From: an uncultured Caryophanales bacterium | GTDB lineage: Bacteria > Bacillota_I > Bacilli_A > RFN20 > CAG-826 | DNA: 64,000 bases | Reading direction: 5' to 3' | Assembly (NCBI GenBank): GCA_946407815.1 | Contig: CAMJPB010000001.1 | Location: 372,001 to 436,000, forward strand | Part shown: one piece after another, positions 1 through 64,000 of the stretch | How the letters are laid out: each line of letters starts with the position of its first letter | How positions within the stretch are numbered: the first letter of the stretch is position 1 | Notes under the pieces: generated by a model | The model's input: the letters and a program-made list of their open reading frames with translations, nothing else | The model's database searches: none | What the model was told of the DNA's origin: nothing | Position numbers and translations under genes: made by a program

Positions 1-344
1 AAAAATCAGAAATCTTTGGGGTCGAGAAAGAAGAAGGGAAACTAAACGGAATAATCTCTCAAGTTTACCAAAACGTTTTTGGGAAAGAGCTTTACCCAAC
101 TGTAGAAGAAAAGGCTGCATATTTACTTTACTTTTTAGTCAAAGATCATCCGTTTGTAGATGGATGTAAAAGAATAGCCGCTACACTATTTATTAACTTC
201 TTATATCGAAACAATATTCTTTTTAAGAATAATAGGCAAATTATTTCAAATGAAGCGCTTGTTGCTTTAACTATTTTAACAGCAGAAAGTAATCCAGATG
301 AAATGGAAATAATAACTAGACTCATCACAAATCTTTTAGTTTAA
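1..344 (+). CDS. Fic/DOC-domain protein, RhuM-like, C-terminal part
   Basis: The reading frame is open from the window edge (codons begin at base 3) and stops at 342-344, leaving about 113 residues. It holds the end of a Fic/Doc fold of the kind found at the C-terminus of RhuM-family virulence proteins, including the segment EEKAAYLLYFLVKDHPF. Fic enzymes normally AMPylate or phosphorylate a target with the motif HPFx(D/E)GN(G/K)R. Here the motif reads HPFVDGCKR, so the Asn that helps position the phosphate anion hole is Cys. Either this copy is catalytically altered or the family tolerates the change. The next gene starts 15 bases downstream on the same strand, suggesting one transcript. The N-terminal part lies outside the window, so the full architecture cannot be judged. 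Confidence 0.75.
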   Translation, partial: KSEIFGVEKEEGKLNGIISQVYQNVFGKELYPTVEEKAAYLLYFLVKDHPFVDGCKRIAATLFINFLYRNNILFKNNRQIISNEALVALTILTAESNPDEMEIITRLITNLLV

Positions 345-359
345 AAAGGAGGAGAAACA

Positions 360-1676
360 ATGGAACAAATTATTGGATACGAAATAGAAAGAAAAAGAAT
401 TGAAGCAATCGCTGATGTATTTAAAAATTACGAAAAATATAAAGCACGTGGCATTGCTATACCAAAAGGGGTCCTATTAACTGGACCCTCCGGTGTAGGG
501 AAAACAATGTTTGCAAAGCATCTTGCACGCTGTGCTGGTGCCAATTTGTTTACATTTTCTCCTATTGATGAAAATTACACTCATAGCGAAAATGCAACAA
601 AACTAAAACAACTTTTTGAAAAAGCAAAGAAACAAACACCATCAATAATTTTTGTTGATGAACTAGATAGCTATTTCCCTAGTAACACATTTAGGAGTGA
701 CAAAAATAGTGACTTTCTTGCCACCATCTTAATGGCACTAGATGGTGATGGCTATGAAGGCATTATGTTTGTTGGGGCTTGCATTGATATTTATGACATT
801 CCTCATCAAGTCACAAGGTCTGGTCGAATTGATGAAAGCATCATTTTAGATATTCCCAATCTTAAAACTAGAGCAGATATGATTGCTTATTATTTATCAA
901 AAATCGATATAAAAACTGATTTTGATAACATTAAGCTCGCAAATAAAATTCCTGATTTTGTTGGGGCTGATATTAAAAACTTGCTAAATATGGCTTCAAG
1001 ATTAGCTATTTCGAGTGAAAAAGATACTATCACATTAAGTGATTGTACAGACTGTATCTATTCAATTAGACACAAAGATATCAAACGAGAAAACCCAACT
1101 AACGAGATTCTTCAAGTCGCAGTTCATGAAGTAGGTCATTTAATTGTTGGAAAAATTCTAACCAAAAAATCATATGATGTAACAATTGACAATTACGACT
1201 ACATAAAAGGAATGGTTGTTGAGTTAGACGAAGAAAATGATGATGACTTCGAGGAAGAGAATAACGATTCACCCAAACCACTATTTGTTACTGATAAAAA
1301 TTATTTTTTAGACCAAATCACCATAGTTCTTGCAGGAAAAGCGGCAGAGAAATTAATACTTAAGAGCGAAACAAATAGCTGCACGCACGATATCGAAAAA
1401 GCAACACATATAATTAGAAGAATGTGCAAATCAGGATTACTTGGGTTTAAATACGTAGATCCATACAATATTTCTTATTATGATGAATGGAGCAACAACC
1501 GAAGGAAAATGTTTGAAAGGAAAACATACAGAATTCTCTCATCGTGTTTCAGTAAATCCTTAAGAATTTTAAGAAAAAATAAGACAATGCTGAGTGACTT
1601 TACTGAATTTTTAATGGAAAAAACAGTACTTTCTGCGGACGAAAGCAATGTTTTATTTGAAAAATATAACTATTAA
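360..1676 (+). CDS. Soluble FtsH-like AAA+ protease (AAA ATPase + M41-type peptidase)
   Basis: A 438-residue protein with a strong ribosome site (AGGAGG) before the ATG. An AAA+ module comes first: Walker A GPSGVGKT at residues 42-49, Walker B IIFVDEL with D100/E101, and an arginine-finger-like SGR at 154-156. The second half is M41-peptidase-like: HEVGH at 256-260 (zinc ligands and catalytic Glu), GKAAE at 326-330 (GRAAE in FtsH), and a third zinc ligand candidate D344 in CTHDIEKATH. FtsH is normally about 600-650 residues with two N-terminal membrane helices. This protein has none and is shorter, so it is probably cytosolic. An acidic loop (about 289-304) is inserted in the peptidase half. 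It follows a Fic-domain gene by 15 bases. Function as an ATP-dependent protease is well supported; the substrate is unknown. Confidence 0.85.
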   Translation: MEQIIGYEIERKRIEAIADVFKNYEKYKARGIAIPKGVLLTGPSGVGKTMFAKHLARCAGANLFTFSPIDENYTHSENATKLKQLFEKAKKQTPSIIFVDELDSYFPSNTFRSDKNSDFLATILMALDGDGYEGIMFVGACIDIYDIPHQVTRSGRIDESIILDIPNLKTRADMIAYYLSKIDIKTDFDNIKLANKIPDFVGADIKNLLNMASRLAISSEKDTITLSDCTDCIYSIRHKDIKRENPTNEILQVAVHEVGHLIVGKILTKKSYDVTIDNYDYIKGMVVELDEENDDDFEEENNDSPKPLFVTDKNYFLDQITIVLAGKAAEKLILKSETNSCTHDIEKATHIIRRMCKSGLLGFKYVDPYNISYYDEWSNNRRKMFERKTYRILSSCFSKSLRILRKNKTMLSDFTEFLMEKTVLSADESNVLFEKYNY

Positions 1677-1684
1677 ATGTATAT

Positions 1685-1713
1685 AAAAAAGATATACTAT
1701 GTATATCTTTTTT
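1685..1713. terminator. Bidirectional terminator hairpin
   Basis: AAAAAAGATATAC, a three-base loop, then GTATATCTTTTTT: a perfect 13-bp stem with A and T tracts on either side. It lies between the convergent protease gene and dehydrogenase gene and can serve both. Confidence 0.85.
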
Positions 1714-1739
1714 GTAGTTCCTGATTTAGTCTGCTTCTT

Positions 1740-2513
1740 TTAATTTTTCTTGATTTGAGAGGCCGATGTGTTAATCACAAACTTACGAGGTGCAAAGCGA
1801 GTTAAAAACATCATAAGTTTATTCTTAAATCCAATAACGAGAAAGGATTTATTTTTCATACAAGCCTTATATGAGATCTCTGCTACTTTTGTGGCAGAAA
1901 TAGGCTTAATCTTTGAAAATGTATATTCATTTCCGGCTTTAGAAACAAAACCAGATTCAAATGGACCAGGACAGATAGTCGTCAATTTAACTCCGGTTCC
2001 TTTAAGTTCTCTTTCAATTCCTTGTGAAAGATTACTTAAGAATGCTTTTGATGCGTGATAGGTGACCATGTAAGGTCCCGGAACAAATGCAGCGATTGAG
2101 GAAATATTTAAAATATGTCCTTCTTTAGCGTTTATCATATCTTTTAGATATGCGTGCATTAAATACATTGGAGCGTTACAATTAAGTTCCACCATTTTAA
2201 GCTGTTTAGAAATGTCCATATCAACAAAGTCTGTGCGGTCTCCAAATCCTGCACAGTTAACTAGATTAGATATAAACATTTCTTTTTTATCGCTATAATC
2301 TTTTACTTTGCTAAAGTTATCAGGATTAGATAAATCTAGTGCTAATGTTTCAACTTTGATTTTGTATTCTTCTATTAACTCTTTCTTAGCTTTATCTAAA
2401 TTGTCTGGATTAGATGAGACAAGAAAAAGATTGTTTTTGATTTTTGCAAATAACTTAGCGAGTTCAAATCCAAGACCACTTGCGCCACCTGTAATAAGAG
2501 TAAATTTTTCCAT
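1740..2513 (-). CDS. Short-chain dehydrogenase/reductase (classical SDR)
   Basis: A 257-residue classical SDR, the usual family length. The Rossmann dinucleotide motif TGGASGLG is at 8-15, NCAGFG (NNAG motif variant) at 86-91, and the catalytic Ser-Tyr-Lys set is S138/S139, Y152 and K156 (YHASK). PGPFESGF after strand 6 also fits the family. It should reduce or oxidise a small carbonyl/alcohol with NAD(P)H in the cytosol; the substrate cannot be read from the sequence. A weak ribosome site (GGAAAAG) precedes the ATG. The gene stands alone, convergent with the protease gene. Confidence 0.85.
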   Translation of the reverse strand: MEKFTLITGGASGLGFELAKLFAKIKNNLFLVSSNPDNLDKAKKELIEEYKIKVETLALDLSNPDNFSKVKDYSDKKEMFISNLVNCAGFGDRTDFVDMDISKQLKMVELNCNAPMYLMHAYLKDMINAKEGHILNISSIAAFVPGPYMVTYHASKAFLSNLSQGIERELKGTGVKLTTICPGPFESGFVSKAGNEYTFSKIKPISATKVAEISYKACMKNKSFLVIGFKNKLMMFLTRFAPRKFVINTSASQIKKN

Positions 2514-2619
2514 ATTTTAACTTTTCCGTTTTAAATGTTATCACATTGATATGTTGTATAACATAAAAATAATAATTTAGTATTATCATCAGTTGTTTAT
2601 ATTTGGTGCGAAACTAACA

Positions 2620-2647
2620 AAAAATCCCCGTAAAACCGAGGATTTTT
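2620..2647 (-). terminator. Terminator-like hairpin
   Basis: Imperfect stem (AAAAATCC pairing with GGATTTTT, plus CG/CG) around a six-base loop, with a T-tract when read on the minus strand. In the same 300-base gene-free gap (2514-2812) a GGGGTC/GACCCC palindrome lies at 2679-2692. No gene is seen in the gap. Confidence 0.5.
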
Positions 2648-2754
2648 CTGGTTCTGTAAATTCTAAGGGTGTTTGATTGGGGTCACGACCCCCTTTGATT
2701 TTATAGATCCAAAAATTGTTTAAACAAAGATGATATATTTCAAGATATAAAAAG

Positions 2755-2778
2755 GAGACAACTCGTAAAAATTGTCTC
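2755..2778. terminator. Terminator hairpin after the giant surface protein gene
   Basis: GAGACAA and TTGTCTC form a 7-bp stem about 35 bases past the surface-protein stop. T-runs follow the stem in both directions. The arm also contains GACAACTCG, a string seen again at the BRO-N/Fic promoter palindrome (16552-16560). Confidence 0.7.
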
Positions 2779-2812
2779 ACTTTTTATAGTTATGATATTT
2801 GTCTAATTGGAT

Positions 2813-5800
2813 TTAGTTAATCTTTTTAACTTCGCCACCTAATAGAACAATCATTTTGACAGCCTTTAAGGAATAATCATCTAAATCAACGATGAGCTTT
2901 TTATTTAAAGATCCTCTCGCTAATAATTTGACATAAGCTACATTAGAAGAAATTAATCCTTTTTCAATTAAACTTTCTAATGTTACTTCTTCACCGTCTA
3001 AATAATTATCTGAAAGGGTGTCGATGTTAATAACTCCCTTTTTGCCCTCTTTATGATTTTCTACTTTATGAATCATGATGTATTCTTCCGCTTTTTCATC
3101 AGACATCAATTCATCAGCTTTTTCTACCGTGACAACATTTATTGGTTCTTCTTTAGGCTCAACTTTGGTTTTTACTTCTTCAATTAAACCTTTTTCATCT
3201 TTAACAGTTGCCACTTCTTCTTCATCTTCATTGTTATTAAGTTGAAGAGGAGAAACTAAATTATCAGGTTTTTCATTACTAACTACTTGATTAGCGCTGA
3301 AGTTTTCTTTATTAACACCATTATTAACTGCTGTGTTTTTTGTAGCAGCCGCTTTTTTCATTTGTTTTTTCTTTAAGAAAACCACTAATACGGCAATCCA
3401 TACCATAACCGCTAAGGCAGCAATAATATATGCAACAATAAATTGTGCATCAGCGTAATGGCTTGCATAAGCAATTAAAGTTGATAAGCCAAAGCCAAAT
3501 GAATTAACTTTAACTCCCTTACCTTTTTTAAGTCCTTTTAATAAGAAGAATAAGACGACTGCTCCACCTATTAAAGCAAGAGAGGAGACAACTAATAAGG
3601 TAGTAGAGACAGCGTTAACAGCATTACGCTTACTTTGATAGACTTGTTGAATGTTTCTAAGTCTACTAACTGCTTCTTTATCAACCATGGCTTTTTGTTC
3701 TTCAGTTAAGGCTTCATAAGATGTGACAGCATCATTAATCTTTTCTTCACTAGCGGTATCATAATCGACATCGCCAATGTTATAAATCTTATCTAAAACG
3801 TTATAAACCTTTTCAGAATTTTCAATGGCTTTTAAGGTTTCTATTGGGAACATTCCTTTTTGTTCATTAGTTAAAGCTTTATAAGCTTCTCTAGCGGCTT
3901 CGATGGCATTTTTACTATTAGCGTCATATTTAACAACATCGCCAATTCCATTGATTACATCGATGGCTTCTTGAACAGCAACGCTATTTAATAGAGTGTC
4001 GACATAATTTTCATCGAGTAATTCTTTTTGTTTATCAGTTAAAGCATCGTAAGCAGCTTTAGCTTGTTCAATTGCTTCTTTAGTTGCTTTTGAATTATTA
4101 ATTTCACCAATGTCATTAATTTTGCTTATCGTGTCAAAAGCTTTTTCAGAATTTACTAATAATGCTAAAGTTTCGGCTGGGAACATTTCTTTCTGTTCAG
4201 GAGTTAAAGCTTCATAAGCTTCTCTAGCCTCTTCGATGGCTTCTTTATCTGCAAATGTGATTCCGTCAGAAGATGGAAGCGTGACGATTGCCTCGCTTAA
4301 TGTAATCACCGCAAGAATGGATTCTGCTTCCTCAAGTTTGTTGAGTTTGTCTTGAGGGAACTGGGTTTTTTGCTCTTCGGTAAGAGCTTCATACGCCTTG
4401 CGTGCCACTTCGATAGCCTCTTTGTCGGCGGATGTAATTCCGTCAGAGGATGGAAGCACGTCGATTGCCTCACTTACCATAATCACCGCAAGAGTATTTT
4501 CCGCTTCCTTGAGCTTATTGAGTTTGTCTTGAGGGAACTGTAATTTTTGCTCCTCGGTAAGAGCCTCGTACGCATTGCGTGCCGCCTTGATAGCGTCTTT
4601 GTCGGCTGATGTTATTCCATCAGAAGATGGAAGCACGTCGATTGCCTCGCTTACCGTAATCACCGCAAGAGCATTTTCCGCTTCCTTGAGCTTGTTGAGT
4701 TTGTCTTGAGGAAACTGAGATTTTTGCTCCTCGGTAAGAGCCTCGTATGCTTTGCGTGCCGCCTCGATAGCTTCTTTGTCTGCGGTCGTAATATCTTCGG
4801 AATTTACGGGAATCTTAGCGAATTCTTCGTTGAATGTTACATAAGCAAGCGCGGTTTCCGCTTCCTCGAGTTTGTTGAGTTTGTCTTGCGGAAACTGCGA
4901 TTTTTGCTCTTCATTAAGAGCCTCGTATGCCTCGCGTGCCGCTTCAATAGCTTCTTTGTCAGAATTGGTTATCTCATCAGCGGACGCGGGAACTTTTTCG
5001 AATTCCTCGTCGAAAATCGCAATAGCGAGAGTCAATTCTGCGGCTTCAAGATTGTCGATAATCTCCTTGGAAACCTTTTTCTTTGCCTCATCGGAAAGAT
5101 CTTCGTAAGCCTTGCGTGCCGCTTTGATAGCGTCTTTATCGGCCGATGTGATTTCGTTGATTAGAGGAAGATTATTGATTGTTTCAATTACTTGATTTGA
5201 TGTTTCGATATCGTTGATTTCCTTCTCGGCAGCTTCGAGCTTGGCGAGAGTTTCAGGATCGACCTTTGCTTTTTGCTCGTTTGTAAGAGCGTCGTACGCT
5301 TTACGCGCCGCCTCTACCGCCTCCTTATTATCAATCGTGATATCATTTGGTAAACCGTCGATAACGCCTGTCGCCTCGTCGGCTTTCGCTCCGTCTTCGA
5401 GATTCTTATATTCCTCTTCGGCATCCGTGAGGACTTTAAGCGTAGCCGCGTCAACCTTTGCCTTTTCCTTGTTGGAGAGGTAATTGTACGTTTCTCGAGC
5501 CTCTTCAAGTTTTTTCTTGTACTCTTCGCTATATTCAACCGTACCAAGTTCTTCGATAAGTTTGACAAACTCCTCGGCCTTTACCGAAGAATAAACGAAG
5601 TCATGATCGGATATGCCTTCTTCGAAGACTTCTCCATCGATAGTAACACAGACGGCGTTTCCAAATTTGCCCGAACCTATGCTGTTAGGAGCGCCACTGC
5701 CGCTGACAGCCGTAACCTTTTTTGCTTTGTCGGTGATCGTGATATCTCCGGATTGGCTTCTTTCGCCTCCGCCGATACCAGCACCGCCGTCTCCGCCGGT

Positions 5801-8110
5801 CGCATTGACGACACCACCTTTGATGGTAATCGTACCGCAGTTGCCCAAGTTGTAGCCGCCGCCGATACCTGCGGAATTGACGCCGCCGATTGCGTTAATC
5901 GTGCCACCTTCGATGACAATATTTCCACACGGAATATCATATCCCGCGCCGATGCCTGTGGCATAACCATTGCTGCTGACGTCAAGAGTGCCCTTTCCAC
6001 TGATGGTAAGGGTTTTATTTTGAGGAACGTAAATACCCGGATACTTGTCTTCAAAGCCTGTTACGGTGTTTTTACCTTCGAGAATGAGTGTTGCGTCGCC
6101 CTCAAGAGTGATTCCCGCAAAGTCATAATCATGGTTGTTTTCGCCCTTGATTATCACGTCTTTGAGAGTGACGGTTGCGCCATCCGCGATTGTAACTTTG
6201 ACGTTTTCTTGAAGTTCGCCTGTGATTGTTTGACCATCATAAATGGTGATGTAATCCGTGACTTTGGAGAGGTCGACAACCTCGATAAACTCCCATTTTG
6301 CATAGAAGACTTTGTTACCTGTATCCGCGACGGTGATCTTTGTCACCGCTTCGCCTTCTAACTCTTCGTTGTCATACCAGCCCATAAAGGTATATCCGTT
6401 TCGAATTGGAACAGCCAATTCAAGACCACGGGCTTCAAGATATTTAGTCGGATAGTCTCCAGGCATTATGCCACCGTTCACGTTATATGTAACAGTATGC
6501 ACGTGATGGGCGAAAATGTGAATTTGTTTGAATACGAGAGATTTTTCGCTATATTCATCACTTATAGTGACTGTAATAGAGCCTTTAAATGCATCGAAGT
6601 CAAATGGGTATGGTGCGAAAATAATAGGCCCTGAAAAAATGTTGATGCCGTCATGGCTATATCCACCGTGATTTATATCACCCCAAGATGAAGTTATAAA
6701 CTGTTCACTGTATTCATATTCTGAAGTTATATATTCCGGTTGCGGATTATATTCATATCCATCTGCAACTACAAGATATATTCCATCATCCGGGAACAAA
6801 CCTTTTTCAAACGTAATCGTGATTGAGTGTGTTTTATCAAGCACAAATCCGTTTTCATTTGCAGTCGCCGTGACTGTGACAACCTCGCCTTTGTGCTCGG
6901 TTTCGCCTGCAGTCGGGAAGACGTCTTCAATCGTAGGCATAACAGGACGAAGTCCCCACGCAGCCCAAACTTCTACGTCGTTTGTTTCATCGGGTTGAAT
7001 GATTTCTATATAGGACTCTTCGTCAAGCGTATCGGATGTAAACCAACCATAAAACATAAACCCCGTCTTGACAGGAAAGATACTGCTTGGACCAAACAAA
7101 TCAAACATTTCGCCCTCATTGAAGGATGTCGGAGCGGAGATTCCATCTTTCCACTCACCGCCGTTGAGATGATAAGTGATATTGTGGGTGATGCGTTCCC
7201 ACTTTGCCCAGTATTCTTTGTCGCCCGAATCTTCGTTGGTGATCTCGGTCACGGCTTCGCCGTCAAACTCCGCGTTAGAGTACCAACCCGCAAAAGTGAA
7301 ATGCGGTTTCGTCACGTTGGTCGGAAGCGTCAATCCGATTGTTTCTTGGTATGTAGTGGAATACTCGCCGTTCCACTCACCCTCATTTGTGTTGTAGGTG
7401 ATATTGTGTTTGGTAAGTTCCCACTTAGCCCAAAACGTTTTGCTCCCTGTTTCGTCCGCGCCGATGGCGGTCACAGCGTTGCCCGTGAGTTCCGCATTGT
7501 CATACCACCCTAAGAAGTTATAATGGCTCTTCACTGCATTGGTGGGCAAAGTCAAACCTTGGTCGTCGAAATAATAATCAATATATTCGCCATTAAATGA
7601 GCCACCGTTCAGTTCATACGTCACGCCGTTAACAGGTATCAATTCCAGGGATACACGGTCAATCTGAACCATATCAAATGTGGTCAATATAGTTATTTTT
7701 TTGGCGTTAACGTTGGAAAATGTTACATACGTATTTTTGTCCCCACTGCCCTCTACACTAACCTCGTCACAGACATCCGATCTAACAGCCCCTGCAACTT
7801 CATAGTAATAACCAATCCTGACCTTTGCATTTTTGATTACTACGTTCCCAGATGCGGAAATGGCCATGAGTCTGTTTTCATCGATTTTCGCGCCATCCTC
7901 ATCGCCCTTGTCATTGACGTTAATCGTGACGCACCCGCTGGAATAGGACCATTGTTTTTTGTTTGTATAGATTTCAATCGTTTCTCCTTCCGCTAGCGCC
8001 GGTAAGGTCGTTGCTGGCTGGATGGCGAAAATCATCGTTAGTACCATGATTGCGGATATTAACGCCGTGAGAATAACTTTCGCCGTTCTTTTTTGTCTTG
8101 TTCGTTCCAT
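2813..8110 (-). CDS. Giant mosaic surface protein: InlB-type repeats, beta-helix, 11 helical repeats, membrane anchor, uL15-like cytosolic tail
   Basis: The ATG at 8110 is preferred because AAGGAG lies eight bases upstream; a longer frame reaches 8146 without one. The product has 1765 residues. In order: a signal peptide ending near TLPALAEG; several InlB-B/Flg_new-type repeats (GWY...AKW pattern); a glycine-rich right-handed beta-helix (IGAGY, AGIGGG rungs); eleven three-helix repeats of about 55-60 residues (pattern DKEAIEAARKAYEALTEEQK); two membrane segments; a Lys-rich and acidic linker; and a tail of about 75 residues matching the C-terminal half of ribosomal protein L15 (EEVTLESLIEKGLI ... 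GGEV). Topology puts the repeats outside and the tail inside. Bases from about 4.25 to 8.1 kb are far richer in G+C than the 3' part (line 5761-5820 has 39 of 60 G+C, line 3301-3360 has 19 of 60), so the outer part looks transferred. Role in adhesion is an inference. Confidence 0.8.
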   Translation of the reverse strand: MERTRQKRTAKVILTALISAIMVLTMIFAIQPATTLPALAEGETIEIYTNKKQWSYSSGCVTINVNDKGDEDGAKIDENRLMAISASGNVVIKNAKVRIGYYYEVAGAVRSDVCDEVSVEGSGDKNTYVTFSNVNAKKITILTTFDMVQIDRVSLELIPVNGVTYELNGGSFNGEYIDYYFDDQGLTLPTNAVKSHYNFLGWYDNAELTGNAVTAIGADETGSKTFWAKWELTKHNITYNTNEGEWNGEYSTTYQETIGLTLPTNVTKPHFTFAGWYSNAEFDGEAVTEITNEDSGDKEYWAKWERITHNITYHLNGGEWKDGISAPTSFNEGEMFDLFGPSSIFPVKTGFMFYGWFTSDTLDEESYIEIIQPDETNDVEVWAAWGLRPVMPTIEDVFPTAGETEHKGEVVTVTATANENGFVLDKTHSITITFEKGLFPDDGIYLVVADGYEYNPQPEYITSEYEYSEQFITSSWGDINHGGYSHDGINIFSGPIIFAPYPFDFDAFKGSITVTISDEYSEKSLVFKQIHIFAHHVHTVTYNVNGGIMPGDYPTKYLEARGLELAVPIRNGYTFMGWYDNEELEGEAVTKITVADTGNKVFYAKWEFIEVVDLSKVTDYITIYDGQTITGELQENVKVTIADGATVTLKDVIIKGENNHDYDFAGITLEGDATLILEGKNTVTGFEDKYPGIYVPQNKTLTISGKGTLDVSSNGYATGIGAGYDIPCGNIVIEGGTINAIGGVNSAGIGGGYNLGNCGTITIKGGVVNATGGDGGAGIGGGERSQSGDITITDKAKKVTAVSGSGAPNSIGSGKFGNAVCVTIDGEVFEEGISDHDFVYSSVKAEEFVKLIEELGTVEYSEEYKKKLEEARETYNYLSNKEKAKVDAATLKVLTDAEEEYKNLEDGAKADEATGVIDGLPNDITIDNKEAVEAARKAYDALTNEQKAKVDPETLAKLEAAEKEINDIETSNQVIETINNLPLINEITSADKDAIKAARKAYEDLSDEAKKKVSKEIIDNLEAAELTLAIAIFDEEFEKVPASADEITNSDKEAIEAAREAYEALNEEQKSQFPQDKLNKLEEAETALAYVTFNEEFAKIPVNSEDITTADKEAIEAARKAYEALTEEQKSQFPQDKLNKLKEAENALAVITVSEAIDVLPSSDGITSADKDAIKAARNAYEALTEEQKLQFPQDKLNKLKEAENTLAVIMVSEAIDVLPSSDGITSADKEAIEVARKAYEALTEEQKTQFPQDKLNKLEEAESILAVITLSEAIVTLPSSDGITFADKEAIEEAREAYEALTPEQKEMFPAETLALLVNSEKAFDTISKINDIGEINNSKATKEAIEQAKAAYDALTDKQKELLDENYVDTLLNSVAVQEAIDVINGIGDVVKYDANSKNAIEAAREAYKALTNEQKGMFPIETLKAIENSEKVYNVLDKIYNIGDVDYDTASEEKINDAVTSYEALTEEQKAMVDKEAVSRLRNIQQVYQSKRNAVNAVSTTLLVVSSLALIGGAVVLFFLLKGLKKGKGVKVNSFGFGLSTLIAYASHYADAQFIVAYIIAALAVMVWIAVLVVFLKKKQMKKAAATKNTAVNNGVNKENFSANQVVSNEKPDNLVSPLQLNNNEDEEEVATVKDEKGLIEEVKTKVEPKEEPINVVTVEKADELMSDEKAEEYIMIHKVENHKEGKKGVINIDTLSDNYLDGEEVTLESLIEKGLISSNVAYVKLLARGSLNKKLIVDLDDYSLKAVKMIVLLGGEVKKIN
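4254..4960 (-). repeat. Near-identical 177-bp tandem coding repeats
   Basis: Inside the surface-protein gene, consecutive helical repeats are almost the same at DNA level. Equivalent GATGTNATTCC sites lie at 4254, 4431 and 4608, a 177-base period (59 codons). Neighbouring copies in the same gene are much more diverged, so this block arose by recent duplication or conversion. Copy number could vary between strains. Confidence 0.85.
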
Positions 8111-8184
8111 ACTTAGCACTCCTTGTTTTGTTTTTGTTAAATACAAATTTTATGATCAATAGACCATTAGTAAACTACTTCACC

Positions 8185-8271
8185 TCAGTTATGGATGTAT
8201 TTATTTCCACAACCTGTTAAAAGAGAGGCAACTATAAGATTAGATGTCATTAAGACTAATTTCTTTTTCAT
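8185..8271 (-). pseudogene. 28-codon lipoprotein signal-peptide stub
   Basis: An ATG at 8271, preceded by AAGGGAAGG, opens a frame encoding MKKKLVLMTS then a hydrophobic stretch and the lipobox LLTGC. It stops at 8185-8187 after only 28 codons (…CGNKYIHN). The ribosome site, Lys-rich start, hydrophobic core and lipobox are all intact, so this is a real lipoprotein start that has lost its body. It lies 75 bases upstream of the giant surface protein on the same strand, whose first half differs in base composition. A simple reading is that foreign DNA replaced the body of a native lipoprotein gene and left its 5' end behind. A functional leader peptide is the alternative. Confidence 0.6.
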
Positions 8272-8352
8272 TACGAATTTCCTTCCCTTTAATGAAGTGA
8301 ATTTATTCACTACCTTTGAAAATATATCAAACAATACTTATAATCAAGAAAA

Positions 8353-8367
8353 ATAGTTTTAAACTAT
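8353..8367. promoter_or_regulatory. Candidate operator for the TetR-family regulator
   Basis: ATAGTTTTAAACTAT is a perfect 7+1+7 palindrome in the divergent gap between the regulator gene and the lipoprotein stub/surface gene. TetR-family proteins bind such palindromes near their own promoters. A TATAAT box follows at 8401-8406. Confidence 0.5.
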
Positions 8368-8433
8368 ACTTTCTAATATTCAAAGTAAAGTTGATGATGT
8401 ATAATAAGCAAAAAAATAAGGGCAAATATAGAT

Positions 8434-9021
8434 ATGAGAGATATTGATAAAACTAAAAAAGAATTTGAGAAATCATTATTCAAACTATTATCGAAAAAGA
8501 ACTATCATGATATCACTGTTAATGAGATATGTTCTTTAGCTAATAAAACAAAGATGACCTTCTATCATTACTATAAGGATAAAGATAATTTGCTAGCTCT
8601 AGCTTCAATTAATTTAATCAACGAAGAATATAACGAAGCATACAGAAAAATCTTAAGAAAAGAAACCGATCAGGAAGAGATTGAATATCAATCGATATTG
8701 GTTACCTATGATTGGGTAGCAAAGCATTATAAGCAAATCCAAAACCTCATCTATGAAGGCGATACTTTCCCTATGGAGATATTCAAAAATGCTCTAGCCA
8801 CTAATTATGATAAATATATAACTGAGACGATTAAATCTGTTGGTTATGATGTTCCTAGTGATTATTTATCGATATTCTTCTTTGAAGGATTATATGGTTC
8901 TTGCCTATATTACGCTGAGCAACTAAAAGATAAAAAAGATAAGAAAAAAGTTAAAGAAGATATTAAAAAACTTTGCCGTTTCTGGGCTAAGCTTATAATG
9001 TCCGCCACAAAGGAAAACTAG
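8434..9021 (+). CDS. TetR/AcrR-family transcriptional regulator
   Basis: A 195-residue protein of typical family length. Residues about 8-52 form the TetR helix-turn-helix (YHDITVNEICSLANKTKMTF followed by YHYYKDKDNLL). The rest is an alpha-helical ligand/dimer domain of the DhaS-like kind (IYEGDTFPMEIFKNAL region, Lys-rich end). It probably represses a nearby target until a small ligand binds. The ligand is unknown. It is divergent from the large surface-protein gene with a palindrome in between, so self-control and control of that gene are the obvious hypotheses. The ribosome site is weak (AAGGGC). Confidence 0.85.
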   Translation: MRDIDKTKKEFEKSLFKLLSKKNYHDITVNEICSLANKTKMTFYHYYKDKDNLLALASINLINEEYNEAYRKILRKETDQEEIEYQSILVTYDWVAKHYKQIQNLIYEGDTFPMEIFKNALATNYDKYITETIKSVGYDVPSDYLSIFFFEGLYGSCLYYAEQLKDKKDKKKVKEDIKKLCRFWAKLIMSATKEN

Positions 9022-9421
9022 GTTACAATCATAAGTAAGTATGCCCATTGCCTCCCAAAATATTTTGAACGCAAAAGAACGAAATTTTAACCCATACTAC
9101 TTGATGTAATAAAGCTTTTCTCCTTTTTTAACATCAATCCTAACAACATTTATACTGGCAGAAAACAACCAGAAAATCATTATTTTGACAAGTTCAAGTC
9201 CCACCTTCAACCCAGCATTCGCTATGTTACCAACCCCACCGATAGGATACGAACTAGGTAGTTCAAGTCCCGCCTCTCCACCATTTTCTAACTAGGATTG
9301 GTCGAGATAGGCAAAAATGGTCAAAAAAGGCACAAAAAGCCCTGATAATGTATCAGAGCAATTCATAACAAATGAGTTCCTTATCCAATTATAACACAAT
9401 TCGTACAGCAAGGGTAAAAAA

Positions 9422-9538
9422 TGCAAGTGAAGTTCGTACATTTGCAAGTGACTTTCGTACACCCTAATAAAAAGTATAGATTGCATCGAGGTTTTTAACC
9501 ACCTGCAATCGTACGCAATCACCTGCATGCCGTACGCA
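9422..9538. repeat. Two pairs of short direct repeats (iteron-like)
   Basis: TGCAAGTGA(A/C)(G/T)TTCGTACA occurs at 9422-9440 and 9443-9461 (21-base period). ACCTGCA followed by CGTACGCAA occurs at 9501-9517 and 9521-9538 (20-base period). The two kinds share CGTAC and TGCA cores in opposite orientation. They could be protein-binding sites of a lost or nearby element. Confidence 0.6.
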
Positions 9539-9607
9539 AAATATTTTTTGAAGTATCATTTTAATGATATTTTTGCTGGTTTTGTGTCTAAATTGGTTAA
9601 GAGTTTG

Positions 9608-9632
9608 GAGTGCCTCCACGCAATATCAAACT
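9608..9632 (-). repeat. Partial copy of the tRNA-Thr 3' end (candidate att site)
   Basis: GTGCCTCCACGCA is identical to the 3' end of the tRNA-Thr gene (16612-16685), and a further 8 of 12 bases match. The orientation is also the same. A tRNA-integrated element leaves exactly such a direct repeat of the tRNA 3' end at its far boundary. No integrase is seen between the copies. Confidence 0.5.
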
Positions 9633-9636
9633 ACCC

Positions 9637-9888
9637 TTATTTGAACTCAATTTTTAGAGGAAGAAATTGAACTAGTCTATAGTACGTTTCAAAAGGTTGT
9701 TTTCTTCTTCCTTCTTCATAGCATTTTAGCGTGTCTACTCCGATACCTAATATTCCTGCGACTTGAGCTCGACTCATGCATCTAAATTCCCTTGCTCTTT
9801 TAATAGCGGCTCCCACTTCTTCGTTACTGATTTCTTCAAGATGATTAAATTTAAAGTTCGCCACTACTTCTAACCATCTCTCGTACAT
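9637..9888 (-). CDS. Small XRE-type helix-turn-helix protein
   Basis: An 83-residue protein whose centre is a clear helix-turn-helix: AAIKRAREFRCMSRAQVAGI then LGIGVDTLKCYEEGRRKQ. It probably binds DNA. It overlaps the end of the preceding gene by 19 bases, so the two are probably translated together. AGAGGTG sits 13 bases before the ATG, a rather long spacing. Toxin-antitoxin pairs often have this shape (small unknown protein followed by an XRE antitoxin), but the partner is not a known toxin, so the role is left open. Confidence 0.75.
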   Translation of the reverse strand: MYERWLEVVANFKFNHLEEISNEEVGAAIKRAREFRCMSRAQVAGILGIGVDTLKCYEEGRRKQPFETYYRLVQFLPLKIEFK

Positions 9889-10145
9889 GAAATCATTTCT
9901 ACACCTCTATAAATACTCCAATCTGGGATATGTCCTTTTCCCTTTGTTCTAATATACTCCTTTTGTTCTTCAGTTAATCCTCTCATGTACTGAAGATAAT
10001 TTACATACCACCAGTTAGCTTCGGCATAGTCTTCGTGTTTATCTAAGGTACCATGATTATGGGCTGTAATATACATTCTCATTCTGTTGATGGAATGAAT
10101 CCAGTCCTCAAATCCATGCCCATCTTTTCTAAAAAAGCTCTTCAT
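9870..10145 (-). CDS. Small protein of unknown function
   Basis: A 91-residue cytosolic protein with many aromatic residues (DWIHSINRMRMYITAHNHGT, then ANWWYVNYLQYMRGLTEEQK). The W…Y…G-L-(T)-EE spacing loosely recalls helicase-associated domains, but this is not secure. Its stop overlaps the start of the helix-turn-helix gene. No good ribosome site is visible, and an in-frame stop lies a few codons above the ATG, so the start cannot be much longer. Probably one functional unit with its neighbour. Confidence 0.5.
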   Translation of the reverse strand: MKSFFRKDGHGFEDWIHSINRMRMYITAHNHGTLDKHEDYAEANWWYVNYLQYMRGLTEEQKEYIRTKGKGHIPDWSIYRGVEMISCTRDG

Positions 10146-10202
10146 GTGTCCATAAATCGCATAAGAAAAAGACTATTCAAGTCCTGTTTCGATTCTAGTC
10201 AG

Positions 10203-10219
10203 TTTAGACTTTGTCTAAA
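10203..10219. terminator. Hairpin in the gap between the small gene pair and the surface protein
   Basis: TTTAGAC, loop TTT, GTCTAAA: a perfect 7-bp stem, followed by AAAAG and TTTTC on the plus strand. Its role is uncertain because no plus-strand gene ends here; it could be a structural or regulatory hairpin. Confidence 0.35.
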
Positions 10220-10261
10220 AAGTTTTCTAATTCAGGTAATTTATATTACCAACAATAGAAA

Positions 10262-10290
10262 ACGCCCACACAATTTTCATGCATGGACGT
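10262..10290 (-). terminator. Terminator of the InlB-repeat surface protein gene
   Basis: On the minus strand ACGTCCATGCA pairs with TGTGTGGGCGT (11 bp with G-U pairs), loop GAAAAT-like, followed by TTTTCT. It lies 20 bases past the stop codon. Confidence 0.7.
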
Positions 10291-10310
10291 ATTTGTAATT
10301 TAAGATTTAA

Positions 10311-13300
10311 TTATTTCTTAAGGATGATGCCTTTCTTTTTAAGAAGGAAGAAGACACCAACACCGATACCAGAGGCAACTGCGACTGAACCGATAACGAT
10401 ACCAGCAACAGTGCCACCATTTAATCCACCTTTACTTGGAGTATCAGGAGTGACAGGAGTATCTCCACCACCTTGAGCATCTTTCCATAATGCTTTAACA
10501 ACTATATCAGCATTAATTGTGATGGTTTCATTTGGAAGTTTTCTTTGTCCTCCAACTTCCCAAGCATCAAACATTTTGCCGGTTGGTGCAGTGAATCCAT
10601 TAGCAGGAAGAACGTATTGAGTTCCTTCATCTACTTGCAACGATTCCATAGATCCAGTACCACTATTAGCATTGAAACTAATTGTGTACATAGTTGTTGG
10701 ATTATCTAATCCTTCAGCACTAGCATCGTTTTCCCAAATTGCAATAAATGTTGTGTCGCCATTTAAGACATATGATGCACCTGCACTAATCTTTTCACCA
10801 TTAGCGGTATTAATAGCCCATTCTTTAAAGTGCTTCCCTTGAGGATTCTTAAATAAAATACTACCTTCAAGTGTAATACTGCTTGTTGCTTCAAGGTTAC
10901 TCTTAACAACATTGTTGTTACCAGAAATAGATGATGCTTCACCAGCATTATAAACGACTGTATATTGTTTTAATTCCCAAACAGCGAATAATGTGATGTC
11001 GCCTTCTAATGTAATATTTGCTTCTGGTTGAACTATCTCTCCATCCGAACTATCAATTGCCCAGTGTGAGAATTGATGATGTTCATCTGGAGCGGTAAAA
11101 CCACATACAGGAACAGCAAAATTAACGCTATGATCTAACTCTGGATTCATTGTTTCTGAACCACCATTAGCATTATAGAAAACATTATACCTATAATCAG
11201 ACCAGTTGGCAGTTACTGTCTCATCAGCGTATACGCCAATTGTATCTCCAGGGAAGAATGTATCACCATCAACATCCCAACTTGAGAAGTATTGTCCTTC
11301 TGGGGCTTCAAATTCACAATTTGGAAGAATGAATGGTCCATAAATATGTTCAACATCTTCCATCGTGCCATTTCCACCATTAGCATCAAATGTCACCATA
11401 GCACCATTTTCATAAACGGCATAGAAAGTATGTACGTTATCTACTGAGAATTTAGCTCCTGGCTCATAATCAACCGCAGAGGCTGTATCATCATCGATAG
11501 CCCAACCAACGAAGACTTGATTTGCTGGAGCTTCAAACGTTCCATATGGAAGAATAATTTCTTCGTTTTCGTTGACTAAGAGGGAATCCATTGTCCCAGT
11601 GCCTTCGCCAGCATCAAAGTTAATGGTGTATTGATCAATTTCCCCACTCTTCCAGCGAATAGTGAATGGAGTAGAACTCTTCTTTAAAATTTCACCATTG
11701 TAGATATCTAATCTAAATGTGATATTAACTGCGGATTGTTGTGGAGGAACAATATTACTGTGTGCTTCTTCAACTGTATCAATCCACACTCTTTCCCAGT
11801 TTGAACCAACTTGTTTTAATAATTCAGCATTAGCTGTAGTTGCGAAGTTACCATCCCACTGTAAAGCAACACCTTGACCAACAGGAACGGTTTGGCTAAC
11901 TGGCTCTAAAATAAATTTCCAGTCCAATGTTCTCCAAATTGCTTTAACAACGGCATCTCCATTTGGGTGAATGTCATAGAGAGGTTTCTTGGCTTCTCCA
12001 TTGACTTCCCAATGGTCAAAGGCTTTGTTTGCAGGAGCGGTAAATCCACAATAAGGAAGTGTATATGTTTGGCCATCAAAGGTAACCGGATTCATAGTTC
12101 CACTTCCACCATTTGCGTCAAATCTTATTAAATATGGGTCATAAGAAACTTTAAAGACTGCACTTTTAAGTGTTCTTTGATAACTAGATGCATCTGTGTA
12201 GACAAAATTGATACGGAAATATTGATTTCCTTCTAAAGTGAGTTTAGAGGAAGCTGGATTAATGGTTTTGGCATCCCAATCTTCTTGGTTGCCCCAACCA
12301 TTCCAACAGCTATCATTGCCCATTTCTTCGATGGAATAATCCTCAATTTTAAATCTTTGTAATCTTACTTGTTCTGGAACGAAATCAAGAGTGTAATTAT
12401 ATTTAAAGCCTTTTCCAATTTTGGTCGAACCACCAACAGGTTGTTTAATAATTGAACGACCAGGTTCTTTAACAATGATTTTTTGATTGATGTTACTAGT
12501 TTCGGTACCATTGGCATCATAGATTTTATATTCACTATTTTTTAAGCATCCTTTAAAATCAGCACCTAAATCGTCGTGAACAATATTGATTGTGGATTTT
12601 TCAATTCGTTTATACTCGTTTTCTGAAGGATATGCCCACGCCAAAGCGGCTACTGAATTAGTATCAATATTTGTTTTTTCAAAATCAATATCAACATTGC
12701 CAGATAAAGAAAGGTTACCTTGCACATAGCCATCCATGGTTGTATAAACCGTGTAATTATTAGCATCGTTTGCATGAGTATTAGATGAGTGAACACTTGT
12801 AATCTTGCCGCCATTCAAATGGGCGTTGCCCATGTTGTGAATATAAATGGCGTTACAAGATGTTTTTGTTTTGACATCACCTTTAATAGTCACGAACTGG
12901 CTATCAACATTTAATGTTCCGCCATTAACGTTAATAACAGAATTCCTAATGGATGGGGAACCACTAAACTTGAATCCAAGTGTACCTGCACCACTAATGG
13001 TGAGATTAGCACTACTACTATTCATAAAAATGAAATCGTTGATAAGCGTTTGCCCGTTTCCTCTGGATTGTTCAAAAATGCAGTTTCCCGCCAACACTAA
13101 TTCTTTAGGGCTCGTGATAGTAATATATGGAACTTGTCCATATCCTTCTGGAGCGTCAAAGATTACTTCCGGACGTGGATCAACGTCATTTCTAATGATT
13201 AGCTCATCATCAAGAATAATTCTTGAATACTGACTTCCTTCGAGTGCGCTTTTTAGGTCATTAATGTTATAAACCCTAGTTTCGCCTTCCGCGCTCATTT

Positions 13301-13397
13301 GCACTGGTTCTTTCATTGACGTTAAAGACAATACTGCGGCAGGAGCTATTGCCAACGCCAAAAGACCAGCGAAAATCAATTTGGTTAGTTTTTTCAT
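10311..13397 (-). CDS. Membrane-anchored surface protein: beta-helix plus six InlB-type repeats
   Basis: The start at 13397 (MKKLTKLIF) is preferred since AAAGGAAG lies seven bases upstream; a longer frame reaches 13436. The product has 1028 residues: a signal peptide; a right-handed parallel beta-helix of the pectate-lyase type (AGTLGF, NGGTLNV rungs); six InlB-B/Flg_new repeats of about 75 residues (FDANGGSGTMNP … HW…AIW); a Pro/Thr linker; and a C-terminal membrane helix with GGLNGGTVAGIVIGS followed by KKKGIILKK. There is no LPXTG signal; anchoring is through the membrane helix. The gene ends 100 bases after the start region of the LuxR-type membrane regulator upstream and is probably its target, since related sites precede both genes. 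An adhesion or colonisation role is an inference. Confidence 0.8.
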   Translation of the reverse strand: MKKLTKLIFAGLLALAIAPAAVLSLTSMKEPVQMSAEGETRVYNINDLKSALEGSQYSRIILDDELIIRNDVDPRPEVIFDAPEGYGQVPYITITSPKELVLAGNCIFEQSRGNGQTLINDFIFMNSSSANLTISGAGTLGFKFSGSPSIRNSVINVNGGTLNVDSQFVTIKGDVKTKTSCNAIYIHNMGNAHLNGGKITSVHSSNTHANDANNYTVYTTMDGYVQGNLSLSGNVDIDFEKTNIDTNSVAALAWAYPSENEYKRIEKSTINIVHDDLGADFKGCLKNSEYKIYDANGTETSNINQKIIVKEPGRSIIKQPVGGSTKIGKGFKYNYTLDFVPEQVRLQRFKIEDYSIEEMGNDSCWNGWGNQEDWDAKTINPASSKLTLEGNQYFRINFVYTDASSYQRTLKSAVFKVSYDPYLIRFDANGGSGTMNPVTFDGQTYTLPYCGFTAPANKAFDHWEVNGEAKKPLYDIHPNGDAVVKAIWRTLDWKFILEPVSQTVPVGQGVALQWDGNFATTANAELLKQVGSNWERVWIDTVEEAHSNIVPPQQSAVNITFRLDIYNGEILKKSSTPFTIRWKSGEIDQYTINFDAGEGTGTMDSLLVNENEEIILPYGTFEAPANQVFVGWAIDDDTASAVDYEPGAKFSVDNVHTFYAVYENGAMVTFDANGGNGTMEDVEHIYGPFILPNCEFEAPEGQYFSSWDVDGDTFFPGDTIGVYADETVTANWSDYRYNVFYNANGGSETMNPELDHSVNFAVPVCGFTAPDEHHQFSHWAIDSSDGEIVQPEANITLEGDITLFAVWELKQYTVVYNAGEASSISGNNNVVKSNLEATSSITLEGSILFKNPQGKHFKEWAINTANGEKISAGASYVLNGDTTFIAIWENDASAEGLDNPTTMYTISFNANSGTGSMESLQVDEGTQYVLPANGFTAPTGKMFDAWEVGGQRKLPNETITINADIVVKALWKDAQGGGDTPVTPDTPSKGGLNGGTVAGIVIGSVAVASGIGVGVFFLLKKKGIILKK

Positions 13398-13451
13398 AAA
13401 AACACTTCCTTTCTTTTCACACATATTTAAGCACATGCGAAAAAGAAAAAA

Positions 13452-13481
13452 TGGCTAATTCGTAATACCCATTTGGCTAAT
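13452..13481. promoter_or_regulatory. Candidate regulator sites before the surface protein gene
   Basis: TGGCTAAT occurs twice as a direct repeat, at 13452-13459 and 13474-13481, 22 bases apart (two helical turns). Between them TACCCAT(T)TGG (13466-13476) matches half of the palindrome found before the regulator gene (15348-15361). It sits about 55-85 bases above the surface-protein start. Confidence 0.5.
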
Positions 13482-13496
13482 CATATAAAATAACGG

Positions 13497-15296
13497 TTAA
13501 AACAAGTCTTTATATTTTAGAATTAATTCAAATTTATCAGCGACATGTAACTTAGAATATATGACAGTTAGGTCGCGTTTTATGGTATTTTCACTAAAAC
13601 TTAATTCATTAGCAATGTCTTTTCTTTTCTTGCCAGCGATTAATAATTCAACAACTTTCTTTTCTCTTTGTGACAAACCAGCAATATATTCAGGTCTCAT
13701 ATCTTTTTCTTCAACTTGAATTTCTTGGACGACATTCATTTTCTTGCTCTTTCTAGCAAAAACAATCACTAAAACAACTAGAATTACAATTAAAGCTCCA
13801 CCAGAAATAGAAAGAATGAGAATTAAAGTAACAGGGGCTTTGTTTTCATTTCTTGAAGGATTTGATCCACCAATATAGCGATCACCAGAATAATTTGAAA
13901 AAGCATCAGACCAATTACGATAAGTATCACATGAGACTTTTATGTCCGCTTTAGAGCCTTTGATTGGGAACAATCCATTAGAAACATTAGTAATCGAATC
14001 TTCATTAATCACTCCGTCAAGAAGAGCTTGTTCTTTCGTAGCGACATAATTGTAATCGTCAGATGTTGAATCATATGTATCACTACCGATGGCAAAGCAT
14101 CCTTTCAAAACAATATTGCCTAATTCACCTTTAGTTTGTTCCTCTTTATAAAACTTGAAAGAATTATTATCTTCGGCTTTATTTAAGCCAAATGTTGTAA
14201 AGAAGAATTGAACAAGTCCACCATTATTAGCCTGCACCCATCTTCCATATACTTCGGTGTAAAGAGGACCGCCTTGTGTCGCTTTGTTATTTAAAATTGC
14301 ACAATCAATAAACGTGGCGGGTTGACCAGCAAGAGAATGGATAGCAATACCACCACCATAAGTTGCTTCGTTATTTTTGATTGTTATATTTTTAAGAACA
14401 ATAGATTTATTGCCAGTGTAAGCTGTAGATAAACCCAATCCTCCACCATAAGTGGTTTTATTATTAACAATATAAGAATTAGTCATCTTTAATTCATTGC
14501 CGCCAAGGAAAATACCACCACCACAAAGTTGAGGATTATTTATGTTTATATCATATGGAACGAAATGATTGTCATGGACATTGACTTTATCAATTATCGC
14601 GGCTCCATTGGTAATGGAAAAACCTGCGGCTTTATAAGCATAATTCGAATAAAACTCGCAGTTCGTAATAGAAGCCTGTATTTTTACATGAGAAAGTTGA
14701 ATCGTGTCCCATGCTGAATAGTTGTTATAAATTTTGCAATTGTTAAGCGAGACAGTTTTATAATCATCGAGATTTAAATTAAGAACTTGTAGTACAGGGG
14801 CAACTTCAGAAGCGTAATTTTTAATAACACAATTATCTAATGATAAGGAAAAATAACCATTGTTGCCTTGGATACAAATATTATCTTCTCTCGTTGATCC
14901 AAATTTATCTTCAAACGATTCTGCGATTTGGAAATTAATAGATGAAGCATCAAAAGTATCATCAAGAATTAGATTTGAAAAAGAGACATCAATCTTTTCG
15001 CCAATGACTGTAGGACCAACAATATTAAAATATACATTTTTAAGATTTGATTGATTATCAATTGAATCAATGGCAACATCGTGATTAATAGTAATTGTCT
15101 CGTGGTTAAAATCTAAATCAGCGGTCAATAATGACTTTGAGCCAGATGCAAGGGCTTGCTTAAATTCTTCAACGGAACTAACTGTGATACCAGTCTTTTG
15201 AGGTTGACTTGATTCATTCTTATTACATCCGGTAACGAGAAAAGCAAGGGATGAACCCACAAACATTAAACTAATAAAGCTAGATAACTTTTTCAT
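13497..15296 (-). CDS. Membrane-tethered LuxR-type regulator with extracellular beta-helix (lipoprotein)
   Basis: A 599-residue protein with an unusual order of parts. The N-terminus is a lipoprotein signal (lipobox LVTGC). Residues about 30-470 form a right-handed beta-helix with many N-rich turns (ATYGGGIAIHS, CGGGIFLGGN), as in polymorphic surface proteins. A single membrane helix follows at about 488-514. The cytosolic end, residues 540-597, is a LuxR/GerE helix-turn-helix (GLSQREKKVVELLIAGKKRK, then SENTIKRDLTVIYSKLHV). Lipid anchor and membrane helix agree on an outside sensor and an inside DNA-binding domain. It should act as a one-component regulator at the membrane. The adjacent downstream gene encodes a beta-helix surface protein and shares a candidate binding site. 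I know no named family with this architecture. Confidence 0.85.
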   Translation of the reverse strand: MKKLSSFISLMFVGSSLAFLVTGCNKNESSQPQKTGITVSSVEEFKQALASGSKSLLTADLDFNHETITINHDVAIDSIDNQSNLKNVYFNIVGPTVIGEKIDVSFSNLILDDTFDASSINFQIAESFEDKFGSTREDNICIQGNNGYFSLSLDNCVIKNYASEVAPVLQVLNLNLDDYKTVSLNNCKIYNNYSAWDTIQLSHVKIQASITNCEFYSNYAYKAAGFSITNGAAIIDKVNVHDNHFVPYDININNPQLCGGGIFLGGNELKMTNSYIVNNKTTYGGGLGLSTAYTGNKSIVLKNITIKNNEATYGGGIAIHSLAGQPATFIDCAILNNKATQGGPLYTEVYGRWVQANNGGLVQFFFTTFGLNKAEDNNSFKFYKEEQTKGELGNIVLKGCFAIGSDTYDSTSDDYNYVATKEQALLDGVINEDSITNVSNGLFPIKGSKADIKVSCDTYRNWSDAFSNYSGDRYIGGSNPSRNENKAPVTLILILSISGGALIVILVVLVIVFARKSKKMNVVQEIQVEEKDMRPEYIAGLSQREKKVVELLIAGKKRKDIANELSFSENTIKRDLTVIYSKLHVADKFELILKYKDLF

Positions 15297-15334
15297 CTTT
15301 ATTTATTAAATAATTATTATTGGTACATCTCAAC

Positions 15335-15361
15335 GGGTATTTATTTTTACCCATATGGGTA
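15335..15361. promoter_or_regulatory. Candidate operator before the LuxR-type regulator gene
   Basis: TACCCATATGGGTA (15348-15361) is a perfect 14-base palindrome about 50 bases above the regulator start. A further GGGTAT at 15335-15340 pairs in inverted orientation with the first arm. A TACCCAT half-site recurs before the neighbouring surface gene. This fits self-regulation by a dimeric LuxR-type domain. Confidence 0.55.
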
Positions 15362-15533
15362 TCTAAAGATACATTTATCGCATTTAAAATATCTTAAATA
15401 TTAATAATCATGGAAAACTCACTAAAAATTGAGTAATTTATTTAATATTATCTTATCATTTATCTTATCATTTAGAAAATTATTATATAAAGGTGTAATT
15501 ATAAGTGTAAAGAAAATAACTAGTCTACAAAAC

Positions 15534-15567
15534 AAAAAGGCACTTGGGGTACAAAATGCCGTTTTTG
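15534..15567 (-). terminator. Terminator after the BRO-N/Fic gene
   Basis: AAAAAGGCA and TGCC(G)TTTTT form a stem around a 15-base loop, about 85 bases past the Fic stop; T-runs follow in either direction. Confidence 0.5.
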
Positions 15568-15600
15568 ACTTAATGGAATAGTTTACCTTTTTTAATACAA

Positions 15601-15650
15601 TGTCCCTCAAGCATTTCAATTTGTCCCTGAGGCATAAATATTGTCCCTGA
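15601..15650. repeat. Three TGTCCCT direct repeats, 20-21 bases apart
   Basis: TGTCCCTCA at 15601, TGTCCCTGA at 15622 and TGTCCCTGA at 15642. They lie directly behind the Fic stop codon. On the minus strand, in another frame, they read as a 7-residue repeat (LRDKLKC-like), suggesting a decayed repeat-bearing C-terminus or a binding array. Confidence 0.5.
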
Positions 15651-15652
15651 AG

Positions 15653-16507
15653 TTATTCTTCCTCTTCATAGTAGTATGAATAATCGATACCTTTCATAAA
15701 AATCTCTCGATTATTAATGTCGTTTGTCAAAGCGCGATTTAGCAGATCAAAGATTGGTTTTGGATTAACTGGACTATCTTTCATGGCAGATAAATAATCA
15801 TTCTTTTCAATCTTTGACCATTCGATGCATTTTTTCAGTCTTTCTTTTAAAAGCAAGTCGAGCCAAATTCTTGTTGATCTGCCATTTCCCTCCATGAACG
15901 GATGTGCAATATTCATTTCAACGTATTTATCCACTATTTTTGGGAATGTATCATCTGGCATTTTATCAATATCTTTTAATACTTGAGGTAAAAAATCACC
16001 ATTAGCAAACACAAACCCACCTTTAGAAATTGTTTTGGTTCTAATCTTACCTGCAAATGGATAAAGACCTTCAAACAAATAGGCATGAATCTTTTGCAAA
16101 GCAACAGTCTTTCCGATTTCTTCTTTTTCGATCAATTCTGTTTTATAAAAATCATAAGCTTTTTTCTTGCTTTGTTCATCAATTGGGTCAAGCAATCCTT
16201 TTATCCAATCTAGGATGGCTTTTTTATATTTAGAAGGGATAATAGTGAGCAACAGCCTAACGCCTTCTTCATTAATGACATCGGAAAGATATTTTTTACC
16301 ATCGTCAGCAAACAGCTTTAGTTGTCCACAAAACGGAGACAACTCAGAATTTCTGACCTTAACATTATTCCAATATCTTCTTGGTGAATTCGGATCAACT
16401 AAAATCGAAATGAAGTCAACAGCGGAATACCACCACATAGAATTATCGTTATCCCAAACTGCACGAACTGGTTTATTATTAAAATATCTAATTGAGTGTT
16501 TTATCAT
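15653..16507 (-). CDS. BRO-N domain fused to a Fic domain
   Basis: Residues 1-105 match the BRO-N domain of phage antirepressor-like proteins (VRAVWDNDNSMWWYSAVDFI, then QLKLFADDGKKYLSDVINEE). Residues about 115-270 are a Fic domain with the complete motif HPFMEGNGRSTR (H202 catalytic). Fic enzymes usually transfer AMP to a hydroxyl on a target protein; BRO-N may bind DNA or control expression. The start at 16507 is chosen because a TATAAT box (minus strand, 16529-16524) overlaps an upstream ATG at 16525, which would therefore not be transcribed; no ribosome site is visible at either. A 25-base inverted repeat covers the region just above that box, and an almost identical copy lies inside the gene where it encodes ELSPFCGQLK. 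It is part of the probable tRNA-Thr island. Confidence 0.85.
   Translation of the reverse strand: MIKHSIRYFNNKPVRAVWDNDNSMWWYSAVDFISILVDPNSPRRYWNNVKVRNSELSPFCGQLKLFADDGKKYLSDVINEEGVRLLLTIIPSKYKKAILDWIKGLLDPIDEQSKKKAYDFYKTELIEKEEIGKTVALQKIHAYLFEGLYPFAGKIRTKTISKGGFVFANGDFLPQVLKDIDKMPDDTFPKIVDKYVEMNIAHPFMEGNGRSTRIWLDLLLKERLKKCIEWSKIEKNDYLSAMKDSPVNPKPIFDLLNRALTNDINNREIFMKGIDYSYYYEEEE
16320..16344. repeat. Intragenic copy of the BRO-N palindrome
   Basis: AGTTGTC, 11-base centre CACAAAACGGA, GACAACT. It is 23 of 25 identical to the copy in the promoter at 16534-16558. On the minus strand it encodes ELSPFCGQLK of the BRO-N domain. Confidence 0.85.
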
Positions 16508-16519
16508 AATAATATGATA
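16500..16519. promoter_or_regulatory. Palindrome over the start codon of the BRO-N/Fic gene
   Basis: TTATCATA, four bases, TATGATAA: a 20-base inverted repeat spanning the chosen ATG. It could be an operator or a start-codon hairpin in the short leader. Confidence 0.5.
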
Positions 16520-16523
16520 ACAC

Positions 16524-16558
16524 ATTATATTTCAGTTGTCCACAAAATGAAGACAACT
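16524..16558 (-). promoter_or_regulatory. Promoter of the BRO-N/Fic gene with overlapping 25-base palindrome
   Basis: A TATAAT -10 box (minus strand, 16529-16524) is preceded by AGTTGTC N11 GACAACT (16534-16558), which covers the spacer and -35 region. A protein bound here would block transcription. The same palindrome recurs inside the gene. Confidence 0.6.
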
Positions 16559-16570
16559 CGCATAAAATAA

Positions 16571-16598
16571 AAACTTTGACACGATTTTGTATCAAAGT
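16571..16598 (-). terminator. Terminator after tRNA-Thr
   Basis: AACTTTGA and TCAAAGTT form an 8-bp stem; on the minus strand it is followed by TTTTTATTTT. It lies 14 bases beyond the tRNA 3' end. Confidence 0.8.
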
Positions 16599-16611
16599 TG
16601 GTCATATAACC

Positions 16612-16685
16612 TGGTGCCTCCACGCAGAGTCGAACTACGCATTGATCCTTACCATGGATCCGTTATACCGATTAACTATGGAGGC
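16612..16685 (-). tRNA. tRNA-Thr (GGT anticodon)
   Basis: A full cloverleaf on the minus strand: acceptor GCCTCCA/TGGAGGC, D-stem GTTA/TAAC, anticodon stem GATCC/GGATC with loop ATGGTAA (anticodon GGT, reads ACC), T-stem CGTAG/CTGCG with loop TTCGACT, discriminator A and an encoded CCA. Its 3' end faces the probable island, and a partial copy lies at 9608-9632. Confidence 0.95.
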
Positions 16686-16715
16686 AACGCGATAATTATA
16701 TATATAAACTTTTAC

Positions 16716-18011
16716 TTATTCAACAAATTCTCCAAATAAATCGTAAATATATGCGTTAGTGATTTTAACTTTGACTACATCACCGATTTTATGTTCTTTA
16801 GTTGATACAAATGAAATCTTGCCATCAATGTCATCAGGAGCATTCCAATATGAACGAAGTCCATACACCTTATTTGTAGCATTATATTCCACCACAATTC
16901 CTTCCATAATTTCACCAATTAAATCTTTGTTATTTTGATAAGAAATCTTCTTTTGGACTTCCATAATTTTACCAAGTCTAGCCTTCTTTAATTTTTCGTC
17001 AACTTGGTTAGGATAATCATATGCTTTTGTGCCATCTTCTCTTGAGTAAGTGAAGGCTCCCATATGATTAAATTTATTCTTCTTGGTGAAGGCGACTAAA
17101 TTCACAAAATCGTTATCAGTTTCACCTGGAAAACCTACTATGTAGGTTGTTCTTAAAATTGCATGCGGAATTTCCGCTCTAATTTTATCAATTAAAGCTT
17201 GGTAAGACTGACCAGTTCCTCTTCTTAACATACCCTTTAAAACAGGGTCTGATGAGTGCTGGAAAGGTATGTCAAAATAAGGGGCAATTCGAGGGTTATT
17301 TTTGATCAATTTTATGAGCTCATCGCTGATCTCATCTGGGTAAAGATAGAGTAATCTAAATGAGATGAATTCTTTGATTTTTAAGAGCTCACTTAAGAGG
17401 TCCACAATTGTCTTTGGCTCTTTAAAATCTGAGCCATATCTTGTGGTGTCTTGAGAGATCAAAACAAGTTCTTTTATGCCGTTTTTCGCAAGTAATTTTG
17501 CCTCTTCCACCACGTCATCAAATGGACGGGAACGGAAATGACCACGAATTAGAGGGATTGCGCAATAAGCGCAACAGTTATTACAACCTTCACTTATACG
17601 TAAATACGCCATAAATGGAGGTGTTGAAAGCATTCTAACAAATGGATTAAGTTGCTCGACTTCAATTTTATTCTCAAATAGCGATTCAATACGTTCTGCA
17701 AAGTGGGCGTAGTCTCTAAGTGGAATCCATAAATTGACTTCTGGAATTGAGGCTTTTAACTCATCTAAATATCTTTCAACTAGACAACCTGTAACCACTA
17801 CTTTTTTGCCGTATTTTATGACATCTAAAATGTTTGCTATTGATTCTTCTTTAGAAGATTCAATAAAGCCACATGTATTGACAATAATGACATCACTATC
17901 TTCAATGGTGTTTACAACCTCAAATTTTGAGTTTGCAAGTGCGCCTAAAATCATCTCGCTATCGACGAGATTTTTGCTACAACCTAAAGATATTAATCCG
18001 ACTTTAATCAT
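16716..18011 (-). CDS. rimO: Ribosomal protein S12 methylthiotransferase RimO
   Basis: A 431-residue radical-SAM enzyme that adds a methylthio group to an aspartate of ribosomal protein S12. The N-terminal domain has the three cysteines of one iron-sulfur cluster (C11 in SLGCSKN, C47 in NTCGF, C76 in VTGC). The radical-SAM motif CNNCCAYC has C143, C147 and C150. A C-terminal TRAM domain (about 365-430) completes the family order. SLGCSKNLVDSE at the start distinguishes RimO from MiaB. The tRNA-Thr gene follows 30 bases after its stop, and the secreted nuclease gene lies upstream on the same strand with a terminator between. Confidence 0.95.
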   Translation of the reverse strand: MIKVGLISLGCSKNLVDSEMILGALANSKFEVVNTIEDSDVIIVNTCGFIESSKEESIANILDVIKYGKKVVVTGCLVERYLDELKASIPEVNLWIPLRDYAHFAERIESLFENKIEVEQLNPFVRMLSTPPFMAYLRISEGCNNCCAYCAIPLIRGHFRSRPFDDVVEEAKLLAKNGIKELVLISQDTTRYGSDFKEPKTIVDLLSELLKIKEFISFRLLYLYPDEISDELIKLIKNNPRIAPYFDIPFQHSSDPVLKGMLRRGTGQSYQALIDKIRAEIPHAILRTTYIVGFPGETDNDFVNLVAFTKKNKFNHMGAFTYSREDGTKAYDYPNQVDEKLKKARLGKIMEVQKKISYQNNKDLIGEIMEGIVVEYNATNKVYGLRSYWNAPDDIDGKISFVSTKEHKIGDVVKVKITNAYIYDLFGEFVE

Positions 18012-18022
18012 TATTTGAATAA

Positions 18023-18040
18023 AGGCCTCAGTTGAGGCCT
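18023..18040 (-). terminator. Terminator after the secreted nuclease gene
   Basis: AGGCCTCA, loop GT, TGAGGCCT: a perfect 8-bp stem six bases past the nuclease stop, followed by TTTATT on the minus strand. Confidence 0.8.
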
Positions 18041-18045
18041 ATTTG

Positions 18046-19026
18046 TTATGCATTGATAATTTTATCAAGGAGTTCTGGATAATCAACGAATGGGTTTCTG
18101 TTACCTTGAATCTTTTGAACTGTGTTATTACGAAGTTTCTCAACATCTGATGGTGGGTCAATTTGATTCCATCTGCTTAAAACTTCTAAACATTTATCTT
18201 CACTATCATAACCGATTACATCGGTTAAGTTTAATGTTGCTTTCATCATATCAGCATAAACATAAGTGTATTTACCTGATACTTTTGATCCAGTTGGAGT
18301 GTAGCCTCTTGATTTATAGTGAAGCCAGACATATAAAACGACACGAGCGACATCGCCTTTCATTTCATCAGCTGGTTCACATCTTTTGGCGTATTCTTTG
18401 GCTGAATCATAGCCTTGGATTTTAATCTTATATTTTCCACCGCTTTCCCCGGCTTCAATGACTTCATCACGATATTCTGCCATTTCAGGATCACTAAATG
18501 AAACGAACTTAGAGTTTCCTCTTTGAGTATTAATCTTAGAATTACATGTTCTAATGTGGTATAAATCACTACCGCCACCAATATATTTATCGTAATCTAC
18601 ATAGTAGATTCCAGAGTTTTCTTTATGATCCCAAAGTGAATCACTAGATGCACATGGCCAGACGTGTTCTCTAGTGCCATAGCCACCTTGTTCTTTGCCT
18701 GTGTAGAAATATTGGTTTGTGGATGAACCTGATTTAACTGCTTCAGCAGAATCATGTGAACTTGTCTTTATAAAGTAACTATTCACTTGACTATAAGTAA
18801 CCCATTGAGTGTGTTTTTCCCAACAGTTTCTTTGAAGTTCAAGGGTAAGACGTTCACCTTTCTTATTTAAATCATAACCATCGTAATACTTATCTAAAGT
18901 TTTTTGACTTGTGCCACTTCCACTTCCGCCGCCACCTGTAGGATCAGTGATTGTAATCCAATCACATCCTGTTAATGTCATTGACAAAAAGAGCACAGGA
19001 AGGATAAATCTAAATTTTCTTTTCAT
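18046..19026 (-). CDS. Endonuclease I-family lipoprotein nuclease
   Basis: The start at 19026 (MKRKFRF) has AGAGGTC seven bases upstream; the frame opens at 19053 without a ribosome site. The 326-residue product has a lipoprotein signal (lipobox TLTGC, Cys21), a Gly/Ser linker and an endonuclease I domain of the Vibrio/E. coli EndA type. Its signature motifs are REHVWP at 119-124, DLYHIR at 154-159 and N…RGN at 162-171, which hold the metal and catalytic residues. It probably degrades extracellular DNA or RNA at the cell surface for nucleotide scavenging, a common need in Mollicutes-like bacteria that make few nucleotides. That purpose is an inference; the family is clear. Confidence 0.88.
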   Translation of the reverse strand: MKRKFRFILPVLFLSMTLTGCDWITITDPTGGGGSGSGTSQKTLDKYYDGYDLNKKGERLTLELQRNCWEKHTQWVTYSQVNSYFIKTSSHDSAEAVKSGSSTNQYFYTGKEQGGYGTREHVWPCASSDSLWDHKENSGIYYVDYDKYIGGGSDLYHIRTCNSKINTQRGNSKFVSFSDPEMAEYRDEVIEAGESGGKYKIKIQGYDSAKEYAKRCEPADEMKGDVARVVLYVWLHYKSRGYTPTGSKVSGKYTYVYADMMKATLNLTDVIGYDSEDKCLEVLSRWNQIDPPSDVEKLRNNTVQKIQGNRNPFVDYPELLDKIINA

Positions 19027-19085
19027 AACGTTGACCTCTAAGATATTATACAAACTTTTTATAAAAAATGTTACTAATAAGGAAA

Positions 19086-20291
19086 TTATTTAAGAATTTT
19101 TCGATAGATTTTCTTGAAATCTTCTCTATTAAATTCTTTTGGAACTGGGTACAAAGGATTACCTTCTTTAATAGCAAAATTGATCATCTCATCAACATCC
19201 TTTTCATTGTAAGAAATATCAAAATCCCCAGGAATTCCCATAGATTTATTCAAATTTCTAATCCAATCGATGAATTTTTCGGCCTTTTCTTTGTTGCTTA
19301 AATTTTTGTCACAAAGTTCAATTTCATCAGACAAAATTGCAAGTCTTTTGTAACAACTTTTTCCGAAAGCTTCTAGGACGTAAGGAAGGATGATTGCATT
19401 AGCAAGTCCATGCGGGACATTGTATTTTCCACCTAAACTATGAGCAATTGCGTGAACATAACCGACATAAGCTCTAGTGAAAGCAACACCAGCATAATAT
19501 GCGGCTTTTTGCATGTTCTTTCTGTAGTCTAAATTGCTACCATCTTTATAGCTTAAATAAAGGTAGTCATTTATCAATTTCACCGCGATTTTCGCAGAAT
19601 TTTTGGTTTTTCTAGTGTTTGAATGACCAATAAATGCTTCCACTGCATGAGTCAAAGCATCCATACCAGTTGTAGATGTAACTTTAGGTGGTAACCCTAC
19701 TAAAAGCGAAGGATCTAAAACTGCATATTTTGGGATTAAATGTGGGTCATTGATCGCGTATTTATGATGTGTTTCTTCGTTAACTATAACAGCGGCTAAG
19801 GTAGTTTCACTTCCTGTTCCCGCGGTTGTTGGAACGGCGATAAGGAAAGGCAAAGCCTTTCTAATCTTTAATAATCCCTTAAGTTTCTCGACTGTTTTCT
19901 TTTTGTTTGTGGCTAACGCTCCAATCATTTTGGCGCAGTCCATGGCAGAACCACCACCAACGACAACAATTGAATCACAACCATTCTCATTAAAGACTTT
20001 TAAGCCATCATTAACGTTTTTAATTGTGGGATTAGCAACAACATCATAAAAGTATCCGTATTCAATACTTTCTTCTTTTAAAGAAGCAAATAATGGGTCT
20101 AATAGATTAAGAGAATGAATTCCTTTATCAGTGACAATTAAAGGCTTTTTTAGCCCTTTTTCTTTTAATAAAGAAGGAATCTTTTTAAGTGAGCCTTCAC
20201 CTTCAATTACTTTCGGTTCTTTAATTCCTAAAAAGTAAGAAGCGAGTCTAAATGTGAACTGATAAAGCCTATAAAATGGAGTTTGAATCAT
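19086..20291 (-). CDS. Iron-containing alcohol dehydrogenase
   Basis: The start at 20291 (MIQTPFYR) has AGGAG eight bases upstream. The longer frame to 20324 would begin inside the oppF terminator. The 401-residue product is a group III metal-dependent alcohol dehydrogenase: nucleotide-binding VVVGGGSAMDCAK, PTTAGTGSE, and metal-site segments GMDALTHAVEAF and HSLGGKYNVPHG with conserved His residues. It should interconvert an alcohol and aldehyde with NAD(P)H in fermentation. It resembles butanol/lactaldehyde dehydrogenases, but the substrate cannot be fixed. It follows oppF on the same strand but is separated by a strong hairpin, so some independent expression is likely. Confidence 0.9.
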   Translation of the reverse strand: MIQTPFYRLYQFTFRLASYFLGIKEPKVIEGEGSLKKIPSLLKEKGLKKPLIVTDKGIHSLNLLDPLFASLKEESIEYGYFYDVVANPTIKNVNDGLKVFNENGCDSIVVVGGGSAMDCAKMIGALATNKKKTVEKLKGLLKIRKALPFLIAVPTTAGTGSETTLAAVIVNEETHHKYAINDPHLIPKYAVLDPSLLVGLPPKVTSTTGMDALTHAVEAFIGHSNTRKTKNSAKIAVKLINDYLYLSYKDGSNLDYRKNMQKAAYYAGVAFTRAYVGYVHAIAHSLGGKYNVPHGLANAIILPYVLEAFGKSCYKRLAILSDEIELCDKNLSNKEKAEKFIDWIRNLNKSMGIPGDFDISYNEKDVDEMINFAIKEGNPLYPVPKEFNREDFKKIYRKILK

Positions 20292-20315
20292 AAATTTTTC
20301 TCCTAAATATAAGAA

Positions 20316-20335
20316 AACGGACATAAATGTCCGTT
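20316..20335 (-). terminator. Terminator of the opp operon
   Basis: AACGGACA, loop TAAA, TGTCCGTT: a perfect 8-bp stem overlapping the oppF stop codon, followed by TTCTTATATTT on the minus strand. Confidence 0.8.
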
Positions 20336-21821
20336 ATTTCTTGTTTTCTTTCTTGTCAAGCTCAGCAATTTCCTTGCGGTATTTCTTCATTTCTTCGCTG
20401 TTGGCTAAGATCCAGTGACCTGGAACAATCTCTTGAAGAGATGGTTTTTCCTTAGAATAATCATGAGCTGTACGAGGATCATAAACGATTCTTTGACGTG
20501 TCTTTTCAGTTAGTGGATCTGGCTTTGGAATAGCTGATAAAAGTGCTTTTGCGTATGGGTGAAGAGGATGTTTAAATAATTCTTCACTACTTGCAAGTTC
20601 AACCATCTCACCAAAATACATAACTGCGATACGATCGCAGAAGTACTTAACAACTGATAAGTCATGGGCAATAAACATAATTGTTAAACCCATTTCTTCC
20701 TTAAGATCGTTAAGAAGGTTAATGATTTGGGCTCTAATTGAGACGTCAAGAGCAGAAATAGGTTCATCACAAATTAAGAATGATGGGTTCATAACAAGGG
20801 CTCTTGCAATACCAATTCTTTGACGTTGACCACCACTAAATTCGTGTGGATAACGAGAGGCGAATTCTGGAATAAGTCCGACTTTTGTTAAGACATCAGC
20901 GACTTTTTTGCTGTTAGCAAACTTGTTATGTTGTCCTTGAATGTGAAGACCTTCTTGAATAATGTCTTCAACAGTCATTCTAGGATCAAGAGAATCAACA
21001 GGATCTTGGAAAATCATTTGCATTTTGCTCATGAGTTTCTTATCAACATGTCTATTATCAAACTTAATTTGTTTGATGATTTCTTTTTGCTCTTTTCTAG
21101 TTTTACGAATCTTTTCTTTTTGAGCTAGAATTTTTTCGTTATATTTCTTAGTAATTTCTGAGCGTTTTGCCTTTAATTCTTCGCTTTCAGGAAGTTTTTG
21201 GAAAGACTTTTTAGATTCTCTGATTTGGTTTTTTAAAGAAGAAATATTCTTTTCAATTAATTCTAAATCATGTCTAAATTTAGCTTTTGCTTCTTGTTTA
21301 CGTTGTGCTTTTTCTTCGTAGTTATCAATTCCACTTATACCCATCATGGTTTCTTCGTAACCATGTTTAAGTAAAGTCTTAGAATCATAAGCTTTTTCTA
21401 AGTTAACTTCTAACTTTTTAAGCTTTTCAACGTCGCCACTAGAAATAGAGGCAAAGTATAATTCAGCTTCTTTTTGAAGCTTGTAGTCTTTAATGTTACG
21501 TCTTCCTTTAATTCTAGACCATTTAATTTCTTTTTCGTTCCAACGTTTACCAGCGGATATACGATAACCTTCAAAATAAATTGAACCAGAAGTAATATCA
21601 TAAAGACGAATCATTGAACGTCCTGTTGTGGTTTTACCACAACCTGACTCACCAACAACACCGAAACACTCGCCCTTTTTAATATCAAAAGAGACGTCAT
21701 GAACGGCTTTTGTGGTAAATGAGTTAGCGCCATGTCCGAACTTAAAGAATTGTTTTAAGTGACGAACTGAGACTTCAATATTATTATCGACAAGTTCTTG
21801 TCTATATGAAACCTTACGCAT
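20334..21821 (-). CDS. oppF: Oligopeptide ABC transporter ATPase OppF with coiled-coil insertion
   Basis: One of two cytosolic ATPases that power peptide import. Walker A GESGCGKT is at 57-64, the Q-loop FQDPVDSLDP starts near 271, the signature SGGQRQR near 329, Walker B FLICDEP near 349, and the OppF-type C-terminal P-loop partner region HPYAKALLSAIPKPDP closes the domain. The protein has 495 residues against about 310-330 for typical OppF. The extra length is one Lys/Glu-rich coiled-coil segment of about 170 residues (90-262) between Walker A and the Q-loop. It overlaps the end of oppD by 8 bases. Enlarged Opp ATPases are known in mycoplasmas; the purpose of the insert is not. Confidence 0.93.
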   Translation of the reverse strand: MRKVSYRQELVDNNIEVSVRHLKQFFKFGHGANSFTTKAVHDVSFDIKKGECFGVVGESGCGKTTTGRSMIRLYDITSGSIYFEGYRISAGKRWNEKEIKWSRIKGRRNIKDYKLQKEAELYFASISSGDVEKLKKLEVNLEKAYDSKTLLKHGYEETMMGISGIDNYEEKAQRKQEAKAKFRHDLELIEKNISSLKNQIRESKKSFQKLPESEELKAKRSEITKKYNEKILAQKEKIRKTRKEQKEIIKQIKFDNRHVDKKLMSKMQMIFQDPVDSLDPRMTVEDIIQEGLHIQGQHNKFANSKKVADVLTKVGLIPEFASRYPHEFSGGQRQRIGIARALVMNPSFLICDEPISALDVSIRAQIINLLNDLKEEMGLTIMFIAHDLSVVKYFCDRIAVMYFGEMVELASSEELFKHPLHPYAKALLSAIPKPDPLTEKTRQRIVYDPRTAHDYSKEKPSLQEIVPGHWILANSEEMKKYRKEIAELDKKENKK

Positions 21822-23820
21822 TTGCTTTTCCTCCTTTCTTTGCTTTTAAGGAGTTAGCGATACGAGTTTTAACAATCGCCGGCATTTCAACTTTTGGAGC
21901 ACGTGGATCAAGTAACCACGTTGCTGCGTAGTGAGTATCACTAACTTTAAAGAATGGAGGTTCTTTTTCAAAGTCGATCTTCATTGCGTATTTACTACGT
22001 AAAGCGAATGCATCACCCTTAGGTGGATAAATCATATTTGGAGGTGTGCCTGGAATTGCTTCTAACTTTTCATTAGAGTCAACATCAGGAATTGAGGAAA
22101 GAAGGGCCCACGTATATGGATGCTTTGGATCATAGAAGATTTCTTCTTCGGTTCCATACTCAACAATCTTACCAGCATACATAACAGCGACTCTATCAGC
22201 CATGTTAGCAACGACACCTAAGTCGTGGGTAATAAAGATACATGAAAGTTGTCTTTCCTTCTTTAAATTATTGATAAGCTCAAGAATTTGAGCTTGAATT
22301 GTAACGTCAAGAGCAGTTGTAGGTTCATCACAGATTAAAATATCTGGATCTGCCGTTAAAGCAATAGCAATAACGATTCTTTGTCTCATACCACCTGAGA
22401 ATTCAAATGGATATTGTCTGAAACGTTTTTCTGGATCTTTAATACCGACCTCTGCCATAACCTTTAAAGCTCTAGCTTTTGCTTCAGCTTTTGTAATCTT
22501 AAGGGTTGAAATGTACTTATCTTTAGCAAGTTTACGTTCGTGTAAGTATTGTCTAAAGGCATTTTTCTTACCACTTCCTGAAATATCACCGCTGAAGACA
22601 AATGATAAGACAACAAAGAGAATAAGTAATGCAAGCATTACACCATAGATTGTAAAGACTAAAGCAGGGTTAACAAATAAACTTAAAAGTGCAAACAATA
22701 TTGATAAACCTAAGAAACCAATTAAGACACCATAGAAAAGCTTTCTAGACATCTTGGTCTCGCCTTTATTCTCAACTTTTGATTGTTTAACGTTTTGCTT
22801 ACTTGCTTTACGTTTTGCCTTAATTTTGGCAATTTCAGCCTTATAGGCTGCACGTTGTTCTTTCCTATAAGCCTTAACTTGTTTTTTGGCTTCTTTTGAC
22901 TTCTTATTGAAAGCAGCCTTATTTTCTTTAATGATTGGTTTAAATTGAGCTTTAAGTGAAGCTTTAACTTCTTTAGACATTGCTTGAAGTTCTCTAATTT
23001 CGCTGTCGAAATGTTCAGAAATCTTGGCAATTTCTTCATTAGAAGCTTTCACTAAATCAGCTCTAGAATCATTAACTGCTTTAAAGTCAGTTTGATACTC
23101 TTCTCTTGCCTTAGCAAGTTTAGCTTCTCTATCTTCCTTAGCTTTAGCTAAGAATGCTTCTTTTTCAGCATCGCTCATTGAAGCAGCTTCAAGTTTTTTG
23201 TTATTGAATTCATCATCAATATTAAACTTTAGTGAACCAAATTCTCTCTTAAGAGCGTATTTTTTACCTTCCATCTCGTTAACGACATGATTTTTGGCTT
23301 GGTTAATTTGTTTTTTCTTCTCAGATTTAAGGAATTTGATGTTTTCGGAATATTTAGCTAAACCAGTTCTAAGTTCAGTTTCAGCGTTTTTGTATGCGAC
23401 AAGTTCATCTGCGACTAAATCGTCATACATTTTCTTAGTTCTAGAGCCATTGATTAACATAGCCTCGGTAATTTGTTTACCGATTCTCATAATTGGGTTA
23501 AGCGAAGAAAGTGGGTCTTGGAAAATCATTCCAATCTTATGGCCCCTAATACGATGGAATTCGTCTTCAGAAACTTTTGTTAAGTCTTCACCTTCATACA
23601 TGATAGATCCGTTAACAACACGACCATTTTTGGACAAAATACCCATAATAGCCTTGTTTGTGACGGATTTACCTGAGCCAGATTCTCCAACGATACAAAG
23701 AGTTTCACCTTTGTATAAATCGAAACTTACGCCTCTAACAGCTTGGACGTAACCATGGTCTGTGGAGAAATGAATTCTAAGGTCTTTGACACTTAGTAAA
23801 GGAGTTTTTGTCTTTTCCAT
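21814..23820 (-). CDS. oppD: Oligopeptide ABC transporter ATPase OppD with coiled coil and transmembrane hairpin inserted
   Basis: Walker A GESGSGKS is at 45-52, the Q-loop FQDPLSSLNP at 100-109, the signature FSGGMRQR at 474-481, Walker B ILICDEP at 494-500 and the switch His in FITHDLG near 529. The end has the OppD-type PYTWALLSSIPDV and PGTPPNM segments. Typical OppD has about 330-360 residues; this has 668. Residues about 125-445 are inserted between the Q-loop and the signature: a long charged coiled coil, then two hydrophobic helices (about 361-383 and 385-409) forming a membrane hairpin, then a basic stretch. So this ATPase subunit appears anchored in the membrane by itself. The core motifs are intact, so transport activity is expected. 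Confidence 0.93.
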   Translation of the reverse strand: MEKTKTPLLSVKDLRIHFSTDHGYVQAVRGVSFDLYKGETLCIVGESGSGKSVTNKAIMGILSKNGRVVNGSIMYEGEDLTKVSEDEFHRIRGHKIGMIFQDPLSSLNPIMRIGKQITEAMLINGSRTKKMYDDLVADELVAYKNAETELRTGLAKYSENIKFLKSEKKKQINQAKNHVVNEMEGKKYALKREFGSLKFNIDDEFNNKKLEAASMSDAEKEAFLAKAKEDREAKLAKAREEYQTDFKAVNDSRADLVKASNEEIAKISEHFDSEIRELQAMSKEVKASLKAQFKPIIKENKAAFNKKSKEAKKQVKAYRKEQRAAYKAEIAKIKAKRKASKQNVKQSKVENKGETKMSRKLFYGVLIGFLGLSILFALLSLFVNPALVFTIYGVMLALLILFVVLSFVFSGDISGSGKKNAFRQYLHERKLAKDKYISTLKITKAEAKARALKVMAEVGIKDPEKRFRQYPFEFSGGMRQRIVIAIALTADPDILICDEPTTALDVTIQAQILELINNLKKERQLSCIFITHDLGVVANMADRVAVMYAGKIVEYGTEEEIFYDPKHPYTWALLSSIPDVDSNEKLEAIPGTPPNMIYPPKGDAFALRSKYAMKIDFEKEPPFFKVSDTHYAATWLLDPRAPKVEMPAIVKTRIANSLKAKKGGKANA

Positions 23821-23822
23821 AA

Positions 23823-25964
23823 CTATTCATCCTCTCCTTTCAAACTTGGGTTAACAGCGTCTCTTAAGCCGTTACCGAATAAGTTAAACGAAATCATAAG
23901 TAAAGCGATAATAACCGCTGGGAATATGAGTAAATATGAGTTAGTTGTTAATTCACCTTGGTTAGAGGACAAAATAACACCTAATGATGATAAGTTCTTA
24001 AAGCCAAGTCCTAAGTAGGAAATTGTAGCTTCAGAGAAGATAACACTTGGAATCATTAAAACTGCACCAGTAATAATTGTTCCCATAGCGTTAGGTAAGA
24101 TGTGTTTAGCGATAAGTCTTGCGTCGCTTGCGCCAAGCGTTCTAGACGCTAAGACATATTCTCTACCTCTAAACCTATAGAACTGAGTTCTAGTAGTCGC
24201 GGCTGTACCAATCCAACCCGTCATACATAATGCAAGTAACAAAACACCAAATGTCGATTTACCAGCCTTAATAATGACTAAAGTCATTACGACAATCCAT
24301 GGAACACCCGCTAAAATATCGGTGATACGTTCTAAGACTAAGTCGACAGTTCCACCGAAGTAACCGGAAACTGAGCCATAAAGTAAACCAAATGAGAAAC
24401 AAATAGCAAATGTCATGATACCTAAAAGTAATGAGCTTCTAAGACCTTCAAAGACATATTTAAGCATGTCTCTACCTGATTTATCAGTACCCATTAAGTA
24501 TCTAGGCATTCTTTCAAAGCCATAATACTTATAGTAAGAAAGCATAACGTCAGCATAGATTTTGCCAGTAAGTTCATCAACTTCAACGTTTTTGAACTCA
24601 ACTACTGGGCTCTTATCTTTATTAAGAACTTTATATTCTGAATTAGCTGTCATGTGATATAAGCCTGTATAAGGATCATCTTCTGAGTCAACTTTCCAGA
24701 CAATGTAGCCTTTTTTAGCGTATTCTTCTAACTTTTTAACTGGGAATGAAATGTATTCCATATTTCCATATGCAGCTTCATAAGTATCATAAACGAAGTC
24801 ACAGTAAACAATTTTGGACATATGGATGTTTTTATTTCCAGTTGAAATCCAGTACGCTCTATTTTTAATAGCAGTTCCTGTTTCGTTAATTGGTTCAGTA
24901 ACACACTTTGTTGCGTCAGTGAAATTAACAATTTCAACCGCTTTTTCAAAATCTGCGTCGCTTAATTGCGCATCAAATTCAATTGAACGAATTAAAGCAC
25001 ATGTATTTTTGTAGTTCTTTAAGTTTCTAAGTCTAACGACAAATTGAGCATTTAAGAACTCAGTTTCGCTTGTTTGTGAACGAATGATGTTTGTAACATC
25101 CACTGCTGCTTCTGCTTTAGAAGCAACTTTTGAACCAATATTAAAGACATCTTGCTCTGGTAAGATTTCAATATCTTTAGGTGTAACTTCATCACCAACT
25201 TTGACTTCATAGACAAAGTGTAATGAAACAGGGGCGAGTTCATAACCTTCTGGGAAAGAAACGCCTTCTTTATCACCTTCAAGCTCTTTAATCTTATTTA
25301 AATCATAAGTATCGAAGGTATTAAGATAAATCTTATCACCAGCATTAAGTTTTAATTTGGTGTTATCATCACCATTAACTCTTGATGTAATTGGACGAGT
25401 TTTAAATTCGATATATTCTTCATCATCATGAATTGAAGCGAAGTAACCGAAGTTAATGTAGCCTTCTTTTCCGTATTTAGATTGACCAGAAGTATATTCA
25501 ACTTCACTGAATTTCTTCTTAAAAACAGCGTTTTGCTTGAAGTTTTCTGGATTTGGCCACCAATTCTTTTCTCTATCAGTTTCATTAAATCCGTTTTCGC
25601 CAGTATCAACTGGGATTTGTTCGCACTTCTTAGTGCCGTCCCAGAATCCTAAACCAGCATTAAAGAGTTTTGGCTCAAGATATGTTGATTCTGGATGAGG
25701 TGATTTAATATCGTTTGTGTCTATAATTGGAATAGCCACGGATAAAACAAGTAACAAGCCTAAAATAATAGCTGCTACAACTGAGGATTTATTTTTTCTA
25801 AATCTTCTAACACAGTCTTTGAAGAATGTTGTTGGTTTTGTCTCGAACTTTTGTTCGTGGACCATTGAGTTTGAATCAATTAACTCAAAATCACTTTGTT
25901 TAATTGATGAATCCTGACATTCTTTAGGGAGATTATTCATAATTTCGAAATCATTCTTTTTCAT
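23823..25964 (-). CDS. oppC: Oligopeptide ABC transporter permease OppC with large extracellular domain
   Basis: The first membrane helix (about 61-82) follows a cytosolic N-terminus. The permease core starts near residue 487 with MGTDKSGRDMLKYVFEGLRS and contains the binding-protein-dependent transport fold with its EAA loop (RTLGASDARLIAKHILPNAM). Usual OppC has about 300 residues and these two parts lie some 40 residues apart. Here about 400 residues are inserted between them, on the outside of the membrane. This ectodomain could contact the large OppA or the peptide. The gene lies two bases from oppD and from oppB. The predicted function, peptide import, is secure; the role of the ectodomain is unknown. 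Confidence 0.92.
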   Translation of the reverse strand: MKKNDFEIMNNLPKECQDSSIKQSDFELIDSNSMVHEQKFETKPTTFFKDCVRRFRKNKSSVVAAIILGLLLVLSVAIPIIDTNDIKSPHPESTYLEPKLFNAGLGFWDGTKKCEQIPVDTGENGFNETDREKNWWPNPENFKQNAVFKKKFSEVEYTSGQSKYGKEGYINFGYFASIHDDEEYIEFKTRPITSRVNGDDNTKLKLNAGDKIYLNTFDTYDLNKIKELEGDKEGVSFPEGYELAPVSLHFVYEVKVGDEVTPKDIEILPEQDVFNIGSKVASKAEAAVDVTNIIRSQTSETEFLNAQFVVRLRNLKNYKNTCALIRSIEFDAQLSDADFEKAVEIVNFTDATKCVTEPINETGTAIKNRAYWISTGNKNIHMSKIVYCDFVYDTYEAAYGNMEYISFPVKKLEEYAKKGYIVWKVDSEDDPYTGLYHMTANSEYKVLNKDKSPVVEFKNVEVDELTGKIYADVMLSYYKYYGFERMPRYLMGTDKSGRDMLKYVFEGLRSSLLLGIMTFAICFSFGLLYGSVSGYFGGTVDLVLERITDILAGVPWIVVMTLVIIKAGKSTFGVLLLALCMTGWIGTAATTRTQFYRFRGREYVLASRTLGASDARLIAKHILPNAMGTIITGAVLMIPSVIFSEATISYLGLGFKNLSSLGVILSSNQGELTTNSYLLIFPAVIIALLMISFNLFGNGLRDAVNPSLKGEDE

Positions 25965-25966
25965 AA

Positions 25967-27010
25967 TTATTTCTTTTCCCCCATTCTGATACGAGGATCA
26001 ATAAAGCCATACGACAAGTCAAGAACAATACCTGCAAGTAAGCCAACGGTTGTAAAAATAGCCATATCAACCATTAAGACGTTATAGTCAGGGTTCGCTT
26101 GATTTAAGGCAGTAATATATAAGTCACCAATACCATGAATTGCGTATAAGTTTTCTAGAATCATAGAACCTGAGAAAACACCAATTACTTCCGCTAAGAT
26201 AGATGGAAGAATAGGAACAAACGCATTTCTTAAGGCGTGACGAGTAATTGCTTGAGATTTTGTTAAACCTTTTGTACGTGCGAGTAAAAGGTATTCACTT
26301 GACATAACTTCGCATAACTCAGCTCTAACGAAACGGGTGTAACCACAAACTGAACCAAAGGATAACGCTAGAACCGGAATTATAAAGCCCAGTATCTTAA
26401 CCTGCGTCGTCTGATCCTGATCTGGCCAGACAATCGGTAGGTTCCCTTTAAATGCGAAGAAATAAATCATAAATGATATGACGACAAAGGAAGGAATTGA
26501 GATAAAGACCATGACTAAAGTAGAGATTGTATGGTCAATCCATGTATTTTTCTTTAAACCAGCTAAAATACCTAAGGCAATACCTAAAGGTACGGATAAA
26601 ATAACCGCAATAATGTTAACTTGAATTGTGTATGGGATTCTTTCTTTAATAATTTGAATTGTTGAAACACCTGGTTTAATAACGGTTGATGTTCCCCAGT
26701 CCCATTTAGTGACAATGTTTCCTAGCCACGATATATATTGATCAAATATTGGTCTTTGGTAGAAGAAATAATCTTTTCCGCCATAATCGTAGAAACCTTC
26801 GAGTAAAGGTCCATATTGATCAGACTCTACGCTCGTGTGTATTACATAACCTAAATTTTCCTCATTGATGTAGAATGCCCAACGAACGTTTTCGTCAGGA
26901 GAAACAACACCGCGAGGTGGTAATGATTTAACTAGGAAGAATGTTAAGGTGAGAATAATAAAAGCAGTAATAAGTGCTAATACAATTCTCTTAATCGAAT
27001 ACTTAAGCAT
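25967..27010 (-). CDS. oppB: Oligopeptide ABC transporter permease OppB
   Basis: A 347-residue permease with six membrane helices. The first is LALITAFIILTLTFFLV near residue 10-30, followed by an extracellular loop of about 90 residues and the core with the EAA loop (ARTKGLTKSQAITRHALRNA). The final segment IHGIGDLYITALNQANPDYN is typical of OppB/DppB. It is slightly longer than the usual 305-330. It is the first gene of oppBCDF, with a good promoter and a leader hairpin upstream. AAAGGAAAGGAATTT precedes the ATG. Confidence 0.95.
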   Translation of the reverse strand: MLKYSIKRIVLALITAFIILTLTFFLVKSLPPRGVVSPDENVRWAFYINEENLGYVIHTSVESDQYGPLLEGFYDYGGKDYFFYQRPIFDQYISWLGNIVTKWDWGTSTVIKPGVSTIQIIKERIPYTIQVNIIAVILSVPLGIALGILAGLKKNTWIDHTISTLVMVFISIPSFVVISFMIYFFAFKGNLPIVWPDQDQTTQVKILGFIIPVLALSFGSVCGYTRFVRAELCEVMSSEYLLLARTKGLTKSQAITRHALRNAFVPILPSILAEVIGVFSGSMILENLYAIHGIGDLYITALNQANPDYNVLMVDMAIFTTVGLLAGIVLDLSYGFIDPRIRMGEKK

Positions 27011-27029
27011 CTTCTTTAAATTCCTTTCC

Positions 27030-27049
27030 TTTTTACTCGCAAGTAAAAA
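27030..27049 (-). promoter_or_regulatory. Leader hairpin before oppB
   Basis: TTTTTACT, loop TGCG, AGTAAAAA on the minus strand: an 8-bp hairpin between the oppB promoter and its ribosome site. It is too AT-rich to be a strong terminator and may affect leader stability or translation. Confidence 0.45.
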
Positions 27050-27061
27050 TAGACGCTTAAT

Positions 27062-27090
27062 ATTATATTACATATAAAATATGTATTCAA
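27062..27090 (-). promoter_or_regulatory. oppB promoter
   Basis: TTGAAT, 17-base spacer, TATAAT on the minus strand, about 52 bases above the oppB ATG: a near-consensus housekeeping promoter. Confidence 0.75.
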
Positions 27091-27105
27091 CACTTAATAA
27101 TAAAG

Positions 27106-27134
27106 AAAAGAGTGGTAATAAATACCACTCTTTT
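27106..27134. terminator. Terminator after the 987-residue lipoprotein gene
   Basis: AAAAGAGTGGTA, loop ATAAA, TACCACTCTTTT: a perfect 12-bp stem. It separates the lipoprotein transcript from opp. Confidence 0.9.
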
Positions 27135-27149
27135 GTAGTTATTTAGGAC

Positions 27150-30113
27150 TTAAGCGTTAAGATAAGTCAAGATTTGGAATACGTTCTTTCCAGCTTGTGG
27201 ATGAACAAGAACGGTAATTTGAATAACACATCCTGTGCTTGAGTCATACATAATAATTTGATATGCATTAATTCCGCTAACTGTTTTTGCTCCTTGTTGA
27301 ACGATTGTAAATGAAGAAGGTGCTTTTCCAGCAAGGAATGATGCAATTGGTTGGTTATAACCTTCATCAGCATAGCTTGAGTTGAAGATATAGAAACCAG
27401 CAACATACATATCTTGTTCTTCATTATATTTGTAATCGCCATCTTCAACTGCGCCCCATAAAGCGGTAAGAATGTCGATCATTGCTTGTTCATCAGCTCT
27501 AATTTGGACAACTTCTGGAATGAAACCAAATTTAACTTCGACATCTGCACCAGCTTCACCTAATGAGACTGTAATTGTGCATTCGATGTTTGTTTCTTCA
27601 TTTGAGAAGTAAGCAACGTAGCTTGATTCGCTTGCTGCACCAGCTTCACCAGCTTCAAATCCTTCTGGTAAGAATTGTGCTACTTGACCTGCGAGACCTG
27701 CTAAATCATCTGCTGTAAATTGTCCAGCAATTGAAGATTTTGCAACACATGATCCATCTTCAGCGTTAACTGTGTAGGCACCTTCTTGTGGAGCGGAACC
27801 TGAAGCAGCTGTTAAGAAATCAATCATTGTTGATTCTGGTGTGATGAATGCATGGTTTTCAAAGACGATTGAAAGGACTAATCCGCTTTCGACAGCTGTT
27901 CCAGTAACTGTAACTAAAACGTTGTTTGCGGTGTCTTTAAAGACTGTGACCCATGTTCCTTCGCCTTCACCAGCAGCTGAAGAATCAACTTCAAATGAGG
28001 ATCCGAGTAATGAACCAACAACTGTTGTACATGCGTACTCTAAGTTTGCAGCTGTTGCATTTGGAACTGGAATTATGGTTGTAAATGAACCATCCTCATT
28101 TTCAGTATAATCAACACCTTTTAATGCGAGTGCTTGACCTTGTGTATATGCATAGAATGCAGCTTGTAATGCACGTTCCGCATTAGAAAGTTCGTTTTCG
28201 CCGTCTTTTGCTGCTCTTGCGTAGAATTCAACACCAAATGAACCGTCTTCTTTTGCTGTTTCATCAACATAAACGCTGATGAATAAGTCTTCACTTGCAA
28301 CTGAGAAGTAATATTGTTTATATGTTTCAGAATAATCAAATTGAGCAAGAATGCTAAATCCTTCAGCGATAAAGCCACGTGCAACACTCTTAGCAGCTTC
28401 AAGGCCATCGCTAATTCCTTCTTTTGCATATGAACCAAATGCACTAACTCTACCGTAATCTTCGTATTCTTCGTTGTCGAATTCTTCGACGCTGATGCCT
28501 AATTTAGAGGCAACTTCAAGAATTTCAAGATCTAAGTGGTTAGTATATGAATCTGGTGCAATGTAGTAGAAGCTGAAGAATACTTCTTCACCGATTGAAC
28601 CGTCAGAAAGTTCTGCTTCTGCATCATATCCAGGAATGATTTCGAAATATCCATATAATGGATCGCTAAATGAGTATGATGTTCTACCATTTTCAAGTGC
28701 TTCTGCTTCAAATCCTGCTGCTTCAAGAGCATCGCAGTAATCTAAGTAGCATTGTTCTTTAGCATTACCAAGTTCAACAAACCAAGCTAAGTCATAAGCA
28801 TCTAATGATTCTTCAAATGGATAAACTGAAACGAGGTTAATTGGAACGATATAAACATCTGCAGCAAGAGATGGAAGCAAGAATGCTTCTGGTGAAAGTT
28901 CAGAATAGTAGTAACCAAGAATTTCTGGTAAGTAGTTAAGGTATGAATTATATGCTGCTGGGAAGTAATAGGTTCCATCTGCGTATTCATCACCAAAGAA
29001 CATACCATCTAACATTGCGTTATTAAATCTGTTCTTAAGGACTAATTGTCCTTGAGCATTGATACCAACAGCAATGTATTCATCGTTAACGAAGAATCTT
29101 TCATTATTACCTTTATTATCAACATAGTAAGGAATTAATGAGAAGACATTAACATCTGATAAATCAAATAATCCTTCGTAGTTACCTGCAACGCTGTTTA
29201 ATTTGAAGGTGACTTCCTTACTACTAAGGCTTGCTACTGATTCGTATGATGCAAGCATATTAACGTATTCAAGTAAAGCTTCGTCAGAAATGTTATCAGC
29301 AACGATTGACCAATCAGTAATTTCCTTGTCTTCATTAAGAACATACTCTGTTCTCATGTTGAATCCAGCTAAATATGGGAGTGCATCTGCATAACGTGTG
29401 AATGTAACACCAGCAGCAAATAACTCTAAATCATCTTCTGACCAGTAAGTAACATTAATCTTGTATTCGTCTGAATGTGAAACTCCAGCAAATTCATAAG
29501 AAACTGAAACTACCTTTTCACCAACTTCTTCTGTGCTTGGTGCTTCAACAGTTAATGATTCGCCAGAAAGTTCTTGTTTTGAACCAACTTCACTTGTAAC
29601 GATAACTTTTAAGCCAGCTGCTGAGAATTCTTGACCTTTAGCAAATTCAGTAGTTGCTGCTGAAGTATCAAGTTCAAAGCTGACTGCGGCGAGATCTTTA
29701 CCACAGATATCGCACTTAAAGTCATTGTTTTCGTCTTTACAAGTTGAGACTGTTGCGCCACAAATGTCACAAATATGGTCGTGATTGTCATCTTTACATT
29801 GAGAGACTTCTGCGCCACAAACATCACATAAGTGGTCATTATTTGCATCAATGTGTGTAACTACGAGTCCTTGTTCTCCGCAGAGATCGCAAACACCATC
29901 GTGGTCTGCATCTTGATGCTCACATGGTTGTTCTTCTTCCTCTTCCTTTTCTTTTTCCTTTTCACCGCCACCGGTTACAAGGTCTTTGATGGAGTCGATC
30001 CAACCACCGACTGTGTCAGCTACTTGACTTGGTAACTTTTGAATGTCAAAGTCACAAGCTGACAAGCTGAATGCAGCTAAAACTGCAAACAAAGCTTTTT
30101 TCATCTTTTTCAT
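27150..30113 (-). CDS. Large lipoprotein with four Asp-rich CDxCG repeats
   Basis: A 987-residue lipoprotein (lipobox SLSAC, Cys20; AAAGGAG before the ATG). After a Glu/Lys-rich spacer, residues about 64-142 contain four repeats of the pattern D-x-(D/N)-x-D-x-x-C-D-x-C-G (for example DADHDGVCDLCG and DDNHDHICDICG), about 20 residues apart. The acidic part resembles calcium loops and the Cys pairs could bind zinc or form disulfides. An Ig-like domain of the Big_3 type follows (about 145-222). The remaining 750 residues are soluble, acidic and poor in Cys, and appear to contain repeated beta-alpha units, but I recognise no family. It has its own consensus promoter and lies between the OppA/protease cluster and oppBCDF, suggesting a role in surface peptide handling. 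Confidence 0.75.
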   Translation of the reverse strand: MKKMKKALFAVLAAFSLSACDFDIQKLPSQVADTVGGWIDSIKDLVTGGGEKEKEKEEEEEQPCEHQDADHDGVCDLCGEQGLVVTHIDANNDHLCDVCGAEVSQCKDDNHDHICDICGATVSTCKDENNDFKCDICGKDLAAVSFELDTSAATTEFAKGQEFSAAGLKVIVTSEVGSKQELSGESLTVEAPSTEEVGEKVVSVSYEFAGVSHSDEYKINVTYWSEDDLELFAAGVTFTRYADALPYLAGFNMRTEYVLNEDKEITDWSIVADNISDEALLEYVNMLASYESVASLSSKEVTFKLNSVAGNYEGLFDLSDVNVFSLIPYYVDNKGNNERFFVNDEYIAVGINAQGQLVLKNRFNNAMLDGMFFGDEYADGTYYFPAAYNSYLNYLPEILGYYYSELSPEAFLLPSLAADVYIVPINLVSVYPFEESLDAYDLAWFVELGNAKEQCYLDYCDALEAAGFEAEALENGRTSYSFSDPLYGYFEIIPGYDAEAELSDGSIGEEVFFSFYYIAPDSYTNHLDLEILEVASKLGISVEEFDNEEYEDYGRVSAFGSYAKEGISDGLEAAKSVARGFIAEGFSILAQFDYSETYKQYYFSVASEDLFISVYVDETAKEDGSFGVEFYARAAKDGENELSNAERALQAAFYAYTQGQALALKGVDYTENEDGSFTTIIPVPNATAANLEYACTTVVGSLLGSSFEVDSSAAGEGEGTWVTVFKDTANNVLVTVTGTAVESGLVLSIVFENHAFITPESTMIDFLTAASGSAPQEGAYTVNAEDGSCVAKSSIAGQFTADDLAGLAGQVAQFLPEGFEAGEAGAASESSYVAYFSNEETNIECTITVSLGEAGADVEVKFGFIPEVVQIRADEQAMIDILTALWGAVEDGDYKYNEEQDMYVAGFYIFNSSYADEGYNQPIASFLAGKAPSSFTIVQQGAKTVSGINAYQIIMYDSSTGCVIQITVLVHPQAGKNVFQILTYLNA

Positions 30114-30148
30114 AGTTTTTTCTCCTTTCGCAAAAGAAAATTTTACAT

Positions 30149-30177
30149 ATTATACTCGTGTGTGCGTATTCTGTCAA
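30149..30177 (-). promoter_or_regulatory. Consensus promoter of the 987-residue lipoprotein gene
   Basis: TTGACA, 17 bases, TATAAT on the minus strand, 36 bases above the ATG. Both boxes match the sigma-70/sigma-A consensus perfectly, so strong constitutive expression is expected. Confidence 0.9.
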
Positions 30178-30279
30178 CTTTTTGAAAAAGAAATTAGATA
30201 ACGGAAATCAAGTAAAAAATACAAATATGCTGAAAAATACTATCAGTTTATTTATAAATCAAAAAAATTGCTTTATAAT

Positions 30280-31467
30280 TTAGATAGTTTCGAAACAAGT
30301 CCCGTTATTAAGCATACCAAATATAGTGCAGGCAAGCTTACGACAGGACGCAACTGCAGCTACCTTGTGAGAGAGGCCGCTGCTTTTCTTTTTAAAGTAG
30401 AATCTTGTAATTTGATTGTCTAACTTTCTCGACAACATTTGGGATACGGCAAGATATAATGACGAACGTATAATTCGATTCCCTTTTCTAGTAATTGAAT
30501 AATGTTCACCATTATCATTTCCTGATTGAAGAATTGAAGGATCAAGTCCGCAAAACGCAACAAATTGTTTTGATGATTTAAATCTTGAAAAATCGCCAAC
30601 CTCAGAAGTAACTTGAAGTAAGATGTTTTCACCAAATCCAGGAATCGTTTTTAATAACTGATATGTGGATGTTGCTTTAAGCAATCTTTCAAGTTGTGAA
30701 TTTATATTTCTTATTTCATCATATATTTTTTGAAGACTATTAAAAGAATTAATCAAACCATCAACGTAGGTGGAGTTTTCATCGACTCCAGAAACACAAT
30801 TAGAAGCATAATCTTTAAAAGCAGCAGCATAATCAAAAGCTCTAGATTTGCAAAAATGACCATGCGTTAAAAGATAATTTGCAATTTCATTACAAGTCCA
30901 TTTTTTGAGTTTGTAAGGATGTTTGTATTTTGAAATTATTAAGGATGATGATTGTGTGTTGATATCAAATATTAAATCGAAACATGGCCATACAAGGTCA
31001 ACATATCTATGATATGAACATTTGAAATGTATTAATTCATTTCTTAATTCACTTTTCCGTCTTGATAAAGCCTTGATATCGTTATTGTCGCTACAAAATT
31101 TACGAACTTTTCTTTGATAAAATACTGTAGCAATATTGAGACAATCTTTGGAATCCGTTTTAGTAACTCTGATTGAACTTTTTCTCACTTTCGCTGATTC
31201 TAAAGGCGAAATTGCATAAGTTTCTAATCCGATACCTTGGACATATTTTGCAATACATTCATGGTAAATGCCCGTGTATTCAAAAACAAAAACAGGCTTT
31301 TTCTTGGTTTGCTTTTCTAATGATCTAGCTAATTCTTTGATCTGCTTGAGATCACTTTTTAAATGTTGGACTACAAATGGATTACCAACAGGATTTGATA
31401 GCCCAATAAACCCTTGGATATGCGAACTTCCTTTACTAACATCACATGCTATTATAGGGTTCTCCAT
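30280..31467 (-). CDS. IS110-family transposase
   Basis: A 395-residue DEDD recombinase, usual family length. The RuvC-like N-terminal domain has D9 (ACDVSKG), E63 (FEYTG), and D105/D108 (TDSKD). The C-terminal Transposase_20 domain has the helix-hairpin-helix segment LLKTIPGFGE and the serine-containing region QSGNDNGEHYSITRKGNR. AAGGAG precedes the ATG. No frameshift or missing motif is seen, so it may be active. IS110 enzymes are guided by an RNA from the element's own non-coding end, which binds both donor and target DNA; here the long non-coding end lies upstream of the gene. Confidence 0.93.
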   Translation of the reverse strand: MENPIIACDVSKGSSHIQGFIGLSNPVGNPFVVQHLKSDLKQIKELARSLEKQTKKKPVFVFEYTGIYHECIAKYVQGIGLETYAISPLESAKVRKSSIRVTKTDSKDCLNIATVFYQRKVRKFCSDNNDIKALSRRKSELRNELIHFKCSYHRYVDLVWPCFDLIFDINTQSSSLIISKYKHPYKLKKWTCNEIANYLLTHGHFCKSRAFDYAAAFKDYASNCVSGVDENSTYVDGLINSFNSLQKIYDEIRNINSQLERLLKATSTYQLLKTIPGFGENILLQVTSEVGDFSRFKSSKQFVAFCGLDPSILQSGNDNGEHYSITRKGNRIIRSSLYLAVSQMLSRKLDNQITRFYFKKKSSGLSHKVAAVASCRKLACTIFGMLNNGTCFETI

Positions 31468-31745
31468 TTTTTAAACTCCTTTCCGGCATTTCTCTTTCTT
31501 GGCTTTCCGTTAACTAATAGATAGAACTGTTTTTTAAGAGATACACGAGCTCATGGCCCATTTAGATTAAACGAACTCACTCTTATTAGAACGAAAACAA
31601 CATTTTCTTTTACGAGATTTAATCCCTAAAGGGCCCGCGTTGTTTTTCGCTGGAAACAAGCATGCCTGCTCGCAACCACTTAGGCTTAGCCATTAATCCA
31701 AGAAACATAATTACATTTTACCTGGACAAAAGAAAAACCCTATAT
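31468..31745 (-). ncRNA. Candidate bridge RNA region of the IS110 element
   Basis: About 280 non-coding bases lie directly upstream of the transposase, the side where IS110-group elements encode their bridge RNA. Several hairpins are visible: TTGTTT/AAACAA (31640-31659), CCCT/AGGG near 31624, GGCTTAGCC near 31683 and ACCCTA/TAGGGT (31737-31752). Exact ends of the RNA cannot be read by eye. Confidence 0.55.
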
Positions 31746-31755
31746 TTAGGGTAAA

Positions 31756-31787
31756 AAAAGGGCACGTGTTAATACGCGTACCCTTTT
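31756..31787 (-). terminator. Terminator of the protease-OppA-lipoprotein operon
   Basis: AAAAGGG…ACG.G pairs with the facing C.CGT…CCCTTTT (13 positions, one mismatch, one G-T), loop TTAATA, with T-tract on the minus strand. It lies 15 bases past the lipoprotein stop. Confidence 0.85.
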
Positions 31788-31801
31788 ATTTTTGTTATAA
31801 A

Positions 31802-33118
31802 TTATAAATCAAATAATGATTCTACTTGAGTATAATTTTTGGTTTCTGGCCAGAGAAGATCAATGTTTCTTCCGCGATATAAATACTCGATTTGGAAGAC
31901 TTCTTGATATGCTCTTTCGCCATATTCATATTCAATTACTTCTTCAACTGATTCGCTTAATAATAAGTTATCTTTGAAGAGGTATCTCATGTTGTCTTGA
32001 ATACGGACATAAACACCAACTGGAATGTCTAAATCTTCAGCAAGTGAAGCAGATGCTTTACCTTCTTGGACTGATGTTTTGGTGTATGCAATTGAGCCTG
32101 AATCAGCTCCTAAAGTACCTTTGTAAATTGCGCCACTTAAACCAGTTGTAAGCTCTTTATTACCAATAATATTGGTAAATTGTCTTGTCATAATTGATGA
32201 ACCAGCGACAAAGAAGCTTTGTAATACTTCTCCTAAAGCGTCAAATGCGGTCTTACCTTCATCGATCAAATAAGATTGATTTAAGAAGAGGTAATTGCTC
32301 TTACCATCTGAGTTACAGAAGAGGTATGAATGGTATTGTGGAGTAGTATAGAAAATGTATGCTGTACTACTTGGAACAACTGAACCACCTGAGGTCAAAA
32401 TTTCTTCATCATCAGAAGTAATTCTGAAGTAAGATTGATCTTTTGAAGCCCATATCTTTTGATTGGCAACAGAATATTCAGTAACAACACCATCAATGCT
32501 CTTTGAGCTGACATATCTTTCTTCAAGAGCAACAGTATCAACTTTTTCAAAGCTTTCTGATGCTTGGGCTGCAACGATGTTACTTGCAGCTGTGTTAACT
32601 CTAGAGTTAAGAATGTTAGTATCATTAACGACAACTGTACATTCTGCTTTTTTACCATTAGCACTCGTTGCACTAATAAGTGTTTCGCCTTGGCTAATAG
32701 CAGTAACTAAACCGCTTTGGTCAACACTTGCAACAGCTGGATTTGAGCTTGCCCATGTAACTGTACCCATAGCAGCTTTTTTAGGAACTGCTGAAACTGA
32801 TAATTGAAGAGTTTCTGGGGTTGCTGGGCTAGGATTGCTCTTAGCAGAGCTATAGAACAAAACAGCTGCTTTCTTATTAATTACAAGTTCTTGAAGTTGA
32901 TTTACTGATGGATCATCAGGATCATTAAGAACAATAACTTGTCCGTTCTCATTAATGTAGACATTTGAGCCGGAGGACTTAAAGTCCTCCTTAAGCTCAG
33001 ATAATGCCTTTCTTGATTGGGCATAACTAAAATCTAATACTTGGTTTTTGCCACATGAAGCAAGAACACCACCAACCATGAGAAGTTGAATAAGAGATAA
33101 AACTTTTTTGTTTTTCAT
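31802..33118 (-). CDS. Lipoprotein with a BIG2 Ig-like domain
   Basis: A 438-residue lipoprotein (lipobox VLASC, Cys22; AAAGGAG before the ATG). Residues about 100-165 form a bacterial Ig-like BIG2 domain (TWASSNPAVASVDQSG, then AISQGETLISA). The remaining C-terminal 270 residues are soluble, beta-rich and unrecognised. It follows oppA by 21 bases and is the last gene of the protease-OppA operon. It could be a surface accessory of peptide capture; that is only context. No catalytic motif is visible. Confidence 0.75.
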   Translation of the reverse strand: MKNKKVLSLIQLLMVGGVLASCGKNQVLDFSYAQSRKALSELKEDFKSSGSNVYINENGQVIVLNDPDDPSVNQLQELVINKKAAVLFYSSAKSNPSPATPETLQLSVSAVPKKAAMGTVTWASSNPAVASVDQSGLVTAISQGETLISATSANGKKAECTVVVNDTNILNSRVNTAASNIVAAQASESFEKVDTVALEERYVSSKSIDGVVTEYSVANQKIWASKDQSYFRITSDDEEILTSGGSVVPSSTAYIFYTTPQYHSYLFCNSDGKSNYLFLNQSYLIDEGKTAFDALGEVLQSFFVAGSSIMTRQFTNIIGNKELTTGLSGAIYKGTLGADSGSIAYTKTSVQEGKASASLAEDLDIPVGVYVRIQDNMRYLFKDNLLLSESVEEVIEYEYGERAYQEVFQIEYLYRGRNIDLLWPETKNYTQVESLFDL

Positions 33119-33139
33119 AAATTTAGTCTCCTTTCAAAC

Positions 33140-36079
33140 TTATTTTTGTTGGTCTTTTGTTAATGCGACTGTAAGGTAAGATTCGGATGGAGTTCCGCCT
33201 CTAATTGATAAGTTGTAGTAGATTTCAATTGTCCAATAAGTAATATAGTAAGTTTGTGAGAAGATATCTGCAATATAACCTGTGTCTGATGGAGCTTTAT
33301 CCTTATTGTAGATATCATCTAATGATTTCTTAATACTTGCGCCTAAAGAAGCATCAATTCTTAATGAAAGTTTCTTGCTTGCTTTGTTATAGGTGTAGCT
33401 TGAAACATTAACGTTTGAACTACCAACTGGGTAGACTTGGACTTTAGTAACATTAATTTCAACGCCTTCTGCGTTAACAAAATCTAAGTTGATTGATTGA
33501 TTAACACCAACAGAGTAGTTACTTGTTGCGGCACCACCACTAATTGTGGTTGCACTACCATCAAAGTAATAATCTTTAACAGTCTTAACACTGACACCGT
33601 TTTCAACAACACCACCTCTATCACTGACTTCCCAGAGTGAGTCGAATGACCATCTGTGACCGTCATAGATAAGTGGGTTTTTGGTGTCTAATTTAGAAGT
33701 ATCAGCACCCCAGTTAAGAGTAAATCCAGAGGAGTTGTCTGATTTTAAGACTTCTAAGAAGTTAAGTGGATTATATGTGTTACCTGAAATAGCACCGAAT
33801 GCAAGGTCGAATCTACCTTTCATCATGTAGACGTTATAAACGTCTTCCCAGTTTGTAACGAAGTCTTGGGTAACATTTAATCTAACTTTACCACCGCAGA
33901 CTGCATTATCATTAAATGCTGTTTCAAAGTAGTGCTTAATATCATCACCATAGTCGGCAACGTCAGTTTGATACATCCATCTAATATTGATTTCAATTAC
34001 AGTTGGGTTTGAAGCTGTACCTAAGGTAAGCTTACCTGCTCTTGCGAGTTCGCTAACAGCGTTCTTGAAGCAATCAACTGCTTTAGAATAGTCATAACCA
34101 TAGTCATCTTGTTTGACACCGCCAACTTCTCTGACGTTATGCCATTTTGCGACTGCTTGTTTATGAGCTTCGGAGTCATTATATGATTTACCGTTTTCTG
34201 GGTCATTCAAGTATGCACTTGAGAAGTAATCGATTGATGGTTGTGCGCCTTTGTTTTCGGCGAATTCTTTTCTATTGATTGACCAATATAAACCATTTAA
34301 GAAGTTATCGTTACTCATCCATGGTTTAACATCCCATCTATCACCGACTGGGTTTTTCCAAAGAGTGTTTAATTCATCCCATCTTTCTTGTGTACATGAG
34401 TTAACATTTAATTTAAATGTTGCATCACCTTTTGTTCTACGAACGTCGGTTCTACCAACTTCCTCTTGAATGTGAGAAACAGGGATACCACAGGAGTCAA
34501 GTAATCCTGAGTAATAGTATTGATAAAGTTGATCTTGAGTTGCGTTTGTATAAGTTGTGATCTTAACGCCTTCGATTTTGTGTCTATTGGCGATTGTTGG
34601 GTCAGAGCTTGAACGTTCAACCCAAGTGGCATCTTTCTTGAATGTAAGATATGAATCGTTCCATGTTTCAAGATAATATGCGCCTAAACAAATGGTATTA
34701 TCAACAATTGTATTAGCTGATGAGTTTTGACCATAGTTAAGGATACCCTTAAGGACTGTTCCCTCTGGTGCAAGAGCTTCGATAAATGCACGTGGGATTG
34801 GTGAATAAAGGTTACTTGAGAGTTGATACATTGCTGTGAATGCATCAATTTCATTGAGTAATTCTAATTGAATGTAGCTCCCTTTTCCATCGACACCAGT
34901 CATAATACCTAATTCTTGATCTTTAAATTTAGCAGGATCAGAGTTGTTATTTAAGGTCATAGAAGCCCATGTTGCATCGATAAGAGCTTGATCAGTCATA
35001 TCTTTGGTTCTGTTATAGTATGCTTGAGCACCACGGATACCATATGTCTTATCAGCTGCCATTTCAGCACCACGGCTTTGTTTGTTAGCGCCTGTTAAAA
35101 GGAGTTGGAAAACAAACTTGTAGTCTTCGAGAGCAACAGCTCTTCCGTCAAAGCCACCAGCACGAACACCATTATATCTATACTTTAATGGTCTTGCGTC
35201 AGAACCGGTTTTGACGTAGATTCTCCATGTCTTATATAATCCTAAAGGATTAGCTGTTTCATAAATTGGAGTTGGACGTTTTTCGCCATCTTTTGCTAAG
35301 ACTGGATACCATTCATATCCATCTTTAGATGCGTTCATCTTTGTTCCATAGTAGCTTTGTGAAATATAGCTACTTAAATCAGAAACTGCTGAACCAGTTG
35401 CGTTCCAAGCATTGATCTTATTTGGATCTTGTGTTTGAGCGCTGTGGTAATAATACTTATAAGCTTCAACAGCCTCTGCTGCTAAAGGAGCGGTAATATC
35501 GCCTTCTGTAAGAATACCAAAACCGTAACCGGTAATGTATTCAGTAGCAGGAATATTTAAACGTGGGTTATATTTAACATAACCACCGTTTTCAAATAAT
35601 GTAATACCTGTTAAGTGTGAATCAACTGCATATTTCTCTAACTTACCTAAAATTTCGGTACGTTTTGCAATTGCTTCTGCACCGGCAGATGATGAGTAGT
35701 TATAACCACCATTTGCAGGAGTTGCATTAATAACTGTAATATCTAAGTTTTTGCTAATTTGAGAATTAGTTTCAGTAACTTTGATTCTTGCACTACCAGC
35801 TTCACCTTCAGCAACAACATAACCTGATGCATTAACTGAAAGTCTGGCAGCATTTGTTGTTTCGTAGGTATAACTACGAGCAACACTATCATTAGCTAAA
35901 GTTGAAGTAACAATGACTTGATCGTGGTCACCAACTGAAAGGGTTGTTTTGCCACTTTCTAAGGCAACAGTGAAGTCAAATTCTTCTTCTGGTTGTGGAT
36001 CTGGGCCAAACTTACATGAAGCGAGGCTAAATGCACAAGCAGATGCTAATGAAGCGAGAATAAATGATTTCTTTTTCAT
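33140..36079 (-). CDS. oppA: OppA-like peptide-binding lipoprotein with N-terminal Ig-like domain
   Basis: A 979-residue lipoprotein (lipobox SLASC, Cys22; AAGGAAG before the ATG). Residues about 35-118 form a BIG2-type Ig domain (TTNAARLSVNASGYVVAEGE). The rest is an enlarged peptide-binding fold of the SBP_bac_5 class, indicated by LEDYKFVFQLLLTGANKQSR, the lobe with FAENKGAQPSIDYFSSAYLN, and KAVDCFKNAVSELARAGKL, which recalls the ends of OppA/DppA proteins. Usual OppA has 540-600 residues; mycoplasmal ones are closer to this size. It lies 21 bases behind the surface protease gene and 9 kb above oppBCDF, which has no other binding protein here. Binding of peptides is likely; specificity is unknown. 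Confidence 0.8.
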   Translation of the reverse strand: MKKKSFILASLASACAFSLASCKFGPDPQPEEEFDFTVALESGKTTLSVGDHDQVIVTSTLANDSVARSYTYETTNAARLSVNASGYVVAEGEAGSARIKVTETNSQISKNLDITVINATPANGGYNYSSSAGAEAIAKRTEILGKLEKYAVDSHLTGITLFENGGYVKYNPRLNIPATEYITGYGFGILTEGDITAPLAAEAVEAYKYYYHSAQTQDPNKINAWNATGSAVSDLSSYISQSYYGTKMNASKDGYEWYPVLAKDGEKRPTPIYETANPLGLYKTWRIYVKTGSDARPLKYRYNGVRAGGFDGRAVALEDYKFVFQLLLTGANKQSRGAEMAADKTYGIRGAQAYYNRTKDMTDQALIDATWASMTLNNNSDPAKFKDQELGIMTGVDGKGSYIQLELLNEIDAFTAMYQLSSNLYSPIPRAFIEALAPEGTVLKGILNYGQNSSANTIVDNTICLGAYYLETWNDSYLTFKKDATWVERSSSDPTIANRHKIEGVKITTYTNATQDQLYQYYYSGLLDSCGIPVSHIQEEVGRTDVRRTKGDATFKLNVNSCTQERWDELNTLWKNPVGDRWDVKPWMSNDNFLNGLYWSINRKEFAENKGAQPSIDYFSSAYLNDPENGKSYNDSEAHKQAVAKWHNVREVGGVKQDDYGYDYSKAVDCFKNAVSELARAGKLTLGTASNPTVIEINIRWMYQTDVADYGDDIKHYFETAFNDNAVCGGKVRLNVTQDFVTNWEDVYNVYMMKGRFDLAFGAISGNTYNPLNFLEVLKSDNSSGFTLNWGADTSKLDTKNPLIYDGHRWSFDSLWEVSDRGGVVENGVSVKTVKDYYFDGSATTISGGAATSNYSVGVNQSINLDFVNAEGVEINVTKVQVYPVGSSNVNVSSYTYNKASKKLSLRIDASLGASIKKSLDDIYNKDKAPSDTGYIADIFSQTYYITYWTIEIYYNLSIRGGTPSESYLTVALTKDQQK

Positions 36080-36100
36080 AACATTTACTTCCTTTCTTTG

Positions 36101-39100
36101 TTATTTATTTCCAGAGAAGAGATTTTTGAAGAAGTTAGCGATTGACTCGAATAACTTCTTAAAGAAGTTTGCAATCTTCGCGAAGAATGAATCTCCTTCT
36201 TCTCCTGGTTCTGGTTCAGGTTGTGGTTCAGGTTGTGGTGTTAAATCAACTCCACAGATATCACAGTGATTATCACCATTTGAATCAACGTGATCATGGA
36301 TTGCATCACCTGGAACCTCAATGTGGGTAGTAATTGTAACAAATCCGGTTTGATCGAATTCTGTTTCAGCACCACCATAATTGACGGTGAACCATGCAAT
36401 ATTTGTGCCATCTTTGACAAAGTCTTGGTTTGTCTTTAAGCCAGTTCCTTGGGCAATAACATAGTTAGAATATGTTGAGCCAAAGAAGTGAATGATGGCT
36501 GTTGAAGTACCATAAGCGGCATCTGTAACGGAGATTGTTAATCTCTTTTGTCCACTTGATAAGGTACCAAGCATATCCATTGCGTCTTCGATATCTTGAA
36601 CTGTTTCATCGATGTAGTAAACGTTCTTAACTGCGTCGAATTTAACATCTGCGACAGAGATACCAAGAGATGCATATGCGACTTTTCTTTCCTCGATTTC
36701 GATTCTGACACGTCTTACACCGTCTTGGTTGTATTCCTTAATATTAGTAAATACAGGCGCGCTAGAGTCGACGATGAAGTGATATGCTTTGCTTACCCAA
36801 GAACCGTCACATTGAAGTTGATAATTAAATTCAATTTCATATGTGCCATCAGCGAATGCTTTTCTTGAAGCTAAGTCATATAGAGGAATTACAGCCCAAC
36901 CTCTATGTGCTACATAGCCTGATCCTAAGTAGTTGGAGTCGACATGTGATTTATAGAGTTGTCCGCCATCCCCGTGTAACATATCTTTGAGGATTGATTT
37001 GTATACAACTTCGCCTTTGTCGTTCTTGATTGTAAAGAAGTTATCTTTAACAGAACGCATGACGAATTGTTGAATAATCATGGTATTTGTTTGTTCTGGG
37101 TTACCAACATAGATATTTTCGGATGGGTTATCGTAGTAAGCACCGGTTGCTGGGTTTGTACCAACTTTGTGCCAGCCATATAACTTCTCGAAGCTTGTAT
37201 CGTTAGCTAAGATAGAATCACTATTAATATAGTTAGGTTCTTCTGAGTAGCCAACTGTCCAAGTTGAACCAAATTCACAGTTATCTTTACCAAGAAGTGA
37301 TTTGGAAATATCGTTGACAAGATCTGATGGATAAACTTTTGATGTATCTTTTTCAAATGTGAATGGTTCCACTACTGGAGCATCTTTAAGTTCATTACCA
37401 TTAATATCTTTACCAGAATAGAAGCCAAGGTAAGGAATTGATAACTTTCTTTCATCACCTTGTAAGAGTTCAACATAACCTTCAATAGCACATCCATATT
37501 CAAATTTAGATAAAATATCTAACTTTGTTTCTTCTGGAATGTTCCATGAATTTAAGTTGATTTGGGTTTCGCCATGTGGGATTGTGATGCTTTCTTGTTC
37601 AAATGTAGCAATAACTGCATCTTGAACTGATTGATAATCAAATCCTTCAAGTGGTTCCCAGACACAACCTTTAGAGGCGACGTTTTTGTAGTAACCTGGG
37701 TTTAAGACGACTGCATTTGTTTGTGCAATTAAGTCTTCTTGGGTTGTGTAGTAAATAATTTGTTTTGTTAATTTAATAACATCATCTAAAGATGCATTAG
37801 CTGGGTTAGAGACGTACTTAGGAACTTCTTTACCCTCTGCTGGGCTAAATGACATGACCCAGTATGATAAACCTGCGATCTTTTCGATAGAATCGGTTTC
37901 ACCTTTGTATTTGTATTTATCAGGAATAACCTTGTTGGTGTTTGCGATTGCTGGACGCATAACAGTTACTTTTGCTTTATAAGTTTGTTGTTCACCTTCA
38001 TTGTGAGCGACAAAGCTTAATTTAACTGTACCGTTTGCAATATCTTCATTGTTGTATAAACAAATCTTTGATTTGCCAATCTTTTCACCATTTAAGTTAA
38101 GGCCTTCAAGATAAACATCTGTGTTATATGCTTTTCCTAAATTAACCATACCAGCGCCTTGTAAACGTGGGGATGTGTAGTTAGGATCTGCTGTTTCTGG
38201 AAGTTCTGGGTTAGCTGTTCCGTCTAACATTGGGTCGGCTGTAGACATAAGTCTCATATCGACTGATTTACGGAATGCAACTAAGCTTTCTAATTCAGAT
38301 TCTGATGCGCTTCCATCAGAATAGACACCTTTTGCAACCTTAGATAACATTAAGGATTGAGCACCGGCATAGTTTGGTGCAGCCATAGAAGTACCTGAAA
38401 GGTATTCATATGTTGAGAAAGGTGTATTTAACTTATCTTCTTTCTTTTGAGGTGGAACAGCACCACGAATGTTTTCGCCTGGTGTAGTTATATCTGGTTT
38501 TAAGCCAAAATCCCATCTAGCACCGTCTGAGGAGAATGTTGAGATGGTTCTTGCTAAGTCGTTGATAGAAACGTCTTTCTTAATAAATTCGAATGTACCG
38601 GAAACTTGTCCTTCGAAGACTAGTTTGTCTTTGTAAAGAACTAAAGCACATGGTACGGTTGGTGAGAAGTCTTCACCGAAACTACATCTAAAGTTGAAGT
38701 CATTTGCGGTTGGGTCATTATTAATAATGATGACACCAATTGCACCGTTAGAAACAGCAACATTATACTTTTCAGCAAAGCTGATAGATCCACGGTTAAC
38801 AACAGCGACTTTGTTTTTAACTAAATCAGCTGTGTAATCACTTGCGGCACCAAATCCTGGAACGTATGCCCATGGAATTTGTCCACCGAATTCTGGATGT
38901 TTTTCAGCAATTTCTTCTAACCAGTGTTGATCATCTTCTGCAAAGTCCGGATCTAAACCTTCTCTATTGAGAATTTGATCTTCGAATGCGATGTTCTTTC
39001 CACCAGTTCTAATTGCTTTTTCGTAGTAAATTTCGGTTGGTTGACCAGAAGCAATAATTGTTGATTCTTCTGAGTTAGCATAGCTACCTAAGACACCGGT

Positions 39101-40318
39101 TTCGACCATATCTGTTGTCCAGTTACCATAACCACCAGTAAATGAATAAGATGATTTACCAGCGTTACCTGCTGAAATAGCAGACATAATGCCATAATCG
39201 TTCTTTAAGCTTGCTAAGGTCTTCATTGTAATGGAATCGCCATCGAAGTCATCTAAGTCACTACCAAGTGACATGTTGATTCCATCAACACCTAATGCGA
39301 TTGCATCTTCTAAAGCTGCCAAAATACATGAATCGTAAGCACCAGTGTGTGAGCTGAAGCCCATTTGTTCACCTGTCTTACTAGCTTCGTATGAGGTGAA
39401 GACCTTCATACATGCTAATTGTGCTTTTGGAGCAATACCTTTATATGTATCAGCATTAGCTGATGCAATAGATGCAACGTGTGATCCGTGGTAAGAACCG
39501 TCGAAGTGGACATCATAATCCATTGGTCCTGCTTTACCATAATCTGTGGATTCTCCGCCATAGTCATAATAGAATGGAACCTTACTATTAAAGTAAAGTG
39601 ATCCTTCTTCACCAGCGACAGCACCTTCTTTTCTTTTTGCGTGTTCAACGTTTTCTAAGATAGAAGTTAAGTTTTCAAAAGTAAACTTTTGTGCAACACC
39701 AGCTGGTAAGGCTTTGTATACAGCGTGACTCCATGGAGTGACTCTTCCCATTTTGTCAGGTGTGTCATCACCAGTTTCACCACGAAGGTAGAATTCGTTA
39801 TCTAAAATAGCAATAACAGTTCCTTCACCATCGTTTGTATCTTCGCCTTTATACATAGTTTTGGCTGAGATGTTTTCGACCATATCGCCTTCGTCTTCAC
39901 CGGCGAGTGGTCCAGTTTTGTTGTTGAAAGTTACAGAATAGCGATCTTCAAATTCTAACTCTTGCTTTGCGTGAATCTTATCGATTGTAACGCTTGCTAC
40001 TTGTGGTAAAGCACGAATTGCCTCGACATCTTCCTTGTTTACTTCAAGTACAAAAGCATTGTTGAGAATTGAATAACGATCAATTAATTCAAAATTCTTA
40101 GTAACTTCGCTCTTGATGGAGCGCATTACTTTATCTTGTGTTGAATAAATTTCAGATTTCGAGAGATTCTCTAAACTATCATTAACTTCGACAATAATTC
40201 TAGTTGAGTTTTCACTGCTAACTTGACCAGCTGCTCTGGTTTCACTAGCACTAGAGATTCCCGACATTCCGCCAATTGACATGACCGCGATCATTCCTGC
40301 GAGTAATCTTGAATACAT
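36101..40318 (-). CDS. Secreted subtilisin-like (S8) cell-surface protease with PA domain
   Basis: A 1405-residue protease; AAGGAGG lies seven bases before the ATG. In order: signal peptide (about 1-30); I9-type propeptide (about 38-120); S8 catalytic domain with D173 (AILDNEF), H277 (HGSHVASIAS) and S644 (SGTSMAAP); a PA domain inserted at about 490-575 (VAVVNRGSISFAEKYNVAVS); Fn3/C5a-peptidase-like beta domains; one D-rich CDICG motif near 1350; and a C-terminus with a repeated amphipathic helix (IANFFKKLFES, IANFFKNLFS). The order is that of lactocepin/C5a-peptidase. No LPXTG signal is present; the amphipathic tail may hold it at the cell. It opens the operon with oppA and probably supplies peptides for import. 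Confidence 0.92.
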   Translation of the reverse strand: MYSRLLAGMIAVMSIGGMSGISSASETRAAGQVSSENSTRIIVEVNDSLENLSKSEIYSTQDKVMRSIKSEVTKNFELIDRYSILNNAFVLEVNKEDVEAIRALPQVASVTIDKIHAKQELEFEDRYSVTFNNKTGPLAGEDEGDMVENISAKTMYKGEDTNDGEGTVIAILDNEFYLRGETGDDTPDKMGRVTPWSHAVYKALPAGVAQKFTFENLTSILENVEHAKRKEGAVAGEEGSLYFNSKVPFYYDYGGESTDYGKAGPMDYDVHFDGSYHGSHVASIASANADTYKGIAPKAQLACMKVFTSYEASKTGEQMGFSSHTGAYDSCILAALEDAIALGVDGINMSLGSDLDDFDGDSITMKTLASLKNDYGIMSAISAGNAGKSSYSFTGGYGNWTTDMVETGVLGSYANSEESTIIASGQPTEIYYEKAIRTGGKNIAFEDQILNREGLDPDFAEDDQHWLEEIAEKHPEFGGQIPWAYVPGFGAASDYTADLVKNKVAVVNRGSISFAEKYNVAVSNGAIGVIIINNDPTANDFNFRCSFGEDFSPTVPCALVLYKDKLVFEGQVSGTFEFIKKDVSINDLARTISTFSSDGARWDFGLKPDITTPGENIRGAVPPQKKEDKLNTPFSTYEYLSGTSMAAPNYAGAQSLMLSKVAKGVYSDGSASESELESLVAFRKSVDMRLMSTADPMLDGTANPELPETADPNYTSPRLQGAGMVNLGKAYNTDVYLEGLNLNGEKIGKSKICLYNNEDIANGTVKLSFVAHNEGEQQTYKAKVTVMRPAIANTNKVIPDKYKYKGETDSIEKIAGLSYWVMSFSPAEGKEVPKYVSNPANASLDDVIKLTKQIIYYTTQEDLIAQTNAVVLNPGYYKNVASKGCVWEPLEGFDYQSVQDAVIATFEQESITIPHGETQINLNSWNIPEETKLDILSKFEYGCAIEGYVELLQGDERKLSIPYLGFYSGKDINGNELKDAPVVEPFTFEKDTSKVYPSDLVNDISKSLLGKDNCEFGSTWTVGYSEEPNYINSDSILANDTSFEKLYGWHKVGTNPATGAYYDNPSENIYVGNPEQTNTMIIQQFVMRSVKDNFFTIKNDKGEVVYKSILKDMLHGDGGQLYKSHVDSNYLGSGYVAHRGWAVIPLYDLASRKAFADGTYEIEFNYQLQCDGSWVSKAYHFIVDSSAPVFTNIKEYNQDGVRRVRIEIEERKVAYASLGISVADVKFDAVKNVYYIDETVQDIEDAMDMLGTLSSGQKRLTISVTDAAYGTSTAIIHFFGSTYSNYVIAQGTGLKTNQDFVKDGTNIAWFTVNYGGAETEFDQTGFVTITTHIEVPGDAIHDHVDSNGDNHCDICGVDLTPQPEPQPEPEPGEEGDSFFAKIANFFKKLFESIANFFKNLFSGNK

Positions 40319-40344
40319 ATTTCAACCTCCTTTTCCAATTTTCG

Positions 40345-40365
40345 AATACATATCGTGTATGTATT
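40345..40365. promoter_or_regulatory. Candidate operator before the surface protease
   Basis: AATACATA, five bases, TATGTATT: perfect 8-bp arms between the -10 box and the ribosome site of the protease gene. It could be a repressor site or a leader hairpin. Confidence 0.5.
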
Positions 40366-40373
40366 TTTCGTAT

Positions 40374-40401
40374 ATTATACACACGTAAGAATATATTGCA
40401 A
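40374..40401 (-). promoter_or_regulatory. Promoter of the protease-OppA operon
   Basis: TTGCAA, 16 bases, TATAAT on the minus strand, about 55 bases above the ATG. The spacer ends in TGTG before the -10 box. Confidence 0.75.
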
Positions 40402-40420
40402 GAATTTTTTGCACAAAAAA

Positions 40421-40438
40421 GCATGCCGTTTGACATGC
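40421..40438 (-). terminator. Short terminator after the DUF3899-like gene
   Basis: GCATG and CATGC form a 5-bp stem, followed by TTTTTT on the minus strand. It lies between the small membrane-gene operon and the protease promoter. Confidence 0.5.
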
Positions 40439-40458
40439 CTTATATTAGTGAGGGAAAT

Positions 40459-40848
40459 TTACTTTAAAGTTAATTTCAAAATAAAATATGCAATCAAAAA
40501 GAGGGTACCGACGATCAAAATAGCGATGAAATAATTTGATTGTTTTTCTCTTAATCCGTTCTTGTAGTCGCGGTACTCTGGATAGTCTTTGTATGCGTTA
40601 GGTGTTTTAGAAAAAATCATGGCGCCTAATTGCTTAAATCCATAGCTTGCAAAATCGAAAAATCCTTGTTTTGCGACGAATGAAAGACCGCCGATTGAAA
40701 GTACAACAATACCGGCAACTGAAGCACCATTAAATAAACCGTAATTCGTCTTATTAGTTAAATAAAAAATAAGGAAAATACCAACTCCAATAATTATACT
40801 AATTATCGAAGCGATAATATAAGGTTTCCAACGAATTTTCTTTTTCAT
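40459..40848 (-). CDS. Small membrane protein, DUF3899-like
   Basis: A 129-residue protein with three predicted membrane helices: IIASIISIIIGVGIFLIFYL, GASVAGIVVLSIGGLSFVA and FIAILIVGTLFLIAYFILKL. The central loop contains GFFDFASYGFKQLG, the hallmark of DUF3899 proteins. Function of the family is unknown. It is the last gene of a three-gene minus-strand operon with gaps of three bases, behind a 74-residue protein and an anion permease. Confidence 0.7.
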   Translation of the reverse strand: MKKKIRWKPYIIASIISIIIGVGIFLIFYLTNKTNYGLFNGASVAGIVVLSIGGLSFVAKQGFFDFASYGFKQLGAMIFSKTPNAYKDYPEYRDYKNGLREKQSNYFIAILIVGTLFLIAYFILKLTLK

Positions 40849-40851
40849 ATT

Positions 40852-41076
40852 TTACTTATGAATTCTAATGACTTTTTCTTCTTTAATTTCGGTCAATGTT
40901 GCGGGACATTGTCCGGCAATATCAATATCGTAATTGACTTGTCCGTCTCTATCAAGATAAACCTTTGAGATTTTGCCAAAGTAAACATCATCACAATAGT
41001 AAAAATCAACAAAGTCTTTTACCTTAAACTTTGAGTTAATTTCAACTGATTCGGCTTTCTTTTTAAATAAAAACAT
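40852..41076 (-). CDS. Small conserved-looking protein of unknown function
   Basis: A 74-residue soluble protein with a basic start (MFLFKKKAESVEI) and alternating beta-type segments (FKVKDFVDFYYCDDVYFGKI, DRDGQVNYDIDIAGQCP), which suggest a small beta-barrel. I do not recognise the family. It is three bases from each neighbour, so it is co-translated with the permease and DUF3899-like genes. Confidence 0.6.
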   Translation of the reverse strand: MFLFKKKAESVEINSKFKVKDFVDFYYCDDVYFGKISKVYLDRDGQVNYDIDIAGQCPATLTEIKEEKVIRIHK

Positions 41077-41079
41077 AAA

Positions 41080-42378
41080 TTAAACGAATATCAATAACGA
41101 TGATAGTGCTACCAAAAGAGCGGGAACACCGACAATAAGTCCATATTTTAAGAAGTCTAAATAACCATATTTGACTCCATGTTTCTTTAAAATGGACAAC
41201 CACATTATACCAGCGAGTGCACCTAAAGGCGAAATAAATGCGCCTATGTTCGAACCAATAATTGATGAGAAAATTGCTCTATTTCTGATAACTGGATCGG
41301 TGAAGTTACAAATTGAAGAATAAAGAACAGACATTGGGATGTTGTTCACTAAATTTGCACTAAATGCTGAGGTGAATCCATACACAAAAGTTGTTCCGCC
41401 ATTTCCGAAAAATTTAGCGATTGATTCAGTGACTCCAAACTTCTCTAATGCAAGGACAATCGTGAACATTCCGATGACAAAAGGAATGATTTCATAAGGC
41501 GCTCTTAAAAATGTGTGACCGAGTTCAGTTGGTTCTCTCCTTTTTACCAAGAAATATGCAAGGGAAACTAGCACTAAAATGCCTAAAGAAACGGCACTAA
41601 TTAAATACATCGGAATTGAAAAATACCCAGAAATTACTAGGAAAATCGTGCAAATTCCTAAAATTACAAGACCAATTATTGTGAGCGAAGTATTCTGTTT
41701 TTCTAAGGTCATTTCTGTTGGCTGCAAAGGTGCTTTCAACTGCTTGCGAAACAAACAAAAAACTACTAAAAATTCACTAATTCCTGTCAATAAAGTAGGC
41801 ACCGCCATCACTTTAAAATAGTCAACAAAAGTGATACCAAATGAGCTTGCTAAATAGATGTTTGTAGGGTTACCGATAATGAAAATCATGCTCCAAGTAT
41901 TAGCAACAATAAACTCACTAACTAAGTAAGGAATTGGCGATATTTTTGCGTGCTTGCAAAAGAGCAAAATGAACGGAGTTAAAGTCAAAATTATGATGTC
42001 ATTTGAGGTGAACATCGTTAAAATTGCGACAAATACATTTAAAACGATAAATAACAAGATTTGTGATCCTTTTACTCTCTTTAAAGTCCAGTTTGCAAGG
42101 TGAGCGAAAAAGCCAACTTCATCCAAAAATATAGAAATAAGTGACATAGATAAGAACAAAACCAGTATTTGAATTGGGTTAATTCCATCGCTTTTTATTA
42201 AAGCTTTCCACCAATCAGTAAATGAAAGACTAGTAGTAAGAATTAAAACTGCACCCAGAAAGGCAAACATCCAATAAACGTGAATATCTTTATGTTTAAA
42301 AGGAAAATGAATATTAAAAATAGAAGTCAAGATGACTCCTAAACATGTAAGAACTGAAATAATCAAAACTAACAGCAC
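41080..42378 (-). CDS. ArsB/SLC13-type anion permease
   Basis: A 432-residue membrane protein with about 11-12 helices. TSNDIIILTLTPFILL and FIIGNPTNIYLASSFG form one half-repeat, and VNNIPMSVLYSS and IGSNIGAFISPLGALAG the second: the paired Asn-rich hairpins of the ion transporter superfamily that includes ArsB, NhaD and CitM. Substrate could be arsenite, a carboxylate or sodium/proton exchange; there is no arsenic-resistance gene nearby, so none is chosen. It is the first gene of the three-gene minus-strand operon and is divergent from the EFR1 gene. Confidence 0.82.
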   Translation of the reverse strand: MLLVLIISVLTCLGVILTSIFNIHFPFKHKDIHVYWMFAFLGAVLILTTSLSFTDWWKALIKSDGINPIQILVLFLSMSLISIFLDEVGFFAHLANWTLKRVKGSQILLFIVLNVFVAILTMFTSNDIIILTLTPFILLFCKHAKISPIPYLVSEFIVANTWSMIFIIGNPTNIYLASSFGITFVDYFKVMAVPTLLTGISEFLVVFCLFRKQLKAPLQPTEMTLEKQNTSLTIIGLVILGICTIFLVISGYFSIPMYLISAVSLGILVLVSLAYFLVKRREPTELGHTFLRAPYEIIPFVIGMFTIVLALEKFGVTESIAKFFGNGGTTFVYGFTSAFSANLVNNIPMSVLYSSICNFTDPVIRNRAIFSSIIGSNIGAFISPLGALAGIMWLSILKKHGVKYGYLDFLKYGLIVGVPALLVALSSLLIFV

Positions 42379-42469
42379 GCCAAATATTATAGTTAGTTAA
42401 AACTAGAATGCTATAAAAATATATTTATTGAATTTAAGTAATAGAAAACTTTAAAATAATCCAAGTTAA

Positions 42470-43384
42470 ATGAACCAAAAAAATTGCTTGTTAATCTATT
42501 ATAGTGGCACTAATAACACCACTTTTTTAACAAACAAACTTTCTAAGCGTCTTAAAAATGAAGGTTACGAGGTTGATTCTTACAGGATTAACCCACTCAA
42601 TCTTGAGGTCCTAGATATATCTAAATACGACCTTATAGGAATAGGTTATCCAATCTATGGTTTTAACCTACCTAGCATCGTTCATAAATTCTTCAAAAAG
42701 CAAAAATTCCCGGGAAATCCTAGGGTTTTTGTGTATAAAAACTCCGGAGAAACCTATTCTGCTAACGATTCTAGTAGCCTCGTTTTACGTAAAATTCTTA
42801 AACGCCAAAAAGCTAATTTCACTAATGAATATCACTTCATAATGCCATACAACATCCACTTCCGTTACGACGAAAAATTAGTCAAAGAAATGCTCGGAAT
42901 TGACGAACTTTTAATGGACATTTTAGTGAAAGAAATTACAGAAAATATCCCAAATTTGAAGAAATATACTTTCGGAAATAACATCATTAACCACTTCTTC
43001 AGACTCACTTATATCGGCGGTAGTATTAATAACCTTTTCTACAAAGTTGATAAAAAGAAATGCATTAAATGTGGTGTCTGTGTAAATAACTGCCAAATGA
43101 AAAATATTTCTTTTAATAAAAAGGGTAATATTAAGTTCCATCACCACTGTTTGATGTGTATGTCTTGTACTTTAAATTGTCCAAAAGACGCGATAAAAAT
43201 GGGACTTTTTGATTCCTGGAGAGTAAATAAACCATATAATTTCAATCAAATTGAGAAAATAGAATTAAGCGAACCAATCATCACTGATCAAACAAAAGGA
43301 TTCTTTAAGTGTTACATTAAAACTTATAAAGATATTAAAGCAAGACACAAAGAACTCTTTGGAAATTTGAAATTTATAATATAA
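42470..43384 (+). CDS. EFR1-family flavodoxin/ferredoxin fusion
   Basis: A 304-residue protein. The N-terminal half is a flavodoxin-like FMN-binding fold (IYYSGTNNTTFLTNKL, then DLIGIGYPIYGFNLPSIV). The C-terminal part has two ferredoxin clusters: CIKCGVCVNNCQ and CLMCMSCTLNCP, each with CxxCxxCxxxC spacing for a [4Fe-4S] centre. This order defines the EFR1 family, which moves electrons between flavin and iron-sulfur carriers in anaerobes. The partner is unknown. No Shine-Dalgarno sequence is visible; TAAAAT lies 12 bases above the ATG. The DUF5662 gene follows 10 bases later. Confidence 0.88.
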   Translation: MNQKNCLLIYYSGTNNTTFLTNKLSKRLKNEGYEVDSYRINPLNLEVLDISKYDLIGIGYPIYGFNLPSIVHKFFKKQKFPGNPRVFVYKNSGETYSANDSSSLVLRKILKRQKANFTNEYHFIMPYNIHFRYDEKLVKEMLGIDELLMDILVKEITENIPNLKKYTFGNNIINHFFRLTYIGGSINNLFYKVDKKKCIKCGVCVNNCQMKNISFNKKGNIKFHHHCLMCMSCTLNCPKDAIKMGLFDSWRVNKPYNFNQIEKIELSEPIITDQTKGFFKCYIKTYKDIKARHKELFGNLKFII

Positions 43385-43394
43385 TTATATAGGT

Positions 43395-44003
43395 ATGGCC
43401 AAAAGACATTGTTTTAAACACTTCGTTCTTATTACAAGACACCGCCATAGAGTCATTAAAAATGCATCTCATATGGGAATTTTTTGGCATTCCTTAGGTC
43501 ATGACCTAAGTAAATACGGATGTTTAGAATTTTATACATCAGCGAAATACTACGTTGGTGACCATTCTCCAGTTTACGAAGAAAGACTACATAACGATTA
43601 TTTTTCAAGAGTTTGTCAACACCACACCAAAAGAAATAAACATCACTGGGAGTATTGGTGTGACTTCTTTGGTGGCCATATTTTAGCAAAACGCATGCCT
43701 TGGAAATACGCAGTCGAATACGTTTGTGATGTCATTAGTGCATCCCAAACTTATAACCCAAAAAACTTTGATAAAAGCGCTCCATATAAATACTTTGAGG
43801 CAAAGAAAGACCACTACTTCCTTAATAAAGGAACTTCTGAATTTTTGTCATGGTGTTTCTTAAAGTTCTCGGAGTCCGGTTGGAAAGAATTACATAAGAA
43901 AGAAACCAAAGTTAAGTTTGAAGAAATTGCAAAAAGAACAAACGAAGTTGATGTCTTTGAAACAAGCATCGACTCAATTCCTTTCCCAAAACTTAAAAAT
44001 TAA
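43395..44003 (+). CDS. DUF5662-family protein
   Basis: A 202-residue His- and aromatic-rich cytosolic protein. The patterns HSLGHDLSKYG, HHTKRNKHHWEYW and CDVISASQTYNP match DUF5662, whose members have clustered His/Asp residues like metal-dependent phosphohydrolases of the HD type. No reaction has been assigned as far as I know. It lies 10 bases behind the EFR1 gene and 21 before the TrhA-type gene, all on the plus strand. Confidence 0.72.
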   Translation: MAKRHCFKHFVLITRHRHRVIKNASHMGIFWHSLGHDLSKYGCLEFYTSAKYYVGDHSPVYEERLHNDYFSRVCQHHTKRNKHHWEYWCDFFGGHILAKRMPWKYAVEYVCDVISASQTYNPKNFDKSAPYKYFEAKKDHYFLNKGTSEFLSWCFLKFSESGWKELHKKETKVKFEEIAKRTNEVDVFETSIDSIPFPKLKN

Positions 44004-44024
44004 CCACACATTTTGGTATAGTCG

Positions 44025-44693
44025 ATGAAACCTAATGTTAATAATTTACCTAAATATACAAGAAAAGAAGAAATAGTAAACAGCATCACTCATCTAGTTG
44101 GATTAGTCTTTGCTTTTGGTGTTTTATCATTCTTTATTATTTTTAGTTGTTCTAAAAATTTAAATTTCGCTTATATCTTGCCTTATTTAGTCTATTCTTT
44201 ATCGATGATAATTGTTTTTGGTGTGTCCACCGCTTACCATTCTTCAAGGCTTTCTAGTAAAACTAGGGCAGTTTTAAGAGTAATCGATCATTCGGACATT
44301 TATTTCTTTGTGTTTGGCACTTATTTTCCCCTTTGTTTATATGCGATTTCTAATCAACCATTTGCGACTACAATCTTAATTTTAGAAATCATTTTTTTGA
44401 TTTTAGGAATAATTCTTAACGTTATTCCCTGTAACTCAAAAATCTTGGACATTATTTCTTACATTATTTATATTATCGATGGTTGGATGATTATCTTTTT
44501 CTATCCATTTGGAATAGGGATGGACTTTTTAGTGTTCTTATTTGTTTTACTAGGTGGAATTATTTATTCGCTTGGTGCGATTACATATGTAATAGGAAGT
44601 AAAAGAAAATACTTTCACTCTATTTTTCACGTGTTTGTAGTATTAGCTGCTGTTTTGCAGTTTATTGGAATTTACTTCTTACTAGTTAAATAA
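44025..44693 (+). CDS. Hemolysin III / TrhA-family (PAQR) membrane protein
   Basis: A 222-residue protein with seven membrane helices. It opens with the family start YTRKEEIVNSITHLVGLVFA and contains YHSSRLSSKTRAVLRVIDHS and FVFGTYFPL, the conserved region with the putative metal-site His/Asp/Ser. The last His pair lies in FHSIFHVFV. Bacterial members affect membrane fluidity and energetics; haemolysis is not a general property. The start has no ribosome site. The last 190 bases are duplicated as a broken copy at 47072-47267. Confidence 0.88.
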   Translation: MKPNVNNLPKYTRKEEIVNSITHLVGLVFAFGVLSFFIIFSCSKNLNFAYILPYLVYSLSMIIVFGVSTAYHSSRLSSKTRAVLRVIDHSDIYFFVFGTYFPLCLYAISNQPFATTILILEIIFLILGIILNVIPCNSKILDIISYIIYIIDGWMIIFFYPFGIGMDFLVFLFVLLGGIIYSLGAITYVIGSKRKYFHSIFHVFVVLAAVLQFIGIYFLLVK

Positions 44694-44867
44694 ATTTTTA
44701 ACTGAATCTAAATTTGGGACTTCGATATTTTCGTTATAGTTAGAATAAGTTACTAGATAATTTTGTTCGCAATCTGTGGTTAAAAACTTTTTAGCCTTAT
44801 ATTTACTATGTAAAGCAATCGTGCTCAAGGTAAAATCTTCACCAAAAGTTAGGGTCATTTCGAATTA
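44500..44867. repeat. Duplicated segment, copy A (partner at 47072-47430)
   Basis: This stretch covers the end of the TrhA-type gene and, convergent to it, the end of a lipoprotein gene. It aligns along its length with 47072-47430 with many substitutions but the same order, for example the shared strings TAGTTAGAATAA, AATTTTGTTC and CATATTTACTATGTAAA-like sequence. Copy A keeps the membrane-protein gene whole; copy B keeps the lipoprotein gene whole. Confidence 0.85.
44682..44858 (-). pseudogene. 3' remnant of a lipoprotein gene paralogous to the one at 47256
   Basis: The minus strand encodes 58 residues (TDCEQNYLVTYSNYNEN, then PNLDSVKNLFN, stop) matching the C-terminus of the intact lipoprotein at 47256-48065 (TDCEQNYTVSYSNYNED, PNLDSVKGLFD). 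No signal peptide or 5' half is present, so it is a broken gene. It overlaps the TrhA-type stop region by 12 bases, exactly as in copy B. Confidence 0.88.
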
Positions 44868-44974
44868 CGAAATTATACAACATTTATTGATTTATTTTCA
44901 CTAAGTCGTAAAAAGTATTCAAAATATCAAAAAAACACTACTATTTTATTTATTTTGCAATACAATTTTATGAA

Positions 44975-47005
44975 ATGAAAAAGAAATTCGGAGTTAAACT
45001 AGTCTCACTTATAGGATTACTACTGTCATCCTGTAATTTTGATTTTCTAAGTTTTATTTTTCCTTCTAAAGATGAATATATAAATGTTGAAAGCGTCACA
45101 ATTGTAGAAAAAAGAGCTGAAATCGTAGTGGGAGAAGAGTTTCAATTAACCGCTAAAGTTTTGCCAGACAATGCTGAAAATAAAGAAATCATTTGGAAAT
45201 CTTCTAATGCTGATGTAGCGTCCATTAATAATGAAGGTGAAGTCTCTGCTTTAAAACTAGGAAGTACCTTTATTGAGGCAATTTCTAAAGAAAACTCATC
45301 TATAAAAGATAGCTTTGAGTTAAAAGTAATTGCCCCTGAACTTTTATCAATAGAGATTAAAGATTTGCCTACAAAAACATCATACTATGAAGGTGATACA
45401 TTCGATCCAAGCGGTTTAGTTATTAAAGCTAACTATTCAAATGAGACTACACGATTAATTCCATACGTTGATTATGAAGATGATTTTACTTTTTCGTTAT
45501 CCTTAGATAAAGAACTTGCTATCTCAGATCACATGATTATCATTACTTTTGAGGAAAAATCTGCTTCATTTGAGATTGATATAACTCAAGTAGATAAACT
45601 TGAAAAAACAAAGCTTTCATATACTTATGATGATTACACGAAAAATAATTACTACACTGTCGACAATTGTCCATTAGAAGGTAATCCTAAATTACTTATT
45701 ATTCCTGTATGGTTTAACGATTCTAATAATTTTATTAGCGAATCTAAAAAAGAAAGCGTTAGAAACGATATAGAAAAAGCCTATACTGGAACCACTGAAG
45801 AAACTGGATGGCACAGTGTTAAATCATATTATGAAACTGAAAGTTTTAATAAACTCACTTTATCTGCAACAGTAACCGATTGGTATGATTTGGATAAGAG
45901 TTACACTGAATATGCTCAAGAAAGCAAAACTAGTCAAACTGTGGATCTTATTAAAAAAGCATCAGATGATTACTTTTCAGATCATTCCTCAGATAACCGT
46001 AAAAACTACGACTCAAACAAAGATGGCTATTTAGATGGCGTAATGATTATTTATGCTGCTCCAGATTATATGACATTAGGTAATGATTCTTATAAAAATC
46101 TTTGGGCTTATTGTTATTGGACCGGCGCTGCAGCTGTAAAAGCTGCACCTACAGCAAATGTCTTTTTCTGGGCTTCCTATGACTTTTTGTATGGAAGTAA
46201 CGTCAAAGAAAAAACTGGCCATTTATACGCTAGAGGTTATACAGAAAATGGCGTAACAGTTGATACACATTGTTTTATTCATGAAATGGGCCACGTTTTT
46301 GGTTTATTAGATTATTATGATTATTCTAATTATGACTACACACCTGCTGGTGGCTTTTCTATGCAAGATTATAACGTTGGAGGCCACGACCCTTATAGCG
46401 TAATATCTTATGGCTGGGCAGATCCATATATTCCTAACAACAGCATGACAATCTCTTTAAGAGATTTCCAATCAACTCATGATGTAATTTTACTTGCGAA
46501 TCATTCAGTAACTAATTCTCCATTTGATGAATATTTATTACTTGAATACTACACTCCAACTGGATTAAACGAATTTGATTCAGCTTATCAATATCGCGAT
46601 CAATATCCACAAGGTCCAAGTGTACGCGGAATTCGTCTATGGCATGTCGATGCAAGACTTTATTCTTACTCACGCTACAAATTCACCACTAATCCAAATG
46701 ACGGCGACGTTTATCACTCAATGTCAAATTCTTATGATGCAAACCACGGATCATATCTTGGTGAAGAATATTATAACTATAATATTTTACAACTTATCAG
46801 AAATGACACTCATTCATCATACACTCCAAAAGATAATTTAAGTGCAGAGTCTTTATTTAAAGCTGGAGAAACATTTGATATGTCAACATTCTCTTCACAA
46901 TTTGTGAATGGTTCTAAAATGAATGATAAAAATGCTCTAGGATGGTCATTCAAAGTTGAACAAATAAATGAAAATAGAGCAATAATTACGTTAACAAAAA
47001 ACTAA
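44975..47005 (+). CDS. M6-like metalloprotease lipoprotein with Ig-like domains
   Basis: A 676-residue lipoprotein (lipobox LLLSSC, Cys20). Residues about 35-118 form a BIG2 Ig-like domain (IIWKSSNADVASINNEGEVS), about 125-205 a second Ig-like domain. The catalytic domain (about 215-650) has the zinc motif HEMGHVFGLLD with H436, E437, H440 and D446, as in M6/immune-inhibitor-A-type peptidases, followed by SMQDYNVGGHDPYS (the Met-turn-like region). It should cleave proteins at the cell surface. No ribosome site is seen; TACAAT lies eight bases above the ATG, so the mRNA may be leaderless. It sits between the two copies of a duplicated segment. Confidence 0.82.
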   Translation: MKKKFGVKLVSLIGLLLSSCNFDFLSFIFPSKDEYINVESVTIVEKRAEIVVGEEFQLTAKVLPDNAENKEIIWKSSNADVASINNEGEVSALKLGSTFIEAISKENSSIKDSFELKVIAPELLSIEIKDLPTKTSYYEGDTFDPSGLVIKANYSNETTRLIPYVDYEDDFTFSLSLDKELAISDHMIIITFEEKSASFEIDITQVDKLEKTKLSYTYDDYTKNNYYTVDNCPLEGNPKLLIIPVWFNDSNNFISESKKESVRNDIEKAYTGTTEETGWHSVKSYYETESFNKLTLSATVTDWYDLDKSYTEYAQESKTSQTVDLIKKASDDYFSDHSSDNRKNYDSNKDGYLDGVMIIYAAPDYMTLGNDSYKNLWAYCYWTGAAAVKAAPTANVFFWASYDFLYGSNVKEKTGHLYARGYTENGVTVDTHCFIHEMGHVFGLLDYYDYSNYDYTPAGGFSMQDYNVGGHDPYSVISYGWADPYIPNNSMTISLRDFQSTHDVILLANHSVTNSPFDEYLLLEYYTPTGLNEFDSAYQYRDQYPQGPSVRGIRLWHVDARLYSYSRYKFTTNPNDGDVYHSMSNSYDANHGSYLGEEYYNYNILQLIRNDTHSSYTPKDNLSAESLFKAGETFDMSTFSSQFVNGSKMNDKNALGWSFKVEQINENRAIITLTKN

Positions 47006-47022
47006 TAATTATTTTTAAAATG

Positions 47023-47070
47023 AAAGAGAATCCAAGGTATTGGTGATTTCCACCCCATTCGGTTCTCTTT
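47023..47070 (+). terminator. Terminator after the metalloprotease gene
   Basis: AAAGAGAA and TTCTCTTT form an 8-bp stem around a long loop, followed by TTTTCT. The duplicated segment copy B begins immediately after. Confidence 0.65.
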
Positions 47071-47071
47071 T

Positions 47072-47267
47072 TTCTACCCATTTGGAATCGGAATGGATTT
47101 TAAGGTTTTCTTATTCATTTTATTAGGCGGAATTGTCTATTCTTTAGGTGCGTTTACATACGCGGTAGAAAAAAAAGAGGAAATGTTACTATTCCCTCTT
47201 TCATGTTTTTGTTAATTTAGGTGCGATTACCCATTTTATTGGAATCGTCTTATTATTAATCAAATAA
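47072..47267 (+). pseudogene. 3' remnant of a TrhA-type gene (duplicate of 44025-44693)
   Basis: The frame reads YPFGIGMDFKVFLFILLGGI, matching the intact gene, then goes out of frame near 47180. It resumes in another frame as YSLFHVFV and FIGIVLLLIK with the stop at 47265-47267. The 5' two thirds are absent. It converges on the intact lipoprotein gene with the same overlap seen in copy A. Confidence 0.88.
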
Positions 47268-47430
47268 ACCTTTAACCGAATCTAGATTTGGTATTTCAAG
47301 ATCCTCATTATAGTTAGAATAACTAACTGTGTAATTTTGTTCACAATCAGTGTTCATCACTTTTTTAGCGACATATTTACTATGTAAATCAAGCTTTACT
47401 AGGGTGAAATCCGTTGTCACAGTTAACTTC
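47072..47430. repeat. Duplicated segment, copy B (partner at 44500-44867)
   Basis: Diverged copy of the convergent gene ends at 44500-44867. The two copies flank the metalloprotease gene in direct orientation, 2.57 kb apart start to start. Confidence 0.85.
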
Positions 47431-48065
47431 ATTTCAATAAGTGAGAAAACTGGATATTCATCAAGACCACCAAATTTTTGCATTTGAATCTTAACGTTAT
47501 TCGTGGATTTTTCAGGATCAAACTCTAGGTTGTACACTAAATTTGAGTCAGTGCTTTCGCCTTTTGTTACACTTTTAACTGCATCGTTATTTATTAAATA
47601 ACCTTCAATGCCTCTATCAAATGGGTAAGTTCCGTAAATTCCTAAGTATTCGTCTAAGGTTTTAACTGTGAAATCACCACTTTTTTCATCTCTAAAGGCT
47701 GCTCTCGTGTCATGATAATAAGCCTCATGAACTGTATTGACTGTTCCTTTGGACTCGTTTCTCAAATATGAGTATTCACCTTTTAAGACTGTGGCATCAA
47801 TTATTTGAGTCACAGGAATGCCCCAAAGCTTTGCGACAGTTGTGCCACTTGTGACTGCTTTATAAGAATTATAAGAGTTAAGTTTTGAGTAAACTAAAGC
47901 AGGAACTCTATTTGGTTCAACTTCTTGAGCTTGTTCAGGAGTGATGTCTGGAAGTACTTCAATAACTGGATCATCCACCACTTCACGAGTCTTATTTTCT
48001 TTTGGCTTACAACCCGCTAAAGTAAACGGGATAAGGGTACAAAGTAAAACTTTTCTTTTAAACAT
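47256..48065 (-). CDS. Lipoprotein of unknown function
   Basis: A 269-residue lipoprotein (lipobox TLAGC, Cys19) with a Lys/Glu-rich spacer and a beta-rich C-terminal domain. I recognise no family. The last 58 residues have a broken paralogue at 44682-44858, which shows the gene was duplicated with the TrhA-type gene. No ribosome site is visible before the ATG. It lies 36 bases past the A-T-C synthetase gene on the same strand, so it may be co-transcribed with it. Confidence 0.7.
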   Translation of the reverse strand: MFKRKVLLCTLIPFTLAGCKPKENKTREVVDDPVIEVLPDITPEQAQEVEPNRVPALVYSKLNSYNSYKAVTSGTTVAKLWGIPVTQIIDATVLKGEYSYLRNESKGTVNTVHEAYYHDTRAAFRDEKSGDFTVKTLDEYLGIYGTYPFDRGIEGYLINNDAVKSVTKGESTDSNLVYNLEFDPEKSTNNVKIQMQKFGGLDEYPVFSLIEMKLTVTTDFTLVKLDLHSKYVAKKVMNTDCEQNYTVSYSNYNEDLEIPNLDSVKGLFD

Positions 48066-48101
48066 TTTTATACCAAACTTTCATGTTTATAAGATTTTAT
48101 C

Positions 48102-51074
48102 TTATTTCTTTTTAAATATTCTAGCGAAGAAGCCTTTTTTCTTCTCTTCAAAAATCGCTTTGATGTCTTTAACTAATAAGTCTTTTTGAGATGTGTTCTT
48201 GGCAAGTTTTTGAGCAATTTGAAGAAAGATAGCTTGGTATTTTTCCATACTTTCTTTTTCGTATCTACTTGCTGCGTAGTCTAAGACTAAGGTTAAACCA
48301 GCTTTACCATCTAAGATTTGCATATCAAGAACTGTTTGAGATGCAGCTTGGTTTTGTCGAATTTGAACAGCTTCAATACCATCTAAGCCCCCGATATCTC
48401 TAATGTCTTGTTGATAAAGGAGGTAGGCAGATTCTCCGCCACCAGCAGTGTTATGTTTATCAACATATGGGTAGCAAGAGTGTTCAATACCTTTTTGAAC
48501 TTGTTCATGAACTTCGTTGAATAAATCTCTAATACTTGTTTCATCTTTTAAGCGTAATCCGATTGGAAGATCTCTAAAGAGAAGACCGACAGAGTTCATA
48601 AGTTCAACGTCTTCACGACCATTGAAAATCCAGGAGATTTTAACGTCGTTAACTTTGTTATAGTTAGCAATTGCTAAACATGCGACTGTGATGTAGAACT
48701 CATTACGAGAGATTTGGAATTGTCTTTCAACATTTTCCATTTCTGGTTGTGAGATTTCTAATGAGGCAGAGAGTTCACCATAAGTGTTTTCTCTAGCGTC
48801 ATGGTCAATATTTGGATAATTTGACCACTCCACGTTTTCAAAAATGCTATCGAAATAATCTTTTGATTCTTCGTAGAATTTGGAGTTTTCAAGGTCTTCT
48901 CTACGTCTAAGCATTAAATAGTAGTAATCTTTTTCAGGTTCCATGCCTGCTAAAATGTTACCGAAGTTTTGGTTAAAGACCTTCATTGATGTCCCATCAA
49001 AGACAGTGTGGTGAACATCAAAGAAGAGGTAGCCAGCTTTTTCAGTTTCAAAGATTCTACAACGATAAAGTTTTCCATCAATAATTCTAAATGGAGTAAC
49101 TAAAGTATCTTTGATAGATTCGAATTCAAATTCGTTAACTTTTTCAAGTTTAACTTCCTCATAAATTTCAGGTGTATATTTTTGAATAATTTCACCATCT
49201 TCATTAAAATGAAGAGTTGTTAATAAAGCAGGGTGATTTTTGATAAGTTTATTGACTGCATCAACGATTTGATTCATGTCAAAAGCTTCCTTATCAAATT
49301 TGAGTAATGAGAACAAGTTATACATTGTTGATTTAGGTGTATAAAGTTGATAGTCAACCATGTAGAGTTGTTCACTTGTAAGTCTATGGGTTTCTTTTAA
49401 AGAAATTGCGTTTTCTTTATCAGGATCTTTATCACCAAATGTCTTACGGTGCTCAAGGTATAATTCTGCAATCTTCTTTGGAGTTCTGCCTCTAAAGATC
49501 ATATTTGCATTTAAGCCTTGCATATCAGCATTGGCGATTAATTCAATTGAGCCAAGTGAGTCACCACCGACTTCATAGAAGTCATCATCAATACCGATTT
49601 GTTCCATTTTAAGAACTTTTTGCATAACTTCACAAAGTCTCTTTTCGGTGTCATTTGTAGGAGCAACGTATTTACTCTTAAATGTTGATGAATCTGGTTT
49701 TGGTAAAGCTTTACGGTCTAATTTACCGTTTGCTTTTAAAGGAATTGAGTCAATTTTAACGAAGAAAGAAGGAACCATATAGTATGGAAGACGCTTTAAT
49801 AAAGCGGTTCTAACTTCTTCAAGGTTAAACGAACATTCATCTTTATAGTAAACTGCTAAGTAGGATTTACCGCCTTCTTCAAAACCTTTAGCAGCCGCCC
49901 AGCTAACGCCTAAGACAGCTTTTGTAGCTGCTTCAATTTCAGCAGGTTCAATACGGTTACCATTAATCTTAATCATGTCGTTGTTACGACCAAGTAAGAC
50001 ATAATCACCATTTTCATTCTTTCTAGCAAGGTCACCAGTGTGGTAAATACCATCAACGAATGCCTTTTTAGTTTCTTCAGGAAGATTGATGTAGCCTCTA
50101 ACGTATGGGTTTTCGAAGCAAAGTTCACCGATGTCTCCATCTTTAGCGACTTCGCCATTTTCTTGAATAAGAGTAATTTTGGTTTCGACTTCTGGTTTAC
50201 CAATTGGACATGTGTCATATGACTTATCAATTTTGAAAACGCCAACAGCAAAGCCAGATTCTGAACATGCATAGATGTTAATTAAATCGAGTTTTTCATT
50301 GTAAACGTTATTAGCAGGTTCACTACCAACGAATAACATTCTTAAGAATGGACCTGTTTGATTTCCTAGCATTCTAACGTAGGAAGGTGTTAAGAATGTA
50401 ATTGAGATTTTTCTTGTAAAAAAGAACATCTTTAAAGCAGTAGGATTTTTGATTGTAGCATAGCTAACAACGTGCATTTTACCGCCTTGAATTGACAAAG
50501 CTTTTAAAATAACAATGACTGATGCGACGAAATTTAAAGGTGCTAAAAGGGCTAATGAATCTCTGCCGTCAAACGGAGTTTCGCCATTAACTTTGATGGA
50601 CTCAATTGCTCTTTCAAGGTTTCCGTATTCGTGTAAAACACCTTTAGGATTACCTGTTGTACCTGATGTGTAAATTGCGTATGCTGCATCATGATTATCA
50701 ACTTGTTCATGTCCTGCTAAGTAATCATGGTCCATAATTTCGTCCCATAATTTGGCAGTTAATTCGAGTTTACAACCACAGTCTTCTCTAATATAAGCGA
50801 TACGATCTGGAGCATAAGTGTCTTCGACAAGTGCCCAAGCTGCACCGGCTTTCCAAATACCAATCATAGCAACGATTGGGAGAACACCACGTGGTAAATC
50901 AATTAAAACAAAGTCTTCTTTTCCGATTCCTTTATCTTTTAGATAACCATAAAGACGACCAGACATATTGTCTAATTCTGCGTATGTCATCTTTTTGTAA
51001 ACATCATCAAAAAGAATCGCAGAGTTAGGAGTGTCGTTTGTGTACTTTTCAAGTAAATCAATTATATAAGCCAT
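48102..51074 (-). CDS. Stand-alone nonribosomal peptide synthetase, A-T-C order
   Basis: A 990-residue protein with AGAGAGG before the ATG. The adenylation domain (about 1-470) has core motifs YTSGTTGNPKGV (134-145), YHTGDLA, GRNNDMIKINGNRIEPAEIE and NGKLDRKALP. A carrier domain follows with GGDSLGS, Ser506 as the phosphopantetheine site. A condensation domain (about 555-960) has the active motif HHTVFDG with H688, H689 and D693. There is no thioesterase or reductase. An A-T-C order suggests an amino acid is loaded on the carrier and then joined to a free acceptor. The A domain also recalls DltA, but the fused active-looking C domain argues against simple D-alanylation. Neighbours are a divergent partner-switch module and a flavoprotein. 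The product is unknown. Confidence 0.88.
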   Translation of the reverse strand: MAYIIDLLEKYTNDTPNSAILFDDVYKKMTYAELDNMSGRLYGYLKDKGIGKEDFVLIDLPRGVLPIVAMIGIWKAGAAWALVEDTYAPDRIAYIREDCGCKLELTAKLWDEIMDHDYLAGHEQVDNHDAAYAIYTSGTTGNPKGVLHEYGNLERAIESIKVNGETPFDGRDSLALLAPLNFVASVIVILKALSIQGGKMHVVSYATIKNPTALKMFFFTRKISITFLTPSYVRMLGNQTGPFLRMLFVGSEPANNVYNEKLDLINIYACSESGFAVGVFKIDKSYDTCPIGKPEVETKITLIQENGEVAKDGDIGELCFENPYVRGYINLPEETKKAFVDGIYHTGDLARKNENGDYVLLGRNNDMIKINGNRIEPAEIEAATKAVLGVSWAAAKGFEEGGKSYLAVYYKDECSFNLEEVRTALLKRLPYYMVPSFFVKIDSIPLKANGKLDRKALPKPDSSTFKSKYVAPTNDTEKRLCEVMQKVLKMEQIGIDDDFYEVGGDSLGSIELIANADMQGLNANMIFRGRTPKKIAELYLEHRKTFGDKDPDKENAISLKETHRLTSEQLYMVDYQLYTPKSTMYNLFSLLKFDKEAFDMNQIVDAVNKLIKNHPALLTTLHFNEDGEIIQKYTPEIYEEVKLEKVNEFEFESIKDTLVTPFRIIDGKLYRCRIFETEKAGYLFFDVHHTVFDGTSMKVFNQNFGNILAGMEPEKDYYYLMLRRREDLENSKFYEESKDYFDSIFENVEWSNYPNIDHDARENTYGELSASLEISQPEMENVERQFQISRNEFYITVACLAIANYNKVNDVKISWIFNGREDVELMNSVGLLFRDLPIGLRLKDETSIRDLFNEVHEQVQKGIEHSCYPYVDKHNTAGGGESAYLLYQQDIRDIGGLDGIEAVQIRQNQAASQTVLDMQILDGKAGLTLVLDYAASRYEKESMEKYQAIFLQIAQKLAKNTSQKDLLVKDIKAIFEEKKKGFFARIFKKK

Positions 51075-51134
51075 ACCAACCTCTCTTTCAAAATATCAAA
51101 TAACGGATATTTTGTGACTAATAAATTTAAATTT

Positions 51135-51163
51135 ATTATACAGGTAAATCAAATTCATAACAA
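51135..51163 (-). promoter_or_regulatory. Promoter of the peptide synthetase gene
   Basis: TTGTTA, 17 bases, TATAAT on the minus strand, about 60 bases above the ATG, in the divergent gap. Confidence 0.7.
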
Positions 51164-51173
51164 TTACTTATTT

Positions 51174-51189
51174 TATTTGTTAACAAATA
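51174..51189. promoter_or_regulatory. Perfect palindrome in the divergent promoter region
   Basis: TATTTGTTAACAAATA is a perfect 16-base palindrome, placed just above the TAAAAT box (51194-51199) of the phosphatase gene and behind the -35 box of the synthetase promoter. It could bind a repressor that controls both directions. Confidence 0.5.
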
Positions 51190-51208
51190 TTGCTAAAATA
51201 TTACTACT

Positions 51209-52771
51209 ATGGCAATTGAAACACGAATCTCATCATTTTTAAACAAAAGGAAAGGGATTATTCCTTTCTTATTCGCACTCATGTGCACTCTTTTTGTGGC
51301 ATGTTTAGTTGGAGTTGAAATTAGACAACTCAAATACATGGACCACTTCTTAACATTTAACACTGGAGCCGAACTCGCTGCAATGTTTGCAGGAATCATG
51401 ATTACAGTCTCCATTTTACCTTCCTATAAAAGACAAAGTGGTTACACTCGAGTCTTCGTTTCCCTTGTTGCACTTCTAACATTCCTTATGGCGTGCGACA
51501 TAGGTGAAGCCTTGGTTGATGGAATTCCTGAGTTAGCAAGACTAAATAAACTCTTCCCAGCATTTGTTTGGGCAAATGAAACTGCAGTTTGGTTCTTCTT
51601 CTTTGTGTATTCTACACACGTCTTAAAAAGTGAAGGAAAAGCAATTTCTGTTTTCTACATTATTGGTTTAATTGCATTAGTTACATTTGTTGCTATTCCA
51701 TTTGTCACCCTTAAAGATCCTCTTTATTACTACATTGATGACTTTGGTTTCTATCATCGTAAATTAGCTGAATTTGGTTATACTTTCTATATTTCACGAT
51801 TCCCATCAGTTATTTTCTCAATTTTGACAATTATTTGTATTTTCCTTTCAAAAGCTAGAAAAAGATCAAAAGTTCTTATCTCGCTTTTCATTGGACTTCC
51901 ACTTATCGCTATGGCATCAGGCGGATATAAGACTGGCGTAGCCATTCAATATATCACCATGATGATGTCAGCCATCTTAATTTTCGCCATTGTTTTCGCG
52001 GATAACGAGAAAGATTTATATTCAACTTCCAAGGAACTTGGAATTGCTACAAATATTCAAAAGCACATGCTTCCAAATATTTTCCCAGCATTCCCAGATA
52101 GAAAAGATATTGATGTTTATGCATCAATGACTCCTGCTAAAGAAGTTGGAGGAGACTTCTACGATTATTTCTTAATAGATGATAATCATCTTGGACTTGT
52201 TATGGCGGACGTTTCTGATAAAGGTGTTCCTGCTGCATTATTCATGATGGCTAGTAAGATTATGGTTCAAAATATCGCCATGCTTGGGAAATCTCCTGGT
52301 GAAGTTTTAACCTTAGTTAACAATCAAATTTGTTCTAATAACCAGGAAGATATGTTTATCACAATCTGGTTAGGCATTATCGATTTACAAACTGGCATTT
52401 TGACAGCGTCAAATGCTGGCCACGAAAAGCCGTACATTACAGATAAAGATGGTAACTTCGTATTATACGAAGATAAGAGAAACTTTGTCGTTGGTTGGAA
52501 CAAAGGTATTAAATATAATGAATATTCATTAAAGCTCGAAAAAGGTTGTAAAATTTTTGTTTACACCGATGGTGTTCCAGACGCAACAAGTAATAATGGC
52601 AGACTTGGTTTTGACAAAGTTACTGAAATCCTCAATAAGTACGTTAAAGAAGATCCTCAAAAAATTATTGAGGGTCTTAAGAAAGAAATTGATGATTTCG
52701 TCGGGCATACAGATCAATTCGATGACATGACAATGTTATGCTTTGAATATAAGGGTCAAGAAAATGAATAA
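51209..52771 (+). CDS. Membrane PP2C-type serine phosphatase (RsbU/SpoIIE-like)
   Basis: A 520-residue protein. The N-terminal half has about seven to eight membrane helices (for example FLFALMCTLFVACLVGVEI and AVWFFFFVYSTHVL), a likely sensor. The C-terminal part from about 270 is an RsbU/SpoIIE-type phosphatase: EVGGDFYDYFLIDDNHLGLV with metal-binding Asp, ADVSDKGVPAALFM, SNAGHEKP and FDDMTMLC. These enzymes dephosphorylate a STAS anti-anti-sigma protein, which then captures the anti-sigma kinase. Both partners follow directly. No ribosome site is seen; TAAAAT ends nine bases above the ATG. The stop overlaps the next gene by eight bases. Confidence 0.9.
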   Translation: MAIETRISSFLNKRKGIIPFLFALMCTLFVACLVGVEIRQLKYMDHFLTFNTGAELAAMFAGIMITVSILPSYKRQSGYTRVFVSLVALLTFLMACDIGEALVDGIPELARLNKLFPAFVWANETAVWFFFFVYSTHVLKSEGKAISVFYIIGLIALVTFVAIPFVTLKDPLYYYIDDFGFYHRKLAEFGYTFYISRFPSVIFSILTIICIFLSKARKRSKVLISLFIGLPLIAMASGGYKTGVAIQYITMMMSAILIFAIVFADNEKDLYSTSKELGIATNIQKHMLPNIFPAFPDRKDIDVYASMTPAKEVGGDFYDYFLIDDNHLGLVMADVSDKGVPAALFMMASKIMVQNIAMLGKSPGEVLTLVNNQICSNNQEDMFITIWLGIIDLQTGILTASNAGHEKPYITDKDGNFVLYEDKRNFVVGWNKGIKYNEYSLKLEKGCKIFVYTDGVPDATSNNGRLGFDKVTEILNKYVKEDPQKIIEGLKKEIDDFVGHTDQFDDMTMLCFEYKGQENE

Positions 52772-53174
52772 CTATGTTATTAAAGCAAAGCACGAATTAA
52801 TCGACGATATGATTGAACCAATCGTATCTGCTTTAAGAGAAGCTGAGGCCAACCCAAAAGCCGTTTATGCGATGAACTTAGTCTTAGAAGAAGTCTTAGT
52901 GAATGTTGTTAATTATGCCTATGATAATGATGATGGCACCGTTGATATATCTTATGATATAAACAAAGAAAATAGAACGGTAAAAGTCACTATTAAAGAT
53001 TCTGGAAAAGCATTCAATCCACTTGATGCACAAGATCCACCACTACATCAAAGCGCAAGCGAAAGAAAAATAGGTGGATTAGGAATTTATATAGTCAAAA
53101 ACCTTGTGGATGATATAAAATATTCACGAGTTGACGAACATAATGTTCTCGAATTTAGTAAAACTATTAGATAA
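52764..53174 (+). CDS. RsbW-like anti-sigma factor / serine kinase
   Basis: The ATG at 52764 (MNNYVIKAK) overlaps the phosphatase stop; a frame with TTG at 52743 also exists but is less likely. The 136-residue product is a GHKL kinase of the RsbW/SpoIIAB type: N-box EEVLVNVVNYAY with the Mg-binding Asn, DSGKAFNP, and GGLGIYIVKNLVD. It should bind and inhibit a sigma factor or other effector and phosphorylate the STAS protein encoded next. No sigma factor gene is present in the window, so the effector may not be a sigma factor at all. Confidence 0.9.
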   Translation: MNNYVIKAKHELIDDMIEPIVSALREAEANPKAVYAMNLVLEEVLVNVVNYAYDNDDGTVDISYDINKENRTVKVTIKDSGKAFNPLDAQDPPLHQSASERKIGGLGIYIVKNLVDDIKYSRVDEHNVLEFSKTIR

Positions 53175-53189
53175 TTGGAGGTAGGTAAA

Positions 53190-53489
53190 ATGAAAATTAG
53201 CGAAAGAAAAGAAGGCAACAAATTAATTGCAAGTGTTGAAGGTAGAATTGACACCAACACATCACCTGCTTTAAACGATTACTTCAAAGAACATCTTGAA
53301 GGCGTTCAAGAATTCGAACTTGATTTAGAGAAGGTTGATTATGTTTCTTCAGCAGGTCTTAGAGCAATTTTATTCGCTCAAAAGACAATGGAAGCTCAAA
53401 AGGGTAAAATGTGTGTTTCTCACGTATGTGACGAAGTCATGGGCACATTCGAACTTACATGCTTCACTGATATCTTAACAATTATTTAA
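53190..53489 (+). CDS. STAS anti-anti-sigma factor (RsbV-like)
   Basis: The ATG at 53190 (MKISERK) has GGAGG eight bases upstream; a TTG frame start at 53175 precedes the ribosome site and is rejected. The 99-residue product is a single STAS domain with the phosphorylation site in VDYVSSAGLRAIL. In its unphosphorylated form it would bind the RsbW-like kinase and release the kinase's client. It is the third gene of the phosphatase-kinase-STAS operon, and a strong terminator follows. Confidence 0.92.
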   Translation: MKISERKEGNKLIASVEGRIDTNTSPALNDYFKEHLEGVQEFELDLEKVDYVSSAGLRAILFAQKTMEAQKGKMCVSHVCDEVMGTFELTCFTDILTII

Positions 53490-53508
53490 TTCAAATATTT
53501 AACAAAAC

Positions 53509-53529
53509 AAGGGAGACGTAGTCTCCCTT
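53509..53529 (+). terminator. Terminator of the partner-switch operon
   Basis: AAGGGAGAC, loop GTA, GTCTCCCTT: a perfect 9-bp stem, 20 bases past the STAS stop, followed by TCATTTT. Confidence 0.88.
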
Positions 53530-53784
53530 TCATTTTGCCAAAAGAAAAACGCCCGCAGAGGATGACGGACGTTTTAATGGGGTTTTACTTATCTACTTTT
53601 TTAAGCCTCGTTTAGCTTCCTCTATTGTTTTATATACATTAGCCTCGTGGACTTCTGTAAACCTAAGATTGGTCTTGAGTAACAAGACGATATTGTGATG
53701 TTTCTTCACTTAATGCATCATACACTAGTCAGTGCCACAAAAGTGCCACACACGAAAAATTAAACAAAAATAGGTTAAAAAATA
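53530..53784. other. Gene-poor stretch with a second hairpin and short repeats
   Basis: A second hairpin at 53546-53575 (AAAACG.CCG pairing with CGG.CGTTTT) resembles the terminator at 10262-10290. GTGCCACA occurs twice near 53731-53752. A 38-codon frame with GTG start runs on the minus strand from 53709 to 53593 (ends EEAKRGLKK, stop) but has no ribosome site, so I do not call it a gene. Confidence 0.5.
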
Positions 53785-53812
53785 TTAACAAGTAAATACG
53801 GGGTGCTATAAT
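53785..53812 (+). promoter_or_regulatory. Promoter of the flavin oxidoreductase gene
   Basis: TTAACA, 16 bases, TATAAT, 30 bases above the ATG. Confidence 0.75.
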
Positions 53813-53842
53813 TTTAGTGTCTATTTAGTAAGGAGAAAAATA

Positions 53843-55303
53843 ATGGCTAAAACTGACGCAAGAATTTGCATTATCGGTGGCGGACCAGCTGGTCTTTCTG
53901 CTGCCATGTATCTTGAAAAGAAGGGCTACTCTAACTACGTTATTTATGAAAAATTAAACAAGGTTGGCGGTAAAGCCTGGTCACCAAAAATTAAAGTCAA
54001 ACATAATGGTGTCGAAGAAGAAAGAAGTTTCGAAACAGGCGCTATTATGGGTGCAATTACTTACCACGCTGTAAGCGAAATGGAAGAATTCGGTGGTTAT
54101 TATCACAAAGGTCCAGACTTCAAAGCAGGCGAACCAAATATGAGAAGAGAATTCCGTAAAGCCACTGGTGAAGTTGATCATCCATTTGAACCAAAAGTTG
54201 ACTTCTCATTTAAAAAACTCACTGGTTTGTTAAAACTTAAGAAACAAATGAAGAAGTTAAATAAATTAATGCAAACCAAATATGTTGGTTACGATTGTTA
54301 TGGACATTTAGGCGTTGCCAAAGGTGAATACTATGGTATCTCCAAAGGTGTCGAAGGTCATTGTGGCGCAACTAAGGAAAACTCATTCCCTAACTACATT
54401 AAAGGTGTTAACCCAAATCTAAAAGATTTGGCACTTCCATTCTCTGAGTTCTGTAAACTTAATGGAGTTGAAGAAGTTCAAAGAATTTGGATCGCTCCAT
54501 TTACATCATTTGGTTATGGTTTCTTTGATGAAATCCCAACCGCTCTTGTTATGAAATATCTTGATGTTACCACCGCTTTAGAGTTCGTTAATATGAGACT
54601 CTGGACATGGCAAGATGGTACTCAACAAATTTATGAGCACGTTAATAAAAAACTTAAACACCCAGCTGTTTTAGAAACAGAAGTTGTTAAAGTTGAACGT
54701 CCAGAAGGCAAAGTCTTAGTTACTGTAAAGGGTAAAGATGGAAAAGAAACAACAGAAGAATTTGATAAGCTCGTTGTTACTACACCACTTGATTACTTTG
54801 CAAACTATGCAGACGCAACCAAGGAAGAAAAAGAATTATTCTCCAAGATCATCCACGAAAGATATTGCGATTATATCGCAACATTCCCAGAAGGAAAGAG
54901 CCCAGTTATCTCTGGTTACCTTGTTGAGAACATGGTTCCTGAAAAACTTGGTCATGCCATGGTTTACTACAATAGATGGGAAAATCTTGGTAATGATTGT
55001 CCATGTACAGTCTACGCACTTGCTAACCACACTGGTTCAAAAGATATCGATTATGATGTCGTTATGAAGACAATGGATGAAGACATGAAGAAAGTTGGCT
55101 TCCCAATCAAAGAGAAACTCTTTGCACAAGAAGTTTACTATTGTCCACATGTCTCTGCTCAAGACTACGCAGATGGTTGGTATGATAAGTTAGAAGCCTT
55201 ACAAGGCACAAAGAACACATTCTATGCTGGTGAAATTATTTCATTCGGTGATATGGAAGATACATGTGCTGCTTCTAAAGATATCATTGGTAGATTCTTC
55301 TAA
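53843..55303 (+). CDS. FAD-dependent amine oxidase-like oxidoreductase
   Basis: A 486-residue flavoprotein with AAGGAG before the ATG. The N-terminal dinucleotide fold ICIIGGGPAGLSAAMYLEKK, then VIYEKLNKVGGKAW, is the FAD-binding pattern of the NAD(P)-binding/amine-oxidase superfamily. The C-terminal TFYAGEIISFGDMEDTCAAS closes the FAD site as in that family. The middle is a long substrate domain with no clear close relative. It could oxidise an amine or desaturate a product of the neighbouring A-T-C synthetase; that link rests only on position. It has its own promoter and terminator. Confidence 0.82.
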   Translation: MAKTDARICIIGGGPAGLSAAMYLEKKGYSNYVIYEKLNKVGGKAWSPKIKVKHNGVEEERSFETGAIMGAITYHAVSEMEEFGGYYHKGPDFKAGEPNMRREFRKATGEVDHPFEPKVDFSFKKLTGLLKLKKQMKKLNKLMQTKYVGYDCYGHLGVAKGEYYGISKGVEGHCGATKENSFPNYIKGVNPNLKDLALPFSEFCKLNGVEEVQRIWIAPFTSFGYGFFDEIPTALVMKYLDVTTALEFVNMRLWTWQDGTQQIYEHVNKKLKHPAVLETEVVKVERPEGKVLVTVKGKDGKETTEEFDKLVVTTPLDYFANYADATKEEKELFSKIIHERYCDYIATFPEGKSPVISGYLVENMVPEKLGHAMVYYNRWENLGNDCPCTVYALANHTGSKDIDYDVVMKTMDEDMKKVGFPIKEKLFAQEVYYCPHVSAQDYADGWYDKLEALQGTKNTFYAGEIISFGDMEDTCAASKDIIGRFF

Positions 55304-55317
55304 AACTAAAATTTAAC

Positions 55318-55346
55318 AAAAGGCTCCTATAAAATAGGAGTCTTTT
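55318..55346 (+). terminator. Terminator of the flavin oxidoreductase gene
   Basis: GGCTCCTAT, loop AAA, ATAGGAGTC with flanking A and T tracts, 15 bases past the stop. Confidence 0.9.
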
Positions 55347-55382
55347 TATTTCTAATATTTTTGTTTCAGAATATATTTTTAA

Positions 55383-55566
55383 TCAATCGACTACATTTGT
55401 AGTCACTTCATCTAGTTGTTTTAATCAGTCGGCTATAAATTGTAGCCACCTCATTTTGTGTTTCTTTTCAGTTGGCGACAAATCGTCACCGACTCATCAT
55501 AATCAACTGGTAACATTTTGTTACCGATTCGCCCTTATCAACTGGTGACAAAATGTCACCGATTCG
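55383..55566. repeat. Array of five covarying palindromes
   Basis: Hairpins at 55389-55404, 55431-55447, 55474-55490, 55509-55525 and 55544-55560, starting 42, 43, 35 and 35 bases apart. First arms are GACTACA, GGCTATA, GGCGACA, GGTAACA and GGTGACA; the second arms mostly change to keep pairing. Flanks are related too (ATCAAC before, GATTCG or ACTCA after). The array is non-coding as a whole, but on the minus strand the units read ESVTFCHQL, ESVTKCYQL and ESVTICRQLK, resembling ELSPFCGQLK, the BRO-N segment encoded by the intragenic palindrome at 16320-16344. It lies directly downstream of the PIN toxin gene. Confidence 0.85.
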
Positions 55567-55571
55567 ATAAA

Positions 55572-55964
55572 TTAAAATAACTCTATATAACCAAGTCCGA
55601 ATGACTTAAGCTTTTCATCATGTGTAATCAAACGCATATTATGTGCTGCACTTAAACATACAAGCATTTGATCAAACGGATCTTTATGAGCACTTAAATC
55701 ATTCTGGTCATACACTGATACAGAATCTAAATTTAGTGATAAGAAAATATAACCGGCTCTCATCGCATAATCTCTAATTTGTGTTGCGCTATAAGGCATT
55801 TGTTGAGGTTTATTTTTATGTTTTATAGCTATTTCCCAAAGAGAAATCGCAGATACATAAATTTGGTTATTTTCATCAATAATGGCATTTCTTATTGCCA
55901 AAGGCAATCTTGGGGAATCTTCTAATGCCCAAATTAAAACATGAGTATCTAATAATATCTTCAT
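55572..55964 (-). CDS. PIN-domain toxin (VapC-like ribonuclease)
   Basis: The ATG at 55964 (MKILLDTHVLIWALE) is used; a TTG two codons upstream is less likely. The 130-residue product is a PIN domain with the acidic residues in LLDTHV, SLWEIAIK and KDPFDQMLV, which bind metal for RNA cleavage. The DTHVLIWAL start is typical of the VapC subgroup paired with Phd/YefM antitoxins. It follows the antitoxin stop at once, so the two are translationally coupled. An array of five palindromes lies just past its stop. Confidence 0.92.
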   Translation of the reverse strand: MKILLDTHVLIWALEDSPRLPLAIRNAIIDENNQIYVSAISLWEIAIKHKNKPQQMPYSATQIRDYAMRAGYIFLSLNLDSVSVYDQNDLSAHKDPFDQMLVCLSAAHNMRLITHDEKLKSFGLGYIELF

Positions 55965-55966
55965 AA

Positions 55967-56200
55967 TCAAATACCAAAGTCTTCGATTGGAATTGCATTA
56001 AATTCTTCAAGAGAAATATCAAATCCAGACATTTCTTTTTTTGCTATTCCAACTCGTTTTGAATTTTTCTTTGTAATAGGAGTAATCTGAACTACTGGGG
56101 TTCCATTTTTTGATACGATAACTATATCTTCTTTTCCATCCAAAATTAGTTGCACAATTTTAGAAAAATTCGTTTTTGTTTCATAAATGCTTAGTTCCAT
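55967..56200 (-). CDS. Phd/YefM-family antitoxin
   Basis: The ATG at 56200 (MELSIYETKTN) has CAGGT seven bases upstream; a longer frame to 56302 runs through the promoter and is rejected. The 77-residue product has the Phd/YefM DNA-binding fold (SIYETKTNFSKIVQLILDGK, then IVIVSKNGTPVVQI) and a C-terminal tail (MSGFDISLEEFNAIPIEDFG) that would wrap the toxin. It should neutralise the PIN toxin and repress its own promoter. It ends in TGA, which supports the standard code. Confidence 0.9.
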   Translation of the reverse strand: MELSIYETKTNFSKIVQLILDGKEDIVIVSKNGTPVVQITPITKKNSKRVGIAKKEMSGFDISLEEFNAIPIEDFGI

Positions 56201-56213
56201 AAATTTACCTGCC

Positions 56214-56228
56214 TGACTAGTCTGGTCA
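56214..56228. promoter_or_regulatory. Candidate operator of the toxin-antitoxin operon
   Basis: TGACTAGTCTGGTCA: an imperfect palindrome with GACTAGTC at one side, 14 bases above the antitoxin ATG and beside AT-rich -10-like sequence (TTATAT, minus strand). Phd/YefM antitoxins bind such sites. Confidence 0.5.
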
Positions 56229-56474
56229 ACTTTATAATATAACATATTATTGAAATTGTCTAGCAAGTAATTAAAAAAGGCATTTTTAAGGCGCGCCACC
56301 ACTTCTAGGACAGTGTTTAAGGTCTCTGGCCCGACTAATGGGGAGGTCTTTTAATGCCTCCCACCCCTCTTGACAACTATAGTATATAAAGTAAAACTTT
56401 AATTCTGAATAATGATTCCAGTAATTTTCTTTTTTAAGCAGTGTTTCAAACGTTCTTCCGTTGGGCCAAACAAA
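56229..56474. other. Gene-free stretch with a GGGAGG/CCTCCC hairpin
   Basis: GGGAGG (56341-56346) and CCTCCC (56357-56362) form a stem over a 10-base loop in a locally G+C-rich patch (about 56285-56375) that stands out from its surroundings. A minus-strand frame here (about 65 codons) has no ribosome site. The patch may be a relic of a structured RNA or of foreign DNA; I recognise none. Confidence 0.4.
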
Positions 56475-56495
56475 AAACCACACATTGTGTGGTTT
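56475..56495 (-). terminator. Terminator after tRNA-Arg
   Basis: AAACCACAC, loop ATT, GTGTGGTTT: a perfect 9-bp stem, 10 bases past the tRNA 3' end, followed by TTTGTTTGG on the minus strand. Confidence 0.85.
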
Positions 56496-56505
56496 AATTG
56501 TCTAA

Positions 56506-56582
<77 letters not shown>

Positions 56583-56634
56583 AGCGACTTATAATATATG
56601 TTTTTTTATAAAAAATTTCAATAAAGAAGTTACA

Positions 56635-59130
56635 TTACTTGTAAACAATTAAAGTTTCATAAGGGATAAGGGCGGTTGAATTAGATAACTCCTTATGTGG
56701 ATTAATAGTGTCTAAATATAATTTATAGCCTCTTAGATCAACAATTAGAGGTTTACCCTGTCTTAGTCCATTGACATGAATTATCAAGTATTTGCGGCCG
56801 GTTTTTAAATCTCCAACTTCATAAGAAATATTATTTGGGAGAGTCTCATCTACTTTTAATAAATGATTGATATTCTTATCTAAACCTAAATCGGAAGTAT
56901 TTTGTTTTAACCAAATAAGTTTTTGATAGTTTTTGAACATGTCGTAATTCTCAAGTTTTAAAGAATAATCAAGTTCGTTAATTTCATAAGATGCGTTATA
57001 TGAGTTTTCGCATCCTTTTTTACTTCTAAGGAATTCTTCACCTGCTAAAATAAAGGAAATTCCGTTACTTGTTAAAACTATCGAATTTGCGAGCATTGCT
57101 ACACGTTTGATGACTTTTTTGTCAGTTATGCCATCAAATTTTAGCCTATCGAACAAAGTTCGATTATCGTGGCAAGAAACGTAGATAACAATCTTATTTG
57201 GATCTAAAACGTCTCCTGTTGTGCCTTTAACACCCTCAATAACACGTTTTTGATCTTCAACGCATGGAGAGGTTGAATTAACACACCAACCAGCACTTTC
57301 TAAATTTGTGGAAGTTCTTACTAAGGCATCTCTAGTTGTGTCAGAGAAGAAACCATAACCTTCAAATTGGTTAGCGTTTCCCTTGTTCGCTGACTTATCA
57401 TAAGGAAGCATTGATTTATCCGCAGCCCAAGGTTCTCCATAAATAACGATGTTCTTATCGTAGTCATGAAGAGCTTTAGCGAGTAAGTTCATTGTTTCGA
57501 TGTCATGAATTGCCATTAAATCGAATCTAAAACCACCAAGTTTGTATTCCTTTGCCCAGAATAAAACTGATTCGATCATGAATTTTCTAAACATTGGCAT
57601 GTCTGAAGCAGTTTCGTTTCCGCATCCAGATGCATTTGAGAAAATGCCATGTCTAGAATATCTAAAGTAATAACCAGGCACTAAAACGTCAAAATTTGAA
57701 CCTGCCGCAGCATAAACGTGGTTATAGACAACGTCCATGATGATATTTATTCCAGCGTCGTGGTATATTTTGACTAAGGTTTTAAATTCTTGGATACGAA
57801 CTTCTCCATCGTAAGGATTAGTAGAATATCCGCCTTCTAAAACATTGTAATTTAGTGGGTTGTAGCCCCAGTTAAATTGCATGTCTCTTTCTTCGTTTGT
57901 TTGGTCAAAAATTGGGAGCAATTGAACAGCGTTTACGCCAAGCTCTTTTATGTTATCAAAACCAGTCGAAACTCTGCGTCCATTTTCCTCATAAAAAGTA
58001 CCTTCAAGTGCGGCACCCAAATAGGTGCGTTGGAGCTTCAAATTTTTAGGGTCATTTGACCATGTTTTTGAGGAGGTTAAATCAGCGATGTGAGTCTCAT
58101 AGACTGTTAGATGAGTAGGTGAGTACTCGTGTATCTTAATTTCTCTTAGATTTTCACCACCAATTTGGTCAAAATCAACTACCATTCCTCTTATGCCGTT
58201 GACACCTGCACTCTTGGCGTAAATATCGGCGATCTCTCTATCTTTGTAGACGTCATTAGTGACAACGTATGTATAGTAAAATCCATGGAAATTCCCGGGA
58301 ATTTTCGCGAAAAATACACCATTTTCCTGCTTTTCCATTTCCTTTTCAAGATAGACATCATCACTACCTTTTTTAGCGTCAATTTCGGTTGGAGTCCCGC
58401 ATTTATAGAGCCTTAAAATGACTTTTCTTGAGACTGGTGACCAGACTCTAAAAATAGTCTCTTTTTTATTACAAATTGCACCTAATTCTTCGTCTAAAGC
58501 ATTGTATTTTTTCTCAAATTTTTCGGTTTTATAGAGGTCAGAAAAACGCACTCTTCTACGAGCGATTTTATCGCCTTTTGTAAGCTTAATTTCGACCCTA
58601 TAATCTGAGTCTAAAGAGATGTCATTTTCAAGCTCAAAAGTGAAGTAAAATTCGCCCTTTCCAAATGACTTTTTTAGGATACTATTTCCGTCTTTTAAAA
58701 TAGTAATTTCTTTGAACGAATCATAGGTTTTTACACCTACTGTTTTCCAGTCTAAAAACTTTGCAAAAACGAATGGATTTATACGTTCAAAATCTTCACT
58801 TTTATATAGTTCATTGTCATCTTGTTTTAAATAGATGTGATAGTCTCCATTTTTATCTGGATCCATCTTATAAAACTTAATGATTTTATCATAACCATCT
58901 TTTTTCCAAGAATCTGTGCCTTTTACAATTAAGCCTAAGTTATTAAAAGTCACTAATTTTGACCAATTTGATAAAGGTAGAGTTGCAGTAATACCATACT
59001 TATCTTCCCCATTGAATTCGTATTGTTTACCCATTCTTTGTGGAATTTCCCATAACCAAAGAGACCAACCTTTATAGTCGGCCTTTTTGCGGTGATAGTG
59101 AATAACTACATTTCTTGGTTGTATTTCCAT
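56635..59130 (-). CDS. pulA: Type I pullulanase (glycogen/alpha-glucan debranching)
   Basis: An 831-residue cytosolic enzyme (no signal peptide). It starts with a CBM41/PUD-like starch-binding region (VVIHYHRKKADYKGWSLWLW), followed by a CBM48-like domain (IFRVWSPVSRKVILRLY) and a GH13 catalytic barrel. Typical motifs are NWGYNPLNYNVLEGGYSTNP (the type I pullulanase YNWGYDP signature), DVVYNHV, GFRFDLMAIHD with the nucleophile Asp, and IYGEPWAA with the acid/base Glu. It hydrolyses alpha-1,6 branches left after phosphorylase action. The ATG overlaps the malQ stop (TAATG), so the genes are coupled. Confidence 0.93.
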   Translation of the reverse strand: MEIQPRNVVIHYHRKKADYKGWSLWLWEIPQRMGKQYEFNGEDKYGITATLPLSNWSKLVTFNNLGLIVKGTDSWKKDGYDKIIKFYKMDPDKNGDYHIYLKQDDNELYKSEDFERINPFVFAKFLDWKTVGVKTYDSFKEITILKDGNSILKKSFGKGEFYFTFELENDISLDSDYRVEIKLTKGDKIARRRVRFSDLYKTEKFEKKYNALDEELGAICNKKETIFRVWSPVSRKVILRLYKCGTPTEIDAKKGSDDVYLEKEMEKQENGVFFAKIPGNFHGFYYTYVVTNDVYKDREIADIYAKSAGVNGIRGMVVDFDQIGGENLREIKIHEYSPTHLTVYETHIADLTSSKTWSNDPKNLKLQRTYLGAALEGTFYEENGRRVSTGFDNIKELGVNAVQLLPIFDQTNEERDMQFNWGYNPLNYNVLEGGYSTNPYDGEVRIQEFKTLVKIYHDAGINIIMDVVYNHVYAAAGSNFDVLVPGYYFRYSRHGIFSNASGCGNETASDMPMFRKFMIESVLFWAKEYKLGGFRFDLMAIHDIETMNLLAKALHDYDKNIVIYGEPWAADKSMLPYDKSANKGNANQFEGYGFFSDTTRDALVRTSTNLESAGWCVNSTSPCVEDQKRVIEGVKGTTGDVLDPNKIVIYVSCHDNRTLFDRLKFDGITDKKVIKRVAMLANSIVLTSNGISFILAGEEFLRSKKGCENSYNASYEINELDYSLKLENYDMFKNYQKLIWLKQNTSDLGLDKNINHLLKVDETLPNNISYEVGDLKTGRKYLIIHVNGLRQGKPLIVDLRGYKLYLDTINPHKELSNSTALIPYETLIVYK

Positions 59131-60545
59131 TAATAAAATCTATTAAGTGCTCTTTTAAACTTCTTAAAATCAATTAATTTGAAGGTCCAGTTAACTTCGT
59201 TAACTTTTCCTGGTTCATTCATACGGTGAGTCTTGTTTAGGCAAAGTAAATCAGAGGCTGAAACAACCACCAATTTTTCTTTTCTTTGAAGGGCGTAGCT
59301 CACTAATTGTTCAGTTAAGTTTTTGCCTTTCATTCCTAACTCATTCATACGATTTTGTAAATCAAACTTCTGTCTCCAAGTTAACTTTGTAGTCCACTCT
59401 AAAAGAGTTTCGTTATCATGGGTAGAAGTATAATAAATCATGTTTTCGACTTCTAAGTGATGCCCATCGATTTCATCATCAAAGATGGTGAATTCAAGTT
59501 CTCTCATACCTGGAAGATTAAACGCATCTCTAAGTGTCAAAACTTCTGGACGAAGATCACCAAGGTCTTCAACAATTAAGTTAATATCAGGATACTTCTC
59601 ATAGAGAAGTTTGAAGAATCCATAACCATCTGGATAGCACCACTTACCATCAACTGCGGTTGGGCAATCCGGATTAATTGACCAATAAGAGTCAAACGCT
59701 CTAAAGTGGTCTAAACGAACGATATCGTAGAATTTGGAAGCAAAATAAAGTCGATCCATCATTGCTTTAAATTCGTGTTTACCTAAGTAAGCCCAGTTCC
59801 AAATTGGGTTGCCCCATCTTTGTCCGTCCTTACTAAAGTAATCTGGTGGTACGCCAGCGATTCTAGTTGGCTGCCATTGGTCATCGAGCATAAATGACTC
59901 TCTATGGAAGTAGACGTCACTACTATCATAGCCAACATAGAAAGGAACATCTCCAACGATTTCAATACCGTTTTTATTAGCGTATTTTCTAATATGATTC
60001 CATTCTTCAAAAAGAATCATTTGAGCGAATGCATGTTTCTCAACAAGATAGACAAAGCCGTCCATATTGTCTTCTTTATTTATCTTCCATTCGCTCCAGC
60101 TAACTCCACCATTTAATTCCTTTAAAGAGATGAATTCAGCGTACTCTCTAACGTATGGGTTATCATCAATGAATTTTCTTAAAATCTCCAGGTTTTTGTG
60201 GGTTTTTTTGAATTTTTCGAATGCTTCATAGATAGCTTTTTCTTTAATACTTCTTGCTAATTCATAGTTAGTTCTAGCTCTAGATCTAACCTTATTAACG
60301 CGACCAATTAAGCCTCTTTTTTGAAGGTCTTCAATTGAGATATAAATCTCATCAAAAGTGAATGACGAAAAAGGTTGATATGGTGAGTGACCATAACCAA
60401 TTGGATTAAGTGGCAAGATTTGCCAAACATCAATCTTTTTCTTTTTTAAAATTTGGATGAAATCAAATGATTCATCTGAGAAGTCTCCACATCCATACTT
60501 TCCTGGTAAAGAAGAGACTGCAAGTAAAATTCCCCGTTTTCCCAT
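59130..60545 (-). CDS. malQ: 4-alpha-glucanotransferase (amylomaltase)
   Basis: A 471-residue GH77 enzyme, slightly shorter than the usual 490-500. The start RGILLAVSSLPGKYGCGDFS, the nucleophile region VRLDHFRAFDSYW, the acid/base Glu in LIVEDLGDL and STHDNETLLEW all match amylomaltases. It joins short malto-oligosaccharides released during glycogen breakdown into longer chains for the phosphorylase. It begins four bases after glgP and overlaps pulA. Confidence 0.95.
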   Translation of the reverse strand: MGKRGILLAVSSLPGKYGCGDFSDESFDFIQILKKKKIDVWQILPLNPIGYGHSPYQPFSSFTFDEIYISIEDLQKRGLIGRVNKVRSRARTNYELARSIKEKAIYEAFEKFKKTHKNLEILRKFIDDNPYVREYAEFISLKELNGGVSWSEWKINKEDNMDGFVYLVEKHAFAQMILFEEWNHIRKYANKNGIEIVGDVPFYVGYDSSDVYFHRESFMLDDQWQPTRIAGVPPDYFSKDGQRWGNPIWNWAYLGKHEFKAMMDRLYFASKFYDIVRLDHFRAFDSYWSINPDCPTAVDGKWCYPDGYGFFKLLYEKYPDINLIVEDLGDLRPEVLTLRDAFNLPGMRELEFTIFDDEIDGHHLEVENMIYYTSTHDNETLLEWTTKLTWRQKFDLQNRMNELGMKGKNLTEQLVSYALQRKEKLVVVSASDLLCLNKTHRMNEPGKVNEVNWTFKLIDFKKFKRALNRFY

Positions 60546-60549
60546 AGTT

Positions 60550-62958
60550 TTATCTTGTAACTGGCTCTAAGTGCCAAATATCTTTAACGTAATCTCTAAT
60601 TGTTCTATCACTAGTGAAGAAACCTGATTGACCGATGTTAACTATCATCATCTTGGCCCATTTTTCTTTATCTAGATAAAGTTCATCAATTTTTTCCATG
60701 GCTGTGATGTATGCTGGTAAATCTTTAAGAATAAAGAATGTATCGTTATGTCTCATGATTTCATCAAAAATCATCTGGAATTCATCAGGTTTTTTGGCCC
60801 ATGGACCGCTGAAGAGTGAATCCATAACTTTCTTAACTCTTTCATCTCCGTTATAAACGTCCCATGGAGAATAACCACCATAAGCGTAGTAGTTAAGAAC
60901 TTCGTCACTAGTTAAACCAAAGACAACAATGTTATCTTCGCCAACTAAGTCATGAATTTCGACGTTTGCACCATCCATTGTGCCAAGAGTAATCGCGCCG
61001 TTCATCATTAACTTCATGTTACTAGTTCCACTTGCTTCTTTAGAAGCAGTTGAGATTTGCTCACTAACATCGGCGGCAGGAATAATCTTTTCTGCTAAAG
61101 TAACGCCATAGTTTTCAACAAAGATGACTTTCATAAACTTATTAACTTCTGGGTCATCATTGATAACTTTAGCTAAAGCTAAAATAAGTTCAATAATCTT
61201 CTTTGCGTATGTATAACTTGGTGCCGCTTTTGCGCCGAAAATGAAGGTTTTAGGAACCATCTTGAAGTTTGGATCTTCTTTGATGCGTTGATATAAGTAC
61301 ATTATATGTAATGCCTTCATGATCTGACGCTTATAAGCGTGCATACGTTTGATTTGGACATCAAAGATGGAGTTTTCATCGACTTCGATGCCCATGCTTT
61401 GTTTAATATACTCTGCTAAAGCATGTTTGTTTTCTTGTTTGATTTCTAAAACTTTAGCCTGAACTTTCTTATCGTCTTGGTATTTGGTGAATTTAGACAT
61501 TTGATTTTCCATATCTAGAATCCAACCATCACCAATTTTAGAAGTAACAAGATCAGCGAGTTTTGGGTTTGAATACATTAACCATCTACGATGGGTAACG
61601 CCATTAGTCTTGTTATTAAACTTCTCCGGATAAAGTTGATAGAAATATTTAAATGTTTCTGCTTTTAAAATCTCAGTGTGTAACTTTGCAACACCATTAA
61701 GTGAGAAAGAAGCGTAAACACCAAGGTTTGCCATATAAACACGTCCATCTCTAATAATTTGGACATCGTCTCTCATATCGTATGGTACATTCTTTTCTTG
61801 AAGCTCTGCGTTAAATCTACGATTTATCTCTTCAATAATGGACATACAACGAGGGCAAACTTTTCTTAAATATTCAACAGGCCATTTCTCTAAAGCCTCT
61901 TGCATAATTGTGTGATTAGTGAATGCGAATGTCTTTTGAACTACTTTCCAAGATTCATCCCAACCAAAGCCATAGTTATCCATCATAAGTCTCATTAATT
62001 CAGGAATAGCAAGAATTGGATGAGTATCGTTAAGTTGGATTACATAGTAATCAGGTAAGTTTAAAAGAGTTTTATACTTTCTAAAGTGACCTCTTAAAAT
62101 TGATTGAAGTCCACTACTTACTAAGAAATATTGTTGTCTAACTCTAAGAAGACGACCTTGTTCAGTAGAATCATCTGGATAAAGACCATGTGAAAGGGAT
62201 TTTAAAGTATTTAAATATTCTTCAAAAGACATATGCTTTGGAAGATTCTTTTCACTTGGTTCAGCACTCCAAAGACGAAGTGTATCGACAACCTTATTAC
62301 GGTAGCCAATGACTGAAACATCATATGGAACAGCCTTAACATGGACTGAATTCACTGTTTTTAGGCCATACGAGCCATCTTGTTTAGCATAGCTAACTTG
62401 TTCACCACCGAATTGAACTTCGACAGCGTGTTTGGTTTTTCTTACCTCAAAGGCAAAACCGTTATTAAGCCATTGATCAGGAACTTCGAATTGTTTTCCT
62501 TTTTCAAGTAATTGTTTAAAGAAACCATATTCATATCTAATGGTGTTACCCATAATTGGGTAGCCTAAGGATGCTGTGGAGTCTAAGAAACAGGCGGCAA
62601 GTCTACCTAAACCACCATTTCCAAGTCCGGCATCGGTTTCTTGTTCTTCTAAATCGTGAATGTTAAGCCCTAATTCTTCTAAACCTTTTTTAGCGACTTC
62701 GTAAATACCAAGGTTTTGCATATTGTTGACAAGAAGTCTACCAATAAGAAATTCCATGGAGAAATAGATAACTTGCTTTTTCCCGTTATCATTAATGTCA
62801 TTACGAGTTTCTCTCCAGTACTTAGAAGCTTCATCTCTAACCATCTTAGAGAGAATTTCATATTGTTCATAAACATGAGCTTCTTCGACTGTTTCAGCGT
62901 ATGTTTCTAAAAGTCTAGTTTGGAATTCGGCTTTAAAATCTCTGACTGAATTAAACAT
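60550..62958 (-). CDS. glgP: Glycogen phosphorylase
   Basis: An 802-residue GT35 enzyme, typical length. YFSMEFLIGRLLVNNMQNLG near the start, ETDAGLGNGGLGRLAACFLD, and the pyridoxal-phosphate lysine region EASGTSNMKLMMNGAITLGT are diagnostic. It releases glucose 1-phosphate from alpha-1,4 chains. It is the second gene of the minus-strand glycogen operon, 42 bases behind glgB and four before malQ. Confidence 0.97.
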   Translation of the reverse strand: MFNSVRDFKAEFQTRLLETYAETVEEAHVYEQYEILSKMVRDEASKYWRETRNDINDNGKKQVIYFSMEFLIGRLLVNNMQNLGIYEVAKKGLEELGLNIHDLEEQETDAGLGNGGLGRLAACFLDSTASLGYPIMGNTIRYEYGFFKQLLEKGKQFEVPDQWLNNGFAFEVRKTKHAVEVQFGGEQVSYAKQDGSYGLKTVNSVHVKAVPYDVSVIGYRNKVVDTLRLWSAEPSEKNLPKHMSFEEYLNTLKSLSHGLYPDDSTEQGRLLRVRQQYFLVSSGLQSILRGHFRKYKTLLNLPDYYVIQLNDTHPILAIPELMRLMMDNYGFGWDESWKVVQKTFAFTNHTIMQEALEKWPVEYLRKVCPRCMSIIEEINRRFNAELQEKNVPYDMRDDVQIIRDGRVYMANLGVYASFSLNGVAKLHTEILKAETFKYFYQLYPEKFNNKTNGVTHRRWLMYSNPKLADLVTSKIGDGWILDMENQMSKFTKYQDDKKVQAKVLEIKQENKHALAEYIKQSMGIEVDENSIFDVQIKRMHAYKRQIMKALHIMYLYQRIKEDPNFKMVPKTFIFGAKAAPSYTYAKKIIELILALAKVINDDPEVNKFMKVIFVENYGVTLAEKIIPAADVSEQISTASKEASGTSNMKLMMNGAITLGTMDGANVEIHDLVGEDNIVVFGLTSDEVLNYYAYGGYSPWDVYNGDERVKKVMDSLFSGPWAKKPDEFQMIFDEIMRHNDTFFILKDLPAYITAMEKIDELYLDKEKWAKMMIVNIGQSGFFTSDRTIRDYVKDIWHLEPVTR

Positions 62959-63000
62959 AATTAACCCCCTAAATAATCTAGTTAATTAATAAATTAATTA

Positions 63001-64000
63001 TTATTTTCTAAGTTTAAATATACATGCTCCAAAGGAAGCAAGTTTAATGGTAATTTTGTGAGGTCTACCATATGGACCATTTGGAGAAGTTTGACATGCT
63101 GCTCCATTATATTGATTTGCTCCGCTATAAATGTCTTTATCAGAGTTAAAGATTTCTTCATACCATCCTGGCTCTGTAACTGGGATTTCAATGAAAGCGT
63201 AGAAATTAGATGTCATGTTAAAGACAAATAAGAGCCTTTCATCTTCATTAAATCTTTCAAAAGCGAATACACTTTGATCGGAATTGTCCACCATTAACCA
63301 GTTATAGTTATTTGGATTGTATTCGTTTAAATACATTGCAGAATGATGTTTATAAATTTCATTTAAATCTCTAAACATTCTAGAAAGAGAATCATGCATT
63401 GGATATTGTTTTAAATTCCATGCTAAAGATTTAACTTCGTTCCATTCATCAAATGTACCAAGTTCGTTACCCATGAAGTTAAGTTTCTTACCTGGGTGAG
63501 CGTATTGGTAGGTTAAAAGATTTCTAAACTGCATAAACTTCTGGTTATAATCGCCCCAAAGCTTATTCATTAAAGTTCCTTTACCATGCACGACTTCGTC
63601 GTGAGAGAACGGAAGCATAAAGTTTTCATTAAAGTAGTACGCCATAGAGAATGTAAGTTTATTATGTTCGTACTTCTTATAAATTGGGTCTTTTGAGTAA
63701 TACTTTAAAGTATCGTTCATCCAACCTAAATCCCACTTATAGTCAAAACCAATTCCGTCTTCAGTTGTTGGTTTTGTAACTCTTGGGAAATCACTAGAGT
63801 CTTCTGCAATCATCATGACTGAACAATGTCTATCATGGATTTTACAGCATAATCTTTTTAAGAATTCTATGGCACCTTCATTTCTACCACGGTCTTTGTT
63901 ACCTTCATAGAAAAGCATATTACTAACAGCGTCGACTCTAATGCCGTCAATATGATATTCAGTTACGAAATAGTTCATTGCGGACATTAAGAATGATCTA
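63001..64000 (-). CDS. glgB: 1,4-alpha-glucan branching enzyme, C-terminal part
   Basis: The frame continues past the right window edge; the part present has about 333 residues. The visible start RSFLMSAMNYFVTEYHIDGI, the nucleophile in GIRVDAV, the acid/base Glu in MIAEDSS, and FSHDEVVHGKGTLMNKLWGD are the conserved GH13 branching-enzyme regions. A C-terminal beta domain closes the protein. It makes alpha-1,6 branches in glycogen. It is upstream of glgP, so both building and breakdown enzymes are in one operon; ADP-glucose synthesis genes may lie beyond the edge. Confidence 0.96.
   Translation of the reverse strand, partial: RSFLMSAMNYFVTEYHIDGIRVDAVSNMLFYEGNKDRGRNEGAIEFLKRLCCKIHDRHCSVMMIAEDSSDFPRVTKPTTEDGIGFDYKWDLGWMNDTLKYYSKDPIYKKYEHNKLTFSMAYYFNENFMLPFSHDEVVHGKGTLMNKLWGDYNQKFMQFRNLLTYQYAHPGKKLNFMGNELGTFDEWNEVKSLAWNLKQYPMHDSLSRMFRDLNEIYKHHSAMYLNEYNPNNYNWLMVDNSDQSVFAFERFNEDERLLFVFNMTSNFYAFIEIPVTEPGWYEEIFNSDKDIYSGANQYNGAACQTSPNGPYGRPHKITIKLASFGACIFKLRK

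Follow-up and report, generated by a model that had tools for sequence, protein, structure and literature searches.

The window analysed here, a stretch of 64,000 nucleotides from an uncultured Caryophanales bacterium of the rumen, carries on its minus strand (13497..15296) a gene for a predicted transmembrane one-component regulator of 599 amino acids, whose parts follow one another in the order lipobox, beta-helix, one membrane helix and C-terminal GerE domain. Its N-terminus, MKKLSSFISLMFVGSSLAFLVTGC, includes a signal peptide (residues 1-24; 15225..15296, minus strand) with the lipobox LVTGC, which reads LNTGC in an orthologue. Residues 25-485 (13842..15224, minus strand) make up a predicted extracellular ectodomain of the right-handed parallel beta-helix type, followed by the only strongly hydrophobic segment of the protein, a putative membrane helix at residues ~488-513 (13758..13835, minus strand; helix 500-516 in the structural model) with the positive RKSKK directly after it, and, beyond a linker of about 28 residues, by a GerE/LuxR helix-turn-helix (HTH) domain (residues 541-593; 13518..13676, minus strand). 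This domain was detected in Pfam (PF00196) with 44 bits against a cut-off of 23.5, its HTH residues are conserved, and its PDB relatives are DesR, GerE, VpsT and LiaR; it belongs to the sole GerE protein in the examined 737 kb of the source genome (45% complete). The Pfam scan of the regulator yielded no receiver domain, no autoinducer-binding N-terminal domain of the LuxR quorum-sensing type and no N-terminal Trans_reg_C winged helix, the C-terminal GerE being accompanied by weak related HTH matches only. Orthologues were found in the roe deer omasum MAG RGIG4495 (L021; 77% identity over the whole protein) and in the goat reticulum MAG RGIG3315 (L022; 87% over the 230 residues available; its MAG contig, of 5.2 kb, may be wrongly binned).

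The ectodomain was modelled with low confidence (mean pLDDT 45.6, against 71-82 in the GerE helices), and this low-confidence model aligned with many right-handed beta-helix proteins at Z 16-19 over 250-300 residues, the best alignments being those with RbmB (Z 19.2), AlgE4 (18.2) and PfbA (17.7). Foldseek gave weak beta-helix matches (best E 0.02), and Chlam_PMP beta-helix repeats score in the ectodomains of sister proteins. The architecture originally predicted, with lipid anchor, beta-helix, one membrane helix and GerE in one polypeptide, is thus borne out by the lipobox, the fold alignments of the low-confidence model, the hydrophobic segment and the Pfam score. As many of the beta-helix proteins matching the ectodomain bind polysaccharides, its predicted ligand is most likely an extracellular glycan.

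Next to the regulator, on the same strand, lies the gene of a surface protein of 1028 amino acids (10311..13397, minus strand), with a signal peptide, Flg_new repeats and a C-terminal membrane helix according to its ORF and Pfam; the beta-helix fold originally ascribed to it is a putative one, its predicted structure being too poor for use (pLDDT 31). A further surface protein with Flg_new repeats (1777 amino acids; 2813-8146, minus strand) ends after membrane helices in a domain similar to ribosomal protein uL15 (Pfam L27A, 1.8e-9, residues 1705-1773), and a Fic adenylyltransferase with an N-terminal Bro-N domain is encoded at 15653-16525 (minus strand).

Upstream of the regulator gene, a perfect palindrome had been described, and TACCCATATGGGTA was indeed found at 15348-15361. 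Before the neighbour, a TACCCAT half-site flanked by repeats 22 bases apart had been described; its coordinates and spacing stand, with TGGCTAAT at 13452 and 13474, but the site at 13466, taken for a half-site, is in fact the palindrome in a 12/14 form, TAGCCAAATGGGTA. Both promoters display one architecture. Read on the minus strand, operator 1 (15335..15361; from pattern searches, and conserved in L021) is TACCCATATGGGTA-AAAATAAA-TACCC, that is TACCCATATGGGTA-N8-TACCC, and operator 2 (13453..13479) is TAGCCAAATGGGTA-TTACGAAT-TAGCC, that is TAGCCAAATGGGTA-N8-TAGCC. Each consists of a dyad and a third half-site at an identical 22-bp step, TASCC-N3-TGGSTA-N8-TASCC (TA[CG]CC-N3-TGG[CG]TA-N8-TA[CG]CC). 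A second dyad, GTATCTTTAGATAC (GTATCTWTAGATAC; 15359..15372, minus strand), overlaps operator 1 by 3 bp, with centres 11 bp apart, and is also conserved, as GTATCTATAGATAC in L021.

Each operator in the window ends directly before a weak -35-like sequence, and the distances to the -10-like boxes are similar. At the regulator gene, the -35-like TTGAGA (15328..15333, minus strand), proposed from the sequence and its conservation in L021, abuts the third half-site, and a putative -10-like TTTAAT (15305..15310, minus strand) lies 17 bp farther on, 8 nt before the ATG, which would make the transcript near-leaderless; at the neighbour, the putative -10-like TTAAAT (13425..13430, minus strand) is somewhat closer. 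The promoter scan did not list these -35/-10 pairs, TTGAGA included, and reported a better promoter ~190 bp upstream of the regulator. The leaderless look is shared by the regulator genes of the window (15296-15310), L063 and L032, in which the ATG lies 6-9 nt past a -10-like box and is preceded by no clear ribosome-binding site.

A single palindrome or half-site is weak evidence, since the window contains 16 perfect 14-bp palindromes, a kind also present in 14% of shuffled upstream regions, and 17 copies of TACCCAT, which is why TACCCAT alone was set aside as uninformative. It is the common operator architecture, and not the single sites, that exceeds chance. The 27-bp pattern has two perfect matches in the examined part of the source genome, both at these two promoters, and did not occur in 5000 shuffled versions of the upstream region; the reversed pattern, used as a control, gave no match. 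Across 279 genomes of the order there were five perfect matches, every one at a copy of the module, and the three genomes with the operator are precisely those with an orthologue of the regulator. The next-best palindrome of the genome, TACCCATAAGGGTA, was rejected as an operator, being located inside a topoisomerase subunit gene.

Over the 80 bp directly before the regulator gene, the window and L021 are 90% identical, falling to ~30% farther out, and fourfold-degenerate codon sites are 52% identical; operator 2 is identical at 27/27 positions in the window, L021 and L022. The regulator promoter of L021 reads TACCCAAATGGGTA. The block homologous to both orthologous loci (13286..15388, minus strand; blastn 79.9%, 2105 bp) comprises operator 1, the regulator, operator 2 and the first ~37 codons of the neighbour, and between the window and L021 it breaks off sharply on both sides, upstream at 15388 and within the neighbour gene at 13286. 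The signal peptide of the neighbour is constant, while its ectodomain is unrelated between the window and L021 and its C-terminal repeats are partly conserved, as only short matching stretches beyond the block. L021 and L022, which come from two different genera, share 93.9% identity along 4.8 kb, the whole neighbour gene included. In a coarse two-gene comparison of the genome of the window with those of L021 and L022, RimO was 53-58% and ParE 58-64% identical against 77-87% for the regulator, which is absent from the other members of the window's genus; these data make transfer of the module between genera the simplest reading of the sequences. Relatives of the regulator were searched for in viral contigs, where none was found, and in plasmids, which gave unrelated GerE domains only.

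Proteins that combine a beta-helix with a single membrane helix and GerE are encoded at 11 loci (the window, L021, L022, L032, which is the same as L007, L062 to L067, and L113; contig ends truncate L022, L064 and L065). Most other matches in relatives were rejected as common response regulators, or as GerE proteins that are small or have several membrane helices. The homologues likewise have a predicted membrane helix between ectodomain and GerE, and all 11 loci adjoin surface or lipoprotein genes, in agreement with the co-occurrence originally proposed as a check. The lipid anchor holds for the protein of the window but not as a feature of the family: the lipobox is limited to the window, L021 and L062, so lipidation would not be essential.

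In another order, genome G411 (L113/L125/L130) encodes a regulator 40% identical along its full length, and TACCCAAATGGGTA recurs there 31 bp before the ATG of the adjacent giant surface-protein gene (contig ~13.1-21.7 kb), right after the preceding terminator. TASCCAWATGGSTA has no other match in 27.5 kb and none in 200 shuffles, and a TACC half-site lies 21 bp after the main site; no second copy was found in that order. The surface protein encoded there, of ~2,900 amino acids, has a cytoplasmic tail domain beyond its membrane helix. At L062 (G249), whose regulator is 22% identical, TAGCCATATGTCTA lies in the gap that separates the regulator from a divergent lipoprotein gene (1/2000 shuffles), whereas L007/L032 showed no matching site. 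The sister subfamily L063-L067 has the recognition helix TVKTHINHIY in place of TIKRDLTVIY and is without the operator motif of the window; in L066 and L067, ATCAACCC is found five times upstream of the regulator, mostly as pairs 20-21 bp apart (0/2000 shuffles), and it recurs ahead of the lipoprotein gene that follows. That half-sites vary with recognition helices points to the regulator itself as the predicted binder and makes chance or a foreign factor unlikely. The prediction of matching sites at the regulator's own and its neighbour's promoter is thus strengthened by the orthologues, the cross-order homologue and the sister subfamilies. A second, B-type regulator, L064 in the genome of L021 (G241), is 93% identical to L063 of another genus (G160), again beside lipoprotein genes, and may represent a second exchange.

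Taken together, we consider it probable, with fairly good confidence, that the protein is a transmembrane one-component transcription regulator that binds three-half-site operators and most likely activates its own and the neighbour gene. The beta-helix ectodomain, tethered by the lipidated N-terminus and the single membrane helix, would sense an extracellular ligand and control the cytoplasmic GerE domain across the membrane, signalling by dimerisation and not by proteolytic release. GerE dimers would bind one helical face of the operator before each gene, and the location of the sites strongly suggests control of both genes by the regulator. Activation is proposed because the operators end right upstream of the -35-like sequences; from there the regulator would most likely activate both promoters, its own through positive autoregulation. 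The direction of control is less certain, since the promoter scan does not confirm the boxes, and we regard activation as the likelier of the two, repression keeping a substantial minority share. The operator-to-start distance, which differs in G411, counts against this account.

The most serious of the rivals, although we would not bet on it, is a repressor, dimers of which would sit at the membrane and keep both promoters shut as long as the ligand is absent. Palindromes at a regulator's own gene are frequently repressor sites, in G411 the site lies a short way before the ATG, and the window has a better promoter upstream of operator 1; the geometry of the window operators, directly upstream of weak -35-like sequences, is nevertheless that of an activator. 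Somewhat less probable still is that regulated intramembrane proteolysis frees the GerE domain, which would then work in soluble form, in line with the resemblance of the layout of ectodomain, membrane helix and effector to anti-sigma factors and other substrates of this process; against this, the module has no protease gene, and the linker before GerE is long enough to permit action at the membrane. The original prediction had also offered the partner as a possible signal, in which case the regulator would act as a checkpoint on assembly or secretion by sensing the surface protein encoded beside it. The tight linkage, the presence of surface or lipoprotein genes beside every family member and the partial conservation of the neighbour's signal peptide and C-terminal repeats speak for it, but at orthologous loci the sensor ectodomain is 77% conserved between the window and L021 while the ectodomain of the partner has been swapped for an unrelated one, which makes partner sensing unlikely.

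The sites themselves might have another origin. With TetR- and XRE-like genes at a distance of a few kb, the sites could belong to another regulator, with the GerE domain acting elsewhere or having lost DNA binding; we hold this to be quite improbable, given that the operator occurs only in genomes with the regulator (3/279) and in differing gene contexts, that it recurs in another order beside the 40%-identical homologue, that the examined part of the genome has no other GerE protein and that the HTH residues are conserved. Least probable of all is that the intergenic repeat at 13452-13481 is merely the terminator of the regulator gene, even if GGGTA...TAGCC could pair before the T residues of TTTTTTCTTTTT and the intergenic repeat of the sister loci L065-L067 is clearly terminator-like: operator 2 folds no better than shuffles (RNA folding, z -0.76), is absent from the terminator scan, and has the same architecture as the site upstream of the regulator and as that before the G411 surface gene, where no T-tract follows.

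The DNA-binding winged helix of ToxR and CadC is N-terminal. The regulator resembles transmembrane transcription regulators (TTRs) such as ToxR, TcpP and CadC, in which one polypeptide with an extracytoplasmic sensor, a membrane helix and a DNA-binding domain acts from the membrane (PMC10269533, whose main text mentions neither GerE nor LuxR), in that the same three parts are joined in one polypeptide. Unlike in ToxR and CadC, its output domain is a C-terminal GerE and its ectodomain a large beta-helix. Among the GerE membrane regulators that have been studied by experiment, the closest are the 12-TM LuxRs DadR, HcdR and CadR of Eggerthella lenta, membrane-embedded proteins with 10-12 membrane helices and a C-terminal LuxR/GerE domain that respond to small molecules and control mostly nearby genes (PMC9734109). 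The regulator shares their C-terminal GerE but lacks the 10-12 N-terminal helices of the DadR type, having a single helix and a folded beta-helix ectodomain as its N-terminal part. Like these LuxRs, many GerE proteins from the order and class of the window (L009, L068, L114-L119, L123 and L124) span the membrane several times, with ~7 or 10-12 helices, and a literature search for single-helix GerE regulators found none. The NarL/FixJ-type response regulators (NarL, DesR, LiaR, VraR) have the GerE output domain in common with it, and the TACCCAT of the window operator fits the NarL heptamer, TACYYMT (PMC4886647). Unlike them, the regulator has neither receiver domain nor partner kinase, and its half-sites are directly adjacent (7-0-7), a third one following at 22 bp. 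In another phylum, Bacteroidota, the same order of parts occurs, with other sensor folds, in proteins that join periplasmic repeat domains through one membrane helix to GerE at the C-terminus; we know of no matching operator for them.

Regulator-target pairs of uncultured gut bacteria are seldom predictable from sequence, whereas here a sensor, a 27-bp operator and a target surface gene can be named together as a prediction, with an operator specific enough to locate every copy among hundreds of genomes. The regulator would be a minimal one-protein sensor from the outside to the DNA with a beta-helix ectodomain, and the pairs of recognition helix and operator, TIKRD with TACCCAWATGGGTA and TVKTH with ATCAACCC, offer a natural set for the study of DNA choice by GerE domains. 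More tentatively, the module may be a transferable "sense-and-display" cassette with a constant sensor, private operators and the signal peptide as a dock, through which unrelated surface ectodomains are exchanged between rumen genera; if so, new surface proteins would fall at once under the same external cue.
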